Below are positions 1 through 64,000 of a DNA stretch of 64,000 nt, piece after piece. The translations under genes were made by a program, and so were the position numbers. Each line of letters starts with the position of its first letter. Position 1 is the first letter of the stretch. Under the pieces are notes generated by a model. It worked only from the letters and a program-made list of their open reading frames with translations. It was not told the DNA's origin and searched no databases. The DNA is from Tautonia marina (lineage in GTDB: Bacteria > Planctomycetota > Planctomycetia > Isosphaerales > Isosphaeraceae), in assembly GCF_009177065.1 (NCBI RefSeq), contig NZ_WEZF01000002.1, positions 248,001-312,000 on the forward strand, read 5' to 3'.

Positions 1-1
1 G

Positions 2-3000
2 CGCCCGTTGAAGCTGGGCATCGACCTTTCCGGCGGCACGATCCTGGTCTACCAGGTCGAGGAACAAGCCGGCGAGCAGGTCGACCTGAACGAACTCGTG
101 GCAGCCCTGAAGCGGCGCATCAATCCCGAAGGGGTGTTCGACATCACGATCCGACCCGTCGGTCAGGATCGGGTCGAAATCATCATGCCCGAGGAGATGG
201 CCAACCAGGCCGAGGAAGTCAAGCGCAAGCTGACCGAGGAAGGCTCGCTCGCCTTCCGGATCCTCGCCTCGACCAATCGTGCCGCCGACTTCCCGTCTTA
301 CCTCAATCGTCTGAACCGAGACACCGATCCGATCGTCGATCGGTTGCCGGTCGTCACCTCGCCCGGCTCTGAGACCGAGAGCTTCCGCTGGGCGAAAGTC
401 GGCGAGGAACTCGTGGTGCCCTCCGCCAGCGGCACCCCGACCTCGGTGAGTGAACAGACCATCACCGACACCAATGCCGACTGGGAGCCGAACCGCTTCC
501 GAGGCTTGCAGGTCGTTCTGCAACGCTCTGGAAGCGCCCCCTCCGCCCGATTCGAGATCGAGCGTAACACGAACGACACGCTCGTCCTTCGCCAACCGCA
601 CCAGCTCGAATCGAGCGCCATTACCGGCTACTCGATTGACTACGCCGACGGCCCGAACCAGATCATCGACCCGATCCGGGAGTGGCCCACCAATCGCTAC
701 TCCGGTCTCCCCGTGGTTCTGGAAGGTCTTCGAGACGGTGAGCCGGCCACGCTGACTGCCGAGATCTCCGGCAACACATCCAACACCTTCACCCTGACTG
801 AAGCGCACGGGCTCGAATCCGTCACCTCTTACCGCCTGGCATACAACCCAAGCGGCATCGCCGTGGGGCCGGACGGAGTTTCGATCACTCCCGAAGCCGC
901 TGGAGACTGGATCGTCCGGGGCGTGCCGGTTCCCACCCAGCCGGGCCTCACCGAGTACTTCGTCCTCTACGAGGTCCCCCGAGAATCGCAGGATGTGACC
1001 GGTGACATGCTCGATCGGGTCTACCCGACCACCGATGAGCAGCTCCGGGCCGCCGTCGGGTTCAACCTCGATCCGACCGGATCGCGACGCTTCGGCAACC
1101 TGACCGGACGCTATCGCCCTCGCCAGGAAGGGGCCTTCCGGTTCAACCTCGCCATCCTCCTCGACGGCGAGATCATGTCGGCCCCCCAGATCAACGACCG
1201 CATCACCGACCGCGGCATCATCACCATGGGAGGTCGCGGCAGCCAGGCCACCGAACAGGTCAACTATCTGATCGATATCCTCCGGGCCGGAAGCTTACCG
1301 ATTGCCTTGCAAAGTCCTCCGCTTCAGGAGGAGACGATCGGCCCAACCCTCGGCGAAGACACGATTCGCAAGGGGGTCTACGCAATCACGATTGCCCTGG
1401 GCCTCGTTCCGCTGTTCATGCTCGTGTATTACCGAGTCGCGGGCTTGATCTCGGTCATCGCCTTGCTCTTGAACATGGTCTTGCTGCTGGCCTCGATGGC
1501 CCTGACCGGCAGCTCGATCACCTTGCCTGGTCTGGCCGGTCTGGCATTGACGATCGGCATGGCCGTGGATGCGAACGTCCTCATCTTTGAACGGATGAGG
1601 GAAGAACGGGACCGGGGTGCACCACTCGGCCAGCAGATCCGCAACGGCTTCGGCAAGGCCTGGTCCACGATTCTCGACTCGAACGTCACGACGATCCTGA
1701 CGGGCATCGTCCTCTGGTCGGTCGGGACCGAGGAGGTCAAAGGGTTCGCCCTTGTGACGATCATCGGCCTGCTCTGGAACCTGTTCACGGCCGTCTTCGT
1801 CTCTCGAACGCTCTTCGACCTGGCCTATCAACAAGGCTGGATCAAGCGGCTCAGCATGCTCCGGGTCCTGAGCAAGACGAACATCGACTTTGTCGCCCCC
1901 CGACGCTACTGCATGGCCGGTTCGCTCCTGGTCATTGCGCTCGGGCTGACGGTGTTCTTCAACCGAGGAGGTGCCGACCAGCGGGGCGCGATGTACAACA
2001 TTGACTTCACCGGCGGTACGCTGGTCACACTCCGGCTCGATAGCGAAGAACTCAAAGGGCTGAGTTCCTCGGCCCGAGTCTCCGCCGTGCGAAACCAGGC
2101 GGGAGAAACGCTGCCGAACGTCACGGTCGAGAGCCTGACCCTGATCGACGCGGAAGGCGGCCCCTCCGCTGCTCCTCGCTATAACATCCGAACGACCGAG
2201 GAGTCTCCCGAAGAGGTTCAGAAGGCCATTCTGGAAGCCTTCAGCGATAGCCTGGTTCGGGTCGAACTTCAGACCGAAACGATGACTGACGAGGCGTCCG
2301 ACCCCGTCCTCGACGAGGCCGACTCGACCCGCTACCGCCTCTCCTTGAACCTTCCCCAGGCACCGTCTCGGATCACCGAGGCACTCGCTCGCGTTCTGGC
2401 GTCGGCCGATCCTCCGGTCCCGAGCCCTCGAAGCCAGTTCAGCATCTCGAACCCCGACGCTCCGCCCAACAACCCGGACCAGGCTGGCGAAACCCTCGAA
2501 CTGAGCACCACCATCCCGCCCGACCAGTTCGATCCCGCCCTGGCCACGCTCGGAGAAGAACTGCGCAATGACCGCGACTTCCTGTTCGAACGTCTGGAGA
2601 ATTTCGGCGGCGTTGTGGCGGGCGAAACTCGTCAGAAGGCCATCGTGGCCATCATCGCGAGCTGGATGATCATCATCGCCTACCTCTGGTTCCGCTTCCA
2701 GGCGGTCGCCTACGGGTTCGCGGCGGTGATCGCCCTGATCCACGACGTGCTCATCGCACTCGGCGCCGTGGCGCTGGCCGGCTACAAGATCGACCTGCCG
2801 ATGATCGCCGCCTTCCTGACCTTGATTGGCTTCTCGGTCAATGACACGATCGTCATCTTCGACCGCATCCGAGAGATCAAAGGCAAATCGCCGAACCTCA
2901 CGGCCCGCCTGGTCAACGACGCGATCAACATGACCCTGAGCCGGACGATCCTCACCTCACTCACCACCTGGCTCGTGGTGTTAATCTTCTACGGATTCGG

Positions 3001-3151
3001 TGGTGAGGGGCTTGCAGGTTTCTCGTTCTGCCTGGTGATCGGCTTCATCAGCGGCACCTACAGTACGATCTTCATCGCCGCCCCGATCCTCGTCGAGTGG
3101 CTCGGGAAACGATCGAAGAAGGGCTCCGAGGCCCTGGCAACCAGCCGGTAA
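2..3151 (+). CDS. secDF: SecD-SecF fusion, Sec translocon accessory protein (5' end cut by window)
   Basis: Proton-driven accessory of the SecYEG translocon in the inner membrane, pulling exported proteins across. The reading frame is open from base 2, so the first transmembrane helix and start codon lie upstream. Residues below are counted from the codon at 8. The SecD signature KLGIDLSGG is at 2-10, the SecD membrane block at about 457-610, the SecF signature FTGGT near 672 and the SecF helices at about 880-1035. SecD and SecF are one polypeptide, as in several planctomycetes and Bacillus. An insertion of about 200 residues (about 90-300) in the SecD periplasmic region holds two similar segments of about 60 residues. 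A strong hairpin follows the stop. Confidence 0.95.
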   Translation, partial: RPLKLGIDLSGGTILVYQVEEQAGEQVDLNELVAALKRRINPEGVFDITIRPVGQDRVEIIMPEEMANQAEEVKRKLTEEGSLAFRILASTNRAADFPSYLNRLNRDTDPIVDRLPVVTSPGSETESFRWAKVGEELVVPSASGTPTSVSEQTITDTNADWEPNRFRGLQVVLQRSGSAPSARFEIERNTNDTLVLRQPHQLESSAITGYSIDYADGPNQIIDPIREWPTNRYSGLPVVLEGLRDGEPATLTAEISGNTSNTFTLTEAHGLESVTSYRLAYNPSGIAVGPDGVSITPEAAGDWIVRGVPVPTQPGLTEYFVLYEVPRESQDVTGDMLDRVYPTTDEQLRAAVGFNLDPTGSRRFGNLTGRYRPRQEGAFRFNLAILLDGEIMSAPQINDRITDRGIITMGGRGSQATEQVNYLIDILRAGSLPIALQSPPLQEETIGPTLGEDTIRKGVYAITIALGLVPLFMLVYYRVAGLISVIALLLNMVLLLASMALTGSSITLPGLAGLALTIGMAVDANVLIFERMREERDRGAPLGQQIRNGFGKAWSTILDSNVTTILTGIVLWSVGTEEVKGFALVTIIGLLWNLFTAVFVSRTLFDLAYQQGWIKRLSMLRVLSKTNIDFVAPRRYCMAGSLLVIALGLTVFFNRGGADQRGAMYNIDFTGGTLVTLRLDSEELKGLSSSARVSAVRNQAGETLPNVTVESLTLIDAEGGPSAAPRYNIRTTEESPEEVQKAILEAFSDSLVRVELQTETMTDEASDPVLDEADSTRYRLSLNLPQAPSRITEALARVLASADPPVPSPRSQFSISNPDAPPNNPDQAGETLELSTTIPPDQFDPALATLGEELRNDRDFLFERLENFGGVVAGETRQKAIVAIIASWMIIIAYLWFRFQAVAYGFAAVIALIHDVLIALGAVALAGYKIDLPMIAAFLTLIGFSVNDTIVIFDRIREIKGKSPNLTARLVNDAINMTLSRTILTSLTTWLVVLIFYGFGGEGLAGFSFCLVIGFISGTYSTIFIAAPILVEWLGKRSKKGSEALATSR

Positions 3152-3177
3152 TCCGCGTTGGAATGCGTCTGAACCTC

Positions 3178-3214
3178 CGAAACGCCCCGCCAAGCAACTT
3201 GGCGGGGCGTTTCG
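3178..3214. terminator. Bidirectional terminator between secDF and the Nudix gene
   Basis: A perfect 17-bp GC-rich inverted repeat (3178-3194 with 3198-3214) with a 3-base loop lies between two converging genes. The stem ends in AAA/TTT, so it could work on both strands. Confidence 0.85.
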
Positions 3215-3259
3215 TGTTCACAGAGGCGAAAACCGCCGCGGAGGTAGCGGGTCGATCAG

Positions 3260-3700
3260 TCAGGAGGGCTCAACCAGCTCCGACGAGGCATCCAGGTGCC
3301 TCGCAACCGCCTCCAGAAGCGGGTTGATCGTCTGTTCCTGAATCTTGTGCGGCGGTTGCCAGACAATCCATTCGTGGCCGAGGTGCTCCGTGGCCGCAAT
3401 GGGCGGTCGCTCCGGCACCGTTGCCAGAAAGATCACGAGGGTCTTGCAATCGAGCGTTCCGGACTTCTTCCGCACAGGATAATAGACCAGCTCAAACCGG
3501 AACGACTCATCGAGCACGATCGAGGACCGGGCAATGCCCGTTTCCTCCTCGAACTCGCGGTACGCGCACTCCAGATCCGACTCGCCGGGATCGACCCTCC
3601 CTTTCGGGAGATCCCAGCGGTCGGCGTGCCGCATCAGCAAAAACGATCGGGGCTCGGAGCGGGTCATTAGCAAAATGCCGCAGGCTCGGATCTGTCGCAT
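3260..3700 (-). CDS. Nudix hydrolase, diadenosine-tetraphosphatase-like
   Basis: A 146-residue cytoplasmic pyrophosphohydrolase, likely acting on dinucleoside polyphosphates or another nucleotide derivative. The Nudix box G-x5-E-x7-REFEEETGI is complete at about residues 34-56 (starting GRVDPGE), with the metal-binding glutamates in place. An RHADRWDLPKG stretch just before it is typical of bis(5'-nucleosyl)-tetraphosphatases (family knowledge). It lies 36 bases downstream of citramalate synthase on the same strand, so the two are probably co-transcribed. The exact substrate cannot be read from sequence. Confidence 0.85.
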   Translation of the reverse strand: MRQIRACGILLMTRSEPRSFLLMRHADRWDLPKGRVDPGESDLECAYREFEEETGIARSSIVLDESFRFELVYYPVRKKSGTLDCKTLVIFLATVPERPPIAATEHLGHEWIVWQPPHKIQEQTINPLLEAVARHLDASSELVEPS

Positions 3701-3736
3701 CGTGCGGTCGGTCCTTCCGAATCGCGTCTCAAGACC

Positions 3737-5359
3737 TCATCCCCGGGAGGAAGCAGAGGCGAGCTTCCCCTCAGGGTGATCCGAGGCCGATTGTCTGGCG
3801 TCCTTCGAGAGCTTGTGATCAAACGCATCGACCAGGGCAAGCCAGCTCGCCTCGATGACGTTCTCGGACACGCCAACCGTTCCCCAGACCGAATCCTTGT
3901 CGCGGCTCTCAATCACCACGCGGACGCGAGCCGCGGTGCCGGCCCGAGCATTGATCACGCGGACCTTGTAGTCCACCAGACTCATTTCTCGGAGCTTCGG
4001 GAAGTGCGATTCGAGCGCCTTGCGCAACGCCCCGTCCAGGGCGTTGACCGGGCCGTCTCCCTCACTCACGGTATGCTCGATGGTTTCACCGACGCGAAGC
4101 TTCACCGTCGCCTCGGTGATCGGGTCGCCGCCGTCACGAGCCTCGACACTCACATGATAGTGCAGCCTCTCAAACCAGTTCTGATACCGTCCGGCTTCCT
4201 TCTCGACGAGCAACACAAAGCTGGCCTCGGCAGCCTCGAATTGATACCCCTCGTTCTCGAGATCCTGCACCCGAGCGAGCACCCTGGCCATCAACTCCGA
4301 ATCATGTTGCAGGCCATGCTCGGCCAGCTTCTCCGCAATGTTCGACCGGCCTGACAATTCGCTCACGAGCACCCGGCGCTCGTTGCCAACAACGCTCGGA
4401 TCGATATGTTCGTAGCTGTGGACCACCTTCCGGATGCCGTGAACGTGCATCCCCCCCTTATGCGCGAACGCACTGGCCCCGACAAACGGTTGACCGTTTC
4501 GGAAGTTCAGATTGGCCAGTTCGTAGACGTATCGAGACACTTCCGTCAGATGCGTCAGACTTCCCGAGCGGAGCAGTTCGTATCCCTCATATTTCAAGGA
4601 AAGGTTGGCGATCGCGCTGCACAGATCGACATTCCCGCAACGCTCTCCGATGCCGTTGATCGTTCCCTGCACCTGGGTCGCCCCGCGACGGATCGCGGCC
4701 AGTGTATTGGCCACGGCCAGGTCGCCGTCATTGTGCGTATGGATCCCGAGGGGCACCGATGTCACCTGCCGAACGGCGTCAATCGCCTCGGCGATCTGTT
4801 CGGGCAAGGTCCCGCCGTTGGTGTCGCAAAGCACGATCCAGGCCGCCCCAGCCTCGGCCGCGTGTCGGATCGTGTCGAGCGCATAATCGGGGTTCTTTCG
4901 ATAGCCGTCGAAAAAGTGCTCAGCATCGTACACGATCTCAGGACCGTGAGGCGCGGCACCGAGAAAGGCCACGGAATCGGCGATCATCCGGAGGTTTTCC
5001 TCCAGGCTGACCCCGAGCACCTCCCGAGCGTGCAGATCCCAGCTCTTGCCGACCACGGTGATCACAGGCGACCCCGCGCCCACCAACGCCTTCATGCCCG
5101 GGTCATCTTCCGCGGCCATGTCTCTGCGGCGGGTCATTCCGAAGGCGGCGACCCGAGCATGGTCCAGGTCCAGATCGCGGATGGCTCGGAAAAATGCCTC
5201 GTCCTTGGGGTTCGACAGGGGATATCCCCCTTCAATGTAATCAATTCCCAGTTCATCGAGCCGTTGGGTAATGAGCAGCTTGTCCTGAAGCGAGAAGTTC
5301 ACTCCCTCGCCCTGGCTGCCGTCGCGCAGAGTTGTGTCGTAGATGGCGATGCGCGTCAT
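3737..5359 (-). CDS. cimA: (R)-citramalate synthase
   Basis: Condenses pyruvate with acetyl-CoA to citramalate, the first step of the threonine-independent route to isoleucine (2-oxobutanoate). The 540 residues contain the DRE-TIM motif TTLRDGSQGEG near the N-terminus, HTHNDGDLAVANTLAA for metal binding, and GTINGIGERCGN. The C-terminal 150 residues match the LeuA-type dimerised regulatory domain, so feedback control by isoleucine is likely (inference). The IEGGYPLSNPKD stretch distinguishes it from 2-isopropylmalate and homocitrate synthases. The ATG at 5359 gives the full N-terminal barrel strand. Confidence 0.92.
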   Translation of the reverse strand: MTRIAIYDTTLRDGSQGEGVNFSLQDKLLITQRLDELGIDYIEGGYPLSNPKDEAFFRAIRDLDLDHARVAAFGMTRRRDMAAEDDPGMKALVGAGSPVITVVGKSWDLHAREVLGVSLEENLRMIADSVAFLGAAPHGPEIVYDAEHFFDGYRKNPDYALDTIRHAAEAGAAWIVLCDTNGGTLPEQIAEAIDAVRQVTSVPLGIHTHNDGDLAVANTLAAIRRGATQVQGTINGIGERCGNVDLCSAIANLSLKYEGYELLRSGSLTHLTEVSRYVYELANLNFRNGQPFVGASAFAHKGGMHVHGIRKVVHSYEHIDPSVVGNERRVLVSELSGRSNIAEKLAEHGLQHDSELMARVLARVQDLENEGYQFEAAEASFVLLVEKEAGRYQNWFERLHYHVSVEARDGGDPITEATVKLRVGETIEHTVSEGDGPVNALDGALRKALESHFPKLREMSLVDYKVRVINARAGTAARVRVVIESRDKDSVWGTVGVSENVIEASWLALVDAFDHKLSKDARQSASDHPEGKLASASSRG

Positions 5360-5561
5360 GAGAGGCGGTCCACCTGGCTCGAATCGATCGTCGTCTCGGA
5401 AAAAAAGCGTTCATCATTGTACCACGATAAACCGTGGCCGACGACTCCCGGACACACGGGCCACCGCCCTGGGTTCACCATCCGTTCAACGGGCTGGACC
5501 TCCCTGGGAGATCAGGCCATGATCGAGGCACAGCCCCCTGCTCCTCTCATCGAGGCCCGCC

Positions 5562-6239
5562 ATGCGCAGTGTTGAAGACCTGCTCGAAGCGATTGCCCAG
5601 GAAGCCCGACGGACCGAGTTTCCCATCGATGAACCCGTTTATAACGCCTGCAAGAAAGACCCGACCTGGCCAATTCTCTTCGCGGGCTCGCTGTCGGCCC
5701 GCGTCTGTTCGTTCGGACGCGACCTGGGCCGCGATGAAGTGAAATGGGGACAGCCCCAGATCGGTGCCGGCGGCCGCCTGGTCCGTCGAGAAGTCTACCG
5801 CGAGTTTCTTGGTGAGCCCCCCGACGATGACCCGAAATTTGAAGCAGCGCTTGATCATATTTTACTTTCCAACACCGTTCCGTACAAACCGCCCGGCAAC
5901 AAAGCGTACTCGACAACCGTCAAGGAACGCTTTCGGCCCTTCGTGGCCGAGTTCCTCGCAGCCCACTGGTCCGGCGACCGCGTGCTCTGCCTCGGAACCG
6001 AGGCCTTCAAGTGGTTTACCCCGTACGTGGGGACCAAGGTCGTCGACGACTTCTGGAAACGAGACGATCGCTACGAGGCCGACTTGCCTTGCGAGCTGGT
6101 CGTGGACACCGACGAAGGAACCTTCCGAAAGTCGATCGTCTTGGGGCCGCTTCCGCACCCCTCCCCGTTAAACCAGCGTTGGTATGGGAAGTTCCCGACA
6201 CTCCTCCGACAGCGTCTCCAGGCCATCGCATCGGCCTGA
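5562..6239 (+). CDS. Uracil-DNA-glycosylase-superfamily protein
   Basis: A 225-residue protein with the layout of the uracil-DNA glycosylase fold: a loop GRDLGRDEVKWGQPQIG near 45-65 in place of the family-4/5 GExPG active-site loop, LLSNTVPYKPPGN near 95-108, and GPLPHPSPLNQRW near 200, matching the HPS motif that contacts DNA. Such proteins remove uracil or other damaged bases. The first motif is not the classic GEAPG, so the catalytic residue and substrate are uncertain. It is divergent from cimA with about 200 bases between them. Confidence 0.75.
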   Translation: MRSVEDLLEAIAQEARRTEFPIDEPVYNACKKDPTWPILFAGSLSARVCSFGRDLGRDEVKWGQPQIGAGGRLVRREVYREFLGEPPDDDPKFEAALDHILLSNTVPYKPPGNKAYSTTVKERFRPFVAEFLAAHWSGDRVLCLGTEAFKWFTPYVGTKVVDDFWKRDDRYEADLPCELVVDTDEGTFRKSIVLGPLPHPSPLNQRWYGKFPTLLRQRLQAIASA

Positions 6240-6357
6240 CGACGTGATTCCCCAATTCGGGAAATCCGAAAGGCTTCAGGGTTGTTTGCGCGTGGTGAGA
6301 CCGCTACGTTGAGGAGATCGAACGACGCCGTTCCAGACAGCCGGGGGAGCGTCCACC

Positions 6358-6777
6358 ATGAGAAAAGTCCAGATGGTCACCGATCGCGAGCTTGAGATTC
6401 TCAAGGTCCTCTGGGCCAAGGGACGCGCCAGTGTCCGAGAGGTTCAGGATGAACTGGTCAAGGACAGTGGACCTGTTGCCTACAGCACGGTGCAAACCCT
6501 GCTGAACATCATGGAAGAAAAGAAAGGACTGGTCAGCCACGTCGTCGAGGGGCGAACCTTCATCTATATGCCGCTCAAATCCCCGGAACGAACCATCCGG
6601 GACCTGACGAGACGCTTCGTGGACCGGGTCTTCGACGGTGCGCTCGACCGAACACTCGTCGCGTTGCTTGATTCGAAGCCACCGACGCCTGAGGAATTCG
6701 ACCGTCTCCGGGCGATGCTCGACGAGGCGCAACGCCAGGGGTCCTCGACGGTTGGCTCGCAGAACCCTTCGGACTGA
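6358..6777 (+). CDS. BlaI/MecI/CopY-family transcriptional repressor
   Basis: A 139-residue winged-helix repressor. The N-terminus (LTDRELEILKVLW-like, residues 5-16, then VREVQDEL and AYSTVQTLLNIMEEKKGLV) is the standard BlaI DNA-binding domain, with a C-terminal helix for dimerisation. The partner membrane protease gene begins 46 bases downstream. In known systems the protease cuts the repressor on an outside signal and relieves repression (family knowledge). Here the target genes are unknown; no beta-lactamase is adjacent, so the signal may be something else. I could not find a clear TACA-N-TGTA operator upstream. Confidence 0.9.
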   Translation: MRKVQMVTDRELEILKVLWAKGRASVREVQDELVKDSGPVAYSTVQTLLNIMEEKKGLVSHVVEGRTFIYMPLKSPERTIRDLTRRFVDRVFDGALDRTLVALLDSKPPTPEEFDRLRAMLDEAQRQGSSTVGSQNPSD

Positions 6778-6823
6778 TCCGAGCAGACCATTCCTTCTTG
6801 ATTCGCCTTGTGGAACCTCGCCG

Positions 6824-8260
6824 ATGATCAGCACGGTCGATCGTCTGGGGCTCTGGTTGCTCGACCTCGGTCTTGTGACGCTCGTCTGGCTCTCGCTCGT
6901 GATGATCACCATGATGGCCTGCCGTCAGCCCGTGCGACGACGAGCCGTGGCACGGGTGGGGGTGCTCGGGGCACTCAGTCTCGGCCCCTTGATCCTGCTC
7001 CCGATCCAGACGTTTGACGGCGTGATCCCTCGATCGGTCCTGCTGGCCCCCTTGTCGGTTCTGGGGAATTGGGACGTGATCCCGCTGGACCTCCTGAGTC
7101 GGTTGCTCACGCTCGGCTACCTGAGCAGCGCCGTGGCGGGGCTTGGGTGGCTCTTGCTCGGCTCGCTGGCGTCGAGGCACCTGATCCGGACGGCTCGGCC
7201 TGCCTCGACCTGGGGGCTTGAGCAATACGACAGGCTCTTGAACTCCGAGGATCCAGCAGAGCGTCCGCGACTCCTCGTCTCGTCGAAGCTCGGACGACCG
7301 GTCTTGATCGGCGATTTTCGACCGACGATCGTGCTTCCTGAGGGATGGGATCAACCCGGTCCCGGCTCCGCCGAGCGCCTGCGGATGGTCTTGCGCCACG
7401 AGCTGGCCCACGCAGAGCACCGCGATCCGCGGTTCGTCTGGCTCTCGACGCTGTTGCAGGTCATCTGGGTGCCAATGCCCCCGGCCTGGTGGATCCGTCG
7501 GCGGTTGCTCCTCGATCAGGAAATCCTGGCCGACGATCTGGCCGCTCGAAAACTCGGCACGCCCGGTCGATCGTATGCCGCCTCCCTCGTGGAACTGGCG
7601 ATCGGAGGTCGAGACTACCCGGGTCGGTCCCTGTCCTCAGAACAACCGGACGTTGGGAATCGAGCCCCTCAGAGCTCTCCTCTCGTCCTCCGGGTCGCCA
7701 TGCTTCTCCAGTGCCCCTTCCCGATTCAACAGGCAGCTCCGGTCTGGTGGCGGATGGCGATGTCGACCGTGATGCTGTTCGCGCTGCTCGTTGTCTCTCG
7801 GTTCTCGCTGGTTCTTGCCCCCGAGACGACTCGGCATGAGGTGGCAAACGCCCCGACGATCCCGTTTCATCTGCTCGAACTGGATGTTTCCCCAGACGCC
7901 GAGGATGATGCCCTTCGGTTCCCGGCTCCCTTGCCTGACTCGTTCGAGCTGTCGGCATTCCTTCGAGCCAGTCCGGCCGACCTTGGCCGGATCGGAATCG
8001 CCGGATATCGGCTTGGCCCACCTTTGGAGTTCCCCACCCCAGTTGACGGTGGCTCAGACGGCTGGCACCGCGTTCGGTTACGGGTCGAAGGGTCCTCGGC
8101 TCAACTCTGGATCAACGACCAGCCCGTCGCCACGATGCCAGACCCTGCCGGGTCCGGGCAATGGCTCACCATCCGCCCTCCTCCCGGCGGCTCCTTGCAG
8201 CTCCGCGATCTGATCCTCTCTCCGTCGGAGCCGACCCGCTCGACGGACGGAACCGCCTGA
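6824..8260 (+). CDS. M56-family BlaR1-type membrane metalloprotease
   Basis: A 478-residue protein. The N-terminal third has about four hydrophobic segments, then a zinc protease motif RHELAHAEH (HExxH) and a second conserved stretch LDQEILADDLAA that supplies the third zinc ligand. A further transmembrane segment (MSTVMLFALLVVSRFSLVLA) leads to an outer C-terminal domain ending in a beta-rich part, GSLQLRDLILSPSE, which looks like a sugar-binding or laminin-G-type fold rather than the penicillin-binding sensor of true BlaR1 (inference). The ATG at 6824 is chosen because it starts just before the first membrane helix. It pairs with the repressor upstream. Confidence 0.85.
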   Translation: MISTVDRLGLWLLDLGLVTLVWLSLVMITMMACRQPVRRRAVARVGVLGALSLGPLILLPIQTFDGVIPRSVLLAPLSVLGNWDVIPLDLLSRLLTLGYLSSAVAGLGWLLLGSLASRHLIRTARPASTWGLEQYDRLLNSEDPAERPRLLVSSKLGRPVLIGDFRPTIVLPEGWDQPGPGSAERLRMVLRHELAHAEHRDPRFVWLSTLLQVIWVPMPPAWWIRRRLLLDQEILADDLAARKLGTPGRSYAASLVELAIGGRDYPGRSLSSEQPDVGNRAPQSSPLVLRVAMLLQCPFPIQQAAPVWWRMAMSTVMLFALLVVSRFSLVLAPETTRHEVANAPTIPFHLLELDVSPDAEDDALRFPAPLPDSFELSAFLRASPADLGRIGIAGYRLGPPLEFPTPVDGGSDGWHRVRLRVEGSSAQLWINDQPVATMPDPAGSGQWLTIRPPPGGSLQLRDLILSPSEPTRSTDGTA

Positions 8261-8263
8261 TCG

Positions 8264-8282
8264 GCTCCGCCCAAATCGGAGC
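8264..8282. terminator. Short hairpin between convergent genes
   Basis: GCTCCG at 8264-8269 pairs with CGGAGC at 8277-8282 across a 7-base loop, in the 40 bases between the M56 protease stop and the PfpI stop. No T-run is present, so terminator function is only likely from position. Confidence 0.4.
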
Positions 8283-8300
8283 GATTCCAGGAACGACCAC

Positions 8301-8837
8301 TCAGCGAGCGTTCGCCTCGGTCATCGCGTCGAAAATCCCCTTCATGAAGTCGGGGAGGTCGTTTGGCGTCCGGCTGGTCACGATGTTCCCGTCTCGAACG
8401 CAGGCGGCATCCTCCCAGATGGCCCCGGCATTCTCGACATCGTCTCGGATGGCAAAGAATCCGGTCAGCCGGCGCCCCTTGATGGCCTTCGTCGAGCAGA
8501 GCATCCAGGGGCCGTGGCAGATGGCGGCCAGTACCTTCCCCTGGTGAGCGGCCTTGGTGACCAGATCCACCATGGGCTGGCAGCGTCTCATGTGGTCGGG
8601 TGAATAACCGCCGGGAATGACAATGGCGTCAAAGTCCTCGGCCTTCACGTCGGCCGCTGCCACGTCAGACTTGGCCGGATACCCATGCTTCGACGCAAAC
8701 GACTCGCCTGCCCTTGGCCCAACGATCGTCACCTCGCAACCGGCTTCTCGGAGTCGGAGGACCGGATACCAAAGTTCCAGATCTTCGTAAAACTTCTCGA
8801 CCAGAACCGCGACACGCTTTCCTTTGACCTGTTCCAT
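8301..8837 (-). CDS. DJ-1/PfpI-family glutamine-amidotransferase-like protein
   Basis: A 178-residue member of the class I glutamine-amidotransferase-like fold. The nucleophile elbow VLAAICHGPWML carries the Cys-His pair, and an acidic residue in LVEKFYEDLELW at the N-terminus fits the third active-site position of PfpI proteins. Known relatives act as protein or glyoxal deglycases or as intracellular proteases. The frame extends further upstream, but the ATG at 8837 is chosen because AGGAAG lies 9 bases before it and the family N-terminus (KRVAVLVE) follows at once. Confidence 0.85.
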   Translation of the reverse strand: MEQVKGKRVAVLVEKFYEDLELWYPVLRLREAGCEVTIVGPRAGESFASKHGYPAKSDVAAADVKAEDFDAIVIPGGYSPDHMRRCQPMVDLVTKAAHQGKVLAAICHGPWMLCSTKAIKGRRLTGFFAIRDDVENAGAIWEDAACVRDGNIVTSRTPNDLPDFMKGIFDAMTEANAR

Positions 8838-8966
8838 CGGGGGATGCTTCCTGAAGATGCGGGAATCGGATCGGCTCATTGGGATCGACCGCCGAGCAGT
8901 ATATCGAAGCTGAGGGCCTGCTCGCAAAACGCGAGCAGGTTCCCCCACCTTAAGCCGATTTGAGGA

Positions 8967-10016
8967 TCAGGACGACGACGCCGATCCGGCCGCCGGAGCC
9001 GGCGCGATCGCCGAGGGCGCTCCGGTCAGATCGGCCATCGCGGCTTCGATTCCTTGTTCGAAGGAATACGGCGGCTGATACCCCAGCACCCGGCGTGCCT
9101 TCTCAATCGAGTAATCCAGATTCAAGCCGAGGAACTTGTAGCGAGCCTTGTTGATCAGGGGAGGACGCTTGGCCCCTCGCGTCTTGGCGATCGTCTCGAC
9201 CACGTTGGCCAGAACGCGGGCCACGCCGAGCGGAATCTTCCTCGTCGGCTCCTTGAGGCCAGCAAGCTGGGCAACCCGAGATACGAATTGCCGCTTCGTG
9301 ATTCGCTGGCCGTCGGTCAGATTGAACACCTGGCCAATGGCCTCGGGAACCTCGGCGGCGAGGAAGATCCCGGCAACCAAATTCTTGACATAGATGCAGT
9401 TGAGCACCTGCTCGCCCGATCCGAAATAGGCAAACGTCCCCTTGCGCAGGGCGTTGATCAGCTTCGGCAAGACCGTGCGGTCTCGCTCTCCATAAATAAA
9501 GCCCGGCCGCACAACCGAGGCGGGCAGGCCCCGCTCGGCGTGCGTCTTCAGCACAAGCTGCTCGGCCTCGGTCTTCGAGCGGGTGTAGGCGTCCAGCGAG
9601 TTGGCCGCCGGTGGCGTGGTTTCATCCGTGCCGTAGTGGTCTCGGCCCTCGTAAACCCCCAACGAACTGACATGAACAAACCGCTCGACGCGGGCATCGA
9701 CCGCCGCATCGAGCAGCAGGCGAAGCGCGTCCACGTTTAGTCGACGAAATTCCTCAAGTGTCCCCCAGTCCCCCACCTTCGCGGCGCAGTTGAACACCCA
9801 GTCGGCCCCCTCGCAGCCGCGTCGGAGCGAATCGGCGTCTTCGAGGTCACCTAAAACCTTCTCGACCCCCTGGCGATCGAGCCAGGTCGTGTCGCTGGTC
9901 GATCGAACCAGAACCCGAACCCGGTGCCCTCGGCGTTTTGCTTCCTCGACCGCGTGACTGCCGACCAGCCCGCTGCCTCCGGTAATGAAGATCAATTTCG
10001 ACGCGCTGGTACTCAT
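8967..10016 (-). CDS. NAD-dependent epimerase/dehydratase (extended SDR)
   Basis: A 349-residue extended short-chain dehydrogenase. The Rossmann motif ITGGSGLVGSH is at residues 11-21 and the catalytic YTRSK (Y-x3-K) follows the serine-containing VHVSSLGVYEG stretch. The VRPGFIYGERD segment is typical of dihydroflavonol reductase and 3-beta-hydroxysteroid dehydrogenase-like members, so the substrate may be an alcohol, sterol or hopanoid intermediate rather than a nucleotide sugar (inference). The C-terminal tail is Ala/Pro/Ser-rich and probably disordered. It stands alone between PfpI and a divergent DksA-like gene. Confidence 0.85.
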   Translation of the reverse strand: MSTSASKLIFITGGSGLVGSHAVEEAKRRGHRVRVLVRSTSDTTWLDRQGVEKVLGDLEDADSLRRGCEGADWVFNCAAKVGDWGTLEEFRRLNVDALRLLLDAAVDARVERFVHVSSLGVYEGRDHYGTDETTPPAANSLDAYTRSKTEAEQLVLKTHAERGLPASVVRPGFIYGERDRTVLPKLINALRKGTFAYFGSGEQVLNCIYVKNLVAGIFLAAEVPEAIGQVFNLTDGQRITKRQFVSRVAQLAGLKEPTRKIPLGVARVLANVVETIAKTRGAKRPPLINKARYKFLGLNLDYSIEKARRVLGYQPPYSFEQGIEAAMADLTGAPSAIAPAPAAGSASSS

Positions 10017-10334
10017 GGAGGCGCTCCCGACTCATCCCCCTGTGTCAGCCCCGACCGTGCCTCGGTCGATGGTTCCGGAGGACGCTTCTCTCTGGGGAAA
10101 AGGCTACCCCGAGCCCTGGCCAGGTCAAGTCCGGTGATCCTTCGCAAACCACGGCCGGGACTGGCGGCGCCGATCCCGTTCGGTGTAATCTGGAGGGTCG
10201 AAACATTCGTGCACACCCGCGCCGACCGGGACGATCGCCCGGCTCGCGTTGACAAGGGGGGCGAGGGGAGACTAGCATTCCTCCCCATCGCGATCCCCCG
10301 ACCAGGCATTGAGCGCCTGCGGAGGATCGAGCAG

Positions 10335-10736
10335 ATGGCCAGCGATCGCCAGTTGAAGAAGGACGAGCAAGAGCGGTTTCGGAAAATCCTGCTTACCCTG
10401 CGTGCCCGGCTCCAGGGAGACGTCGATCAGATGACCGACGAAGCCCTGAACCGAGGCGGAGACGGTGGCAGCGGGAACCTTTCGAGCATGCCGATCCACA
10501 TGGCCGATCTGGGGACCGATAATTTCGATCAGGAATTTACACTCGGATTGATCGAAAACGAGCAGGAAACCCTCGACGAGATCGAGGCCGCGCTCGTTCG
10601 GTTGGACGACGGCAACTTCGGCCGCTGCGGCGATTGCGACAAACCGATCGCCAAAGCTCGACTTCAGGCCCTCCCTTACACCCGATTTTGCATTGAGTGT
10701 GCCCGAGCGCACGAAAATCGAGTCGCGCTGGGTTGA
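10335..10736 (+). CDS. DksA/TraR-family zinc-finger protein
   Basis: A 133-residue DksA-like factor: an N-terminal coiled-coil of about 80 residues (KKDEQERFRKILLTLRARLQ onward) and a C-terminal four-cysteine zinc finger, CGDCDKP then FCIECARAH. Such proteins bind the RNA polymerase secondary channel and alter promoter response with ppGpp (family knowledge). The ATG at 10335 is supported by GGAGG at 10321-10325 with a 9-base spacer. The next gene, lspA, follows after 56 bases on the same strand; a conserved dksA-lspA order is seen in other bacteria. Confidence 0.88.
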   Translation: MASDRQLKKDEQERFRKILLTLRARLQGDVDQMTDEALNRGGDGGSGNLSSMPIHMADLGTDNFDQEFTLGLIENEQETLDEIEAALVRLDDGNFGRCGDCDKPIAKARLQALPYTRFCIECARAHENRVALG

Positions 10737-10792
10737 CCCAAGGATCCACGGGCCGAACCGACCTGGCCCGGCAGGACGCGAAAGGCTCGGCG

Positions 10793-11404
10793 ATGGAGAC
10801 GCAGCCCTTGGCCGACCCGAAGACAGCCGCCGGAACGACCGTCTCCGGCCACGCTCCCATCCCGGCCAGTCGCTGGCTCCTGTTCTGGGGACTGGCTCTG
10901 GGAGGTTCGGCGTTCGATCTGGCAACCAAGGCCATCGTCTTTCAGCGAGTCGGGCCTCCCGGATCCCCGGCCGTCTCCGTTCTCGGCGAGATTGTTGAAC
11001 TCCGCACCAGCTACAACACCGGGGCGCTCTGGGGGATTGGTGGAAATCTCGCCTTTGGAAGCCTGATGTTCGCCCTCCTGTCGATCGTGGCGGGGGTCTT
11101 CATTCTCTACTGGTTATTCGTGCTCCGGAACGCAACCGATCGTTGGCAAACCGCCGCACTCGGGCTGATCATGGCTGGAGCCATCGGCAATTGCTACGAC
11201 CGCCTTCGATTCGGTCACGTCCGCGATTTCGTCCACGTTCATGTCGACTCGATCAATTTCGATTTCCCCATCTTCAACTTCGCCGACAACATGCTCGTGA
11301 TCGGCGCCGCCACCCTCATGTTGCTCGCCTTCCGCGAGGAAACACCGCCCTCGGAACCGACCGATCCCCTCAGGCCCGATTCGTCAGATCAACCCGCTTC
11401 GTAG
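10793..11404 (+). CDS. lspA: Signal peptidase II (lipoprotein signal peptidase)
   Basis: Cleaves signal peptides of lipidated prolipoproteins in the inner membrane. The 203-residue protein has four membrane segments and all family motifs: D-LATK in helix 1 (SAFDLATKAI), NTGALWGIG, GAIGNCYDRLRFGHVRDF with the first catalytic Asp, and FNFADN with the second. An N-terminal extension of about 28 residues before the first helix and a Pro/Ser-rich C-terminal tail are longer than in most LspA. It probably shares a transcript with the DksA-like gene. Confidence 0.95.
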   Translation: METQPLADPKTAAGTTVSGHAPIPASRWLLFWGLALGGSAFDLATKAIVFQRVGPPGSPAVSVLGEIVELRTSYNTGALWGIGGNLAFGSLMFALLSIVAGVFILYWLFVLRNATDRWQTAALGLIMAGAIGNCYDRLRFGHVRDFVHVHVDSINFDFPIFNFADNMLVIGAATLMLLAFREETPPSEPTDPLRPDSSDQPAS

Positions 11405-11565
11405 GGGCTGCCCCCTGTACGACGGCATGACGAGGCTCTAGATTAAGACTGCGAACCGGCTCGAACCGGCCCGATCTCGCCGCGCTGCACGACGCGGCCC
11501 GGACTGGTCTTGTCGGCCGCGTGGCATCCCGAGTCTCTTGAGTTTCTGATCACGAGGACCAATTC

Positions 11566-12009
11566 ATGCGAACGCTCGCTCTGCTCGCCGCCATTGCTTT
11601 CGCCGCCCCTGCAATGGCCTTCATCGCTGACGAACCCAAGCTCGACGACATCAAGTGCCCGGTGTCCGGCGCCCCGGTCAAGGCCGAGCAAAAGGTCGCC
11701 TACAAGGGTGCTTCGGTCTACTTCTGCTGCGGCAAGTGCCCGAACGCCTTCAAGGCCGACACCGCCAAGTTCGCCGAAAAGGCCAATGCGCAGCTCGTCG
11801 CCACCGGTCAGGCCGAGCAGACCGCCTGCCCGCTCTCCGGCCGTCCGGCCGATGACACCAAGACCACCGAGGTCGCCGGCGCGACCGTCGCCGTCTGCTG
11901 CGGCAACTGCCTCGCCAAGGTCGAAGGAGCCGAAGACGCCGAGAAGCTCACCCTGATCTTCTCCTCCGCCGCCTTCGACAAGGGCTTCAAGGTCAAGGAA
12001 AAGGAGTAA
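11566..12009 (+). CDS. Exported Cys-rich protein with two YHS/TRASH-like metal-binding repeats
   Basis: A 147-residue protein with a signal peptide (MRTLALLAAIAFAAPAMA, residues 1-18). Two similar units follow: CPVSGAPV ... VYFCCGKCPNAF (about 30-65) and CPLSGRPA ... VAVCCGNCLAKV (about 86-118). Each has a CPxSG start and a CCGxC end, like the YHS/TRASH family that binds heavy metals in the periplasm or on transporters. The C-terminal end is Lys-rich. A role in copper or other soft-metal handling outside the cytoplasm is inferred; no transporter is next to it. A hairpin with TTTT follows. Confidence 0.7.
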   Translation: MRTLALLAAIAFAAPAMAFIADEPKLDDIKCPVSGAPVKAEQKVAYKGASVYFCCGKCPNAFKADTAKFAEKANAQLVATGQAEQTACPLSGRPADDTKTTEVAGATVAVCCGNCLAKVEGAEDAEKLTLIFSSAAFDKGFKVKEKE

Positions 12010-12040
12010 TCCCTCCTCTTTTCCATTGACCGAATCCCTT

Positions 12041-12078
12041 CCGCCCGCCCTGGCCCTCCAGCCCTGGCGGGCGGTTTT
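12041..12078 (+). terminator. Rho-independent terminator
   Basis: CCGCCCGCC (12041-12049) pairs with GGCGGGCGG (12066-12074), followed directly by TTTTCGTTT. It lies 30 bases after the Cys-rich exported protein. Confidence 0.85.
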
Positions 12079-12241
12079 CGTTTCTGCTCCTTGCCCGAAG
12101 GGTACGGAGCCTTCCAATTGCTCTCTCTTCCGAGGCTCCTTCCTGCGAGTCAGGCATCCCGCCAGCCCAGGCGACACCTTCCCTCGACCTTGTCTTCCGA
12201 ACCAAACCCATCGATCCCGAGCCCACAAGGAAGCACGACCG

Positions 12242-12622
12242 ATGCGGTTCCTCTCCACACGCTCACACGGCGTCCTCGACTATCTTGTCGGCGCAAGCCT
12301 CATCCTCATGCCCTGGCTGCTCGGCTTCACCGTGGGCGGGGCAGAAACCTGGGTGCCCGTCCTTGTCGGAGCAATCGTCATCATTTATTCACTGATGACC
12401 GATTACGAGGCTGGATGCGTTGGCACGCTGACCATGCCGACTCACATGGCCTTCGACGCGGCCGCCGGCGTCTTCCTGGCGGCCTCCCCCTGGCTCTTCG
12501 GGTTTGCCGGAATCGTCTGGCTGCCTCACGTTGTTGTGGGGTTGCTGTCGATCGTGGTCGCGACCTCGACCCGAGTTGTCGAGCCCCCCGCATCGGAGGA
12601 CTCTGTCACCCCCGGCCCTTGA
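12242..12622 (+). CDS. SPW-repeat membrane protein
   Basis: A 126-residue integral membrane protein with four hydrophobic segments and two SPW-type repeats, LMPWLLGF (about 22-29) and ASPWLFGF (about 79-86). Family members are small planctomycete and proteobacterial membrane proteins of unknown function. The ATG at 12242 starts the first repeat at the expected distance. A second, much larger SPW-containing protein is encoded at 26810-28450. It converges on glutamine synthetase with a 24-base gap. Confidence 0.85.
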   Translation: MRFLSTRSHGVLDYLVGASLILMPWLLGFTVGGAETWVPVLVGAIVIIYSLMTDYEAGCVGTLTMPTHMAFDAAAGVFLAASPWLFGFAGIVWLPHVVVGLLSIVVATSTRVVEPPASEDSVTPGP

Positions 12623-12646
12623 CCGCGACCCGATCCGCTTGCCAGC

Positions 12647-14062
12647 TTATCCCACATCGTAATAGAGCGAGAACTCATACGGGTGAGGTCGAACCCGAAC
12701 GGCTTCGACCTCGTGCTGGCGTTTGTACCAGATCCAGGTATCGATCACGTCCGGCGTGAAAACATCACCCCGAAGCAGAAAATCGTGATCCTGGGCAAGC
12801 GCATCGAGCGCAGCATCGAGCGATCGTGGTGTGCCACGGACCTCGTCCAGTTCGTCGGGCCGAACCTCGTAAAGGTCCCGATCGAACGGCTCGCCGGGGT
12901 CGGCATGGGTCTGGATCCCGTCGAGGGCCGCCAGCAAGACTGCAGCGAACAGCAGGTAGGGGTTGGACGACGCATCCGGGCATCGGTACTCGATCCGACG
13001 ACCATCGGTCACGGGGTCATGCACCGGAATCCGGACGATCGCCTGGCGGTTCCGACGGCTGTAGGCAAGTTTGGTTGGGGCCTCAAACCCCTCGACCAGC
13101 CGCTTGTAACTGTTCGTCGTCGGATTGCCGAACGCACAGAGCGCCGGGGCGTGGCGAATCAGGCCGCCGACGGCGTGCATCGCCAGCTCGCTCATGCCGG
13201 CGTAATCATTGCCTGCCATCAAGGATTGCCCCTCGGATCGAAAACCAAGGTGCAGGTGCAGTCCTGACCCATTCTCTCCGAACAGGGGCTTGGGCATGAA
13301 CGTGGCCGATTTGCCGTGTCTCCTCGCCACATTTCGAATGATGTAGCGCGCGAGCATGACATGATCGGCCGCCTCGACCAGCGATCGGGGAAGCAGGTCG
13401 ATCTCCCCCTGTCCAGCCGTGGCCGCCTCATGAAAATGGGCCGATGTGGCGATGCCGCAGTCGCTCATGATCTGCGCCATCTCGGTTCGCAAGTCCGACT
13501 GACTGTCCATCGGAGGGCACGGAAAATACCCGAGCGTCGATCGCGGCTTGTATCCCAGGTTCCCAGCATCGTCTCGACCCTGGTTCCAGGAACCTTCCTC
13601 CGAGTCCACGTGATAAAACGCCTGGTTCCCGGTCTGATCGAACCGCACCCGATCGAAGACGAAAAACTCCAGCTCCGGAGCAATCCGGCAGTCATCGGCC
13701 ACGCCTGATTCCCGAAGATGCTGCATCGCTTTCAGGGCGATGTTGCGCGGGTCTCTCGTGTAGTCCTGCTGGGTGATCGGGTCCTGGATGTTGCAGATCA
13801 TCGTCAGGGTCGGACGCGCGGCGAACGGGTCGATCAGCGCCGTTTCCGGTTGCGGAACGACCAGCAAATCGGCCTCGTTGATCGCCCGCCATCCCAGCAC
13901 GCTCGACCCATCGAACGGAATCCCGTTCTCAAAGGTCTCCTCGGTCAGCGCATCGGCCGGAATGGCAAAGTGCTGCCAGACGCCCGGGAAATCCATGAAC
14001 CTGAGATCGACCGTGAACACCTCTCGCTGACGAATGTACGCCAGAACCTCTTTCGGGCTCAC
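12647..14062 (-). CDS. glnA: Glutamine synthetase, type I
   Basis: Makes glutamine from glutamate, ammonia and ATP. The 471 residues match GS-I: the latch loop FDGSSVLGW near 50, the metal-binding PELEFFVFD stretch, NGSGLHLHLGF, and NPTTNSYKRLVEGFEAP. The tyrosine in RDLYEVRP near 400 sits where GS-I beta enzymes are adenylylated, so GlnE control is possible. The start is a GTG at 14062, supported by GAGGGGG seven bases upstream on the minus strand. Confidence 0.95.
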   Translation of the reverse strand: MSPKEVLAYIRQREVFTVDLRFMDFPGVWQHFAIPADALTEETFENGIPFDGSSVLGWRAINEADLLVVPQPETALIDPFAARPTLTMICNIQDPITQQDYTRDPRNIALKAMQHLRESGVADDCRIAPELEFFVFDRVRFDQTGNQAFYHVDSEEGSWNQGRDDAGNLGYKPRSTLGYFPCPPMDSQSDLRTEMAQIMSDCGIATSAHFHEAATAGQGEIDLLPRSLVEAADHVMLARYIIRNVARRHGKSATFMPKPLFGENGSGLHLHLGFRSEGQSLMAGNDYAGMSELAMHAVGGLIRHAPALCAFGNPTTNSYKRLVEGFEAPTKLAYSRRNRQAIVRIPVHDPVTDGRRIEYRCPDASSNPYLLFAAVLLAALDGIQTHADPGEPFDRDLYEVRPDELDEVRGTPRSLDAALDALAQDHDFLLRGDVFTPDVIDTWIWYKRQHEVEAVRVRPHPYEFSLYYDVG

Positions 14063-14407
14063 GCCTTTGCCCCCTCGCGACGAAGTCGTCGCTGTCGATT
14101 CGAACCGCTCCGATGGCGTTCTTGCCCGCCTCCCTGGCCGTCCGCCATCGGCGGCCGACGTTCTTCGAGCTTAACCGAGCCGATCGCCCCAGGCCAGATG
14201 AACGAGCCTCTCAAGAACCGCAACACCCTCCCACGCCATCCGAGGGAACTCCCCCCGTCACCGATTTTTTCAACTCGCATTCCATTTCGCGCTTGCTCTC
14301 GAACACCTCCTTCCAGTAAGATTCAATCATCAGAGCTGAGACTGAATCTCAATCGCGAAGCCCTGCCTCGATTCCACCCTCCCCGACGGTTCCATGGAGA
14401 GACGACC
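14063..14407. other. Intergenic region upstream of glnA
   Basis: About 345 bases between the divergent glnA start and a small hypothetical gene. It holds an imperfect palindrome, AGATTCA (14319-14325) and TGAATCT (14343-14349), which could be an operator for either gene. No coding frame looks genuine. Confidence 0.4.
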
Positions 14408-14725
14408 GTGGCGCGGACGGTCCTAGCGACACTGCCGGGTTCAGCCCCTTACCAACGGCTCCAGGTCGCCTTGGAGCAAGCGGATCAGGGCGGCCTGATG
14501 ATTTGTTTGTGCGAGCAACACCATGCTGAAGGAATCGGCTGGTTCACGCAGCGTTCGATGCAGCTCGAACCGCGCCAGTGGGCTCAGCTTCAAGGAGTCC
14601 TCGGCATGACTGAGGCCCGCGCGGCCCTCGATGCCGACAATGAGGACGTCCCGGCCACCTTGCCCTTCCCTGGGCCGAACAGCCCTCGGCGCTTCCGCCA
14701 CGCGGTGGGGGATGGCTCGGAGTAA
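14408..14725 (+). CDS. Hypothetical protein, 105 residues
   Basis: I do not recognise this protein. A GTG at 14408 with GGAGAG about 6 bases upstream begins a 105-residue frame with plausible codon use (VARTVLATLPGSAPYQRLQ onward). The middle, CLCEQHHAEGIGWF, has two Cys and two His close together, and the C-terminus is Pro/Arg-rich. There is no signal peptide or membrane segment. The frame is open for a long way upstream, so the start is a judgement from the ribosome-binding site. A strong hairpin terminator follows. Confidence 0.5.
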   Translation: MARTVLATLPGSAPYQRLQVALEQADQGGLMICLCEQHHAEGIGWFTQRSMQLEPRQWAQLQGVLGMTEARAALDADNEDVPATLPFPGPNSPRRFRHAVGDGSE

Positions 14726-14789
14726 CAGGCATCGAGCGAATTCGAACCGAACCTGTTCCGTTCGTTCCGATCGGCCCCTTCGAACACGA

Positions 14790-14829
14790 AGGCCGCGAAA
14801 GCACCTGAATGCTTCCGCGGCCTGGTTTT
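14790..14829. terminator. Terminator between convergent genes
   Basis: AGGCCGCG (14790-14797) plus AAGCA pairs with TGCTT plus CGCGGCCT (ending 14823), with small bulges, and is followed by GGTTTTG on the plus strand. It separates the hypothetical gene from the ferritin-like gene. Confidence 0.8.
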
Positions 14830-14858
14830 GTTCTGAAGCGATTTCCGCTCGAACCGAA

Positions 14859-15320
14859 TCAGCCGGTTCGCTGCTGAGGACGAGACGAGGTTCCGAGGCT
14901 CAGATCCCCTTCGTCCAGAATCTTGGACAGGTGGTCGGCTCCGTCCTGCTCCATCTGGCAGATGTCTTCGAGCAGGTTGCGCAGGCCCACGTCGCGATCC
15001 TCGCAAAGTTCGATCGCCTGGGTGTACAGTTCGACGTGACGACGCTCCATCTCCAGCGAGTTCCGGAGCATCTCATTCAGGTCGGTCGTCACCTTCACCT
15101 CACCTCGTTCGACCGTGGTCACACCTCCCAGGGCCGCAATCTTGTCGCCGACCTTGTGGGCATGCTCCAGGGCCTCTTCTCCGCTGTCCCGGAAGAGTTT
15201 GTAGTAGACCTCTCGCCAGGTGCCACGGACGAGGAAGCTATACTGGGTGTACTGGACCAGCCCAGCATACTCCCACTTGAGGATTTCGTTCAGCTTTTCG
15301 ATCATCGCGGCGCGATCCAT
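14859..15320 (-). CDS. Ferritin-like (bacterioferritin-type) di-iron protein
   Basis: A 153-residue four-helix protein of the ferritin-like superfamily. Helix 1 has LKWEYAGLVQYTQYSF with the first Glu, helix 2 has EEALEHAHKVGDKI (ExxH), helix 3 has LEMERRHVELYTQAIEL, and helix 4 has EQDGADHLSKIL; these give a di-iron-type set of Glu and His. It may store iron or act as a mini-ferritin (inference). The ATG at 15320 follows AGGAGC by a few bases and matches the family N-terminus; the upstream open frame has no family similarity. Confidence 0.8.
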   Translation of the reverse strand: MDRAAMIEKLNEILKWEYAGLVQYTQYSFLVRGTWREVYYKLFRDSGEEALEHAHKVGDKIAALGGVTTVERGEVKVTTDLNEMLRNSLEMERRHVELYTQAIELCEDRDVGLRNLLEDICQMEQDGADHLSKILDEGDLSLGTSSRPQQRTG

Positions 15321-15440
15321 CGAGCGCTCCTTTCCGTCAGTAGATTCGGGACGATTGTTCCTGGGACCCAGGGCTGCCCGACGTCTCGTTGTGTTGAAAC
15401 AGCCACATTGTAGGTCATCGGTCCAATTTGCTCCAGTTCG

Positions 15441-15833
15441 ATGAGCCTTGAACCGCTTGAGTTCCCGGGACGATCTGGCATCCCTCCGCGCTTCGTCCTG
15501 CTTGAGCACCGCTGGAACGGGGTGCACTGGGACTTAATGCTCGAAGCCGGACCTCGGCTCCGCACCTGGGCCCTTTCGCGCCTTCCGGAGCCCGAAACCG
15601 AGATCGATGCAACTTCGCTGCCCGACCACCGCGTCCGATATCTCGACTACGAGGGACCGATCTCGCACGATCGGGGCACGGTCCGCCGCGTCGATCGGGG
15701 AACCTACGAACCGATCCTCTGGACCGACGATCGCGTGCTCGTCCGATTCTTCGGACATCAGGTCATCGGCGAGGCGGATCTGGTCCGACTCGGCGAACGA
15801 TCTTGGCGGTTCCGGATGGGAAATTTGATCTGA
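15441..15833 (+). CDS. LigD-type 3'-phosphoesterase domain protein
   Basis: A 130-residue stand-alone relative of the phosphoesterase domain found at the N-terminus of ligase D. The motif VLLEHRWNGVHWDLMLE at about 19-35 supplies the active-site His, His and Asp. In LigD this domain trims 3' ends during non-homologous end joining (family knowledge). No ligase or Ku gene is adjacent, so its partner is unknown. Its 3' end overlaps the convergent gene at 15758-16543 by 76 bases. Confidence 0.8.
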   Translation: MSLEPLEFPGRSGIPPRFVLLEHRWNGVHWDLMLEAGPRLRTWALSRLPEPETEIDATSLPDHRVRYLDYEGPISHDRGTVRRVDRGTYEPILWTDDRVLVRFFGHQVIGEADLVRLGERSWRFRMGNLI

Positions 15834-16543
15834 AGAATGCGCCGAGACGGCAGTGTCAGCCCCGACACGCGCCCGGCGTTTCGATCCGATCGCCCACTTA
15901 GATAGAGCCGACCATCCAGCACGACGACCCGTTCCAGCACCACATCCAGGCGTTCCGGGGTGGGCGAGTAGCGAATGTAGACCACCGTCTCGCCGTGGTC
16001 GTTCGACCAATCGACGTCCAGACCGTGCGCCTTGGCCCGGTTGACGATCGGCCCAACCACCTCGTCGGGAGAGATCGGCATGGCCCCGGCCCGGATTTTT
16101 TCCAGGTGAAGCGCAAGCGTGTTGTCTTCCGCAACCTGCACCCGGGCCACGACCCAGACCAACGACGTGAACGGCCCCCGATCGAGCTTGAAGGCCAGTG
16201 TCACCCGATCCAGTTCGAAGACGAGCAACGGATCGCGGACCCCATCCGGCAGGTACTCCGCGAAATGCGTCACCAGGTCTTCCGCGATCCAGGCATTGAC
16301 CTCCTCGTCGGTGAAGCTGGCCTCCCAGTACGACTCATTGGCGATGTCGTTGCGTAACTGGAAGGTCTGAGAGACAAAGCGGTCGGCCTCGACCCGGCGG
16401 ATCTGGCGATCCTTCGCCGCAAGGTTCCGGTAGAAGGGAGGTTCGTAGGTCAACGACCGCCAGACCGCCAGCGGGATCGCCGTGCCCACGATGACCAGAA
16501 TGATCAATAGCGTGACGATCCTGCGCTTCCGTGACGCTCGCAT
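15758..16543 (-). CDS. Membrane-anchored hypothetical protein, 261 residues
   Basis: I do not recognise a family. Residues 8-28 (VTLLIILVIVGTAIPLAVW) form one membrane helix after a basic N-terminus, which puts the rest outside the cytoplasm. The remaining 230 residues are mixed alpha/beta with SFTDEEVNAWIAEDL near 80, a phrase typical of planctomycete exported proteins of unknown function. The last 30 residues are Arg/Ser-rich. The final 76 bases overlap the convergent phosphoesterase gene, so the true stop may lie earlier only if one frame is not used there. Confidence 0.65.
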   Translation of the reverse strand: MRASRKRRIVTLLIILVIVGTAIPLAVWRSLTYEPPFYRNLAAKDRQIRRVEADRFVSQTFQLRNDIANESYWEASFTDEEVNAWIAEDLVTHFAEYLPDGVRDPLLVFELDRVTLAFKLDRGPFTSLVWVVARVQVAEDNTLALHLEKIRAGAMPISPDEVVGPIVNRAKAHGLDVDWSNDHGETVVYIRYSPTPERLDVVLERVVVLDGRLYLSGRSDRNAGRVSGLTLPSRRILQIKFPIRNRQDRSPSRTRSASPMT

Positions 16544-16719
16544 GGGCGGTCCTCCAGGTGACCTCGGCCGCAGGCGGAAGGCATTGCAGAGCGATCGCTT
16601 TGCCAGGCAAACCAGCGCGAACAGACAGGAAATCGGTCGCCAAGACCATACGGAAGGTCCTCCCTTCCGTCAATTCGGACCGACTCCGGGCTCAACAGAG
16701 TTGACGAGACCCGTCCCTT

Positions 16720-16746
16720 TATGCGCGAATAGTTAAAACGCGCATA
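16720..16746. promoter_or_regulatory. Candidate operator upstream of the cobalt/nickel transporter
   Basis: A perfect 8-bp inverted repeat, TATGCGCG (16720-16727) and CGCGCATA (16739-16746), with an 11-base AT-rich spacer, about 75 bases before cbiM. A TTGACG at 16701-16706 could be a -35 box, so a protein bound here would block the promoter. A nickel/cobalt-responsive repressor is the natural guess from position; the half-site does not match the E. coli NikR consensus GTATGA. Confidence 0.55.
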
Positions 16747-16822
16747 CGAATACGGGGGCGGTCGCAGTTCAGCGGAGCCATCGTGTTCGTCCCCAAGATC
16801 CGTTCCCGGCGGAGCCGAGCCG

Positions 16823-17827
16823 ATGCACATTCCGGACAATCTCCTCTCCCAACCCGTCGTGCTGACGACCGGGGCCCTGGCTCTGGGCGGTTTCGCGGTG
16901 GGACTCCGCAAGCTGAGAACGCGCCTCAGAGACCGCACCATGGTCCTGATGGGGGTCATGTCCGCCTTCGTCTTCGCGGCTCAGATGGTAAATTTCCCGC
17001 TGTTTGTGGTGCCGGCCTCGGGTCACCTGATTGGCGCAGTCCTGGCGGCGGTCCTGCTCGGTCCGTGGGCCGGAGCCTTGGTGCTGGGAACCGTTTTGCT
17101 CGTGCAGAGTCTGCTTTTTGCGGACGGAGGCATCCTCGCGCTTGGGGCGAATTTCCTCAACCTTGGCCTCATCGCAGGCGTTGGCGGATACGCCATTTAC
17201 GACCCGATCCGCAAGGCCCTGGGCGGCCAGTCCGGAGTCCTGATCGGTGCGATGGTTGCGGCCTGGTTCTCGGTCCTGCTCGCCTCGCTGGCGTTCACGA
17301 TCGAGCTGGGAGCCTCGGGCTACTGGTCCGACCTGCCGAGAGTCCTCGGCTGGATGACCATGATTCACGCGATCATCGGCCTGGGCGAGGCGATCATCAC
17401 CGGCCTTGTCCTGCGAACGGTTCTCTCGGTACGTCCCGACCTGATCTTCGACGACGACACGATTTTGACCCGATCGGGCCGATGGACCCGCGTGGCAATC
17501 GGCGGCCTGGCGGCCTCGTTGGCGGTTGCGGCCTTCCTGGCCCCCCTGGCCTCTCCCAACGACGACGGGCTCGAATTCGTCGGCGGGCGGCTTGGGTTCC
17601 TCAACGAGGAAGCCGGATCGATCTTCACCGGCCCGATGCCGGATTATTCGATCGAGGGCCTGCCTGACATCGCTCCGGTGACCGCCGCCGTTGGCCTGAT
17701 CGGCACCGTCTCGGTTTTCATCACCGGGCTCGTCCTGGCAAGAGCGTTTACCCGAAACACTCCCAGCCTCGAAGGCCCGAATTCTTCCTCTCCTTCCGAA
17801 GCAGGGCCGGAACCTCATGCGGCTTGA
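16823..17827 (+). CDS. cbiM: Cobalt/nickel ECF transporter substrate-binding protein CbiM with PDGLE domain
   Basis: The 334-residue membrane S component captures Co2+ or Ni2+. It starts MHIPD, and the free amino end plus His2 are metal ligands in this family, so the ATG at 16823 is well fixed. The N-terminal 215 residues have about six helices (for example the VPASGHLIGAVLAAVLLGP stretch and a helix with His at WMTMIHAIIGLGEAI). The C-terminal part carries ASPNDDGLEFVG, matching the PDGLE/CbiN-like domain that is separate in other bacteria. It overlaps cbiQ by 11 bases. Confidence 0.92.
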   Translation: MHIPDNLLSQPVVLTTGALALGGFAVGLRKLRTRLRDRTMVLMGVMSAFVFAAQMVNFPLFVVPASGHLIGAVLAAVLLGPWAGALVLGTVLLVQSLLFADGGILALGANFLNLGLIAGVGGYAIYDPIRKALGGQSGVLIGAMVAAWFSVLLASLAFTIELGASGYWSDLPRVLGWMTMIHAIIGLGEAIITGLVLRTVLSVRPDLIFDDDTILTRSGRWTRVAIGGLAASLAVAAFLAPLASPNDDGLEFVGGRLGFLNEEAGSIFTGPMPDYSIEGLPDIAPVTAAVGLIGTVSVFITGLVLARAFTRNTPSLEGPNSSSPSEAGPEPHAA

Positions 17828-18515
17828 TTGGCTCGAACCCGATCAATCGGCCCACGGATCGCTGCATCGACTCGACGCGAGGATCAAACTGGTGGCGACT
17901 CTCGCCCTGGTCCTCGCGGTGGTCCTCCTGCCGATCGGTTCCTGGCGACCGCTCGGGGGAGCGGCCATGCTGCTTGCCTTCCTGGTCGGGATCTCCGGCG
18001 TTTCACCTGGCACCTTGTTACGACGAGGGCTCGCGGTCATGCCGGTCGTGGTCCTCCTTGCCGTGATGATCGCCCCCTCGCACCCGATGGCCCCGACGTT
18101 TGGTCCGTGGGTCGTCGGGGGAACGATTCTGGCGAAGAATTGCCTGACGATCCTCTCCATCCTGCTGCTGGCCCACGTCACCCCGTTCCGTGACCTGATG
18201 ACCGCCCTCGAACAGCTCAGGGCACCGACAGTCCTGGTCGCCACCCTCCTTTTGATGTACCGTTACCTGTTCGTCCTGGCCGAGCAGCTCAGCCGGATGG
18301 CCCGCGCCCGACGGGCCCGATCCTTCCGACGCTCCCGATGGTCCGAATGGCCGCTCGGGGCCTCGCTGATCGCCGGGTTGCTCCTCCGATCCTTCGAGCG
18401 CGGCGAGCGGGTTCACGCGGCCATGCTCGCCCGGGGGTGGGACGGCACCTTCCGTAGTCTCGACGGCCCCGACTCAATCTCCCCGCCCGTTCAGCCCGAT
18501 TCTGCTTCACCATGA
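17817..18515 (+). CDS. cbiQ: ECF transporter transmembrane (T) component CbiQ
   Basis: A 232-residue membrane protein that couples the ATPase to CbiM. It has about five hydrophobic segments and the coupling-helix signature MARARRARSF with basic residues near 160, as in CbiQ/EcfT. The start (MRLDWLEPD) overlaps the cbiM end, and the stop overlaps the cbiO start by 4 bases (ATGA), so translation is coupled. SAHGSLHRLDARIKL at 14-28 is the standard T-component N-terminus. Confidence 0.92.
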   Translation: MRLDWLEPDQSAHGSLHRLDARIKLVATLALVLAVVLLPIGSWRPLGGAAMLLAFLVGISGVSPGTLLRRGLAVMPVVVLLAVMIAPSHPMAPTFGPWVVGGTILAKNCLTILSILLLAHVTPFRDLMTALEQLRAPTVLVATLLLMYRYLFVLAEQLSRMARARRARSFRRSRWSEWPLGASLIAGLLLRSFERGERVHAAMLARGWDGTFRSLDGPDSISPPVQPDSASP

Positions 18516-19351
18516 CGCCGACCGCCGTTGATGACACCCCTCCGGCCTCCTTGCTCGTCCGAGGGCTCCGCTACCGCTATCCCGACGGCAAGGAAGCGCT
18601 CCGCGGGGTCGATCTGGAGATCCGAGCCGGAGAAACCGTCGCCCTGGTCGGCCCCAACGGCGCGGGCAAGAGTACCCTTCTGCTCCACCTCAACGGCCTC
18701 CTTCCCGGCCGCCTTGGTGCGGGTGCGGAACCGGGACTCGGCCACGGCCACGGCCTGCCGTCCTTCAAGCGATCCGAGCCCTCCCCTTCGGTCTGGATCG
18801 ACGGCCTTCCGGTCAATGAGCGCAACGGTCCCGAGATCCGCCGTCGGGTCGGCCTGCTCTTCCAGGACCCCGACGACCAGATGTTCTCCGCCACCGTCTT
18901 GGAAGACGTCGCCTTCGGCCCCTTGAACCTCGGCAAACGCAAGGCCGAGTCCCGACAGATCGCCCTGCATTGCCTCGACCTCGTGGACATGGCCGAGGCC
19001 GCCGACCGACCTCCTCACCACCTCAGCTTCGGCGAACGTAAACGGGCCTGCCTCGCCGGCGTTCTCGCCTGCGAGCCAACAGTCCTCGTCCTCGACGAGC
19101 CGACCGCCAACCTCGATCCCCGCTCCCGACGCAACTTCCTCACCCTGATCCGTTCGCTTCCTGCGACGAAGCTCATTGCGACCCACGACCTCGAAATGGT
19201 CCTCGAACTCTGCGACCGTGTCGCCCTACTCGACGGCGGCCGGATCGTCGCCGACGGCCTTCCCGAGACGATTCTCGGTGACGAGCCGCTCATGGAAGCC
19301 CACGGCCTGGAGCTTCCCCTCTCGATTCGGTTGAGTCGCCCGATCCACTGA
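18512..19351 (+). CDS. cbiO: ECF transporter ATPase CbiO
   Basis: The 279-residue ATPase of the cobalt/nickel ECF transporter. Walker A is GPNGAGKST near 50, the Q-loop is LFQDPDDQMFS, the signature is LSFGERKRACLAG, and Walker B is VLVLDEPTANLDPRS, with the switch His in ATHDLEMVLEL. A stretch of about 30 residues between Walker A and the Q-loop (GAGAEPGLGHGHGLPSF) is longer than usual and His/Gly-rich, so it may contact metal (speculative). It is the last gene of the cbiMQO operon. Confidence 0.93.
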   Translation: MTPTAVDDTPPASLLVRGLRYRYPDGKEALRGVDLEIRAGETVALVGPNGAGKSTLLLHLNGLLPGRLGAGAEPGLGHGHGLPSFKRSEPSPSVWIDGLPVNERNGPEIRRRVGLLFQDPDDQMFSATVLEDVAFGPLNLGKRKAESRQIALHCLDLVDMAEAADRPPHHLSFGERKRACLAGVLACEPTVLVLDEPTANLDPRSRRNFLTLIRSLPATKLIATHDLEMVLELCDRVALLDGGRIVADGLPETILGDEPLMEAHGLELPLSIRLSRPIH

Positions 19352-19353
19352 TC

Positions 19354-19387
19354 TCGGGGCCGTTCCCATCGAGAGAATCGGCCCCGA
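19354..19387. terminator. Bidirectional terminator between cbiO and mdh
   Basis: TCGGGGCCG (19354-19362) pairs exactly with CGGCCCCGA (19379-19387) over a 16-base loop, in the 60 bases between two converging genes. Confidence 0.7.
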
Positions 19388-19411
19388 TTCGACCAGTGGA
19401 CCATCAACCGC

Positions 19412-20407
19412 TCAGACCGCCGGGCCGAGCAGTTCCTTGACCACCTCGCGTTCCTTCTGCAACTCGTCGGCCGAGGCGTCGATCCGACGTCGGGCGTCGT
19501 CGTCGATCGCCAGATCGGAGACGATCGAGCAGGACTGATCGCTGCCCGTCCGGATCGGGAACGAGTACATCAGGCCGCCGGGGACGCCGTAGGGGTTGCT
19601 CTCGGAGAAGATGGCGACGCTGTGCCAGTCATCTCCAGGGGTCGCTTGCGAGCACGACCGAACACAATCGAGTGCCGCGTTCGCCGCCGAGGCCGCCGAG
19701 CTGGCCCCCCGGGCCTTGATGACCGCGCCGCCTCGCTTGGCGACGGTCGGGATGAACGTCTCGGACAGCCAGGCGTGATCGGAAATCACCTCGGTCGCCG
19801 GCTTGCCGCCGATCCGGGCGTTCTTGTAGTCGGGATACTGGGTGTCGGAGTGATTGCCCCAGATCGTCATGCGGGTCACGTCGGAAACGCCGACCCCGGC
19901 CTTCTGGGCAAGCTGGGCCTTGGCCCGGTTCTCATCGAGCCGGGTCATGGCGAACCAGTTCTGTCGGGGGACGTTCGGCGCGTGGGACATGGCGATCAGG
20001 CAGTTCGTGTTGCACGGGTTGGCAACAACGAGCACCTTCGCCTTCGGTGCAGCCGCGTTGATCGCTTTACCCTGGCCGGTGAAGATCGGGCCGTTGGCGC
20101 GGATCAGGTCGGCCCGGTCCATCCCTTCCTTGCGGGGCATCCCGCCAACGAGGATCACCCAGTCGGCATCGGCGAAGGCTTCTTCGGCGTTGTCGGTCGC
20201 CGTCACCCCTTTGAGCAAGGGGAAGGCGCAGTCGTCCAGTTCCATCAGGGTGCCGTTGAGGGCCCCGAGGGCCGGGGTGATTTCCAGCAGGCCAAGCTTC
20301 ACCGGCTGATCAGGGCCAAACAGACCGCCGCTGGCGATCCGGAACAGCATGGCGTAACCAATCTGACCGGCGGCGCCGGTGATCGCAACCTTCACGGGTT
20401 GACTCAT
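19412..20407 (-). CDS. mdh: Malate dehydrogenase
   Basis: Interconverts malate and oxaloacetate with NAD in the TCA cycle. The 331 residues start with [12 protein letters not shown] (nucleotide-binding loop), followed by [12 protein letters not shown] with substrate-binding arginines, [19 protein letters not shown], and the catalytic His in [12 protein letters not shown]. This is the cytosolic-type MDH group found in many planctomycetes and Thermus. The ATG at 20407 is preceded by GGAG and directly starts the Rossmann fold; the open frame upstream is not conserved in character. Confidence 0.95.
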
Positions 20408-20575
20408 CGAAGTCGGGCTCCGTTGCAAAACGAGACGGGCTGATGGAGGGACGTCTCGACCCACCGACCGGGCGGGGAGACCCGTTCCCTCAAGCCACAG
20501 TCCGAGATCATACACAAAGACCCGCCCTGCTTCCCGCCCCGATCGGCTCGGAATCGAGCGGTAACGGGACTGCGA

Positions 20576-22072
20576 TTACCCCTTTCGGGCCGCCGGGTTC
20601 GCTCGGAGCTTGGCAAGCATGAGGGCCATCTCTCTCGGCAAGTGCCGCGCACCGGCCAGCAAAACACAACCCCCCAGCACGATCGCCGGAACCACCACCA
20701 GCATCCCGGCCGTCAGGTTGCGGTACGATCCATCCGGTTGCTCCACGGGCCTGGCTCCGATCCGGAACAACCACTCGCCGATCCAGGAGGCCATCACCTC
20801 CGGATCACCGAGGTAGTCCGAGGCCAGGCCCATCAGCATCGGCGACCAGAGATCCCCGAGCACGTGGATGAAGAAGATCGAGACGGCGTAGGCCACCCCT
20901 CTCATGTTCGGCGTGACGACGTTGGCAATCACCGCGTTGCACGGCCCGGTGTTCATCAGCATCAAGGTCATCGCCACGAACATTGAGCCGATGATCATTG
21001 GCTCGCTCGTGCTGAAGATCGCCCCCAGCACGAAGGGAACCGCCAGCAACATCGCCGTCCCCGGCACCAGGAACAGGGCTCTCGGGTTCGTCTTCGAGAG
21101 GAGGTCCGCCAGCCAGCCACCAAGACTCATCCCCACAATCGCCGCTAGACCGCCGCTCAGCCCCACCACCAGGGCCGCCTTCTCGGTGCCGAAGCCCTTG
21201 ACCCGGTCCAGGTACGACGGCAGCCAGTACGCCAAGCCTCCGAAGGCAAACGTGAACGTTGCCAGGCCGAACACGACGTAGGTGTACGACGAGTTGACCG
21301 CCAGATCCTTGTAATCGTCGGCCGTCGGCATCACCCGCTCGTGGGCCTGCACGCGCTCCAGATCGACGTTCTCACTGGCCCCTCGGACCGGCTCGGGCAA
21401 CAGCAGCACGGTCAAGGCCGCCAGCAACCCCGGAATGCCGACGATGAAAAACGCAATTCGCCAGCCGCCGTACGCTTCCAACGGCGTCCCTGCGACCCAC
21501 GTCGGGCTGTTCGTGGCAATCCAGGCCGCCCCGAACACCCCCAACGCATACCCGAGCGGCATGGCCATGTAGAAATAGGCCATCACCCGCGACCGACGCT
21601 CCCGACGGAACAGATCGACCAGGATCGTCGGCGCAAGCACCCCGTAGGTCGCCTCACCGACCCCCAGCAAGCTCCGGGCGAACGTCAGCTCTCCGTAACT
21701 TCGCACCAGGCCCGTGCCGACGGTCGCCAGGCTCCAGAGGCCGACCCCGAAGGCCAGCAGCCAGGTCCGCCTCCCTCGGTCTCCAAACCACCCCATTAAC
21801 GGACTGATCAGGCTAAACGTCAGTAGAAAGTAGAAATTCAAGGAGCCCGCCTGACCGTCGCTCATCTCCAGATCGGCCTGGACCTTCTTCAACACCCCGG
21901 CCAGGGCCCAGCGGTCGAGGTAGTCAAGCAGGTGAATCACAAACAGGACCGAAAACGTGGTCAAGGCCCAGCGGCTCGCCTTCGAATCCAACGCGCTCAC
22001 AGGAGCGGAATCCCTGGTGTCTTCAGGCCCCTGAGCAGGCCCCGATCCGGTCGTTCTGTCGTGTTCTGCCAC
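20576..22072 (-). CDS. MFS transporter, spinster-like
   Basis: A 498-residue major facilitator with twelve predicted helices. The first helix has LLDYLDRWALAGVL and the loop after helix 2 has GWFGDRGRRTW, the MFS A-motif; FARSLLGVGEATYGVLAPT and RSRVMAYFYMAMPLGYALG are typical of the spinster/organic-solute branch. The substrate cannot be read from sequence. The start is a GTG at 22072 with AGGGG about 7 bases upstream. The protein ends with a short basic tail after the last helix. Confidence 0.85.
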   Translation of the reverse strand: MAEHDRTTGSGPAQGPEDTRDSAPVSALDSKASRWALTTFSVLFVIHLLDYLDRWALAGVLKKVQADLEMSDGQAGSLNFYFLLTFSLISPLMGWFGDRGRRTWLLAFGVGLWSLATVGTGLVRSYGELTFARSLLGVGEATYGVLAPTILVDLFRRERRSRVMAYFYMAMPLGYALGVFGAAWIATNSPTWVAGTPLEAYGGWRIAFFIVGIPGLLAALTVLLLPEPVRGASENVDLERVQAHERVMPTADDYKDLAVNSSYTYVVFGLATFTFAFGGLAYWLPSYLDRVKGFGTEKAALVVGLSGGLAAIVGMSLGGWLADLLSKTNPRALFLVPGTAMLLAVPFVLGAIFSTSEPMIIGSMFVAMTLMLMNTGPCNAVIANVVTPNMRGVAYAVSIFFIHVLGDLWSPMLMGLASDYLGDPEVMASWIGEWLFRIGARPVEQPDGSYRNLTAGMLVVVPAIVLGGCVLLAGARHLPREMALMLAKLRANPAARKG

Positions 22073-22511
22073 GAAATGGCCCCTGTTTCGGTGGGAACCC
22101 CCGCCGGAGGACGGGTCGAATCGGCCGGGTTCCAGGAATCGAAAATGCTACGGGATCACGGTTCCGCGTTCCAGGGGAAGCCTCCAGGGCACGCTGAAAG
22201 CCCTCCCGATCTGAATCCAACCCTTCAAATTCCGATCATCGGCGTGCCAGGTCTCTCCCAAAATTGTCCGACCTCAGACGATTCGGCCCATCGATTGCAC
22301 ACGTGTTGCTGGTTTCTCAACCCGTTTCCCACCTGAGGCGAAGTCGCTCCCCCTGGTGCGATTCTCGGGATGGGCGCAGGAAATGGGGTCTCGTAAACTT
22401 GCGCCAGGAGGTGAAACGCGCGTCAAGGAACCGCTGGTTGATTCCGATTCGAAGTCGGTTCCACCGGACGCCGTTTCGGCTCGAATCGACTTCCCAGATC
22501 GGGTGCCCATC
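22073..22511. other. Intergenic region between the divergent MFS and HtrA genes
   Basis: About 440 bases. The plus-strand protease frame is open from 22356, so part of this may be its coding sequence if an upstream start is used. Otherwise I see no gene, tRNA or clear hairpin. Confidence 0.4.
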
Positions 22512-23834
22512 ATGCAACGCCACCGAACGTCGGATGCCCTGGCCAGAATCGGTCCCCATCTGCTGACCATCATCATCACGTTGGCGATCGTCGCCCTGCT
22601 CGACCTCGGAATCAACGCGCGGTCTCTCCTCGATCGCCGGAGTTCCGAACCAGACTCTGCCCTCTATTACAACGCGGCTCCTCCCGATCCCGAACGTCGA
22701 GCCGAAGGAGGGGTCGATCCCCGAGCCTTCCCCGAGCCCTCCGGCGACCGGGTCGATCCCGCTCCAGGACTTCCCCGCGGCTCCCGTTCGAACGAAGGCA
22801 CTCCCGACACTCCACTCGACCCCATCGACTCCAGCCCCGCCGGCTTCGCCGTCACCGGGCTCGACGAAGACGAGCAGAACACGACGCGAATCTACGAGGC
22901 CGTCAACCGATCCGTCGTCAATATCTCCACCTCGGCCACCGTCCGAGGGCTCTTTCAGGATACCGAGGTGTCCGGCTCCGGCTCCGGATTCGTCATCAAC
23001 GACCAGGGGCACATTCTGACCAATCATCATGTGGTCGAAGGGGCCGAGGTCGTTCAGGTCGGTCTTTTCGATGGCTCGGTCCTCGATGCTCGGGTCGTCG
23101 GGATCGACCCGAGCAACGATGTGGCGGTTCTCAAGGCCTTTTCCCCTCCCGATTCCCTGGTTCCGGTCGTGCTGGGCGACAGTCGAAACCTCAAGGTCGG
23201 CCAGAAAGTCCTCGCCCTCGGCAACCCCTTTGGACTCGAACGAACTCTGACGACCGGCATCATCAGCAGCCTCGACCGTTCGCTCGAAGCCAAGAATGGC
23301 CGATCGATCCGAGGGATCATCCAGACCGACGCCTCGATCAACCCCGGCAACTCCGGCGGCCCCCTGCTCAACAATCGGGGTGAGGTCATCGGCATGAACA
23401 CGGCGATTTACAGCCGGGTCGGCCAGTCCTCCGGCATCGGCTTCGCTGTGCCGATCTCGACCATCAAACGAGTCCTCAAACCGTTGATCGAGCAGGGCTA
23501 TGTCGAGCGTGCAACCCTGGGAATCGCTCGCGTCTACAAGCTCGACGAAGGCTTGCTCGTCCTCGGCGTTGAGGCGGGCGGACCGGCCGATCAGGCCGGA
23601 ATTCGGCCCCTCCGGATCCAGTACCTCCGTGATGGCCCGTTCGTTCGAGCCCAGATCGACCCCACTTCCGCCGACGTGATCCTGGCCATCAACGGCGTTC
23701 CCGTCCCAAGCGTGGGAGAGCTGCTGACGGAGGTCGAATCGTACATGCCCGGCGAGACCATAACCGTGACCGTCCGCCGCAACGGAGGCACCGAAGACGT
23801 GACCGTCCGCCTGGGTCGCACCATCATTCGCTGA
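22512..23834 (+). CDS. HtrA/DegP-like membrane-anchored serine protease with PDZ domain
   Basis: A trypsin-fold protease of about 440 residues for envelope quality control. One membrane helix (LLTIIITLAIVALLDLGI, about 17-34) is followed by a Pro/Arg-rich linker. The catalytic triad is visible: His in LTNHHVVEG (about 173), Asp in DPSNDVAVL (about 203) and Ser in NPGNSGGPL (about 281). A C-terminal PDZ domain (LGVEAGGPADQAGIRP to the end) follows. A start at the ATG 22512 puts a short basic tail before the helix; the frame is open to 22356, so a longer N-terminus is possible. Confidence 0.88.
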   Translation: MQRHRTSDALARIGPHLLTIIITLAIVALLDLGINARSLLDRRSSEPDSALYYNAAPPDPERRAEGGVDPRAFPEPSGDRVDPAPGLPRGSRSNEGTPDTPLDPIDSSPAGFAVTGLDEDEQNTTRIYEAVNRSVVNISTSATVRGLFQDTEVSGSGSGFVINDQGHILTNHHVVEGAEVVQVGLFDGSVLDARVVGIDPSNDVAVLKAFSPPDSLVPVVLGDSRNLKVGQKVLALGNPFGLERTLTTGIISSLDRSLEAKNGRSIRGIIQTDASINPGNSGGPLLNNRGEVIGMNTAIYSRVGQSSGIGFAVPISTIKRVLKPLIEQGYVERATLGIARVYKLDEGLLVLGVEAGGPADQAGIRPLRIQYLRDGPFVRAQIDPTSADVILAINGVPVPSVGELLTEVESYMPGETITVTVRRNGGTEDVTVRLGRTIIR

Positions 23835-24117
23835 TTTCGGGCCGTCTGAAAAAATCCGATCTCAGAGCGCGAACATCCGTCCCCGGTCGAGCGTCTGGGA
23901 GGATGTCAGCCGATGGCGAGGCTCGATCGAGGCCGGGTGGCCCAGGTTTCCTCGCCGTCGCTTTTGTGGGGAGCAGGATTTCGATGGATTGGGTTCGATC
24001 ATTCTCTCAACCGTTGAATCGGAGCGCGAGTCATTCGGACGCGATGCGTCCGGCCGCGTTCCTCTCCCGACCGCTCCGCCTCTGACGACCGATCACCGTC
24101 TCGCGAACCCCTCGCAA
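23835..24117. other. Intergenic region after the protease gene
   Basis: About 280 bases before a strong terminator. A possible 33-codon frame starts at the ATG 23984 after GGGGAG and ends at 24085, but the product (MDWVRSFSQPLN onward) is unremarkable and I do not call it a gene. Confidence 0.3.
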
Positions 24118-24151
24118 CGGCCCGGTCGTCCCAAGACGACCGGGCCGTTTT
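24118..24151 (+). terminator. Strong rho-independent terminator
   Basis: A perfect 13-bp stem (24118-24130 with 24135-24147), CCAA loop, then TTTT. It ends the protease transcript or a small RNA in the preceding spacer and insulates the tRNA array. Confidence 0.9.
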
Positions 24152-24260
24152 CGATTCCCTTGAAGCCAGTCGACGAGACGCATCAGGGAAGCGCCGGTTT
24201 GCATCCCGCTGCTTCAGCCTGGCTTATCAGCACGACATTCTTATGAAACGCCACAATCAC

Positions 24261-24321
24261 TTGATTTCAAATGCGCATGAATTTATCTCAATTTTCAAAT
24301 CAATTATTCGCATGATTATCT
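24261..24321 (+). promoter_or_regulatory. AT-rich promoter region of the tRNA array
   Basis: The roughly 100 bases before the first tRNA are strikingly AT-rich compared with the neighbours. TTGATT at 24261-24266 and TATCTC at 24284-24289 are 17 bases apart. A near-repeat, CGCATGAATTTATCT (24274-24288) and CGCATGATTATCT (24309-24321), suggests either tandem promoters or a repeated binding site. Confidence 0.5.
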
Positions 24322-24323
24322 AC

Positions 24324-24407
24324 GGAAGGGCAAGCCGATTGGCGACGGCAGCCGTCTTGAAAACGGCCGAGCGATGAGCCTTGGGGGTTCAACTCCCCCT
24401 CCTTCCG
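24324..24407 (+). tRNA. tRNA-Ser(UGA)
   Basis: Full class II cloverleaf of 84 nt. Acceptor GGAAGGG pairs with TCCTTCC (one G-T), anticodon loop CTTGAAA in a 5-bp stem gives anticodon TGA, an extended variable arm follows, and the T arm is GGGGG-TTCAACT-CCCCC. The discriminator is G. CCA is not encoded. Confidence 0.92.
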
Positions 24408-24441
24408 CCTGCGGGATGAAACGTTCCGAACCGATCGATTC

Positions 24442-24512
24442 GGGCTGCTGGTCCAAGGGGAAGACACCTGTCTTGCACACAGGAAATCGGGGTTCGATTC
24501 CCCGGCAGTCCA
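24442..24512 (+). tRNA. tRNA-Ala(UGC), divergent body
   Basis: Cloverleaf of 71 nt. Acceptor GGGCTGC pairs with GCAGTCC, and the third pair is G3-U70, the alanine identity element. Anticodon stem CCTGT/ACAGG encloses CTTGCAC, so the anticodon is TGC. The D arm (GTC/GAC) lacks the usual TAGCTCA block of bacterial tRNA-Ala, so the body is unlike the normal housekeeping gene. T arm CGGGG-TTCGATT-CCCCG. Confidence 0.85.
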
Positions 24513-24534
24513 CTCCTGAGCCGATCGCAACGAT

Positions 24535-24606
24535 GGTGTCCGTGGTGTAGCGGCAGCACCCGAGGTTGTGGGCCTCGAAGCACGGGTTCGAATCCCGTCG
24601 GACATC
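24535..24606 (+). tRNA. tRNA-His(GUG), array copy
   Basis: Anticodon stem CGAGG/CCTCG with loop TTGTGGG gives GTG. Acceptor GTGTCCG pairs with CGGACAT (one G-T), with an encoded G at -1 opposite C73, the histidine identity feature. It differs strongly from the canonical tRNA-His at 29770-29843. Confidence 0.85.
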
Positions 24607-24633
24607 CCTTCGACGAATCGACCATCACGACAC

Positions 24634-24703
24634 AGAGGTGTGCGCCTGGGAGCGCGGCGCGTCTCCAACACGCGATGACAGGGTTCGAATCCTTGCGCCT
24701 CTG
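24634..24703 (+). tRNA. tRNA-Trp(CCA), short D arm
   Basis: Only 70 nt. Acceptor AGAGGTG pairs with CGCCTCT, anticodon stem CGCGT/ACGCG with loop CTCCAAC gives CCA, and the T arm is CAGGG-TTCGAAT-CCTTG. Just 17 bases separate the acceptor and anticodon stems, so the D loop is shorter than normal. Discriminator G. Confidence 0.8.
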
Positions 24704-24736
24704 CTCGGCCATCCTTCCCGATGACCGCTGATCCCT

Positions 24737-24808
24737 ACCCCTGGAGTGTGTCGGATCGCACGCGACGCTTCGAACGTCGAGGACCAGGTTCAACTCCTGG
24801 CGGGGGGA
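24737..24808 (+). tRNA. tRNA-Arg(UCG), imperfect acceptor stem
   Basis: Anticodon stem CGACG/CGTCG with loop CTTCGAA gives TCG. T arm CCAGG-TTCAACT-CCTGG is perfect. The acceptor ACCCCTG against CGGGGGG has an A1-G72 mismatch and a U-G pair. It shares much of its body with the next tRNA, so one may be a duplicate of the other. Confidence 0.75.
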
Positions 24809-24825
24809 CTCACCCCAATCAAACC

Positions 24826-24896
24826 GCCCCCGGAGTGTGAGGGAGGCACGCGACCCTGCGAAGGTCGAAGCCCAGGTTCGACTCCTGGCGGGGGCA
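24826..24896 (+). tRNA. tRNA-Arg(GCG)
   Basis: Perfect acceptor GCCCCCG/CGGGGGC with discriminator A, anticodon stem CGACC/GGTCG with loop CTGCGAA, giving anticodon GCG, and T arm CCAGG-TTCGACT-CCTGG. Most bacteria read CGU/CGC with an ACG (inosine) anticodon instead, so GCG is unusual. Confidence 0.82.
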
Positions 24897-24919
24897 TTGA
24901 TTCTGTTCTGTTCATTCAA

Positions 24920-24990
24920 GACGCGGGAGCCAGACGGCCAGGCAACCGACTGCAAATCGGTGGAAGTGGGTTCGACTCCCACCCGCGTTT
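24920..24990 (+). tRNA. tRNA-Cys(GCA)
   Basis: Anticodon stem ACCGA/TCGGT with loop CTGCAAA gives GCA. Acceptor GACGCGG pairs with CCGCGTT (G-T at the first pair) and the discriminator is U, a cysteine identity element. T arm GTGGG-TTCGACT-CCCAC. Confidence 0.9.
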
Positions 24991-25116
24991 CTCCCGGCGG
25001 CTCAGAACCGTCGGGTCGTCTGAGGTCGCAGGGCCAGCGGCGCACTGCCCTCACCCTCCAAAGGGCGATCGGGCCGGTGTGTTCCGGACATGGGATCAAA
25101 ACGAAGCGGCTTCAGA

Positions 25117-25188
25117 TCGTGGTAGCTCAATTGGAGAGCACCGGATTGAGAATCCGGGTGTCGCAGGTTCGAATCCTGCCCACACTGA
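25117..25188 (+). tRNA. tRNA-like gene with GAG (Leu) anticodon but class I body and broken acceptor
   Basis: D arm GCTC/GAGC, anticodon stem CCGGA/TCCGG with loop TTGAGAA (anticodon GAG, a leucine anticodon), a 5-base variable loop and T arm GCAGG-TTCGAAT-CCTGC are all good. The acceptor ATCGTGG against CCACACT has two mismatches at pairs 2 and 3. True tRNA-Leu has a long variable arm. This may be a pseudogene or a non-standard tRNA. Confidence 0.6.
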
Positions 25189-25392
25189 CCGGGAACAGGT
25201 GTTGCGCCTGTTTCCACCCCGACGCGATTGCGTCACACCGAGCGCCCAAGGGAGGCCAGCAACCGCTCGATCCGCCCTCGTTCGACGCGAGTTGACGGAA
25301 CAAATGGCCCGGAACCACCGGGTCGGATCGACCGCCACCTCGCCAACCGATCCGAGGGCACGCACGCCCGAGAGGCCCTGAGGCCCGCCGCA
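25189..25392. other. Spacer between the tRNA array and the folded RNA candidate
   Basis: Just after the last tRNA, GGAACAGG and CCTGTTTCC (about 25191-25215) form a hairpin with one bulge and no T-run. The rest shows no tRNA or convincing coding frame. Confidence 0.35.
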
Positions 25393-25491
25393 ATGTCCCT
25401 CGATCGTCGATGGGTGAGGTCGTTTGTGAAGTTCCTTTCGTCCAGCGGAAGGCTTCACAGCGCGGCCAATCCCTCCGACCTTCAGGGACAT
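25393..25491 (+). ncRNA. Candidate structured RNA (small RNA or riboswitch-like leader)
   Basis: A nested set of exact helices closes about 100 bases: P1 ATGTCCCT/AGGGACAT (25393-25400, 25484-25491), P2 AGGTCG/CGACCT (25417-25422, 25476-25481), P3 TGTGAAG/CTTCACA (25425-25431, 25453-25459) and P4 CCTTTC/GGAAGG (25434-25439, 25447-25452) with loop GTCCAGC. A terminator on the plus strand follows 43 bases later, and the SPFH gene starts after that. I could not match it to tmRNA, SRP RNA, 6S or a riboswitch class I know. Confidence 0.55.
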
Positions 25492-25533
25492 CAACGCGAC
25501 GCCCCGCCCCTCGATGTGTGATCGACGGCCGTT

Positions 25534-25557
25534 CGGCCTTCCAAGGGCCGTTTTTTT
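25534..25557 (+). terminator. Rho-independent terminator after the structured RNA
   Basis: CGGCCTT (25534-25540), loop CCA, AGGGCCG (25544-25550), then seven T. An alternative hairpin GGCC-GTTC-GGCC (25527-25538) uses the same 5' arm, so the two folds exclude each other. Confidence 0.85.
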
Positions 25558-25629
25558 CGTTTCAAGGAATTCGCTCATGCCTTTTCCCTGAATGAAGCCC
25601 GGTGACTCCCCGGGCGAGGAGCGATCATC

Positions 25630-26736
25630 ATGGTTCTGATCAAGCGCATTCATGTTCGAAGTTATGAGATGGGCCTCCTCTTTCGCCGGGGAGAGTTCCA
25701 CGGCCTGCTCGGCGAGGGCACCCACTGGCTGTTCGACCCGCTCGGTCGGATCGAGGCCGAGGTCGTCTCCATGCGGGCTCCTCGGCTCGTGCACGATCGG
25801 CTCGACCTGATTGTCAAGTCCGGTGCTCTGAAGCCTCATGCCGAGGTCATCGACTTGAAGGACGACCGCCGAGCCCTGGTCTGGATCGACGGCCGTTTCT
25901 CCTGTGTGCTCGGACCGGGTCTGTATGCCTACTGGACCGGACCTCGCGACGTGCGGATCGAACTGGTCGACGCCCGCCGGCCTCGCTTCGAGCATGACGA
26001 CCTGAAGATCATCGCCCGGACCCCCGGCGCCGTCGGCTTGCTCGACCTCTGCACGGTCGATCGCAACCATGCCGGCGTCCTGTTCCTCGATGGTCAGTAC
26101 GCCGACACACTCGGCTCGGGGCTCTACGCTTTCTGGCGAGGCTCCGCCGAGGCCCGCGTCGTGGAGGTTGACCTCCGAGAGGCCACGCTCGACCTGACCG
26201 GCCAGGAGATCATGACCGCCGACACGGTCACGCTCCGCCTGAACGCTCAGGTGACCTTCGTCGTCAGCGATCCGAAGCGGGCCGTCTGCGCGGTCGACGA
26301 CCACCGCCAGGCCCTCTACCGCGAGGCGCAGCTGGTCCTTCGTGCCGTCCTTGGCGGCCGAGAGCTCGACACCTTGCTCTCCGACAAGGACAGCGTGGCC
26401 CGGGAGGCCGAGGACCTGCTCCGCGCCCGAGCGTCGAGTCTCGGCCTGGAGGTCCGATCGGCCGGCATCCGCGACCTGATCCTCCCGGGAGAAATGAAGG
26501 ACCTGATGAACAAGGTCACCGAGGCCCGCAAGGCCGCCGAGGCCAATCTCATCACCCGACGCGAGGAAACGGCCGCCCTCCGCAGCCAGGCCAACACCGC
26601 CAAGCTCCTGACCGACCACCCAGCCCTCATGAGGCTCCGCGAGCTTGAGGTTCTGGAACGCATCGCGTCCAACGGCCACCTCAACGTCATCCTCGGCGAG
26701 AAGGGACTCGCCGATCGGGTGGTCAACCTGCTCTGA
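25630..26736 (+). CDS. SPFH/slipin (stomatin-like) protein with repeated N-terminal motif
   Basis: A 368-residue SPFH-domain protein. The SPFH core is at about 185-310 (MTADTVTLRLNAQVTFVVSD, then LVLRAVLGGRELDTLLSDK), followed by a helical tail EARKAAEANLITRREETAALRSQ. No clear membrane helix is present at the N-terminus, unlike typical slipins. Instead, three similar segments at about 10-50, 75-115 and 142-182 share the pattern (R/D)-G-x-F/Y-x3-LG-x-GLYAFW. Such proteins organise membrane microdomains or oligomer cages (family knowledge). The transcript may be controlled by the folded RNA upstream. Confidence 0.8.
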   Translation: MVLIKRIHVRSYEMGLLFRRGEFHGLLGEGTHWLFDPLGRIEAEVVSMRAPRLVHDRLDLIVKSGALKPHAEVIDLKDDRRALVWIDGRFSCVLGPGLYAYWTGPRDVRIELVDARRPRFEHDDLKIIARTPGAVGLLDLCTVDRNHAGVLFLDGQYADTLGSGLYAFWRGSAEARVVEVDLREATLDLTGQEIMTADTVTLRLNAQVTFVVSDPKRAVCAVDDHRQALYREAQLVLRAVLGGRELDTLLSDKDSVAREAEDLLRARASSLGLEVRSAGIRDLILPGEMKDLMNKVTEARKAAEANLITRREETAALRSQANTAKLLTDHPALMRLRELEVLERIASNGHLNVILGEKGLADRVVNLL

Positions 26737-26745
26737 AACCCCACC

Positions 26746-26781
26746 ACGCCCCGCGATGCTCGCGAGCGTATCACGGGGCGT
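26746..26781. terminator. Terminator between convergent genes
   Basis: ACGCCCCG (26746-26753) with CGGGGCGT (26774-26781), extended by GAT/ATC after one mismatch. It lies between the SPFH gene and the VKOR-SPW gene. Confidence 0.7.
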
Positions 26782-26809
26782 CGTTCGTAAAATCCGGGGG
26801 CATGACAGC

Positions 26810-28450
26810 TCACCGGACATAGCTTTCCCACAGACCATACCGCTCGGTCTTCGGACCTCGTGGGATGGACAGCAGGAGGACCGCCAGGCCCGAGAGCGTC
26901 GCACTGAACGCAAAGCCGGTCGTCGCGGCCTCAAGGAACCAGGGGGCGACGGCCACGATCAGGCCTAGCGGGACGTTCAGAAAGCGGCCCATGCGCAACA
27001 CCTCCCCCATGCAGATGACCGAGACGGTCACCATCAGTGCCCCTCCCAGATGGGCAATGTCTGCCGCCGTCGTCTCAATGTCCAGGCGGAAGACCGTCGG
27101 GCTGAAGACCAGCCAGATGCCGAACAAGGCAGCAAGCGCCAGGCCCTTCGGGACGCTCATGCCCCAGATCGAGGCGACGATGACGCTCCCCGGCGTCCTG
27201 GGCAAGGCCACCAATTCCGGCGAACGTTCATCGGCCGTACAGCCCTCTGCGGAGCCGCCCCGCCAGAAAATCCGCCAGAGCGAGCCGCCACGGTCGCCGC
27301 GCCGCTTCGCCTCGACCATGTGCTGGCCCATGGCGACCACCTCGTCGGCCTCCAACGGAATCATCGGGAGCATGATCGCTGCGGCCAGCAGGCAAAGCGT
27401 GCACCAGTGATGCACGGCCACCGGCATCGAGATCATCAGGAAGATATGCGTCAGCCCAAGGGGAATCACAAGGATGCCGAAGAACGTGACCATCCAGGGC
27501 ATCGTCCTCCACCGCGCCGTGCTCCCCATGTACCCCATCAGAAACTCGAAGGTGTAGGAGATCGTGCCCAGCCCCGCGTCAGAGATTGGCCAGGCATGCG
27601 ACATCTTCGAGTTAAGCACCCGACCTGTGCCCTGCGAAAACCCGAAGAACGGGTCCCAGACGTAATCGATATACCCTAGCTGAAAGGCCGCCAGGTAGCG
27701 GGAAACCACCCACCCGGCAGCGCCGAGCACGATCATGATCCAACGCTGGGGCCAGCTCGACGGGTTGTAGCTCCAACCGGGCGGGGTATCGGGCCCCATC
27801 TGCATAAACATGATCATGTTCGGCATGCCCGGAATCAGGATCGTCAGGGCGATCACCAGAGCGCCGACGACCGTGTCGTTCAGGTAGGAGGCCGAGGTCG
27901 GTGCCCAGAAGACGACCGGAGCGAAGGTCATCCAGATGCCGACGACACAGCAGATCCAGAGACTGACCGGCCGGTTCGGCGTCAGGGCCCGCCAGCCGAA
28001 GATGACCAGCAGCAGGCCGCTGATCACATCGCTCCAGGTCATGAGCCAGGCCCGTAGGGCGGTGTGCGTCTCGTCGCTGAACCAGACCCCGCGGCCTCCG
28101 CTGGGGTCGACCCACTGCGGCTCCTTCAGGTAACCGAAGCTCACCGGCGCAAGCATGGTCCAGACCCCGAGGAGGATGAGCGTCCAGGGGATCCAGAGTG
28201 TCTGCCCGTGGTGCATACGGAGCATGCGGAGGCGGTCCTCACGGCTCATGTGGTGGTCGCCGCCGTCGTGGTCGTGCTCCCCACCCCCGTGGTCGTGCTG
28301 GCGCGCCTCTTGCTCGGCCATCGGCCGCGAGACGCCGCGAGTTCCCATACCGCCCTGGGATTCGTGGCCCTCCTCGCCGGAGCCGTCAATGGCCGCGGAA
28401 TCACTGCCGGGCCGTCCCTTCTCGGGGTGAGTTGTTTGATGGTCTGCCAT
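26810..28450 (-). CDS. Multi-pass membrane protein with SPW repeats and a VKOR-like motif
   Basis: A 546-residue membrane protein. The N-terminal 60 residues are His/Asp/Gly-rich (QHDHGGGEHDHDGGDHH), a likely metal-binding tail. About twelve helices follow. The first block has SPW-like IPWTLILLGVWTMLAPVSFGY. In the middle, VHHWCTLCLLAAAIMLP matches the CxxC redox motif of vitamin K epoxide reductase family proteins, which drive disulfide formation. SPW-like units recur at the C-terminus (FGIWLVFSPTVF, VAPWFLEA). A disulfide or quinone-linked role is inferred. The ATG at 28450 follows AGGAGG by 11 bases. Confidence 0.75.
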   Translation of the reverse strand: MADHQTTHPEKGRPGSDSAAIDGSGEEGHESQGGMGTRGVSRPMAEQEARQHDHGGGEHDHDGGDHHMSREDRLRMLRMHHGQTLWIPWTLILLGVWTMLAPVSFGYLKEPQWVDPSGGRGVWFSDETHTALRAWLMTWSDVISGLLLVIFGWRALTPNRPVSLWICCVVGIWMTFAPVVFWAPTSASYLNDTVVGALVIALTILIPGMPNMIMFMQMGPDTPPGWSYNPSSWPQRWIMIVLGAAGWVVSRYLAAFQLGYIDYVWDPFFGFSQGTGRVLNSKMSHAWPISDAGLGTISYTFEFLMGYMGSTARWRTMPWMVTFFGILVIPLGLTHIFLMISMPVAVHHWCTLCLLAAAIMLPMIPLEADEVVAMGQHMVEAKRRGDRGGSLWRIFWRGGSAEGCTADERSPELVALPRTPGSVIVASIWGMSVPKGLALAALFGIWLVFSPTVFRLDIETTAADIAHLGGALMVTVSVICMGEVLRMGRFLNVPLGLIVAVAPWFLEAATTGFAFSATLSGLAVLLLSIPRGPKTERYGLWESYVR

Positions 28451-28739
28451 CGCTCGCCAGTCCTCCTGTCCGAATTCAGCGGCTAGGAATGTGCTCGCCG
28501 CCCTCTCCCGGGGCGTTTGACACGTGCCGAAGGTTGGACTTCTCTGCAGAACCCGGGCCGGACTCAGTACGCATGCCTGCGGTTCCTCGATTCGTTCTCC
28601 GAGGCGGTGCGGCTCACCAGGTACCGGCGACAATGCACCCCATCGAACCGGCAATGATGAGGGAGGACCGAGCAATCCGGCCACTCAGACCCGCTCCGGG
28701 CCGGTCAATGCCCTCGTCTGCCGCTTCCTGCTCTGCTCG
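28451..28739. other. Spacer upstream of the MBL remnant
   Basis: About 290 bases between the VKOR-SPW start and the MBL remnant. It may contain more of the decayed gene, but no frame is convincing. Confidence 0.3.
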
Positions 28740-29075
28740 GCCTCGACGGAGGTCGAGCCGACCGAGATTGAGCACGAGACCAGGGACGATGAGCCCCTAC
28801 CGTGCGGCCTCCGGGCAATCCACGTCCCGGAACATCATGCGGGGCAACTGGCCTTCCTCTGGCCGGAGCACGGCGGCGTGCTGATTGCGGCCGAGACTAC
28901 GCCGATCGCCTTCGGCCTGGCCCTGAGCCCGGGCTCTCAGAACTCGGCCAGGGGGCGGCGGAGCCCGGCGAAGCTCACCGTACTAGAGTTCGAGGCCGCC
29001 TGCTTCGGCCATGGAACGGCCATCCAATCGATGGCCTCGAAACGATTCCGGTGCAAGTCGCCGACCGCCCGGTGA
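28740..29075 (+). pseudogene. Remnant of a metallo-beta-lactamase-fold hydrolase
   Basis: The last 110 codons of an open frame read like the C-terminal half of an MBL-fold hydrolase: LPCGLRAIHVPEHHAGQLAF with a metal-binding His, WPEHGGVLIAAE, then FEAACFGHGTAI with another. The N-terminal half with the HxHxDH metal site is absent; upstream codons in this frame do not look coding, and no other frame supplies it. I read it as a decayed gene rather than a short functional one. Confidence 0.6.
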
Positions 29076-29769
29076 CCTCGGGAGGAGTGAGCGACGGTGT
29101 GTCTCCCTACCGGCACGGCGTGTGACACAAGCTTTGCCGGCGAAGGGGGTTGGGCATCATCGGTGTCGACCTGCCTCGCGGACTCCCCCAGGAGGCGGGA
29201 GATGAGAGATCTCGGTGATCAAAGGACGCCCGCCTCGTCGTTTCTCCCAATCGATCCCGTGTACAGGCGATTGAAGTTGCTGGTCACAGTGGCGAGGGAC
29301 ATGAGAAGGTCATGACATGAAGACCCGGTAGATTACGGCCTCCAGCCTGGATGGGTCGAGCGCAGCCCCATCGAGTTCCCTCGACTGGCTCTTGCAGTTC
29401 GGATCGGTCGACGGATCTCGTCGCCACGCGCAGAGAGGCTGGCAATCCTGACCGAGACTGGGGGCTGAATTCCCGAGCGAGCGAATCCTGGACAAACCAG
29501 TTGGATCCGGCGAGAGATTGGGGGAAGCCAATCGGACCGAGATGAGATGCCGAGATGGAGATTTCGTGCTGTCGAGGATGACAAACCCGAAATTCTTCGG
29601 CTTGCGAACGCGAGATTGGGGGAAGCTGTGTTAAGTGAGACCTGGATCCGAATACGCTGATCCTCCGGCCGGAAACATGATCAAGCATGGCCTCCGGAGA
29701 CTTTAGAAGCCGCACCTTCCGCCGAGGAGGGGTATCGTAAACTCAGGATTCGGCAGGAGTTCAGGTCAG
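29076..29769. other. Gene-poor spacer
   Basis: About 700 bases with no credible gene on either strand. A 14-base word, CGAGATTGGGGGAA, occurs at about 29611 and with one change at about 29513. The region fits decayed DNA next to the MBL remnant. Confidence 0.4.
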
Positions 29770-29843
29770 GGTGGCTGACGGGATTCGAACCCGCGATCTC
29801 CAGATCCACAATCTGGCGCCTTAACCGCTAGGCAACAGCCACC
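29770..29843 (-). tRNA. tRNA-His(GUG), canonical copy
   Basis: On the minus strand, acceptor GTGGCTG pairs fully with CAGCCAC, with encoded G-1 opposite C73. Anticodon stem CCAGA/TCTGG with loop TTGTGGA gives GTG, and the T arm is GCGGG-TTCGAAT-CCCGT. All arms are regular, so this is likely the housekeeping copy. Confidence 0.95.
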
Positions 29844-30122
29844 GTCGAAGTGCTTTGAACTAACATACTGATCCCTTGCCCTCCGAGTCAAGTCAGCACT
29901 CCGGTTCCAGTCGGCCTCAATTGATCGGGATGTACCGGGAACGCAGAGGCGACCGGCAGTGCATTCATGAGGGGATAATCGAGGAAGGTCTCAGCGATTT
30001 ACGCCGATTGCGGCGATGGTCTTGACGAGGCACCGTAGGCTTGCTGGGATGTTGCGATCGGTCGCGTCCGGCGGACAAGTCGCCAGGCCGAGGATCCGTC
30101 GGGAAGCTCCGGGTGTGAGACC

Positions 30123-31148
30123 ATGACAGCGCTTACGATTGGAATCGTCGGCTGCGGCCGAGCCGCCCGGATTCATTCCAGGCGATTACGAGACATCGAA
30201 GCGGTTCGCATTACCGGTTGCGTCGATCCTGAAGTCGAGGCGGCGCGGGCCCTTGCCTCGGAGCTGATCGGCTCCGGCGGTGATCCCGCGTCCATCCAGG
30301 CGTTCTCCGATCATCAACAACTGTTAGCCGATACCCCGCCCGACGTGTTGGCGATCTTCACGCCTCCACGGGCCCACTACCGCCCCGCAATGGACGGGTT
30401 ACAGGCCGGTTGCCATCTCTTTATTGAGAAACCGCTCTCGACCAATACCCAGGAGGCGGTGGATATCGTCAACCTGGCCCGGGGACGTGATCGCGTGGTT
30501 GGCGTTGGGCATCAGTTTCGCCTGGCCCCCAGCTTGATCGAGGCACGCCGCTTGCTGGCCGAGGGAGCCATCGGCCGACTCAGGCTGGTCATGGCTGTCA
30601 TGGCCAACTCGTGGCTCGCCACCCAGCGAGGCCCGGAAGGCAACGCCTGGCGCGTCGATCCGAAGGTTTCCGGAGGCGGCATCATTGCCGACGACGGGGA
30701 CCACCTGCTCGACGCCCTCGTCTGGACGACCGATCGCTCGGTGGCCGAGGTCTCCGCCTTCCAGGATCGTGAGGAACCGGGCCTCGACATCGTCAATGCC
30801 ATTACCCTCCGCCTGGTCGACGGAACTCCGGCCACGCTTGCCATTACCGGCGCCTCGCCCGGCAGCCTGTTCGAAATCACCTATTTTGGTGAAGTCGGCA
30901 CGTTGCGAGCGAATGCCTCAAGCCTTCGACTCGCCGGAGCCGATCCCGAGGCACCTGTGCAAGACCTTCCGTTACACAGCAATCAGACGAGTATTGATGG
31001 CGACTTTATCGACGCGATCCGATCGGGACGGCCTCCCTGCTGCTCAGCCGAGCAGGCAATCGAGACGGTTCGTCTCCAGGAAGCCATCGCCCGATCCGCC
31101 GCTTCTGGCCAGATCATTCGCCTTGCCTCCGGCGACGAAGTGCTCTGA
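30123..31148 (+). CDS. Gfo/Idh/MocA-family oxidoreductase
   Basis: A 341-residue NAD(P)-dependent sugar or inositol dehydrogenase-like enzyme. The nucleotide-binding loop IGIVGCGRAARIH is at 7-19, the family's EKP motif is in FIEKPLSTNTQEAV near 103, and GGGIIADDGDHLLDALVW near 187 holds the catalytic Asp-His region. Planctomycetes carry many paralogues, so the substrate is open. It is a single gene with no partner on the same strand close by. Confidence 0.88.
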   Translation: MTALTIGIVGCGRAARIHSRRLRDIEAVRITGCVDPEVEAARALASELIGSGGDPASIQAFSDHQQLLADTPPDVLAIFTPPRAHYRPAMDGLQAGCHLFIEKPLSTNTQEAVDIVNLARGRDRVVGVGHQFRLAPSLIEARRLLAEGAIGRLRLVMAVMANSWLATQRGPEGNAWRVDPKVSGGGIIADDGDHLLDALVWTTDRSVAEVSAFQDREEPGLDIVNAITLRLVDGTPATLAITGASPGSLFEITYFGEVGTLRANASSLRLAGADPEAPVQDLPLHSNQTSIDGDFIDAIRSGRPPCCSAEQAIETVRLQEAIARSAASGQIIRLASGDEVL

Positions 31149-31329
31149 TTCCGACTCATGGTCCCGGCGGAAGCTGGGCCCTGCTTGACAATCCTTCAGC
31201 ATGAGACTACCAGTATGTCTCCTCCGGCCCAAACTGGTCCGGCGGAGAGCTTTCGGACTCGATATTCCCGCCCCGACCCTTCGGGCCGACCCAATCGGCC
31301 CGAGCCGTCCTGGCAAGAGGACCGACCCC

Positions 31330-31695
31330 ATGTGGGACCTCCCGACCCCGCTCGCCTGCCTCGAGGACGACACGAACTCCGCCCTGCTCCTCGCGGAATG
31401 GGCCGTTGCGGATCCCCTCGCCCGACATCCTGAAGAGGATGACGAGGAAGAGACCGGCGACGACGATCTGGCCGACGACGACGAAGACGACGATTTCGAC
31501 GACGACTTCGACGACGACGAGGATGACGATCTCGACGACGACGAAGACTTCGACGACGACGACGACGACGACGACTTCGACGACGACGACGACCTCGATA
31601 ATCTCGGTGACATCGACCTCGACGATGATGACGACTTCGACGACGACGATGATGACGATCTCGACGAGATTGATGACGACGAGGAAGACCTCTGA
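31330..31695 (+). CDS. Extremely Asp-rich acidic protein
   Basis: A 121-residue protein. After a normal 35-residue start (MWDLPTPLACLEDDTNSALL) almost every residue is Asp or Glu, broken by single Phe, Leu or Ile at semi-regular steps (DDDFDDDFDDDEDDD type). The coding DNA is a GAC/GAT near-microsatellite. The ATG at 31330 has AGAGGA about 9 bases upstream and excludes an Arg-rich leader that does not fit. Such proteins may bind cations or basic proteins; no specific function can be given. Confidence 0.7.
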   Translation: MWDLPTPLACLEDDTNSALLLAEWAVADPLARHPEEDDEEETGDDDLADDDEDDDFDDDFDDDEDDDLDDDEDFDDDDDDDDFDDDDDLDNLGDIDLDDDDDFDDDDDDDLDEIDDDEEDL

Positions 31696-31734
31696 GCAAC
31701 CCTGACGATCGACCTCAACCCATCGTTCGGTTCC

Positions 31735-31773
31735 GGACGGCCCCTCGCTCGGGCCGCCCGACCGTTCGTTTTG
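31735..31773 (+). terminator. Likely terminator after the Asp-rich gene
   Basis: GGACGGCCC pairs with GGGCCGCCC with one mismatch around a 7-base loop, followed by CGACCGTTCGTTTTG. Confidence 0.55.
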
Positions 31774-31898
31774 TCCTTCTTGTCACACGAGGGCTTGGCA
31801 TAACGTGTCTTGGCGTCGTAGTGTAGTAGGCTTGAACGTCCGATCCGAACGCCACGTCGAGTTCGGCCGGCGACCGGACGGGAAGGGAGCGTTGCGCT

Positions 31899-32327
31899 AT
31901 GGCCGCCTCTAATCACTTGCCAGGCAACTCCGACCGCGATCGGCCGTCGTCCGAGACCTCGACCCGATGCCTGCGCGAGCAATCTCAGCGCGATTTTGAG
32001 GTCGAGTTCATCGGGCGCATTCTCGATCGAGATCCCTATTACGTCGATGCGATCCGCGTGCAAGCGAACAACCTCGCTCGTCGGGGCGAGTCCACCCGGG
32101 CCCTCCAGCTCGACCGCCGTCTGACGCGACTGCAACCCGACCGTCCCATCCCCTGGTACAACTTGGCCTGCAGCTACGCGGTCCTCGGCATGATCGATCC
32201 CGCCTTCGACGCGCTGACGCGAGCCGTCGATCTCGGCTACCGCCACTTCCGCCACATGCTTCGTGACCCCGACCTGAAAGCCCTGCGCCAGGATCCTCGG
32301 TTCGCCCGCATTCTTCGTCGCGGTTAA
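31899..32327 (+). CDS. TPR-repeat protein, 142 residues
   Basis: A small cytoplasmic tetratricopeptide-repeat protein. Helical pairs are visible at DAIRVQANNLARRGESTRALQLDRRL (about 48-73) and IPWYNLACSYAVLGMIDPAFDALTRAV (about 84-110), followed by the FRHMLRDPDLKALRQDPRF end that is common in planctomycete TPR proteins. A GGGAG lies before the ATG at 31899. The partner is unknown. It may be co-transcribed with punA, 89 bases downstream. Confidence 0.8.
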   Translation: MAASNHLPGNSDRDRPSSETSTRCLREQSQRDFEVEFIGRILDRDPYYVDAIRVQANNLARRGESTRALQLDRRLTRLQPDRPIPWYNLACSYAVLGMIDPAFDALTRAVDLGYRHFRHMLRDPDLKALRQDPRFARILRRG

Positions 32328-32416
32328 GGCTCTCGCTGCTCGGCCCGACCCACCTTTGGTTTTCCATCCCCCTTCCACCCTTGCTCGGCTCTGAATCGCC
32401 CCGGAACCCTCTTCTG

Positions 32417-33262
32417 ATGCAGTATCACCGCTGGGACGACGTCCAGGAGGCCACAGCCGCCGTTCGATCACAATGGCCCGGCACCGGACGCGTCGGCATC
32501 GTGCTTGGCACCGGCCTCGGTCAGCTTGCGTCTCAGATCAAGGCCGAGGCCACCATCCCGTACGAGGCGATTCCCCACTTCCCCCACCCCACCGGGGTCG
32601 AGAGCCACGCCGGTCGCCTCGTCTGCGGCACCCTCGCCGGGGTTCCGGTCATCGCCATGGAAGGCCGGTTCCACCTGTACGAAGGCTATTCCCCGGCTCA
32701 GGTCACCTTTCCGATCCGGATCCTCAAGGAACTCGGCTGCGAAACCCTCATCGTCTCCAACGCCGCCGGAGGGCTGAATCCCCTACACCGGAAAGGGGAT
32801 CTGGTCGTTATCGATGACCACCTGAACCTTCCCGGCCTGGCCGGCATCAATCCCTTGATCGGCCCGAACGACGACCGCCTCGGCCCCCGATTCCCGGACC
32901 TCATCGAGCCCTACGACCGCGAACTCCAGGACCTCGCCCTCTCGATCGCCCTGGACGAAGGCATCCCCGCTCATCGCGGCGTCTACGTCGGCATCGTCGG
33001 CCCGAACCTGGAAACCCGCGCAGAGTATCGCTACCTCCGGGGGATCGGCGCCGACGTCGTCGGCATGTCCACCGTCGCTGAGGTCCTCGTCGCCGTCCAC
33101 GCCGGCATGAAGATCCTTGGCTTCTCGATCGTCACCGACCTCTGCCTGCCCGACGCCCTCGAACCGGTCAAGATTGAGGAAATCATCGCCGTTGCCAACG
33201 AGGCCGAAGGAAAACTTCGGCGAATTGTCACGAAGGTCATCGAGCGCCTCAACGTTTCCTGA
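32417..33262 (+). CDS. punA: Purine-nucleoside phosphorylase
   Basis: Splits purine nucleosides with phosphate for purine salvage. The 281 residues have GIVLGTGLGQLA near 27 (phosphate loop), HFPHPTGVESHAGRL, the base-binding SNAAGGLNP, and GVYVGIVGPNLETRAEYR with the conserved Glu, then GMSTVAEVLVAVHAG. This is the trimeric PNP-I type. The ATG at 32417 is preferred because the family N-terminus starts there. A long hairpin separates it from ileS. Confidence 0.93.
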   Translation: MQYHRWDDVQEATAAVRSQWPGTGRVGIVLGTGLGQLASQIKAEATIPYEAIPHFPHPTGVESHAGRLVCGTLAGVPVIAMEGRFHLYEGYSPAQVTFPIRILKELGCETLIVSNAAGGLNPLHRKGDLVVIDDHLNLPGLAGINPLIGPNDDRLGPRFPDLIEPYDRELQDLALSIALDEGIPAHRGVYVGIVGPNLETRAEYRYLRGIGADVVGMSTVAEVLVAVHAGMKILGFSIVTDLCLPDALEPVKIEEIIAVANEAEGKLRRIVTKVIERLNVS

Positions 33263-33295
33263 TCCAGTATTCCTCTGGGAGTCGGTTCCCTGTCG

Positions 33296-33347
33296 GGGGA
33301 CGAAGCCCCCTCCTCCATCAAACCTTGGAGGCGGGATCTTCGTCCCC
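33296..33347. repeat. Nested inverted repeat in the ileS leader
   Basis: GGGGACGAAG (33296-33305) pairs with CTTCGTCCCC (33338-33347); inside it CCTCC (33312-33316) pairs with GGAGG (33327-33331). It lies between the punA stop and the ileS start. It could be a terminator, a leader control element or a repeated palindrome. Confidence 0.6.
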
Positions 33348-33373
33348 TGGCGTTTCTCTTGAAACAGACCATC

Positions 33374-36232
33374 ATGTCCACCGACGTCAAAAAATACAAA
33401 GACACCCTGAACCTTCCCAAAACCGCCTTCGCCATGAAGGCCAACCTCGCCCAGCGCGAGCCTCAAATCCAGGCCCGCTGGGAGGAGATGTCCCTCTACC
33501 CGCAGATCCGAGCCGCCCGCAAGGGAAGCCCCCGTCGCGTGCTGCACGACGGCCCCCCCTATGCCAACGGCGACATCCACATGGGCCACCTGCTCAACAA
33601 GGTGCTCAAGGACATCGTCGTCCGCTACCACACCATGCGAGGCTTCGACGCCCCCTACGTCCCCGGCTGGGATTGCCACGGCCTTCCCATCGAACACAAG
33701 GTCGCCAAGGACCTCGGCTCCAAGGCCGCCTCGATGTCCTTCCCCGAGATCCGCGAACTCTGCCGGACCGAAGCCCTCAAGTGGGTCGACATCCAACGCA
33801 CCCAGTTCCAGCGCCTCGGCGTCTCCGGCGACTGGGCCAATCCCTACCTCACGCTCGACCCCCGCTACGAGGCCGGCATCATGGACGTGCTGGCCGACCT
33901 CGTCGAAAAAGGCTTCGTCTTCCGCCAGCTCAAGCCGATTCACTGGGACATCCACGACCGCACCGCCCTGGCCGAGGCCGAGCTCGAATACGCCGAGCAC
34001 ACCTCCCCCTCCATCTACGTCAACTTCCCGATCACCTCCGCCCTGCCGGCCGACTTCGGCCCCGGCCCCTGGCACGCGATGATCTGGACGACCACCCCCT
34101 GGACCCTCCCCGCCAACGTCGCCATCGCCGCCCACCCCGACCTCGAATACGCCGGCGTCCGCTACACCGACCCCGAATCCGGCCAGACCGTCCAGACCCT
34201 CTTCGCTGCGCAGCTCGTCGAGAAGGTGATGGGCCTCCGTCAAATCACCGATTACGCAATCGTCGCCCGCTGCACCGGCAAGGATCTCGAAGGCGGTTCG
34301 TACCAGCACGTCTTCATCGACCGCGCCGGCTCCTTCGTCCTGGCTGATTACGTCACCGTCGAAGACGGCACCGGCCTCGTCCACACCGCCCCCGGCCACG
34401 GTGCCGACGACTACAAGACCGGCCTGAAGTACCACCTCCCCGTCATCAGCCCCGTCGACGCCTCCGGCCGCTTCCTCGACACCGACGGCGTCCCCGCCGA
34501 CCTCGTCGGCCTCCAGGTCTTCGCCGCCAACCCGAAGGTCATCGAGATCCTTAAAAGCGTCGGCGCACTCTTTCATCACTTCAACTTCCGCCACAGCTAC
34601 CCGCACGGCTGGCGAAGCAAGAAGCCGGTGATCTTCCGCGCCACTGCCCAGTGGTTCATCGGCGTCGATCGCAACAACCTCCGCGAGAACACGCTCCACG
34701 CCATCCGCAACCAGGTCCGCTGGCTTCCCTCCTGGGGCCAGGCCCGCATCGAGGCCATGGTCGGCCAGCGCCCCGACTGGTGCATCAGCCGACAGCGCGC
34801 TTGGGGCGTCCCCATCCCCGTCCTCTTCGACGAGCGGAACGACTACCACCACCTCACCGCCGAGTCCGTCCGCTTCTACCGCGACCTGTTCGCCCGCGAA
34901 GGGGCCGACGCCTGGTTCACTCGCCCCATCGCCGACCTCATCCCCCCCGACCTCGACACCGACGCCCACCCCGTCGAACACCTGCAAAAAGGGACCGACA
35001 TCCTCGACGTCTGGTTCGAGTCCGGCTCCAGCCACCGCTCCGTTGTCCGCGAACCAAGCTACGACTCCGGCCCGTACCCCGCCTTCATGTACCTCGAAGG
35101 CTCCGACCAGCACCGCGGCTGGTTCCAGTCCTCCATCCTCACCGCCGTCGGAACCACCGGCCAGGCTCCGTTTGAAACGGTGCTCACGCATGGATTCGTC
35201 GTCGACGACCAGGGCCGCAAGATGTCCAAGTCGCTCGGCAACGTCATCCACGCCGTCAAGGCCACCGAGCAGTACGGCGCCGACGTCCTCCGCCTCTACG
35301 TCTCCAGCATGGACTACGCCGAGGACGTCCGCATGAGCGAGCGCGGCATCAAGGAGATGTCCGACGCCTACCGCAAGATCCGTAACACCTTCCGCTACCT
35401 GCTTGGCAACCTCGAAGACTACGCCCGCTTCGACCCGGAAAGCGTCGACCCCGCGACCCTGCACCCGATCGACCGCTGGGCCCTCTACCGCCTCAACACC
35501 GTCATCCGCGAGGCGACCGCCGCCTTCGACGCCTTCGACTTCTACCGGGCCTTCCAGCGCCTCTATCAGTTCTGCTCGGTCGATCTCTCCAGCTTCTACC
35601 TCGACGTCCTCAAGGACCGCCTCTACGCCGAGCACCCGACCGGCCCCGAACGCCGCGCCGCCCAGTTCGTTATGGCCCGCATCCATTCGAGCCTGGCCCG
35701 CCTGTTCGCGCCGATCATGCCCCACACGAGCGAGGAAATCTGGGACCTCATCCCCGATTCCCCCTCCAAGACTCCGAGCGTCCACCTCGCCCCCTGGCCC
35801 GAAGCCGACCCCTCGTTCGACGACCCCCGCCCCGGCGGCCTCGACTGGGATCTCTTCCGCGAATCGCGCGAGGTCGTCTTCCGCGATCTCGAAAAGCTCC
35901 GCGCCGCCAAGGTCATCGGCAGCAACCAGGAGGCCCTCGTCACCGTCGGCAGCCCCGCCCCCGAGGTCCTTGCCTCGCTCGATCACCTCCGCTCCCATTT
36001 CGAACGCATGTTCATCGTCTCCGACGTCGTCCTCGCCGACACTCGCCCGGACGATGCCATCGACCTCCCCGACCGCAAGATCTGGTTCCACGTCCAGAAA
36101 TCGCCGCACCCGAAGTGCGAGCGCTGCTGGAACCTCCGTCCGACCGTCGGGCAGGACCAGGAACATCCGACCCTCTGCTTCCGCTGTTCCCAGGTCATCC
36201 GAGAAGCAAACACCTCGCCTCCCCAAACCTGA
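33374..36232 (+). CDS. ileS: Isoleucyl-tRNA synthetase
   Basis: Charges tRNA-Ile. The 952 residues contain the class I signature HMGH in GPPYANGDIHMGHLLNK (about 58-74), the CP1 editing domain with TTPWTLPANVAIA, the KMSKS loop (GRKMSKSLGN, about 617) and a C-terminal zinc site with CERCWNLRP and CFRCSQVI. This is the ordinary bacterial IleS with the C-terminal zinc domain. The ATG at 33374 starts the typical MSTDVKKYKDTLNLPKT end. A 192-residue gene follows after 15 bases. Confidence 0.97.
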   Translation: MSTDVKKYKDTLNLPKTAFAMKANLAQREPQIQARWEEMSLYPQIRAARKGSPRRVLHDGPPYANGDIHMGHLLNKVLKDIVVRYHTMRGFDAPYVPGWDCHGLPIEHKVAKDLGSKAASMSFPEIRELCRTEALKWVDIQRTQFQRLGVSGDWANPYLTLDPRYEAGIMDVLADLVEKGFVFRQLKPIHWDIHDRTALAEAELEYAEHTSPSIYVNFPITSALPADFGPGPWHAMIWTTTPWTLPANVAIAAHPDLEYAGVRYTDPESGQTVQTLFAAQLVEKVMGLRQITDYAIVARCTGKDLEGGSYQHVFIDRAGSFVLADYVTVEDGTGLVHTAPGHGADDYKTGLKYHLPVISPVDASGRFLDTDGVPADLVGLQVFAANPKVIEILKSVGALFHHFNFRHSYPHGWRSKKPVIFRATAQWFIGVDRNNLRENTLHAIRNQVRWLPSWGQARIEAMVGQRPDWCISRQRAWGVPIPVLFDERNDYHHLTAESVRFYRDLFAREGADAWFTRPIADLIPPDLDTDAHPVEHLQKGTDILDVWFESGSSHRSVVREPSYDSGPYPAFMYLEGSDQHRGWFQSSILTAVGTTGQAPFETVLTHGFVVDDQGRKMSKSLGNVIHAVKATEQYGADVLRLYVSSMDYAEDVRMSERGIKEMSDAYRKIRNTFRYLLGNLEDYARFDPESVDPATLHPIDRWALYRLNTVIREATAAFDAFDFYRAFQRLYQFCSVDLSSFYLDVLKDRLYAEHPTGPERRAAQFVMARIHSSLARLFAPIMPHTSEEIWDLIPDSPSKTPSVHLAPWPEADPSFDDPRPGGLDWDLFRESREVVFRDLEKLRAAKVIGSNQEALVTVGSPAPEVLASLDHLRSHFERMFIVSDVVLADTRPDDAIDLPDRKIWFHVQKSPHPKCERCWNLRPTVGQDQEHPTLCFRCSQVIREANTSPPQT

Positions 36233-36247
36233 CAGGAACACCGGATC

Positions 36248-36826
36248 ATGTCCTCATCCGACCCCGACCTCCGCAGCCGGCTCGAACACGCCCGAGACGC
36301 CGGCTCCCTCGTCCGCATCACCCGATCCTTCACCGACGGCTGGGAAGACGGCTACGTCCTTGCCCTCGGCCCCGAACTGGTCCTCCTCGCCGTCGTCGGC
36401 CACGGCATCCGCTTCGACGGCTACCAGGTCTATCGTCTCGCCGACATTTCCCGGCTCGACGACCCCGCCCCCCACGCCGCCTTCGTCGAATCGGCCCTGA
36501 AACTCCGCGGGCTCGCGCGGCCCTCGACCCCCTCGGTCAACCTCGACAGCCTCCCCGACCTGCTCCGCACCGCCACCGCCGCCTTCTCCCTCGTCACCAT
36601 CCACACCGAGGACGAAGACCCCGAGGTCTGCTGGATCGGCCAGGTCGTCGAGACCCACCCCGACCGCGTCGTCCTCCGCCACATCACCCCCGACGCCTCC
36701 TGGGACGACCTCCCCGACACCTACCCCCTCGACGAGATCACCCGCATCGACTTCGGCGGCTCCTACGAAAACGCCCTCTGGCTCGTCGCCAGCTCCGCCA
36801 ACTCGACCAACGGGACCGCCTCGTAA
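36248..36826 (+). CDS. Hypothetical protein, 192 residues
   Basis: I do not recognise a family. The protein looks like two copies of a small beta-barrel: GSLVRITRSFTDGWEDGYVLALGPELVLLAVV in the first half and AFSLVTIHTEDEDPEVCWIGQVVETHPDRVVLRHITP in the second, each followed by an Asp-rich loop and an I-x-R-(L/I)-D end (ISRLDD, ITRIDF). This resembles Sm-like or PilZ-like folds (weak inference). There is no signal peptide. It sits 15 bases after ileS, so it is probably co-transcribed, and it is the last host-like gene before the AT-rich island. Confidence 0.7.
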   Translation: MSSSDPDLRSRLEHARDAGSLVRITRSFTDGWEDGYVLALGPELVLLAVVGHGIRFDGYQVYRLADISRLDDPAPHAAFVESALKLRGLARPSTPSVNLDSLPDLLRTATAAFSLVTIHTEDEDPEVCWIGQVVETHPDRVVLRHITPDASWDDLPDTYPLDEITRIDFGGSYENALWLVASSANSTNGTAS

Positions 36827-36958
36827 GGGTCAAATCGTCTAGTTGGGTGGATCGTCGTAGACGTGACGGACCCGGCGAAATTTTCAATAGGACAAATACG
36901 GATATCCTGTTTTTCCCTTTTCTCCGTTCCTCTTGTAACTTAGGAACTAACTTAACTA

Positions 36959-36990
36959 GACGAAGACGACTCCCCGGAGTCGTCTTCGTC
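36959..36990. terminator. Perfect hairpin at the edge of the AT-rich island
   Basis: A 14-bp perfect stem (36959-36972 with 36977-36990) in the spacer between the convergent hypothetical gene and the island operon. There is no T-run on either side, but the position fits a shared terminator or an island boundary mark. Confidence 0.6.
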
Positions 36991-37097
36991 GTACCGCAGA
37001 GAGCGATCCGCATGAGCTCTGGATGTATACATTTTCGGCGGAAGGCGGACAGCAGCCGTTAAGACAGCAAACAGACAAATATATGAAATAATTTTGA

Positions 37098-38687
37098 CTA
37101 ATGAACGCCCATTCGTGATCCCATATAACGAATATACGCTCTCCCTGCATTAGTGATCTCGTAATGAACTCTTTCGTTGGGCATAGCGTAGCGTTTGGCC
37201 AGCTCTGGCACTTTCTTCAAGACCTTATTGGCATTATTGTGAAGCACCGCAGAACCATTCTGGCCTGTGAGGTATTGAATCTCGTCGCAGGACAATGGCC
37301 GGGCAGCTTGATTCAACACATACAGGCATCGATAGATCTGATTTTCCTGGAATCCGCGGCGCGGATTTACATGCAGTGAAATGCCGGGAATCGACTTTGA
37401 TCCGACGCCGCTAAGCAGGGCGTCGACCTTCTGGAAAAAGTCATCCAAAGTGCCCTCGTTGACAATCTTTATGTCGGCGAACTCTTCTGCAACTCTCAAC
37501 AGGCCAATACTCCATTGCTTTATGTCGTGATCCTTAAAGGCAGAAAGCGTTTTAATTTCTTCTATTCGTCCCCGTCCCAGGTGACGCTGAAAGCGAGCCC
37601 TATCGGTCGCCTCGATAAGGAGCACTTGAGCCTCAGGGAAGCTGGCTTTGATTGTCTCTAATTCCTCTATGGCTCGAAAGCCTGTAATAACGAGACCATC
37701 CGCTGCGTCATTTCCATACAATCTTACAATTTTTCGGGCAACAGCGTCGTAGCCGTAGGTGTCGAGTATGTGTTTAGCAAAATCCAGATCGCTCGCTTGA
37801 TTGAAGTCATATTCACTACGGAACATTCGTAGGACACTGCTTGCTTCTACCCATTTCAGCCGATGCTTCTGGACCGCGCGGGCTCCGAAAGTGCTCTTCC
37901 CGGCGCAAGTTTTTCCGACGACGATGTACACCGGCCTGTTGAGGGAAAAAAGCAAAGGCTGCTGGTCGGGAATATTTTTCCTCAGGCGGGTGTAGGCATG
38001 GGGAGGCAAGTTCAGGGTTGCCGTGTATTCTTCCAGACGATCCAAAACCAACTCCAATGCTTGAGTACGGAAGTCATACTGCCAGGACTCTTCAAGGCAC
38101 ATTTCGCCAAGCCGCTTTGTTGAACCATCAGGAATCAGCCAACCATTGAACGTGTTCGGTGTCAGCCAAGGGTATTGGGGATTTTGCTCGAAGGCCGGTG
38201 CCGTTAATGCGATCTGGCCCGTGACCTCTCCATGAAAGAAAAGCGGTCTCCGAAGCCCTGGAACATGCAGGCCGATATCCGACTTGATCGTCGCGGTCCT
38301 CTCAAATCCAGCGAGCCTTGAATTTAGTTCATCGAATGTCATTCTGTTGAACCAATCCTTAACATCCAGCCCAGGATAATCCTCTTCATTGCTGAAAGCT
38401 TCGATGCGAAGAGACGTATCCTCGACAAAAAAAACCGATTGGGTTCCGATCTGGCCCAGAATCTCTTTAAGTGCCAGGGTTAAAAGGCCATGCTTTCCGA
38501 GAGAATAGTCCTCAGCATAAGGGTCCGTCCTACTTTTGAAATGTTTTAATGCCAGACCAGATCGCTCAAAAACGGTGTACGCATGCAAAAATTTATCCGT
38601 ACTTGAAGTGTAGAAGTAGACCTCGATCCGCTTGGGTGCGACTAAAAATTGTTCTCTTAAGGATGGGCGAGCGTGTAATATTCTCAT
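37098..38687 (-). CDS. Three-domain fusion: HAM1-like NTP pyrophosphatase, P-loop kinase and winged helix
   Basis: A 529-residue protein, last gene of the island operon. Residues 20-200 resemble RdgB/HAM1 house-cleaning NTPases: YTSSTDKFLHA (25-35), VEDTSLRIEAF (88-98), PGLDVKDWF (105-113), GEVTGQIA (153-160). Residues 250-425 hold a Walker A loop GKTCAGKST (258-266) and an ITGFRAIEELETI stretch, like small nucleoside or nucleotide kinases of the UPF0200/dephospho-CoA-kinase kind. Residues 445-529 look like a winged-helix domain. The start overlaps the upstream stop as ATGA. Joint action on one modified nucleotide is my inference. Codon use is AT-richer than its neighbours. Confidence 0.72.
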   Translation of the reverse strand: MRILHARPSLREQFLVAPKRIEVYFYTSSTDKFLHAYTVFERSGLALKHFKSRTDPYAEDYSLGKHGLLTLALKEILGQIGTQSVFFVEDTSLRIEAFSNEEDYPGLDVKDWFNRMTFDELNSRLAGFERTATIKSDIGLHVPGLRRPLFFHGEVTGQIALTAPAFEQNPQYPWLTPNTFNGWLIPDGSTKRLGEMCLEESWQYDFRTQALELVLDRLEEYTATLNLPPHAYTRLRKNIPDQQPLLFSLNRPVYIVVGKTCAGKSTFGARAVQKHRLKWVEASSVLRMFRSEYDFNQASDLDFAKHILDTYGYDAVARKIVRLYGNDAADGLVITGFRAIEELETIKASFPEAQVLLIEATDRARFQRHLGRGRIEEIKTLSAFKDHDIKQWSIGLLRVAEEFADIKIVNEGTLDDFFQKVDALLSGVGSKSIPGISLHVNPRRGFQENQIYRCLYVLNQAARPLSCDEIQYLTGQNGSAVLHNNANKVLKKVPELAKRYAMPNERVHYEITNAGRAYIRYMGSRMGVH

Positions 38688-39649
38688 TCAATTTCGTACC
38701 CCGAATTCCTCGCTGGACAGTAAGCTAGCACCTTTGCACCGTGGCGAGCGACGCAATCTAATATTTGAGGCCGAATGGTTTGCGACCCGCTCGCGTCGAT
38801 AACATAGACCAGTGGACCCATGCTGCTCATGCCTACGGCGCACCCTCGTAGCTCATCCAAATCCGACAGCAGGTGTCTCACCTGATCAGTTTGACCCAAG
38901 AGTTCCCTCCTTTTGAAGCCACACCCATGCATGCGCCTAAGAGCGGTCTTCATTAATTCGATATCGCCACTAATGACTGAAGGAACAATGCCATGATGGG
39001 TTATCTCAATCGCCTCCCTGGCCTCGCTTGCCGGTATTGGTGTATTGTGCTTGAAGAAATCCACTTCAACGCCGTCATAGTACTTTCGTCCATCGGCCAA
39101 TATGAGCGTAAATCGCCATCGCTCCTCGACCTTGCTTTTTATCGTTACCAATGGAACATCGCGGGGGCGATGTCCAGCGGAGGGCATATAGGAAGTCACT
39201 GAGTTTGAGGGATGGCCAGCATCAACAACAAACCCTCCATGGAAAAATCCATGAATGCCGACCCCTGACGCGCCACCGCGACCACTCAACAGTTGAAGCT
39301 GTCGATCAGGAATGTCTATCCCACTGATCTTTTCCCACGCTTTTAGTACAGCCATTATCAAACTTGTTTTTGTGCCTAAACCGATATGCTGTGGGGGAAG
39401 TCGATGAATTGAGTGGAATCCTTGAGCTAGGCCATAGGCAGCTCGCATACGCTCAAGAGCGGAGGCGACATCATGTCGCCCAGTCTGGTCGATTGGCGCA
39501 TGTACCTCCCCTACAGGCTCGTAACCAACCGAAACCTCTGTTGGTAAGGCATCGAGCATGACGCCCGAACCACCATACGCTCGATGTCCTGAACCAGAAA
39601 CGTCTAGCAGGCCGAAGTGCAGTCGCGGGAATGAACGGATCTTGATCAT
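38684..39649 (-). CDS. GHMP-superfamily, beta-RFAP-synthase-like enzyme
   Basis: 321 residues matching beta-ribofuranosylaminobenzene 5'-phosphate synthase: RLHFGLLDVSG (9-19), IGLGTKTSL (89-97) as the GHMP loop, and GRGGASGVGIHGFFHGGF (123-140). The known enzyme joins PRPP with p-hydroxybenzoate or p-aminobenzoate at the start of methanopterin synthesis, which planctomycetes do possess. Here there is no other methanopterin gene in the window, and it is tied by ATGA overlaps to a two-TM protein upstream and a nucleotide-enzyme fusion downstream. It may make a C-ribosylated aromatic compound for this operon (inference). Confidence 0.75.
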   Translation of the reverse strand: MIKIRSFPRLHFGLLDVSGSGHRAYGGSGVMLDALPTEVSVGYEPVGEVHAPIDQTGRHDVASALERMRAAYGLAQGFHSIHRLPPQHIGLGTKTSLIMAVLKAWEKISGIDIPDRQLQLLSGRGGASGVGIHGFFHGGFVVDAGHPSNSVTSYMPSAGHRPRDVPLVTIKSKVEERWRFTLILADGRKYYDGVEVDFFKHNTPIPASEAREAIEITHHGIVPSVISGDIELMKTALRRMHGCGFKRRELLGQTDQVRHLLSDLDELRGCAVGMSSMGPLVYVIDASGSQTIRPQILDCVARHGAKVLAYCPARNSGYEIE

Positions 39650-40419
39650 TTATCGGCGGAGAGCCATTCGGGAGGTATTGCCCTGGACCATTCATCGCTG
39701 GCCCAGATCTGTTCGAACTGACTTACGAATTTGTCATATAGAATCCCACCTCGTTTCACCAAGAACGTGGGACAATTTCTGCTCTGCTCCTTGATCAGGT
39801 ATGGTCCCCAGAACAGTTCGTCATCAATCCTCAGAATATTGAGGGTCGGCAGGCATCGGTAAAACCGGATCTCAAATTTCTTGGGGCCACTCTTCCGAAT
39901 TAGTGGGCTGACAGCTGACACAAAGCGTTTAACGTCCGCCGCGATTTTGCCATCCGAATTCATTTCCTCTTTGTCTCTCTGATCAGCATAATTTGAGTCC
40001 GGAGACGGAAACTCCGGATCGATCAGCAGGATTCTGACGCTTGTGCGATGCTTCCACGATTCAAATTCATTTCCGAAATCCTCGCGAAATGCACTGAGCC
40101 CAAACCCAATAATGTCAATCTTTTCGCGGGCATTTTTTAGTCGCTGGTCATATTGGTCGCGAATTCGAACGGATCGCCCTTCAAAAGCATTAGAGAATCC
40201 GAACTCGGTAAGGATCCTTAACCGCTCGCTAACGTCTTCCGAAATTAACACATACACAAATATGATCCATCCCGCAAATCCAGTGGCTACTAGCGAACCT
40301 CCAATACCGATGAACAAGCCATTAGAGCTGATACCATACACAGCGAAACCGATGACGATTAGCAAAAGATGGCAAAGCACGTAAATCCAATGCTTTGGGT
40401 TTAGGAAAGCATTGCCCAT
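39646..40419 (-). CDS. Two-TM membrane protein with a C-terminal soluble domain
   Basis: 257 residues, first gene of the island operon. Two hydrophobic helices (about 11-30, WIYVLCHLLLIVIGFAVYGI, and about 33-57) are followed by about 195 soluble residues: RIRDQYDQRLKNAREKIDIIGFGLSAF, VRILLIDPEFPSPDSN, and a C-terminal ELFWGPYLIKEQS segment. The alternating beta/alpha layout resembles phospholipase-D-like folds that have lost the HKD motif, seen in sensor or effector proteins (weak inference). An ATG at 40419 is assumed; a TTG at 40422 is 7 bases after GGAGG and is also possible. The stop overlaps the next start as ATGA. Confidence 0.65.
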   Translation of the reverse strand: MGNAFLNPKHWIYVLCHLLLIVIGFAVYGISSNGLFIGIGGSLVATGFAGWIIFVYVLISEDVSERLRILTEFGFSNAFEGRSVRIRDQYDQRLKNAREKIDIIGFGLSAFREDFGNEFESWKHRTSVRILLIDPEFPSPDSNYADQRDKEEMNSDGKIAADVKRFVSAVSPLIRKSGPKKFEIRFYRCLPTLNILRIDDELFWGPYLIKEQSRNCPTFLVKRGGILYDKFVSQFEQIWASDEWSRAIPPEWLSADK

Positions 40420-40653
40420 CAACCAAATCCCTCCAGCTCAATGCCTTGCGAAGTAGACCAGAGACCATGTAATTGAGATAATAAGAATTCTACCAGCATG
40501 TTGGCAGTTTGGAGAAGGCAGAAAGAGGATAAGGGAAGAGACAAAGAGGGCGTAAAGGCAATACAGTGAGCATCCTCAATGTTAGCACTTATAATTAGAC
40601 ACCGTGTGGCGTTAGGCTAAAATGGCTTGGCTGAACTGTCAGGATGGGGCGGA
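40420..40653. other. AT-rich upstream region of the island operon
   Basis: About 230 bases, AT-rich and purine-rich on the plus strand (GAAGGCAGAAAGAGGATAAG area). It must hold the minus-strand operon promoter. Its far end, near 40610, returns to high GC and marks the island edge. I see no attachment-site repeat matching 36840-37000. Confidence 0.4.
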
Positions 40654-41442
40654 TCACTCGCCAACCTGCCGAACCTCCACCGACTGCTCGACCACCTCAT
40701 GCGGCGTCCAGAGCGTCATCATCGCCACGTCGGTCGCGTCGCGGCCGACGGCGATTGGGACCAGGGCCGGCCTGACGCCCGCGAAGGTGGCATCGACATT
40801 GTGCCACGCCCCACCCAGGAAGACCTGAACATAGCCGTGGAAGTCCGGCGGTTCGAGCCCCAGGGCATAGCCTGAGACGTAGCGGGCGGGGATGTCCAAT
40901 GCCCGGCAGAACGCGATGACGAGATGGGCGAAATCGCGGCAGACGCCGACCCGATCAATCGCCGTCCCCCGGGCCGAGGTCGTCGGGCCGGTCGTGCCGT
41001 AGCGATACTCGACCCGACTCCGCACCCAGTCCGCGATGGCCCGGACCTGACCGGCGCCGGGGGCAAGATCGCCGAACTCGCTCTGGGCCATCCGGGAGAG
41101 CACGTCCGACTCGCAATAACGCGACGGCAAGGTATAAATCAAGGTCTCGGGTGGGAGGTCCTGAGCCGGATGTTCGACGGCATCCTCCGGGATCTCGGCA
41201 TTCGGCTCGACCTCGACGGTGGCCGAAAATGCGAAGGAGAACCGACCCTTCGGCGCGATGAAGTGCCGCTGAGGGTTGCCGTAGAGGTCTCGACCCAGGA
41301 CGCACGATCGGGTCGGACTGGTCGTCAAGTCTTCCTCGACCACCCGATGCCGTTCCCCGCTCAACGACGGCTCGACCATCAGGCAGCCGAACGACTCATC
41401 CTGCAATTCGTAGGTCGCGGCGACCCGGACTGCCAAGCGCAT
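40654..41442 (-). CDS. Transglutaminase-like protein
   Basis: A 262-residue protein with an N-terminal beta domain and a C-terminal transglutaminase-like core. The catalytic triad is visible: Cys in GVCRDFAHLVIAFCRAL (about 169), His in DFHGYVQVFLG and Asp in WHNVDATF. Related bacterial proteins are cysteine proteases or amidases, often cytoplasmic. The ATG at 41442 is chosen since the frame upstream does not fit the family and MRLAVRVAATYEL is a typical beginning. No operon partner is seen. Confidence 0.85.
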   Translation of the reverse strand: MRLAVRVAATYELQDESFGCLMVEPSLSGERHRVVEEDLTTSPTRSCVLGRDLYGNPQRHFIAPKGRFSFAFSATVEVEPNAEIPEDAVEHPAQDLPPETLIYTLPSRYCESDVLSRMAQSEFGDLAPGAGQVRAIADWVRSRVEYRYGTTGPTTSARGTAIDRVGVCRDFAHLVIAFCRALDIPARYVSGYALGLEPPDFHGYVQVFLGGAWHNVDATFAGVRPALVPIAVGRDATDVAMMTLWTPHEVVEQSVEVRQVGE

Positions 41443-42030
41443 GCTGAGACTCCCCTTCGACTCCAATCCCTGGCTCCCATCAGTATAGCGTTCGGTCCGA
41501 GCAAGGCGGGAAGATTTGAAGGTCCGTCCATCAGGGAACACCGGGCACCTGCTCACCAACAGAACGCGGCGACCCGGTGACACCTGGGATCGCCCCTTGC
41601 TTGGCAACGGGTCGAGGTGCGCTCGTACGTCGATCCGCTCGAACCACCCATTCAGAGACGATCAAGACGGCCCCCGTTATCGTGTCCTTACCATTTTGTG
41701 TGACTGCCCCTCGTCCCAATCACGATAGTAAGGGACAGGAAGGTCTCCGCCCTCCCGACGATCCCCACGAGTGGCCGATCGTCTCCCCGCCCTTGCCTCC
41801 CTCTCGGCGAGCGCCAACGACCACGAGGGAGCCCACTCGATCCCGTCTCCTCCCCGTTGTCCCCGAGTCCGCACCCGTGTTCCCTCCATCGCGACCGCCT
41901 CACCCTCCGCGTCCTCCCGTTGCCTCCCGACAACGATCTTCCTCGGGCTCCTTCCACGCCCCGATCCCCTGCCCTTCCCTGGTTGCGACCCGGCTTGCCC
42001 CGCGTTTGCGGCCCGATCCTCCCTCGCGTG

Positions 42031-42420
42031 ACGAAACGAACCCATCGCACCCCCGACACGCTGACCAAACGAACCCATCGCAACCTGCCAATTCCCCGAA
42101 CGAAGCCAGGACCATCGACACAAACCCTTATCATTGCAGCACAAACACCAACCGCGATCCTTGCGGGGGGGGGGCGCACCCAGAGCGCACCTCAGGCGCA
42201 CCCTGCAGCGCACCCGATCCGGCGACGATGCCCCCGGGCCTCCGACGAGAGGCCCCGATCGTCCTCGAAACCCCATCCTCAGAACACGATCCTTCCTGGC
42301 ACAGATCGGCCTGACGAAACAAAGCCATTGCGCCGCCCCTCACCGGCGTCATTCTCTATCGCGTTGCCGAAACGAAGCCATTTCCCTCAACGCACGCAAT
42401 CCACGGAACGAAGCCAACCG
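42031..42420. repeat. Degenerate AACGAAnCCATnnC repeat cluster
   Basis: Six related units: ACGAAACGAACCCATCGCA (42031-42049), ACCAAACGAACCCATCGCAA (42064-42083), CCGAACGAAGCCAGGA (42097-42112), TGACGAAACAAAGCCATTGC (42313-42332), CCGAAACGAAGCCATTTCC (42368-42386) and CGGAACGAAGCCAACCG (42404-42420). They are irregularly spaced, unlike a CRISPR array. Confidence 0.7.
42174..42214. repeat. Four phased GCGCACC direct repeats after a G10 tract
   Basis: GCGCACC at 42174-42180, 42185-42191, 42196-42202 and 42208-42214, with start-to-start steps of 11, 11 and 12 bases, about one helical turn. A run of ten G (42165-42174) abuts the first. Confidence 0.75.
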
Positions 42421-42648
42421 ATTCGACGCAACCCGTGTTCAGACAACACCAAACGCCGCAACGACCCCGCGTTCCGGAAGCGCTCCCGAAGGCGCACCCG
42501 AGGCAATCTCTTGGGCGCTCCCGCCTCCGCATCGATTCAACCCCGAGCGCTATCGATCCGCGTCGTTCCGGACACTCCTTGGCCGCGATGATCGCGTATG
42601 ATTCGCTGCAACAACTCCGATCCCAGGTCCCCAGGCCCCCCGACTCCG

Positions 42649-43311
42649 ATGCCCGACGCCCCAAGAACCCCTCCGATCACCGAGCCGCCGATCCGCCTGG
42701 CCGTCCTGGCCTCGGGAAGCGGATCGACATTACAGAACCTCCTCGACCGGATCGCCGAAGGGCGTCTGATCGCCTCGGTCGTCCAGGTGATCGTCAGCAA
42801 GCCGGGGGTCGGGGCCATCGAGCGGGCCGAGCGGGCCGGCGTGCCCGTGGCGGTCGTCCGCAAGCGCGACCTGACGCCCGAAGCCTACGAAGCCGCCCTG
42901 TTCGGGCCAATCCGCGCGTCGGGGGCCGATCTGGTCGTCCTCGCCGGATTTCTCAGCTTGCTGCCGATTCCGAGCGACTACGAAGGGAAGATCATCAATG
43001 TCCACCCCGCCCTCTTGCCCAGCTTCGGCGGCAAGGGATTCCATGGCGAGGCGGTCCATCGCGCGGCGATCGACCTGGGCGTGAAGGTGTCCGGCTGCAC
43101 CGTTCACTTTGTCGATGAGCATTACGACAACGGCCCGATCATCCTTCAGCGCACCGTTGCCGTGCTCGACGACGACACCCCCGCCACCCTCGCCGCACGT
43201 GTCCAGGCCGCCGAACGCCAGGCCCTGCCCGAAGCCATCGCGCTGTATGCCGAAGGGCGTCTGATGGTCGAGGGCCGCCGCGTCCGCCAACTCGACCCGT
43301 TGCGTGAGTGA
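42649..43311 (+). CDS. purN: Phosphoribosylglycinamide formyltransferase
   Basis: Transfers a formyl group from 10-formyl-THF to GAR in purine synthesis. The 220 residues contain LAVLASGSGSTLQNLLD near the N-terminus (phosphate loop), the active-site INVHPALLPSFGGKGFHG (Asn, His), and GCTVHFVDEHYDNGPII with the catalytic Asp. The ATG at 42649 is the closest to the fold start; another at 42598 would add 17 Pro-rich residues. A 9-bp hairpin overlaps the stop codon. Confidence 0.92.
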   Translation: MPDAPRTPPITEPPIRLAVLASGSGSTLQNLLDRIAEGRLIASVVQVIVSKPGVGAIERAERAGVPVAVVRKRDLTPEAYEAALFGPIRASGADLVVLAGFLSLLPIPSDYEGKIINVHPALLPSFGGKGFHGEAVHRAAIDLGVKVSGCTVHFVDEHYDNGPIILQRTVAVLDDDTPATLAARVQAAERQALPEAIALYAEGRLMVEGRRVRQLDPLRE

Positions 43312-43336
43312 TTCCCGGGTATTTTCGGGGAATCAC
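43308..43336 (+). terminator. Hairpin over the purN stop codon
   Basis: GTGATTCCC (43308-43316) pairs with GGGAATCAC (43328-43336). It starts within the purN stop codon and has no T-run, so it may be a weak terminator or a 3' stabilising stem. Confidence 0.5.
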
Positions 43337-43534
43337 CCCGCAGAATCACTGCGATTTGCTTGACTGTTCGAGCTCGACCCGTTATAGATCAAGATTGCCT
43401 CTGCGACGAAACACGACCTGCCGCGGGGTGGGCGTCGCGGATGCGGGATGGTGCCGGCCTCGGGGTCGAATCGGGCCGGAATCCTCACCAGTCCCCATCA
43501 GAGGTTGATCCGTATCGTCCCGGGGGAGGACGCC

Positions 43535-44062
43535 ATCAGACCGCCGTTTGACCGAACCGAGCGCGAGAAAACTCAGCGCGTGAATGATCAGATTCGCATT
43601 TCGCCGATCCGGGTCGTTGGTGCCGACGGTGCCCAGCTCGGCGTGATCCCGACATCCAAGGCCCTGGAACTGGCCCGAGAGGCCGACATGGACCTGGTCG
43701 AGGTCGCGCCGAATGAGCGTCCGCCGGTCTGCAAGATCATGGACTTCGGCAAGTTCAAATACGAACAGAAAAAGCGAGTCGCCAAACAGAAACAACATCA
43801 GGTCCAGGTCAAGGAAATTCGCGTCCGACCGAAAACCGGAGACGAAGACATCCGGGTCAAGGTCAAGAAGGCGCGTGACTTCCTTGAACACAAGGACAAG
43901 GTGCTGGTCAACGTGCTGTTCCGAGGCCGAGAGATGGCCCATATTGAGGAAGGCCGCCGCGTGCTCGAGGAGGTCATCGCCGCCCTCGACGACGTGGCCA
44001 AGGTCGAAAAGCCTCCCTCGATGGAAGGACGCCGGATGACCGCCATCGTGGCCCCGCGTTGA
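43535..44062 (+). CDS. infC: Translation initiation factor IF-3 (apparent AUC start)
   Basis: Binds the 30S subunit and checks start codon and initiator tRNA. From an ATC at 43535 the protein is 175 residues, the normal length: [20 protein letters not shown] at the N-domain start, then [22 protein letters not shown], the linker [14 protein letters not shown], and the C-domain [27 protein letters not shown] at 43522-43530 sits just before the ATC. No ATG or GTG fits at this point; an ATG at 43455 would add an unrelated leader. Non-AUG starts on infC are known to serve self-regulation. Confidence 0.9.
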
Positions 44063-44183
44063 TCCTGATGGAGTCCGAGTCCGAGTCCGAATTCGCTCCG
44101 CTCCGCGGGGTTCCCAGGCCACCCTTTGAGTCGGCCTTCGCCCCCGCGGCTTCGACCGTCGGATCTCCCGTTGACCGATCATC

Positions 44184-44230
44184 CCCCCCGAGCCGAACCG
44201 CATTGCCTTCGGCTCGGGGGGTAATTTTTG
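44184..44230 (+). terminator. Strong terminator/attenuator between infC and rpmI
   Basis: A 14-bp stem, CCCCCCGAGCCGAA (44184-44197) with TTCGGCTCGGGGGG (44208-44221), then TAATTTTTG. It lies 180 bases before rpmI, where ribosomal-protein leader control by L20 is known in other bacteria. The rest of the 44063-44410 spacer holds a small GAGTCC repeat and no gene. Confidence 0.85.
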
Positions 44231-44410
44231 CTCCTCGGACTCCGATCGGGATTGGATTCGGAGCGATCTCATGGTACGATTCTCCTCTTCCGGGCTTGCG
44301 TTGCGACCTGACGCAACCTGCGTCCCACCGACATCCCCGAGCGATCACCCCGAGCGCAGGTAGCCCGGCCGCGGCCGGCTCCGACCGGGCACAGACGAGG
44401 CCAGACGACG

Positions 44411-44716
44411 ATGCCTTCGGTGAAGATGAAGACCCACAAGGGGACCAAGAAGCGCTTCAAGGTGACTGCGACCGGCAAGGTCGTTCACAAGCGTTGCGGC
44501 TCCTCCCACTTGAATAGCCACATGAGCGGCAAGCGCATTCGAAGACTGCGCAAGCCGGCCGTCCTGGACAATAAGGCCATGGCCCACAAAATCCGCCGGG
44601 CCTTGCAGCGTCGCGAAGCCGGGCACGGTCGTTTCGCCACGGCCCTCGCCGCCGCGGCCGCCGCCCAGGAACAGCTCGAAACCAACGGGGCCACCGATGC
44701 TCCGGCGGCCGAGTAA
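44411..44716 (+). CDS. rpmI: Ribosomal protein bL35 with C-terminal extension
   Basis: 101 residues; the first 62 are a standard L35 (PSVKMKTHKGTKKRFKVTAT, then HLNSHMSGKRIRRLRKP). The last 35 or so are an Ala/Glu-rich tail (AAAAAAQEQLE) absent from the usual 65-residue protein. It stands between infC and rplT, the conserved order. Confidence 0.95.
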   Translation: MPSVKMKTHKGTKKRFKVTATGKVVHKRCGSSHLNSHMSGKRIRRLRKPAVLDNKAMAHKIRRALQRREAGHGRFATALAAAAAAQEQLETNGATDAPAAE

Positions 44717-44788
44717 CGACCTGATCGACGCCTTGAACTCAAAATTCTTTGTCCCAAGCCCCCTCCCTGATCGTCGAGAACCTGAGCG

Positions 44789-45181
44789 ATGCGCGCGAGG
44801 AAAGGATCGGCCCGCCGACGGGCCAAGAAGCGTTTGTTGAAAGAGGCCAAGGGCTTCGTCGGCGGTCGTCGTCGGCTCTACCGCACGGCCAAGGAAACCT
44901 TGCTTCGCGCCGGGATGTTCGCCTTCCGCGACCGTCGCACCAAGAAGCGGGAATTCCGCCGCCTCTGGATCACCCGCATCAGCGCCGCCGCCGAGATGCG
45001 TGGTCTGCGCTACAGCCGGTTCATCCAGGGCTTGAAGCTGCTCGAGATCGGCCTCGACCGCAAGAGTCTCTCCGAGTTGGCCATTCACGATCCCGAGACC
45101 TTCGATGTCATCGCCGACCGTGTCCGCGCCAAGCTGCAGGAGATCGGCGCGATTCCGGCCACTGCCGCCGCGACCGCCTGA
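44789..45181 (+). CDS. rplT: Ribosomal protein bL20
   Basis: 130 residues, starting [20 protein letters not shown] and containing [25 protein letters not shown] and [18 protein letters not shown], all typical of L20. It binds 23S rRNA early in 50S assembly and in other bacteria represses its own operon. The tail [10 protein letters not shown] is a few residues longer than usual. It ends 105 bases before pheS. Confidence 0.97.
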
Positions 45182-45286
45182 CGCCTCATCCGGCTCACAG
45201 CCTTTGTGTGACGACAGACCCTCCCCGAGGTGGGCGCCGCCCACTCCCCCCGAGAGCGGGTGGGCGGTTCCCATCCGACCTGATTG

Positions 45287-46285
45287 ATGGACCTTTCCAC
45301 GGCGATCCTCGAGCTCGAATCCCTCGAAGCCTCCGGCCTCGAATCGTTCCGGTCCTCCACCCATCCGGAGGAGGTCGAAGCCGCTCGGATCGAGTACCTC
45401 GGCCTGAAGCAAGGCAAGATCAAGGCCGCCCAGGAGCGGCTTAAGCTGATCGAGCCCTCCGCCCGCAAGCAGTACGGTCAACGGTTCAACGCCGTCAAGA
45501 AGGCGCTCGAAGCCGCCTGGGAATCGGCCAAGGAACGGGTTGAACGTCCCGAAGCCGCGGTCTCTGGCTTCGACGTCACCCGGCCCGGCACGCCTCGGCC
45601 CCGGCTCGGTCATCGACACCCGTTGACCCAGACGGCCGACGAGCTGATCGACCTGTTCGGTCGGCTCGGCTTCGGTGTGGCCCGAGGGCCCGAGGTCGAG
45701 GATGTCTTCCACAACTTCGAGGCGCTGAACATCCCGCCGTCGCACCCGGCTCGCGACCCCGCCGATAACTTCTACCTGAGCGACGGCGCCTTGCTTCGCA
45801 GTCAGACCAGCACGATTCAGATTCGGGTCATGGAGCGTCAGGCCCCTCCCGTTCGGATCGTCGCCATTGGTCGCGTCTATCGCCCCGATGAAGTCGATCC
45901 CACCCACTCGTTCATGTTCCATCAGATCGAGGGGCTGATGATCGATCGTGGGATCACGATGGCCCACCTGAAGAGTACCCTTCGCCTCTTTGCCGAAGGC
46001 TATCTCGGCGAGGACGTCCAGATTCGCTTCCGTCCCTCCTTCTTCCCATTTACCGAGCCCAGCGTCGAGGTCGACATGCTCTGGCATGGTGGCGACCGCT
46101 GGGTTGAAATGGGAGGGGCCGGAATGGTCGACCCGAACGTCCTTCGCGCCGTAGGATATGATCCAGACGAGGTGACCGGCTTCGCCTTCGGACTCGGTGT
46201 CGAGCGCCTCTGCATGCGACGCCACGGAATCGACGACATCCGGCAGTTCACCTTGAATGATGTACGGTTCCTTTCCCAGTTTTGA
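45287..46285 (+). CDS. pheS: Phenylalanyl-tRNA synthetase alpha subunit
   Basis: Catalytic subunit of PheRS, 332 residues. N-terminal coiled-coil (about 1-85), then class II motif 2 region THSFMFHQIEGLMIDRG and motif 3 GFAFGLGVERLCMRRHGI, with the FRPSFFPFTEPSVEVD stretch. The ATG at 45287 is preferred over the in-frame TTG just before it. The partner pheT lies 1.1 kb downstream, separated by two small genes, which is unusual. Confidence 0.96.
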   Translation: MDLSTAILELESLEASGLESFRSSTHPEEVEAARIEYLGLKQGKIKAAQERLKLIEPSARKQYGQRFNAVKKALEAAWESAKERVERPEAAVSGFDVTRPGTPRPRLGHRHPLTQTADELIDLFGRLGFGVARGPEVEDVFHNFEALNIPPSHPARDPADNFYLSDGALLRSQTSTIQIRVMERQAPPVRIVAIGRVYRPDEVDPTHSFMFHQIEGLMIDRGITMAHLKSTLRLFAEGYLGEDVQIRFRPSFFPFTEPSVEVDMLWHGGDRWVEMGGAGMVDPNVLRAVGYDPDEVTGFAFGLGVERLCMRRHGIDDIRQFTLNDVRFLSQF

Positions 46286-46293
46286 CTGAGCGC

Positions 46294-46318
46294 GATCGAG
46301 CGGCATCATCGCTCGATC
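46294..46318. terminator. Hairpin after pheS
   Basis: GATCGAGCG (46294-46302) pairs exactly with CGCTCGATC (46310-46318). There is no T-run, so it may stabilise the 3' end or partly terminate the transcript before the inserted genes. Confidence 0.5.
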
Positions 46319-46427
46319 CTGGTCCCACCACCGATCGACCATCCTCCCGACAGGCTGATCCGGAACGAGCGACCATCCCAACCCCGCCGCTTCGAGCATC
46401 GCCCCTGTCTCACCCGAGGTTTCGACG

Positions 46428-46667
46428 ATGTCCCAAGGCGAAGACCGCGTGATTGTCACCGCCGGCGCGACCGCCGGACTGGCCGCTGCTCACCACCGCG
46501 ACTTCCCCGAGATCCGGGCCGAGGGGGACAACCCCGCCGCCGCTGCCGCTCAACTCGTCAACCACCTGACCCGAGCGCTCGACTCGGCCCTGACGGACTG
46601 GCGTCGCAAGTCCATCGAACTGGCCATCGAAGACGTGAAGTCCTACGCTGATCAGACCAAAGTCTGA
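46428..46667 (+). CDS. Small hypothetical protein, 79 residues
   Basis: Starts MSQGEDRVIVTAGATAGLAA and continues as one helical stretch, AAAAAQLVNHLTRALDSALTDWRRKSIELAIEDV. No signal peptide or membrane segment. I cannot assign a family. Codon use and position between pheS and a Uma2 gene suggest a real gene. Confidence 0.7.
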   Translation: MSQGEDRVIVTAGATAGLAAAHHRDFPEIRAEGDNPAAAAAQLVNHLTRALDSALTDWRRKSIELAIEDVKSYADQTKV

Positions 46668-46697
46668 GCCCCCGGCCCCTTCGGAGTCCCCTCCCCG

Positions 46698-47348
46698 ATG
46701 GCGACCGCGACTCGATCCCCGAACCCGGCAACGCCACCGCCTTCGGAAGCGCTCGACGCTCGACCGGCCCGCGTCCAGTTCACCGTGGACGACTACCACC
46801 GCCTGGCCGAGCTTGGCTTCCTCCACGAGGATTCGCGCATCGAGTTGATTGAAGGGGATCTCATCGCGATAAGCCCGATCGGTCCGAGGCACGCGGATGT
46901 CGTTGACCGACTTGTCGAGATCCTGGTTCCTCTCCTGGTGGGTCGGGCGATTGTCCGCGTTCAGAATCCACTCCGGCTGGATGACCACTCCGAGCCCGAG
47001 CCTGATCTGATGATCGTCAAGCGACGCGAGGGTGGGTACGCGTCGGCCCACCCGCGACCGTCCGATGTCTTGCTCCTGATCGAGGTCATGGATTCCTCGA
47101 GCGATTACGACCGTGGCACCAAGCTCGGGCTTTATGCCCGCTTCGGCGTGACCGAAGTCTGGCTGATCGACCTGATCGAACAACGCATCGCGATGCATCG
47201 GACTCCGAATCACGGAATCTACACCGAACGATTGATCCGAAGCCGGGGACAAACCGTCGCCCCGACTGCCCTGCCCGATGTCGAGCTGGACGTGGACGCC
47301 CTTCTGGGACCTGCCGAGCCGGGTCCGCTTCCGCCTCCCCGCACCTGA
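46698..47348 (+). CDS. Uma2-family (DUF820) restriction-endonuclease-like protein
   Basis: A 216-residue PD-(D/E)XK-fold protein. The active-site pattern is visible: IELIEGDLIAISPIGPRHADVVDRL, PEPDLMIVKRR (the Asp), and LLIEVMDSSSDYDRGTKL (Glu-x-Lys type), then YARFGVTEVWLIDL. Uma2 genes are numerous in planctomycetes and cyanobacteria; their role is unknown. This one lies inside what should be the pheST operon, 29 bases before pheT. Confidence 0.88.
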   Translation: MATATRSPNPATPPPSEALDARPARVQFTVDDYHRLAELGFLHEDSRIELIEGDLIAISPIGPRHADVVDRLVEILVPLLVGRAIVRVQNPLRLDDHSEPEPDLMIVKRREGGYASAHPRPSDVLLLIEVMDSSSDYDRGTKLGLYARFGVTEVWLIDLIEQRIAMHRTPNHGIYTERLIRSRGQTVAPTALPDVELDVDALLGPAEPGPLPPPRT

Positions 47349-47377
47349 ACTCCCGAACGCCGTCGAACCTTACCATC

Positions 47378-49402
47378 ATGATCGTCAGTTGGAACTGGTT
47401 GACCGATTACGTCCGGCTCGACATGCCGGCCGATGACCTGGCCGAACGCCTTGCCCTGACCGGCCTGAACCACGAAGGCACGGCTGAGGTCGGAGGCGAT
47501 CTCGCCATCGACCTGGAAGTCACGAGCAACCGCTCCGATTGCCTCGGGCATCTCGGCGTGGCCCGAGAGATTGCCGCGGTGTTCGGCGGTCGAACCTTTC
47601 GGGAACCGCAGGCGAATCCCCCGGCATCCGGTTCGTCCGTGACCGACCTCACCTCCGTGTCGATCGAGGAGCCGGGCCTTTGCCCACGCTTCACGGCTCG
47701 GATCGTCACCGGAGCGAAGGTCGGCCCGAGCCCCTGGTGGATGAGAAAACGGCTGGAAACGCTGGGCGTCCGCTGCATCAATAACATTGTCGACATCACT
47801 AACTATGTGATGTTCGAATGCGGCCAACCCCTGCATGCGTACGACCTGAAGACCCTGGCCGAACACCGTCTGGTCGTCCGCAAGGCCCGTCGCGGTGAGC
47901 AGCTCGTTGCCATCAACGGAAAGACGTATGAACTGACTCCTGAGATGCTTGTCATTGCCGACGCTCAGCGTCCGGTCGGGCTGGCCGGGGTGATGGGCGG
48001 CCTGGAGACGGAGATCGGGGACCAGACGACCGACATCCTGATCGAGGCGGCCCAGTTCGATGCGCTTTCGGTTCGTCGGACATCCCGAGGGCTCGGTTTG
48101 ATGAGTCCGTCGAGCTACCGGTTTGAGCGAGCGATGGACCCCGAACGAACCGACTGGGCCAGCCGGCGGTGCGCTCAGTTGATTCTGGAACTTGCCGGCG
48201 GCACCCTGCACGAAGGGGTGATCGACCTGGCTTCCGAGCCTGCTCCCGAGCGGCCGGCAATCATGCTGAGGTTTTCACAGATCGAGCGGGTGCTGGGGAT
48301 CGAAATTCCCAGGGTTCGGGTTGAGGCCATTTTTGACTCGCTCGGCCTGGAACGGATCTGGCATGACGAGCACGCGGCCACCTTCCGCCCACCGACCTGG
48401 CGGAGCGATCTGGAACGGGAGATCGACCTGATCGAGGAAGCGGCTCGTGTCTATGGGTATGAGCATATCCCCGAGGATCAACCGGTTCCGCTTGCCGCCT
48501 CCAGCCTCGGTCGTCGCGAGCGGATCGAACGGGCCGTGCGAGACGCCCTGACCGGCCTTGGATTCGACGAGGCGGTCTGCTTTAGTCTCGTGTCCGATGA
48601 ACTCGTCGCGCCGCTCGATCCCCTGCCGGTCGAGCCGCCAATCCGGGCCGAGCACGCCGACTTCCGCAAGAACAGCGCCCTGCGCCAGAGCCTCGTTCCG
48701 AGCCTGCTCGCCGCCCGGTCGTACAACCAGTCGCACGGCAACGCCGACGCCCGGCTGTTCGAGGTGGCCCACGTCTACCTGCCCCGGGTCGAGCGTCCGT
48801 TGCCCGATGAATCGCCTCGGGTGGCGCTGATTGCCGGCTCGGATTTCTTCGCGATCAAGGGGATTGTGGAAGCCCTGCTCGATCGGCTTCATCTGGCGGA
48901 TCAGCTTGTCTGCCGACCGGCCTCCCCCTTCCCGATGGCCGAGGGCCGTTCGGCCGAGTTGCTGCTCGGGGACATGCACCTCGGCTACGCCGGAGAGATT
49001 GACGCCGAGGCCGCGCGCCGATTCGGCCTGAGAGGCCCTTGCGCCGCGGCCGAACTGGGGCTTGATGCCCTGATCGATCGCGCCGACCTGGTGCCGCCCT
49101 ATCACCCGGTCCCGATGTACCCGGGGGTCACGCGAGACCTGTCACTGGTGGTCGAGAAGGCCCTTCCCTGGGCCTCGCTCGCCGAGGTTGCACGCAATGC
49201 CGGGGGCTCGCTTCTGGAATCGGTCGAATTTCTCGACACCTTCGAAGGGGCCGGGATTCCCGAAGGCTGCCATAGTCTTCACTTCGGCCTGACCTTCCGG
49301 AGCGCTGATCGCACCTTGACCGGCGAGGAGGTCGAGGCGTCGATCCGAGAGATCATCGACGCCTGTCGGACTCGATTCAACGCGACCCTCCGGGCCTCCT
49401 GA
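47378..49402 (+). CDS. pheT: Phenylalanyl-tRNA synthetase beta subunit, short form
   Basis: 674 residues instead of about 790. The N-terminus MIVSWNWLTDYV goes through ALTGLNHEG directly to LEVTSNRSDCLGHLGVAREI, so the EMAP-II/OB tRNA-binding insertion of normal PheT is missing. The B3/B4 editing domain (NIVDITNYVMFECGQPLHAYD), B5 and catalytic-like modules follow, and the C-terminal FDX-ACB domain (YPGVTRDLSLVVEKALPWA) is intact. It starts 29 bases after the Uma2 gene. Confidence 0.95.
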   Translation: MIVSWNWLTDYVRLDMPADDLAERLALTGLNHEGTAEVGGDLAIDLEVTSNRSDCLGHLGVAREIAAVFGGRTFREPQANPPASGSSVTDLTSVSIEEPGLCPRFTARIVTGAKVGPSPWWMRKRLETLGVRCINNIVDITNYVMFECGQPLHAYDLKTLAEHRLVVRKARRGEQLVAINGKTYELTPEMLVIADAQRPVGLAGVMGGLETEIGDQTTDILIEAAQFDALSVRRTSRGLGLMSPSSYRFERAMDPERTDWASRRCAQLILELAGGTLHEGVIDLASEPAPERPAIMLRFSQIERVLGIEIPRVRVEAIFDSLGLERIWHDEHAATFRPPTWRSDLEREIDLIEEAARVYGYEHIPEDQPVPLAASSLGRRERIERAVRDALTGLGFDEAVCFSLVSDELVAPLDPLPVEPPIRAEHADFRKNSALRQSLVPSLLAARSYNQSHGNADARLFEVAHVYLPRVERPLPDESPRVALIAGSDFFAIKGIVEALLDRLHLADQLVCRPASPFPMAEGRSAELLLGDMHLGYAGEIDAEAARRFGLRGPCAAAELGLDALIDRADLVPPYHPVPMYPGVTRDLSLVVEKALPWASLAEVARNAGGSLLESVEFLDTFEGAGIPEGCHSLHFGLTFRSADRTLTGEEVEASIREIIDACRTRFNATLRAS

Positions 49403-49457
49403 TCGGAGGCCGGGGGCCGATTCTCAGGGTCCGAGACTTCGGGTCGAGCCCCTCGAA

Positions 49458-49742
49458 TCACGGGGTTTCCGACTCCGGAGCGGGAGCGTCGAGGGGAGGG
49501 GTGATGGCGACGGGCGCCTCCTCGTTGCTGATTTCCTCCTCGACGATTTCCTCCTCAACCACCGGCTCGGAGCCGGCCTCGGCTTCCAGCTCAGACGGGC
49601 TGGCAACCTCTGGAGCGGATTCGCCGAAGTCGATCTCCTCGTCGATCCCGGCTTCTCCCCCACCACCACATCCGCTCAACCCCAGGGCGAGCGAGACGAT
49701 CCATCCTAACGACCACTGCGATCGGAACCATCGGGCTGTCAT
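49458..49742 (-). CDS. Small acidic lipoprotein
   Basis: 94 residues with a lipobox ALGLSGCGGGG at about 20-30 after a short hydrophobic signal, so it is cleaved by LspA and lipid-anchored. The mature part is almost all Glu, Ala, Pro and Ser (for example EPVVEEEIVEEEISNEE) and is likely disordered. No function can be assigned. The ATG at 49742 gives a normal signal length. Confidence 0.75.
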   Translation of the reverse strand: MTARWFRSQWSLGWIVSLALGLSGCGGGGEAGIDEEIDFGESAPEVASPSELEAEAGSEPVVEEEIVEEEISNEEAPVAITPPLDAPAPESETP

Positions 49743-50001
49743 TGAAGCACACCTCTTGTTGCATCGGCTTCCGCGATTGCAGGGCAATCTCCCGTCGAGA
49801 CCGGCCCGTTCTGTCGCCGTTATAGCGATCAGGCCGACCAGGGACTACGGGGCCGTCGGCGATCGACTTGAAAATCGAAGGAACCGGGCCGACGATAGGG
49901 GTTTGATTTTGCGTCCGATGGTCTGATGAACCGGGTGAGTTCCGGCGCCGCGGCTCGCTCGGAGAGTCCTGAGCGATCGCGCAATCACGGGGGGTCTCGA
50001 C

Positions 50002-51585
50002 GTGCTCCGAAACTGGCGGGCCTGGGTGCTGATCGCCCTGATCGTGGTGCCGTTCGGCATCTACGTCGTCATTGGTTCCCTCTGGCTCTTGGAGCACGGC
50101 TGGCTCTGGGTGACGGCGGTGGCGCTGAGTTGGATTGGTTCGTACGCGCTGTTCGCCTATCTGGCGGATCGCTGGACGAGGTCGTCGAACCCGCTTTTGC
50201 CCCCGCTCGACTGGGATGCTCCCCAGACGTTCAGCCCTCGAGATCGGGAAGCCTGGCAGATCGTGCAAGGAATGTGCAAGCGGGCCGACGAGGCGGCGAT
50301 CGAGGCGTTGACGGTGGGTGACATTTATATCAACACCGGACGAGAGCTGGCCGTCGCCCTGGCCCGGCACTACCACCCGGGCGCTCGCGACCCGATGGAT
50401 AACGTCTCGGTGGTCGAACTCCTGACGGCCCTGGAGCTGGCCGCCGAGGACCTGAACCGGCTCTGTCGGCAAATTCCCGGCGGTGACATCGTCACCCCTG
50501 GGCACTGGAAGCAAGCGATCGACGCGGCCAATCTTGTCAACCGGGCCAATGAGATTTACACGTATCTGCTTCCGCTGTTCGCTCCCGTGGCGGGAGTCGC
50601 CCGGCTCGGAACGCAAAAACTGATCGCTCAGCCCGCCTGGCGAAACATGCAGCGGTCGTTGATGCGGTGGTTCTTTCGGGCGTATGTCAACCGGCTTGGC
50701 TTGCATCTGGTCGAACTCTACAGCGGTCGCCTGGCGATTGGATCGGAACATTACCGACGCCTGACCCGCCGGGTGCATGCCAAGGCCGACGCGACGCACG
50801 ACGAGGGGCCGACCCCGGTCATCGCGGTTGCCGGCGGTCGGGGCGCGGGCAAGTCGCTTCTGATCGCCGCCCTGGAGAAGTCGATTGGGGATGATGACCT
50901 CTCGGGAGTCAAGGCGAAGCTGATCCAGGCCGGCCGAGAGCCAGGCCTGGCCGATCGGCTCGAATCGGTGACGTTCCTGGAAATCCCTGGGTATCGGGCC
51001 ATGCCGGGGCCGGATACGGCTCGGGAGCGCAGTAGCCGCAAGGATGCCGTGGCCGCGGCCGAGGGGGGAGATTTCCTCATTCTGGTCGCCGATGCTTCAC
51101 GGGGCGACCTGAGCGATGACCTGAATTTCTGCCGAGAGTGGATCGAAGCGTACCGAGAACAGCCACACCTCGATCGCCCGCCCGCGTTGGTCGTCGTGAC
51201 CGGGTTCAATCGCTTCCGCGATGTGTCCGACTTCCGGGGGTCGGGTGCTGCCGAAGGGGCAAGCGTGGGGACCACCCTCAAGCCCATCGCCAGGGACGAG
51301 GCCATTGCCGCGTTGAAAGCCGAACTGCCGGAGGGGATCAACCGCGTGATCGCCGTCGAGCTGGGGGATCAGTCCCCCGGCGCGGTGGCCGAGACGGTCT
51401 TGCCGGCGATCGCCCGACGGCTTCCCGATGCCGAGCGAATCGCCTTGCTTCGTCACCTGCATCGGCAGTCGAGCCGATCGAAGGCCCGTCGGCTTTTCTC
51501 GTCCATCGGCACGCAGGGGAAGCACCTCTGGCGGTCGATGCGGCACCGCTCCGCGAGTCGACCCGAGAACGACGACGAGGAGTAA
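50002..51585 (+). CDS. Membrane-anchored GTPase-like protein
   Basis: 527 residues. Two N-terminal helices (about 8-25 and 30-53) anchor it in the membrane. A helical middle domain with FSPRDREAWQIVQGMCKRADE follows. The C-terminal half has a P-loop GGRGAGKSLL (about 278), a G3-like FLEIPGYRAMPG in place of DxxG, and VVTGFNRFRD where NKxD would be. It resembles YcjX/dynamin-like or DUF697-linked GTPases, but motifs 3 and 4 are atypical, so nucleotide choice is uncertain. The start is a GTG at 50002. It diverges from the lipoprotein gene. Confidence 0.7.
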   Translation: MLRNWRAWVLIALIVVPFGIYVVIGSLWLLEHGWLWVTAVALSWIGSYALFAYLADRWTRSSNPLLPPLDWDAPQTFSPRDREAWQIVQGMCKRADEAAIEALTVGDIYINTGRELAVALARHYHPGARDPMDNVSVVELLTALELAAEDLNRLCRQIPGGDIVTPGHWKQAIDAANLVNRANEIYTYLLPLFAPVAGVARLGTQKLIAQPAWRNMQRSLMRWFFRAYVNRLGLHLVELYSGRLAIGSEHYRRLTRRVHAKADATHDEGPTPVIAVAGGRGAGKSLLIAALEKSIGDDDLSGVKAKLIQAGREPGLADRLESVTFLEIPGYRAMPGPDTARERSSRKDAVAAAEGGDFLILVADASRGDLSDDLNFCREWIEAYREQPHLDRPPALVVVTGFNRFRDVSDFRGSGAAEGASVGTTLKPIARDEAIAALKAELPEGINRVIAVELGDQSPGAVAETVLPAIARRLPDAERIALLRHLHRQSSRSKARRLFSSIGTQGKHLWRSMRHRSASRPENDDEE

Positions 51586-51624
51586 TCCCGAACTCGGAAG
51601 GGTCCGACGGGGCCAACGTGAACC

Positions 51625-53052
51625 TCAAGTCGACGGGGCTGTCTGCTGCGCCTCTTTCCAGATGGGGTCGTAGACCTCCTTGTCGAAGGGAGGGCAGCCG
51701 GTGGCGAACTGGCCCAGGTCGTTGTGCTTCGATCGCATCAGGGCGGTGCAATAGCTGAACGTCCGGCAAATGCGTTTGCGATCGAGCGGGCGGCCTTCGA
51801 GGACGTAGCGGGCGAAGTCGGGATGCGAGAGCGACGCCCGGCCTACGCCGACGATCGACACGCGACCGTCCCGGACGTTGGCGGCCCCGGCCTGGAAGAT
51901 GAACGCCTGGAGCCAGGAATAGCCCGACCCGAGGATCGGCAGGTCGGGGAAGGCCCGCTGGATTTGCTCCGTCACGCGGAAGTGCCGATCGACACCGATC
52001 AAGGGGTGTTCGGGCGTCTCGTAGCCATCCGGCGGCGGGTACTCGAAGGGCCGGATGATGTGGGGGCTGCCGTACGGGTTGCCCATCGTGACGTTGACCA
52101 TCGCCACGCCGAGGTCTCGGAGCATGCCGATCAGGCGGATCGGCTCGTCGAGATCAGGGCGCGTGTGGTCTTGCGGATCGGTTCCCCAGGAAGACCGGAG
52201 CGGGTAGGAAACCTGCTCCGGCTCTCCGGCCTGATCGGCCCCGGTGCGCCAGGGGATGCCGTCGTAGACGTTCATCCGGGTGGCGACCATCAAGGCCGGC
52301 AGGCGATCGCGAATGCGAGCCACGACCTCCCGGATGAAGCGGGTTCGGTTCTCGAACGATCCGCCATACTTGCCGGGGCGCGTGTGGCTTGAGAGGAGTT
52401 CGCAGAGCAGGTAGCGGTGGCACTGCTTCAGGTCGATGAAGTCGAAGCCGACCCGCGCGGCGACCTCGGCGGCCTCGACGTAACGATCTTGAAGGCGGTC
52501 GAGGTCGTCGTCGGAGAGGAGCGGGGTGTCGGCGTCGGCCAAGCGTTTCGTCGAGCGGTCGATGATGGTGCGCGGGTCGAGCCAGGGATCATGCTGGGCG
52601 AGGAACGGCCGAGGGACGCTGTAACGGCCCGAGTGGGTCAGTTGCAGTCCGACGAGCAGGTCGGAATCGTCTCCCCAGGCCTCGCGGTGCGACTGGCGGC
52701 ATTGATCGAGCAGGCGGGCGAGGCCGTCGGCTCGGGCTTCATCGCAGACGAGTTGCCGGGTGTTGGCCCGGCCTTCAGGGACGACGGCGGCGGCCTCTCC
52801 CCAGATCAGCTTTGCCCCGCCGTCGCCGAACCGTCGGTAGCGCCGGAGGGTCAGTTCCCCGGGGTTGCCGTCGAGATCCCCGTCACAGCCTTCCATGGGA
52901 TGAATGGCCAGGCGATTGCCGATCGTCCGGCCGCCGATGGTCAGGGGTTGGGCCAGGGGAGTGAGTTCCTCACTGAGTCGGATGTCGAGCCCCATTGCCT
53001 TGGCATCGGAGAGCAGGGCATCGGCGGCTTTGTACTTGAAATATCGGGACAC
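51625..53052 (-). CDS. Old yellow enzyme family NADH:flavin oxidoreductase
   Basis: A 475-residue FMN TIM-barrel oxidoreductase. RLAIHPMEGCDGDL begins the barrel, LQLTHSGRYSVP has the substrate-side His, and DFIDLKQCHRYLLCELL plus RPGKYGGSFENRTRF are hallmark OYE stretches. There is no C-terminal iron-sulfur or second flavin domain, although a Cys cluster is present in KRICRTFSYCTALMRSKH near the end. Substrate unknown. A GTG at 53052 with GGGAG nine bases before it is preferred, as the longer frame runs into the divergent sufS promoter. Confidence 0.82.
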   Translation of the reverse strand: MSRYFKYKAADALLSDAKAMGLDIRLSEELTPLAQPLTIGGRTIGNRLAIHPMEGCDGDLDGNPGELTLRRYRRFGDGGAKLIWGEAAAVVPEGRANTRQLVCDEARADGLARLLDQCRQSHREAWGDDSDLLVGLQLTHSGRYSVPRPFLAQHDPWLDPRTIIDRSTKRLADADTPLLSDDDLDRLQDRYVEAAEVAARVGFDFIDLKQCHRYLLCELLSSHTRPGKYGGSFENRTRFIREVVARIRDRLPALMVATRMNVYDGIPWRTGADQAGEPEQVSYPLRSSWGTDPQDHTRPDLDEPIRLIGMLRDLGVAMVNVTMGNPYGSPHIIRPFEYPPPDGYETPEHPLIGVDRHFRVTEQIQRAFPDLPILGSGYSWLQAFIFQAGAANVRDGRVSIVGVGRASLSHPDFARYVLEGRPLDRKRICRTFSYCTALMRSKHNDLGQFATGCPPFDKEVYDPIWKEAQQTAPST

Positions 53053-53203
53053 GAAGCAAACTCCCGGGGATCGAGACGACGGGCGAAACCCCATTGTTTT
53101 GGTCGAGAACGATCGGGGGAAGACCGAGCAAGATCGCCTCGAATCTCGTATGATGGAAAGCATATCGCCCGGCCCTCTCTTGAAGCCAGCCCACCGGAGC
53201 ATG

Positions 53204-54472
53204 ATGGCGACCGTTGATTCTCCTTTGCCTCGGCACGATGACCTGAAGGCCGATTTCCCGGGACTGCACCAGGAAATCCGTCCGGGTGTTCGTTTGACCT
53301 ACCTGGATAACGCGGCGACGACCCTGAAACCCTGGAGCGTCATCCGAGCGGTGCAAGCCTACGACTCGGAGTATCCGGCGAATGTCCATCGCGGCATCCA
53401 CGCCCTGAGCGAACGGGCGACCGAGGCGTATGAAGCGGCTCGGGAGACGGTGGCCCGATTCGTTGGTGCGGCCGAGGTTGAGGAGATCATCTGGACCCGA
53501 GGCACCACCGACGCCATCAACCTCGTCGCGCAATCGTGGGGCCGGACCTTCCTCCGGGAAGGGGATGAGATCGTTCTGACCGATCTGGAGCATCATTCGA
53601 ACCTGATTCCCTGGCAAATGCTGGCGAAGGAAAAGGGCCTGATCCTTCGCTTCGCCGAGATTACCGACGACGGGCGTCTGGAAGACGAAGCCGTGGAGCG
53701 GCAACTGTCGGATCGGACGCGGATCGTGGCGATCACGGCCATGTCGAACGTGCTGGGGACGGTCACGCCTCTGGACGAGGTCATCGCCATGGCGCACGAT
53801 CGGGGGGCGATCGTGGTCGTCGATGGTGCGCAGGGGGTCGCGCATCATGCGATCGACGTGGGCAAGCTCGGAATCGATTTTCTCGCCTTCTCCGGCCACA
53901 AGATGTGCGGGCCGACCGGTGTGGGGGTCCTGTACGGGCGTCGCGAACTTCTCGAAGCGATGCCCCCGGCCTGGGGAGGCGGCAGCATGGTCACCCGAGT
54001 GACCCGGGAAGGAGCCGAGTGGAACGACCTGCCCTACAAGTTCGAGCCGGGGACTCCACCGATCGCGCAGGCGATCGGCATGGGCGCGGCGGTTGAGTAC
54101 CTTTCACAGTTTGATGCAAAGGCCCTGATTGCTCATGAACGTCAGTTGATGGACCACGCCCACCGATTGATGGAAGACATCCCCGGGGTTCGGATTCTCG
54201 GCCCGAGTCCGGACCACAAGGGGGGGATTCTGAGCATGGACATCGAATCGGTTCACCCGCACGACCTGGCCCAGTTGCTCGACCGCGAAGGAGTGGCCAT
54301 TCGAGCCGGCCAGCACTGCGCGATGCCGCTTCACCAGCGATACGGGTTGATGGCCAGCGCCCGAGCCAGTGCCTATTTCTACAACACTACCGAAGACTTT
54401 GATCGATTGGCCGAGGCGATCCGCCACGCGATCGAACTGTTCCGCGATCGACGGTCCCGCCGGAGCGGTTGA
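53204..54472 (+). CDS. sufS: Cysteine desulfurase SufS
   Basis: PLP enzyme that releases sulfur from cysteine for iron-sulfur clusters. 422 residues: YLDNAATTLKPWSV near 33, the PLP His and Asp in DLEHHSNLIPW and VVVDGAQGVAH, the Schiff-base lysine in AFSGHKMCGPTG, and the sulfur-carrying Cys in RAGQHCAMPLH. The second of two adjacent ATGs (53204) is used because GGAG at 53195-53198 gives it the better spacing. sufU follows after 50 bases. Confidence 0.93.
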   Translation: MATVDSPLPRHDDLKADFPGLHQEIRPGVRLTYLDNAATTLKPWSVIRAVQAYDSEYPANVHRGIHALSERATEAYEAARETVARFVGAAEVEEIIWTRGTTDAINLVAQSWGRTFLREGDEIVLTDLEHHSNLIPWQMLAKEKGLILRFAEITDDGRLEDEAVERQLSDRTRIVAITAMSNVLGTVTPLDEVIAMAHDRGAIVVVDGAQGVAHHAIDVGKLGIDFLAFSGHKMCGPTGVGVLYGRRELLEAMPPAWGGGSMVTRVTREGAEWNDLPYKFEPGTPPIAQAIGMGAAVEYLSQFDAKALIAHERQLMDHAHRLMEDIPGVRILGPSPDHKGGILSMDIESVHPHDLAQLLDREGVAIRAGQHCAMPLHQRYGLMASARASAYFYNTTEDFDRLAEAIRHAIELFRDRRSRRSG

Positions 54473-54522
54473 CCTCATCTCCCCTCCCCCCCACGCGACA
54501 GCAGAGAGAGGACCGACCCCGC

Positions 54523-54930
54523 ATGGAAGACTCGTTTTACCGCGAAGAACTGCTCGACCATTACGACAGCTCGCCGTACCGAGGACGCCTCGACGTGGTG
54601 GACCTCGACGCCGATCTGGATAACCCGCTCTGCGGGGATCAGATCCACTTCGAGGTCGCGCTCGATACCGAGGACCCGGAGCGGATTGCCCTTGCCCGGT
54701 TCCAGGGGCGCGGCTGCGTGATTAGTCAGGCTGCGGCCTCGATCCTCGCCGAGCAGATTGAAGGCCAGCGTCTCGAAGATGCCCGGGCGCTGGGTGCAGA
54801 CCGGATGATCGAATGGATCGGCATTCCGTTGACCCCAGCCCGGCGGAAGTGCGGCCTGCTCGCGCTTCGGGCCTTGCACCGGGCGATTGATGCCCGAGCG
54901 AACGTCTCGAAGACTGGTCCGGCGGGTTGA
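54523..54930 (+). CDS. sufU: SufU sulfur-relay/iron-sulfur scaffold-type protein
   Basis: 135 residues. NPLCGDQ, GRGCVISQAAASIL and RRKCGLLAL supply the three conserved cysteines, with the Asp after the first, that bind zinc and accept sulfur from SufS. In the SufS-SufU pair the zinc protein takes the persulfide by ligand swap (family knowledge). The gene lies directly after sufS and the two are surely one operon. Confidence 0.92.
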   Translation: MEDSFYREELLDHYDSSPYRGRLDVVDLDADLDNPLCGDQIHFEVALDTEDPERIALARFQGRGCVISQAAASILAEQIEGQRLEDARALGADRMIEWIGIPLTPARRKCGLLALRALHRAIDARANVSKTGPAG

Positions 54931-55047
54931 CGACCCGCTCGAACGCGTCGTAAAGTTTGATGCAGGCAAGCTCCCTTGATCACCACGCGGCGGCCAGTCC
55001 GTTTTCCCGTCGAATTGCCAACGGCCCCGGCCCGGGAGACCCTCTCG

Positions 55048-57825
55048 ATGGTTCGATTTCGTCGCGCCGCGGTTCTGATCGCGGCGGTGCTGGTGCTGGC
55101 ATCCTGCGTTTGCTCCATCGCCGAGGCTCGTCAGGAACAAGCGGTCGATGCTCCTTCGAGCCGGTCGCTCCGATTTCTCGAAGGCTTGCGCGAGCGTGGG
55201 TATTTCGACCTGGCCGACGAGTACATCGCCTCGCTTCGAGCCGATCCCGCAACCCCGGACGAGCTGAAACCGATCCTGGCGTTCGAGGAAGGGCGCAACA
55301 AGCTCCGAGAAGCCGAGGTCGCCCTGGAACTGGAACGGCGCGACCTGCTGCTCGACCAGGGCCGGGCCGCGTTCGACGCCTTCCTCAAGAACCATCCCAG
55401 CCACGAACTCGCGGTGGAAGCCAAGGTTCAGCTTGCTCAGGTGCTGTACCAACGAGGCCAGACCGCCGTCCTGAAAGCCGACGAGAGCGAGGACCCTACC
55501 GACCGCGAGGCGAAACTTGCAGCCGCCCGAGCCGCCTTCGCCGAGGCCCGACGCTCCTTCGACGCCGCCCGAAGCGACCTGGAACAAGCCTACCAGGCTT
55601 TTCCGGTCGCCTTTCTCGACGAGTCCGACCCCAGACGAGCGGCCCGAGACGAGGCCCAGCGCCGCCTGATCGACGCGATCCTGAAACGTGCCTTGATCGA
55701 TTACGACGAAGCACAAACCTATCCCGAAGGGTCAGACGATCGCAACCGCTTGCTCGATGAGGCCATCACTTCGTTCAAAACCATCTACGACTCGTACCGA
55801 ACCTGGATGGCCGGGTTCGCCGCCCGGATGTGGCAGGGAAAGAGCCTTGAGGAAAAAGGGGACCTCGGGGCGGCAATGGGCATTTATAACGAACTCCTGA
55901 CCCATGAAGATCCCCGCCTCCGGGAGTTGCAACGTCAGGTTGCTTTCTTCAAGGTGATCGCCACCCGTAAGCGAGGCGAGTTCCCGCTGGCCGAGCGACT
56001 CGCTCGGGAATGGTTGACGGCCAGTCGGGGGGATACCGGCTCGTACGAGCGCCTCGGCGTGCAACTGGAGCTGGCTCGCAACATCGACGCCCAGCTGGAA
56101 GACAATTACACTGCGGCCGTGGCCCGGAAGGATGAGCTGGTCCGCGATCTCATCGGACAACTGAGCCAGGTGGTCGCCTATGCGTCGCCGTACAAGGCCG
56201 ACGCCGTGGAGCTCTTGACGAAGTATCGGCCCAGCGGCCCGATCGATGCGCGCACACTTGCCGGCCTGAGCTTCGATCAGGCCATGACCCGAGCCCGAGA
56301 GGAGATGGGCCTTCGCTCGTGGGAGAATGCCATCGCCCTGCTCCGCGCCGCCCTGACGAAGGTAAACCCTTCCCGAGATTCGAGCCGGGCAAACGAGGCC
56401 CGCTACCTGCTTGCCTTCAATCTTTACTCTGCCGGTCGCTATCACGAGGCGGCGGTGCTGGCCAATTTCCTGGCCAGGCGCTATCCTTCCTGGGATTCGT
56501 CGCTGGCAGCCACCGAACTGGGTATGGGAGCCCTGGCCCAGGCGTACGAAACACTCAAGGGACGCGGGCAGGAGCAAGACCTCCGACGTCTTCAAGAGTT
56601 GGCCGACTATACCATTGCCACCTGGCCCGACTCGTCGCAGGCCGATGTCGCTCGCATTCTTCAGGGAGACATCGCGCTGGGCCAGGGTCGATACCCTGAG
56701 GCGATCGACGCCTACCTGTCGGTGAAGACCTCGGGGCGAATTCTCGACGCCAAGGCCAAGGCCGCCTCCGCCCACTGGAAACGCAGCCTCGAATTGCGGA
56801 AGCAGGCCCCCGAAGGGACCGAATCTCCCGAGGCGACCGCCGAGGCGGAGAAGGCCCTCGCCCTGCTGCAGGAAACCTACGACGCTCGCATCGAGGCTCG
56901 GGTCGCGCCAACCGATCCGGACCGGCTGAGCAATGCGGCCGATCTGGCCGAGATTCATCTGATCGAAGGTCGTCCCGGCGAATCCCTGAAGGTCATCGGC
57001 CCTCACACCGAAGTGCTTGGCTCAGCCTCCTCGATGAGCGGACGGACGGAGGAACTCTATCTCCGCTTGATGAAGCTCCAGCTTCAAGCCCACATCGCCG
57101 ACGGCCAGACCGAAGCGGCCATTGAGGATATGAGATTGCTTGAAGCGGTGGAGTCGGGCGAACGCTTGACCCAACTGTTTTTCTCGCTCGGCCGGTTGCT
57201 CGAAACGGAGATGGAAGCCCAACGCCAGGCCGGAGACCGCGCCAGGCTTGAAGCCAGCCGGAAGACCTTCGAGCAGTTTCTCGAAGCCCTGATCGAACGG
57301 CAATCGAACCAGTCGTACGAATCGCTTCAGTGGGCGGGCGAGCAAATGCTCACCCTTGAGCGTCCCGATCGGGCGATCGAGATCTTCCGTCGGGTCATCG
57401 AGGAGTTCCCGGACAGTGATCGCCTGCTCCGCACCCGGTTGAAGCTCTCGGGAGCCCATCGGCAGGCCGGGCAGTTCAACGATGCCTGGTCCGTCTCGGC
57501 GAAACTGGTGGCCGAGCATCCCAAGGCGCTCGATTTTCTGATGGAACAATGCCAGGTTCTCGAAGACTGGGCCGCGGTCGAGCCGGGCTACTGGAATGTC
57601 GCCATCCGGCACTGGCAAGACCTTGCTAAGCGGCTTGAAGGCGCTCGCCCCCGCCCCTCGGAATATTACGAATGCTGGTACCACGTCGCACTCTGCCAGT
57701 TCAACAAGGGGAGCAAGGATGCGGCCCGGAGAACGCTTAAGAGTGTCATGGCCCTGTCGAACACGCTCGGTTCTCCCGAGATCAAGCAAAACTATGAGCA
57801 GCTTCTCCGCCGAGCCGGCGGATGA
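55048..57825 (+). CDS. Large exported TPR-repeat protein
   Basis: 925 residues. A signal peptide or anchor (VLIAAVLVLASCVCSIAEA, about 8-27) is followed by helical repeats to the end, for example ADEYIASLRADPATPDELKP, VELQLARN-type pairs, and ASLRRYHEAAVLANFLARRYPSWD. The middle and C-terminal parts hold several YPEAIDAYLSV/RPDRAIEIFRRVIEEFPDSD units typical of outer-membrane or periplasmic TPR scaffolds in planctomycetes. The Cys at about 21 could also be a lipobox. The ATG at 55048 is picked since the signal starts there. The next TPR gene is 46 bases on. Confidence 0.8.
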   Translation: MVRFRRAAVLIAAVLVLASCVCSIAEARQEQAVDAPSSRSLRFLEGLRERGYFDLADEYIASLRADPATPDELKPILAFEEGRNKLREAEVALELERRDLLLDQGRAAFDAFLKNHPSHELAVEAKVQLAQVLYQRGQTAVLKADESEDPTDREAKLAAARAAFAEARRSFDAARSDLEQAYQAFPVAFLDESDPRRAARDEAQRRLIDAILKRALIDYDEAQTYPEGSDDRNRLLDEAITSFKTIYDSYRTWMAGFAARMWQGKSLEEKGDLGAAMGIYNELLTHEDPRLRELQRQVAFFKVIATRKRGEFPLAERLAREWLTASRGDTGSYERLGVQLELARNIDAQLEDNYTAAVARKDELVRDLIGQLSQVVAYASPYKADAVELLTKYRPSGPIDARTLAGLSFDQAMTRAREEMGLRSWENAIALLRAALTKVNPSRDSSRANEARYLLAFNLYSAGRYHEAAVLANFLARRYPSWDSSLAATELGMGALAQAYETLKGRGQEQDLRRLQELADYTIATWPDSSQADVARILQGDIALGQGRYPEAIDAYLSVKTSGRILDAKAKAASAHWKRSLELRKQAPEGTESPEATAEAEKALALLQETYDARIEARVAPTDPDRLSNAADLAEIHLIEGRPGESLKVIGPHTEVLGSASSMSGRTEELYLRLMKLQLQAHIADGQTEAAIEDMRLLEAVESGERLTQLFFSLGRLLETEMEAQRQAGDRARLEASRKTFEQFLEALIERQSNQSYESLQWAGEQMLTLERPDRAIEIFRRVIEEFPDSDRLLRTRLKLSGAHRQAGQFNDAWSVSAKLVAEHPKALDFLMEQCQVLEDWAAVEPGYWNVAIRHWQDLAKRLEGARPRPSEYYECWYHVALCQFNKGSKDAARRTLKSVMALSNTLGSPEIKQNYEQLLRRAGG

Positions 57826-57871
57826 GCTCGCGCTCCGGAACCGAACTCTCGACCCGAGGACATCACGACGC

Positions 57872-58906
57872 ATGAACTCTCATCGATCTCCCTGGGCCTT
57901 GCTGCTCGTCCTGGCCCTGGCAAGTGCCTCGATGGCCGACGACGTGGTGCTTGTGCCCGGCTCGACCATCACCGCTCCCGGAGGCCGGATTCGCGGAAAC
58001 GTGGAGCGGGAAACTCCGGAACTGGTGCGAATCGCGGGGCGAGATGTTCCGCTCGACCAGATCGACGAGATCACCTACGACGCCCCCGGCGCGACCTTCA
58101 CGCAGGCCAGGGTGAGGGAAAACAGTGGTGACCTGGAACAGGCCGCCGAGCTGTACCAGCAAGCCGCCGGCGAGGTGAAGAACCCACTCCTCGCGCAAGA
58201 CGCCCGATTCCGAAGCGCCTCGGCCCTGGCCCGACGCGCTCAAGTCGATCCGTCGAAGCGAGACGCAGCGATCGACGCCCTCACGAAAATCACCACGGAG
58301 CTGTCCAGCAGCCGACATTATGGCCCGGCCCTGGAATTGCTCTCGACCCTGCAACTGGACGCCCAGAACTACGACGCCGCAGACCGGGCGCTTCAGGATC
58401 TGGCCAAACTTTCCTGGGCCAGCGACCGAGCGGCGGTCCTGAGGTCACAGGTGATGGTCAAGCGAGGGCAGTCGGAACAGGCGCTTCAGGAACTCGAGAC
58501 CCTGGTCGGCCGATTGCCCGAGGGTAGCCCCGCCCGGATTCGAGCCGATCTGGCTCGGGCCGAGGCCCTGGCCGGTCTCAGCCGCTTTGACGAAGCGGAA
58601 CAGGTAGTCCGCTCGGTGATCGACGAGGCTGATCCGGAAGACGCCTCGACCCTGGCCCCGGCCTACAATACCCTCGGCGATTGCCTTCGAGCGGCCGGGA
58701 AACCCCGAGACGCCCTGTTCGCCTACCTGAACACGGACATCCTTTACCCGAGCCTGGCCGACGAGCATGCCCGGTCTCTCGCCGCCATCGCTCAGCTCTG
58801 GCGGATTCTCGATCGAGACGATCGCGCTGCGAGTGTCGTCGAACGCCTCCAGCAGGAGTACCCCAACAGTCGTCACCTGCCGGCCGCCACCGCAACAGCC
58901 CCGTAA
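57872..58906 (+). CDS. Exported TPR-repeat protein, 344 residues
   Basis: Signal peptide SPWALLLVLALASASMA (about 6-22), then a short beta-rich part (VVLVPGSTITAPGGRIRGNVERE, DQIDEITYDAPG) of a kind seen before TPRs in planctomycetes, then repeats such as NSGDLEQAAELYQQAAGEV, QNYDAADRALQDLAKL and SEQALQELETLVGRLPE. GAGGA precedes the ATG. It is in one operon with the 925-residue TPR protein, so the two may form a complex outside the cytoplasm. Confidence 0.82.
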   Translation: MNSHRSPWALLLVLALASASMADDVVLVPGSTITAPGGRIRGNVERETPELVRIAGRDVPLDQIDEITYDAPGATFTQARVRENSGDLEQAAELYQQAAGEVKNPLLAQDARFRSASALARRAQVDPSKRDAAIDALTKITTELSSSRHYGPALELLSTLQLDAQNYDAADRALQDLAKLSWASDRAAVLRSQVMVKRGQSEQALQELETLVGRLPEGSPARIRADLARAEALAGLSRFDEAEQVVRSVIDEADPEDASTLAPAYNTLGDCLRAAGKPRDALFAYLNTDILYPSLADEHARSLAAIAQLWRILDRDDRAASVVERLQQEYPNSRHLPAATATAP

Positions 58907-58960
58907 TCCTGGCGTCAGGCTCGCCCGACCGAACCACCCAACGACCTTTGCGCGCAATCG

Positions 58961-58988
58961 AACGCCCCGCGGGCGAAGGCGGGGCGTT
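58961..58988. terminator. Bidirectional terminator
   Basis: AACGCCCCGC (58961-58970) pairs exactly with GCGGGGCGTT (58979-58988), between the TPR operon and the convergent HEAT gene. Confidence 0.8.
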
Positions 58989-59028
58989 CCGGAGCGACCT
59001 GGAAGGGCATTCGGTCGTCACACGAGGA

Positions 59029-60246
59029 TCAGTTGGCTCGGGGATAAAGATCCGGTGCACCGGGAAGCGGCGGCAGGTCGGCCGTCAGGTCGTCAAGCAC
59101 GCGACGGGCGGCGTCTCGGATCGTTGGGGAGGGGTCTGAGGCCGCCATCTCCGCGACGCGACGACGGGCATCGGGCGATGCGAGTCGGCTCAGCGCTTCC
59201 ATCGCCTTCGATCGGACCGTTTCATCCTCATCACGAGAGAGACGGTCGAGCCAGACAATCGGGTCGATGTCGTCTCGACGTTCAATCTGAGAGATGGCAG
59301 ATGCCCTCAAATCCGCCCGGGGGTGATAGAGCAACTTGGCCAGGCCGATCAGATCATCGTCCAGCCCTCGGGCCTTGAGGACAAATTGAGCCGCCAGTGC
59401 GACCGGAGACTCGGGATCGAACAGGAGCGGCAGGACCGCGTCATCGGTCAACACGTCGCGCCGGTGAGCAAAACTGGTGAGGACCTGCATTCGAACGGCC
59501 GGAACGTCGTCGGCGATCCGAGCCACCGCCGGTTCGGCCATGGCGTCGATCGGCAGCTTGCCCAGGGCAATGACCGTGGCCAGCCGAACGCCTGGTTCCG
59601 GGTCGTCGAGCAAGGCGACCAAGGGGGTGTGCAGGCGGTTTTTCCAGGTGGCGACGGTTCGCTCGGCATCGGGCCAGATCGGTGCGCCCGGCTGCCAGGC
59701 CCAGACCCGCCCAAGCACCTCGGCGGCCCCTGCCCTGACGGCCGGAGAGGCGTCGGCAAGACCCACCGTCAACAGCTCCGCCGAGGGGGTCAACGCTTCG
59801 ATCCAGCGATCGGGAACCGGGCTGACGGTCATCCGATCGAGCCCGACACCGACCAGTTCCATCACCCGGCTGCGATCAACCGGCCCAAACCGACGGAAGC
59901 CCGACCCCAGACCCGCCAGGTCGTCGAGCCAGGCGTTCAGTTGGTCTTCGGTCAACGGTTCCGCCGAGTCCGATTCGCCCTGGTCTGACTCCGAGGTCGC
60001 TCGTAAGGCATGATTCGCCTGAACCAACGACTCGACATCACCCTGCGCGAGCAAACCGGCCCGCGCCGTCAGTGGCTGCGCCGGCGGATTCTCGGGAGTT
60101 GAAGACGTCTCCGACGTGACCGATTGGTCGGGATCGGCCACCGGAGCGCCCGAAGGTGCCATCGTCATGGCCAGTCCGGCCGCAGTCAGTAATCCCGCGA
60201 CGCCCACGAACCCCAGCCCCATCTGTGCCCCACGTCCCAGCGGCAT
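59029..60246 (-). CDS. Membrane-anchored HEAT-repeat protein
   Basis: 405 residues. A hydrophobic N-terminal segment (GLGFVGVAGLLTAAGLAMTMAP, about 10-31) is a signal or anchor, then a Ser/Glu/Pro-rich linker, then a helical repeat domain from about 130 on. HEAT units are clear: SPAVRAGAAEVLGRVWA, EPGVRLATVIALGKLPI, DETVRSKAMEALSRLAS and SPTIRDAARRVLDDL. Protein-protein binding in the periplasm or at the membrane is likely; the partner is unknown. Confidence 0.82.
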   Translation of the reverse strand: MPLGRGAQMGLGFVGVAGLLTAAGLAMTMAPSGAPVADPDQSVTSETSSTPENPPAQPLTARAGLLAQGDVESLVQANHALRATSESDQGESDSAEPLTEDQLNAWLDDLAGLGSGFRRFGPVDRSRVMELVGVGLDRMTVSPVPDRWIEALTPSAELLTVGLADASPAVRAGAAEVLGRVWAWQPGAPIWPDAERTVATWKNRLHTPLVALLDDPEPGVRLATVIALGKLPIDAMAEPAVARIADDVPAVRMQVLTSFAHRRDVLTDDAVLPLLFDPESPVALAAQFVLKARGLDDDLIGLAKLLYHPRADLRASAISQIERRDDIDPIVWLDRLSRDEDETVRSKAMEALSRLASPDARRRVAEMAASDPSPTIRDAARRVLDDLTADLPPLPGAPDLYPRAN

Positions 60247-60573
60247 GGTCGCCTCCCTGCGTCAGCCGGCTCGATGTTCGACCTGATCCGTACTCCCTCT
60301 CACCGAGGGCGACGGTCATCCTAACGAACCGGACCAGTCCGACAAGATCAGGTTGACCGAGGCAAAATTACCCAAACTTCCAGAATTACCAAAGTGGGCA
60401 GAAATTCTCGGGTCGGGTCTTTTCTTGTCATTTTCAGGCAATGAGGGGGCCGATCAAAGGAGTCAAGAGGAAGGCCGGACCACGGCTGGCCGACGAGGAT
60501 TGAGCAGGGATGCGAGAGATCGGGACGATCGGCGTTCTGACGACGCAGGGAGTCTCGATCGGGGGTGAGATCC
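60247..60573. other. Divergent promoter region
   Basis: About 330 bases between the HEAT gene and the exported unknown. It is somewhat AT-richer near 60360-60440 (AAAATTACCCAAACTTCC area), fitting promoters for both genes. No RNA or coding sequence is evident. Confidence 0.4.
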
Positions 60574-61392
60574 ATGATAAGGCGAGTGCCGGGCAGGACG
60601 CTGTCGGCCGTAGTCGTAGCCGCGGCGGTGGTCGCGACCGCGGGCGCGGGTCCAGGGTCATCGGGGCTGCTGGGGAATCGTCGGATCGACCCGATGGAGG
60701 TTCTCCCGCTGCATCAGGTCGCTCCTGAAGCTCGGGCCGAGGTCGCCGAGGTGATCACGGAACACAGCTTCCACCACAAGGGGCAGCCGGAAACGTTTCC
60801 TTGCAATCCGCAACTGTATCTGAGTCTCCTGAACGAGCCGGCGCTGACGCTGGCGCTCTGGCAGGACCTGAGCACCAGTCCCGCCCGCCTCATGCAGATT
60901 GCGCCCGGGTTGTACCAGGGGACTGACGGGAACGGGACGACGGCAACCTGGAGTTTCGTGCTGCGATCTCCACAAATGCACGCGTTACTGTGCAACCTGG
61001 AATACCGCAGCCCTCGCGGGCCGGCGCATCTCGAAGGGCGCATCGTCCTGATTGTGCATACAAACTATTACAAGGAAGCGAGTGGAAGCCCTTGGATTCA
61101 GCACGAGGTCGAAGCGTTTGTCAAAGTGGATTCGAAGGGCTGGCGTGCCGTTGCCAAGACCTTTCGTCCCTTGATCGAACGCTTGCTCGTGGATCAGATT
61201 CAGGAAGCGGGATGGTTTGTCTCTTTGATGGGCCGCCTGGTGGAAACGTATCCGAACTGGGCCGAGGAGGTGATCTCGTCACACCCTCAGGTGCCGCAAG
61301 AAACGCAGGGGCATTTTCGACAGATCATTGAACAGGCTCGTCGGCCCGATTCCTCTCCTGGGCGTCCGGTCCTGATGGATCAGGCGGAATAA
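60574..61392 (+). CDS. Exported hypothetical protein, 272 residues
   Basis: Signal peptide TLSAVVVAAAVVATAGAG (about 9-26). The mature part is mixed alpha/beta (VITEHSFHHKGQPETFPCNPQLYLSLLNEPALTLALWQDL, split by a Cys) with a C-terminal helical segment. I do not recognise the family; it recurs in planctomycetes as an unknown (recollection, unchecked). GGTGAG lies 4 bases before the ATG at 60574; a GTG at 60565 is an alternative. Confidence 0.65.
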   Translation: MIRRVPGRTLSAVVVAAAVVATAGAGPGSSGLLGNRRIDPMEVLPLHQVAPEARAEVAEVITEHSFHHKGQPETFPCNPQLYLSLLNEPALTLALWQDLSTSPARLMQIAPGLYQGTDGNGTTATWSFVLRSPQMHALLCNLEYRSPRGPAHLEGRIVLIVHTNYYKEASGSPWIQHEVEAFVKVDSKGWRAVAKTFRPLIERLLVDQIQEAGWFVSLMGRLVETYPNWAEEVISSHPQVPQETQGHFRQIIEQARRPDSSPGRPVLMDQAE

Positions 61393-61438
61393 GGCCGTTC
61401 TGAACACGAGGGGATCTCAGGAGTGCTGAACCACGCGC

Positions 61439-62578
61439 TCAAGGAGTCATCGCCAACTCCTGGCTCCCCTCCGGCGCTTCCGGTTCAGGAGGCAGCAAGC
61501 GAACACACACGGCAAAATGATCGGAGGGTCCTCGCGGGTTGGGGTTATTCTGATCCCCGAATCGCAATGGCCCCCCGCGACCATCCTGGAGCGATGGCCC
61601 GTTGATCGTTTGCAGGGTCTCCACCGCAACAGTCCACCCCTCTCCTTCAAGGAGGCCGGGGGAGACGATAAGATGATCCAGAATCTGCCAGCGGTTCCGA
61701 TATCGATAGGTTCCGAACGATTCCGGATCTCGACCGGCGAGGAGATTCAGCAACCGAGGTTGATCGAGCCCAGCCCCAGCGACCACCGAGGAAACATCGC
61801 CAGTCGCCCGAAGTCCGAGCCGAAGCGATTCATCATCCGGCTCATCATTAAAATCGCCGCAAATTAGCACATCCGCATTTTTCTCGGATATCTTTTCGAT
61901 CTCCTGATACGTCGCATACATTTCCTGAGCATACGAGAGGCGTTTCGCGCCATCTTGATCGGTGAGACGGCTCGTCCAGTGTCCGACCAGGATCTCCAGT
62001 GGTTGGTCGTCGATCGTGATTCTGGCCCCAAGAAGGCGACGCCCGGCGGGGAAGGTTCGCGTGCCGCTCGGGTCGAGAGGAAGCCGCGTCAGGATGGCCG
62101 GCTCGATGCGCCGTCCTGAAATGTTGTCCTGGTGGGCAATCCCGGTGTACTGCCATTCGGTTGGGAGGCGACGATTGATCGCCTGGCGAAGCAATTCCAC
62201 CGCGCGACGGTTCTCGACTTCCACCAGCGCGAGGATGTCAGGTCCTCGGCCATCATTCATCAAAAGGAGTGAATCGGCGAGCAAGTTGTGCTTGTGTTCG
62301 AGCGCTTTCGGATCGCTCGCGAACCAGGAGTCCAGGGGGTCTTGATTCTTGGGATCATCCACATCGTCAAAGAGGTTCTCGACGTTCCAGGAACAGAACA
62401 AATAGCCTTCTGTCGAAGCTGGAGGAACGGGCGCCTGGGTTCTGGGATTGCGCTGAAACGAGTCGAGCAGGAACACGATCCCCGCAAGGACCAGGAGAGC
62501 GATCAACCAGCGAGGATCGCGTCGAATGAGTCTGACCAGCATGGATTGCAGGTCTCGAGCATTCGAACGACGGGGCAT
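61439..62578 (-). CDS. Endonuclease/exonuclease/phosphatase-family protein, membrane-anchored
   Basis: 379 residues. One helix (PRWLIALLVLAGIVFLLDSF, about 22-41) anchors an outward or inward catalytic domain. EEP motifs are present: FCSWNVENLFDDVDD (Asn, Asp), LALVEVENRRAV (the metal Glu), VLICGDFNDEPDDES (D-x-N) and GPSDHFAVCVRL (the catalytic SDH). Substrates of this family range from DNA to phosphoinositides and sphingomyelin. The ATG at 62578 follows GGGAG; the frame extends 16 codons further. Confidence 0.82.
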   Translation of the reverse strand: MPRRSNARDLQSMLVRLIRRDPRWLIALLVLAGIVFLLDSFQRNPRTQAPVPPASTEGYLFCSWNVENLFDDVDDPKNQDPLDSWFASDPKALEHKHNLLADSLLLMNDGRGPDILALVEVENRRAVELLRQAINRRLPTEWQYTGIAHQDNISGRRIEPAILTRLPLDPSGTRTFPAGRRLLGARITIDDQPLEILVGHWTSRLTDQDGAKRLSYAQEMYATYQEIEKISEKNADVLICGDFNDEPDDESLRLGLRATGDVSSVVAGAGLDQPRLLNLLAGRDPESFGTYRYRNRWQILDHLIVSPGLLEGEGWTVAVETLQTINGPSLQDGRGGPLRFGDQNNPNPRGPSDHFAVCVRLLPPEPEAPEGSQELAMTP

Positions 62579-62888
62579 CTCAGCACTCCTCTCCCTGAGC
62601 TCTCGCATCCGGAAGTGGTCAACCAACGGGGACCACGACGTTACAGGACGTTCGGATCGTAGTCTCTGGGCCCTCCGGCCGTCTAGCCGGGTGCCGTCGG
62701 CGTTGCTTGTTGAGACCTCGGATTCGCCGTAAAATCTTTTTTGAATTCAAGGCATGCGGAGCATCACCGCGTACTAGTGTCTCTCGGAACGAAACGTATT
62801 GTCATCGCCTGGTCATCCGACAGTCTGGACATGCCCTGCCCTGAATTGCGTCGACTGAAGTGGTCGCTGAGCCCTCTGAGGAATGTGA

Positions 62889-63326
62889 ATGCCTGTGCTG
62901 CTGCTCCTGGTTTGCCTCGGCTCGACCCTGTTCATGACGGGGCTGATCTGGCTGGTTCAGTTGGTTCATTATCCGCTGCTCAGTGAGGTGAGCCCCGGTG
63001 CGTTCGGTCGCTACCATGCCGAGCATGTGCGGCGCATCGGGCCGATTGTTGCACCAGCCATGCTCGCTGAACTGATCAGCGCGGGGGGACTGGTCGTGGC
63101 GCCCCCCTCGGGAACTCCGAACTGGCTTGCACTTGCAGGGCTGATCGTCGCCATCATGACGTGGGTCGTGACCGCGATGGTTCAGGTTCCCCTGCACCAT
63201 CGACTCGCTTCGGGGTTTGATCCCGTCGCCTGCCGATCGCTCGTGCGCAGTAACTGGATTCGGACCGTTCTTTGGTCCGTTCATGCCGGGATCGTACTGG
63301 CGATGGCCAGCCTCGCCATGAACTAG
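62889..63326 (+). CDS. Small four-TM membrane protein
   Basis: 145 residues with four hydrophobic segments: about 2-25, 52-72, 79-97 and 122-143. A conserved-looking loop VHYPLLSEVSPGAFGRYHAEHVRRI follows helix 1, with several His. It belongs to a DUF1772-like set of small membrane proteins of unknown role (tentative). GAGGA precedes the ATG. Confidence 0.65.
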   Translation: MPVLLLLVCLGSTLFMTGLIWLVQLVHYPLLSEVSPGAFGRYHAEHVRRIGPIVAPAMLAELISAGGLVVAPPSGTPNWLALAGLIVAIMTWVVTAMVQVPLHHRLASGFDPVACRSLVRSNWIRTVLWSVHAGIVLAMASLAMN

Positions 63327-63658
63327 GTTCAGAGAGCCATTGGATCGACTTTCCGATCAAATGTCGGAAATCGTGTCGCAATCGGAGCGGGAATCCGGTC
63401 CTTGGAGTGGCGGAGTGAATCACCGCCCAGCACACGCAACCAGAGAGTCCACACCCTCTTGCCTACCGAACGGAGAGTTTTCCTACAACTCTCGACCCAT
63501 CGATCCGATGAAGAAATCTGATCGTGGTGAGTTCGGTTGAATGAAATCGCTGCTCAACGAACCGAGCATCGTGCGGGTGCGCCCGGCGTACATCCTGGCA
63601 CACAGACGCGATTCGACGTATCGATTCTAGCGGTCTTCGTCCGTTCAAGGGTCTTACC
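63327..63658. other. Intergenic region
   Basis: About 330 bases; open frames on both strands are mirror images with no family features. No hairpin with a T-run is seen. Confidence 0.4.
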
Positions 63659-63913
63659 ATGTTCGCGATTCGCCAACGACGACGTTCGCCCCGTTCTTCT
63701 CGATTCGTTCCTGCGGTTGACGGTCTGCCGACTCGAATTGTTCCGGTCAGCGTGGCCCCGCTGGAAATTTCCCTCGTCGAGAGCGAACCAGCCCCCGAAC
63801 CCGTGGCACCCCCGACTTACGAGAGCCAAACGGACGAATCGTTTTGCGAGATGATGGCCGAAATGCTTCGTGAACTTCAGGAGGAATGCCAATCCACAGC
63901 AGCCGATGTGTGA
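63659..63913 (+). CDS. Small hypothetical protein, 84 residues
   Basis: A basic N-terminus (FAIRQRRRSPRSSRFVPAV) followed by a Pro-rich linker and an acidic helix ESFCEMMAEMLRELQEECQ. No family recognised. The ribosome-binding site is weak (AAGGG), so the call is tentative. Confidence 0.45.
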   Translation: MFAIRQRRRSPRSSRFVPAVDGLPTRIVPVSVAPLEISLVESEPAPEPVAPPTYESQTDESFCEMMAEMLRELQEECQSTAADV

Positions 63914-64000
63914 GCCTCAGCAAAGGCCCACCCCGTGACACTCGGAGTCAATCCAACTGACTTATGCGCTTATCCCAGGAGGACAGTTCACTCCGAAGCC

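What the first reader, a model, noticed from the sequence alone, without database searches (positions are those of the whole stretch)
24324..25188. Compact array of eight tRNA-like genes with non-standard features
Ser(UGA), Ala(UGC), His, Trp, Arg(UCG), Arg(GCG), Cys and a GAG tRNA lie within 870 bases behind an AT-rich promoter. Several have odd bodies: short Trp D arm, mismatched Arg(UCG) acceptor, class I GAG tRNA. Such arrays with degenerate tRNAs are typical of phages and mobile elements, where they may offset host tRNA cleavage. A canonical tRNA-His exists 5 kb away.
Basis: partly seen in the sequence, partly recalled or inferred. Interest (0 to 1): 0.74.

Follow-up and report, generated by a model that had tools for sequence, protein, structure and literature searches.

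The report
tRNA array fused to tRNA-like RNA module
Seven spare tRNA genes and a large structured RNA containing a fake tRNA sit just before the gene for its partner scaffold protein in a planctomycete bacterium; relatives of this RNA-protein pair in other phyla lie inside RNA-repair operons, so the cluster looks like part of a system for coping with broken tRNAs rather than phage debris.

Summary
The eight tRNA-like genes are real, and each isotype has a second, regular gene elsewhere. But they are not phage debris. Seven are a shortened copy of an ancestral chromosomal array of up to 37 tRNAs, in the same order across related genera. Their anticodons are invariant and their stems are kept by compensatory changes. 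The eighth, the 'GAG tRNA', is not a tRNA gene. It is the tRNA-like domain of a ~540-nt structured RNA (window ~25018-25556) lying before an SPFH/stomatin-type gene (25630-26736). Its body is conserved but its 'anticodon' is free (28 triplets in 58 loci). The RNA's 5' domain shows strong covariation, is in no Rfam family, and lies before the SPFH gene in about 60 of 65 loci from several phyla. A protein-blind search found the SPFH gene beside it in 28 of 30 planctomycete loci. In other phyla the pair sits in RtcR/sigma54-RtcA-RtcB RNA-repair operons. An SPFH plus tRNA-like RNA pairing in RNA repair was predicted in 2016 (from memory; paper not held). Union with a tRNA array is the new part. 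Function is inferred.

The parts
24119..24160 (+). strong terminator-type hairpin (GGCCCGGTCGTC..GACGACCGGGCC, then TTTT) in front of the array; candidate attenuator
   Evidence: an equivalent hairpin with T-run lies 13-17 nt before the first array tRNA in L164, L168, L169, L171, L176
24324..24409 (+). array tRNA-Ser(UGA); orthologues elsewhere are Ser(CGA)
24442..24513 (+). array tRNA-Ala(UGC), keeps G3:U70
24536..24608 (+). array tRNA-His(GUG), G before position 1 and C73 kept
24634..24704 (+). array tRNA-Trp(CCA) with short D-loop, conserved in 8 of 8 orthologues
24737..24809 (+). array tRNA-Arg(UCG), A1.G72 mismatch in this genome
24826..24896 (+). array tRNA-Arg(GCG), anticodon invariant in 15 of 15
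24920..24991 (+). array tRNA-Cys(GCA), U73, anticodon invariant in 16 of 16; last true tRNA before the RNA
25018..25118 (+). 5' domain of the structured RNA (model R1): P1 25018-25029 with 25106-25117 enclosing two further helices
   Evidence: (80 bits)
25116..25187 (+). tRNA-like domain (called Leu GAG): conserved elbow and T-arm, free anticodon loop, acceptor paired mainly over its inner 4 bp
25188..25556 (+). 3' part of the RNA: hairpin GACGCGATTGCGTC (25221), GCCCAAGGGAGGC (25244), GACGCCCCGCCCC (25498), GTGTGATCG (25516), final hairpin 25534-25550 with T7
25630..26736 (+). SPFH/Band_7 (stomatin-type) protein, 368 aa, no membrane helix by hydropathy; near-constant neighbour of the RNA

Best explanation
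The locus is a chromosomal, inherited module of three parts: (1) a reduced array of accessory tRNAs, once a nearly complete second tRNA set; (2) a ~540-nt structured RNA with an inbuilt tRNA-like domain that is unlikely to decode or be charged normally; (3) a soluble SPFH protein that most likely forms a scaffold with that RNA. Most likely job: response to RNA damage, chiefly tRNA cleavage. The spare tRNAs replace or outnumber cleaved housekeeping tRNAs. The RNA-SPFH complex uses the tRNA-like fold to dock or hold tRNA-acting nucleases, tRNA halves or repair enzymes. Shown: anatomy, conservation, covariation, RNA-SPFH pairing, and placement of related pairs in Rtc operons. Inferred: expression, aminoacylation, complex formation, the damage signal, and the attenuation control in front of the array.
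For: Array tRNAs keep anticodons and compensated stems and Ala G3:U70, His G-1:C73, Cys U73 (read). Array order is ancestral. RNA: P1 pairing score 17.5 against 11.96 +/- 0.45 for swapped partners; 83.3% of cells paired against 70.3 +/- 1.3 shuffled, 21 pairs changed on both sides, 0 of 500 shuffles; fold z -6.46. RNA next to SPFH: about 60 of 65 SPFH loci; 28 of 30 in a protein-blind search. Repair link: RtcR divergent with RtcA and/or RtcB beside the SPFH in L127, L130, L131, L142, L151, L177, related layouts in L135, L148; RtcA and RtcB at the far end of the array in L094; sigma54 sites just before the RNA in L127, L149, L151, L177, L178. Free anticodon: 28 triplets in 58 loci with invariant T-loop. 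Genome has RtcB and RtcA.
Against: In this genome RtcB lies 90 kb away, RtcA on another contig, and RtcR is absent; RtcB is nearly universal in the class (182 of 198), so its presence proves nothing. RtcR is rare in the class (8 of 198). The array here has shrunk to seven tRNAs. Many loci have RNA and SPFH without an array, and some genomes have the array far from the RNA. No expression or charging data.
Confidence: 0.58

Rival explanations
1. The structured RNA is a cis-acting leader (riboswitch-like attenuator) of the SPFH mRNA: its tRNA-like fold competes with real tRNA for some tRNA-binding factor and so controls read-through into the SPFH gene.
For: It lies directly upstream on the same strand and in the window ends in a terminator hairpin before the SPFH ribosome-binding site.
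Against: A T-run follows the 3' motif in only 13 of 25 loci; 540 nt with several domains is large for a leader; in Rtc operons it lies between sigma54 site and operon, already under RtcR-type control.
Confidence: 0.25
2. The array is horizontally acquired, decaying and dispensable.
For: Low tRNA scores; array reduced from 28 to 8 within the genus; the 2016 genome paper called such clusters degenerate.
Against: No phage or mobility genes; conserved order and synteny; invariant anticodons and compensated stems between genera.
Confidence: 0.1
3. The array is a translation-stress trn operon of the Anabaena kind, simply adding tRNA supply when translation is blocked, with the RNA and SPFH only neighbours.
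For: Anabaena carries a 26-tRNA operon, silent until translation is inhibited. Terminators directly before the arrays fit conditional expression.
Against: RNA and SPFH are joined to arrays in distant lineages too (L136, L143, L144, L152), too often for bystanders.
Confidence: 0.2
4. The array tRNAs feed aminoacyl-tRNA-dependent ligases or peptide pathways rather than translation.
For: Unusual bodies with intact identity elements.
Against: Nearly all isotypes are present in relatives; no transferase or ligase family beside the array in the proteins scanned.
Confidence: 0.05

Closest known systems
SPFH/Band-7 plus tRNA-like RNA modules of RNA-repair systems (Burroughs and Aravind 2016, NAR; recalled, paper not held)
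   Same: SPFH protein with an adjacent tRNA-like RNA; relatives beside RtcR/RtcA/RtcB and a nucleotidyltransferase
   Different: No ligase, RtcR or sigma54 site at this locus; joined to a large tRNA array; RNA here is shown to be ~540 nt with a conserved 5' domain
Anabaena trn operon (26 tRNAs, TrcR-repressed; PMC10272220)
   Same: redundant tRNA set in one unit beside housekeeping genes
   Different: plasmid-borne and protein-repressed there; chromosomal, with a hairpin terminator in front and the RNA-SPFH pair here
Degenerate tRNA clusters of planctomycetes (PMC4807772)
   Same: probably the same arrays
   Different: there read as horizontally acquired and dispensable; here shown to be under selection and tied to the RNA-SPFH pair
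Bacterial Y RNA (YrlA) of Salmonella rsr-yrlBA-rtcBA (PMC7790460)
   Same: noncoding RNA with a tRNA-like domain in an RNA-repair operon
   Different: partner there is Ro60/Rsr, here SPFH
GOLLD and ROOL RNAs
   Same: large structured RNAs, recalled to lie near tRNA genes
   Different: no match in Rfam scans

Membership tests
SPFH/tRNA-like RNA-repair module | SPFH/Band-7 protein | tested here: met
   Band_7 5.5e-31; stomatin
SPFH/tRNA-like RNA-repair module | adjacent tRNA-like RNA | tested here: met
SPFH/tRNA-like RNA-repair module | RNA ligase (RtcB or other) in the same operon | tested here: not met
   RtcB is 90 kb away; RtcB-like gene adjacent in L130, L131, L142, L151, L177
SPFH/tRNA-like RNA-repair module | RtcR and sigma54 promoter | tested here: not met
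   both present in L127, L151, L177
tRNA array / trn operon | dense run of tRNA genes redundant with the housekeeping set | tested here: met
   relatives carry 21-37
tRNA array / trn operon | conditional expression under translation stress | not testable with these tools
   no transcriptome available
phage or mobile-element tRNA cluster | phage or mobility genes around it | tested here: not met
   neighbouring proteins; SPFH protein not in phages beyond one weak partial match
Y RNA | Ro60/TROVE partner gene | not tested
   no genome search for TROVE was made; none among the neighbours scanned
GOLLD/ROOL or any Rfam family | match to a covariance model | tested here: not met
   only tRNA-type families and sub-threshold hits

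The most novel reading that the evidence does not exclude
An uncurated RNA class: a ~450-540-nt RNA with an embedded, non-decoding tRNA-like domain, bound by a soluble SPFH scaffold, that in planctomycetes and some other lineages is fused to a near-complete spare set of tRNAs held behind a transcription terminator: a stand-by translation kit released on tRNA damage.
Probability: 0.35. Interest if true: 0.87.

Novelty: new variant of a known kind. Interest (0 to 1): 0.7.

Why it matters
It gives long-puzzling tRNA arrays a molecular partner: a conserved RNA and an SPFH protein whose relatives sit in RNA-repair operons. That turns 'dispensable degenerate clusters' into a testable tRNA-damage system, supplies a covariance model for an RNA absent from Rfam, and points to an E. 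coli relative (locus at least 80% present in 1621 of 5426 complete genomes) that can be studied in the laboratory.

Tried and rejected
Phage/mobile origin: no such genes. RtcB co-occurrence: no contrast, nearly universal. sigma54 promoter before planctomycete arrays: none in the loci scanned. Known Rfam RNA: none. PADLOC defence family for the SPFH: none. A first sigma54 scan had a wrong position test and was redone. The Anabaena delta plasmid was not in the collection, so its trn operon could not be tested for the RNA. Burroughs and Aravind 2016 and Chen 2014 are not held.

Full report
OBSERVATION. The genome (7.07 Mb draft, 80 contigs) has 56 tRNA matches. I fetched the others and typed them: every array isotype has another, regular gene; Arg GCG alone has none with the same anticodon, but Arg ACG should cover its codons. 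The array tRNAs are among the lowest-scoring in the genome.

SETTING. Neighbouring genes are ABC transporter, lactate/malate dehydrogenase, MFS transporter, trypsin-PDZ protease, Band_7/SPFH, VKOR and Gfo/Idh: chromosomal, no phage genes.

THE ARRAY IS ANCESTRAL. Related genomes carry much longer arrays in the same order: 28 tRNAs in L158, 24 in L159, 25 in L164, 37 in L171 (these counts include a nearby tRNA-His or the tRNA-like domain in some loci). The window keeps one early Ser and the last block Ala-His-Trp-Arg-Arg-Cys. The flanking trypsin-PDZ, MFS, Ldh and Gfo/Idh genes are kept in the genus. Orthologous array tRNAs from different genera have invariant anticodons (Cys 16/16, Arg GCG 15/15, Trp 8/8, His 9/9, Asp 9/9, Phe 6/6) and 95-100% of stem cells paired, with 4-19 compensated pairs per tRNA. 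They are therefore selected as tRNAs. Read from the sequence, Ala keeps G3:U70, His keeps G-1 and C73, Cys keeps U73, which are known identity elements. Leu members of these arrays are mostly 74-76 nt, lacking the long variable arm of the genome's other Leu tRNAs.

THE EIGHTH 'tRNA' IS SOMETHING ELSE. The last element behind tRNA-Cys has a conserved body but a different anticodon in nearly every genome. In 58 loci with a 7-nt loop there are 28 different triplets, one of which would read a stop codon, while the T-loop is invariant and the anticodon stem 99% paired; the outer three acceptor positions are mostly unpaired. It cannot be a normal decoding tRNA. It is embedded in a longer conserved stretch between tRNA-Cys and the SPFH gene.

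THE STRUCTURED RNA. Helix P1 of the 5' domain pairs within each sequence far better than between sequences: mean score 17.5 against 11.96 +/- 0.45. On an 18-sequence alignment of the 5' domain, 83.3% of cells pair against 70.3 +/- 1.3 for shuffles, 21 pairs change on both sides, 0 of 500 shuffles reach any measure, and slid structures fall to 32-42%. This structure was partly chosen from the same sequences, so and the search hits on sequences outside the seed are the more independent tests. The tRNA-free model R1 matches upstream of the SPFH homologue in about 60 of 65 loci, with one weak, partial match in E. coli. The matched loci include Acidobacteriota (L145, L146, L147, L155), Desulfobacterota (L127, L130, L149) and Lindowbacteria (L143). 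R1 found nothing in Pontiellaceae L151, where the tRNA-like domain and the core motif were seen by pattern only. Class-wide R1 is present in 55 of 198 genomes, one copy each; the best 30 of these loci were found without any protein and 28 have the SPFH gene within 1.5 kb (one of the two misses, L181, lies at a contig end). The 3' part holds motifs far above chance (35 of 59 loci against 2.9; 25 against 0.9), and the 543-nt window copy folds with z -6.46 and forms P1. No Rfam family matches except tRNA-type families.

THE PARTNER. The SPFH protein has no membrane segment by hydropathy (best 19-aa mean 1.21), appears to carry three SPFH1-like repeats (read by eye from the sequence), and its core is related to stomatin. 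PADLOC has no match.

LINK TO RNA REPAIR. In L127, L130, L131, L142, L151 and Burkholderia L177 an RtcR gene is divergent just upstream and RtcA and/or RtcB-like genes follow the SPFH gene; L135 and L148 show parts of this; in Adhaeretor mobilis (L094) RtcA and RtcB lie at the far end of the tRNA array, with a nucleotidyltransferase and a KptA-like gene downstream. These assignments rest on tblastn among the loci and recognition of the protein sequences, not on a Pfam scan of each. sigma54-type sites stand just before the RNA in L127, L149, L151, L177, L178. At the window locus RtcR and the sigma54 site are absent and RtcB is 90 kb off. From memory, Burroughs and Aravind (NAR 2016) predicted SPFH/Band-7 modules with a novel tRNA-like molecule in RNA-repair systems; the paper is not held, so this is a lead, not a test. 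Hughes et al. (PMC7790460) show that the Salmonella repair operon answers to cleaved tRNAs and suggest its tRNA-like YrlA may inhibit the nuclease.

CONTROL. In five genera a strong hairpin with a T-run stands 13-17 nt before the first array tRNA, leaving no room for a promoter between them; array transcription should therefore read through it. This is inference from anatomy. The window keeps the hairpin at 24119-24160.

MECHANISM. Best supported: a tRNA-damage response module, with spare tRNAs as replacements and the tRNA-like RNA plus SPFH protein as scaffold or decoy. Rivals are a cis-acting SPFH leader, a general translation-stress array, and decay. Known kind: SPFH plus tRNA-like RNA, and tRNA arrays. 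New here: their union, the size and covariation-supported structure of the RNA, the free anticodon, the cross-phylum pairing counts, and evidence that these planctomycete arrays are not degenerate.

Noticed in passing
L032 (G000:C10:76243-76647): A second small cluster in the same genome, Phe-Tyr-Met with encoded CCA ends, unlike the other tRNAs of this genome; looks foreign.
   Followed up: no
L157-L176 arrays: Leu tRNAs of these arrays are mostly 74-76 nt, without the long variable arm usual for bacterial tRNA-Leu.
   Followed up: partly
L131 and L136, upstream of the SPFH gene: Two tRNA-like domains in tandem inside the RNA.
   Followed up: no
L164, L168, L169, L171, L176; window 24119-24160: Terminator hairpin almost touching the first array tRNA, suggesting attenuation control.
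   Followed up: partly
L178:3475-5131: E. coli slipin locus between a DUF3811 gene and lysC with a sigma54-type site and a reduced tRNA-like RNA; at least 80% of it is present in 1621 of 5426 complete E. coli genomes.
   Followed up: partly
whole genome G000: No tRNA-Lys(UUU) among the 56 tRNAs found; may be a draft gap or a candidate limit of the search.
   Followed up: no
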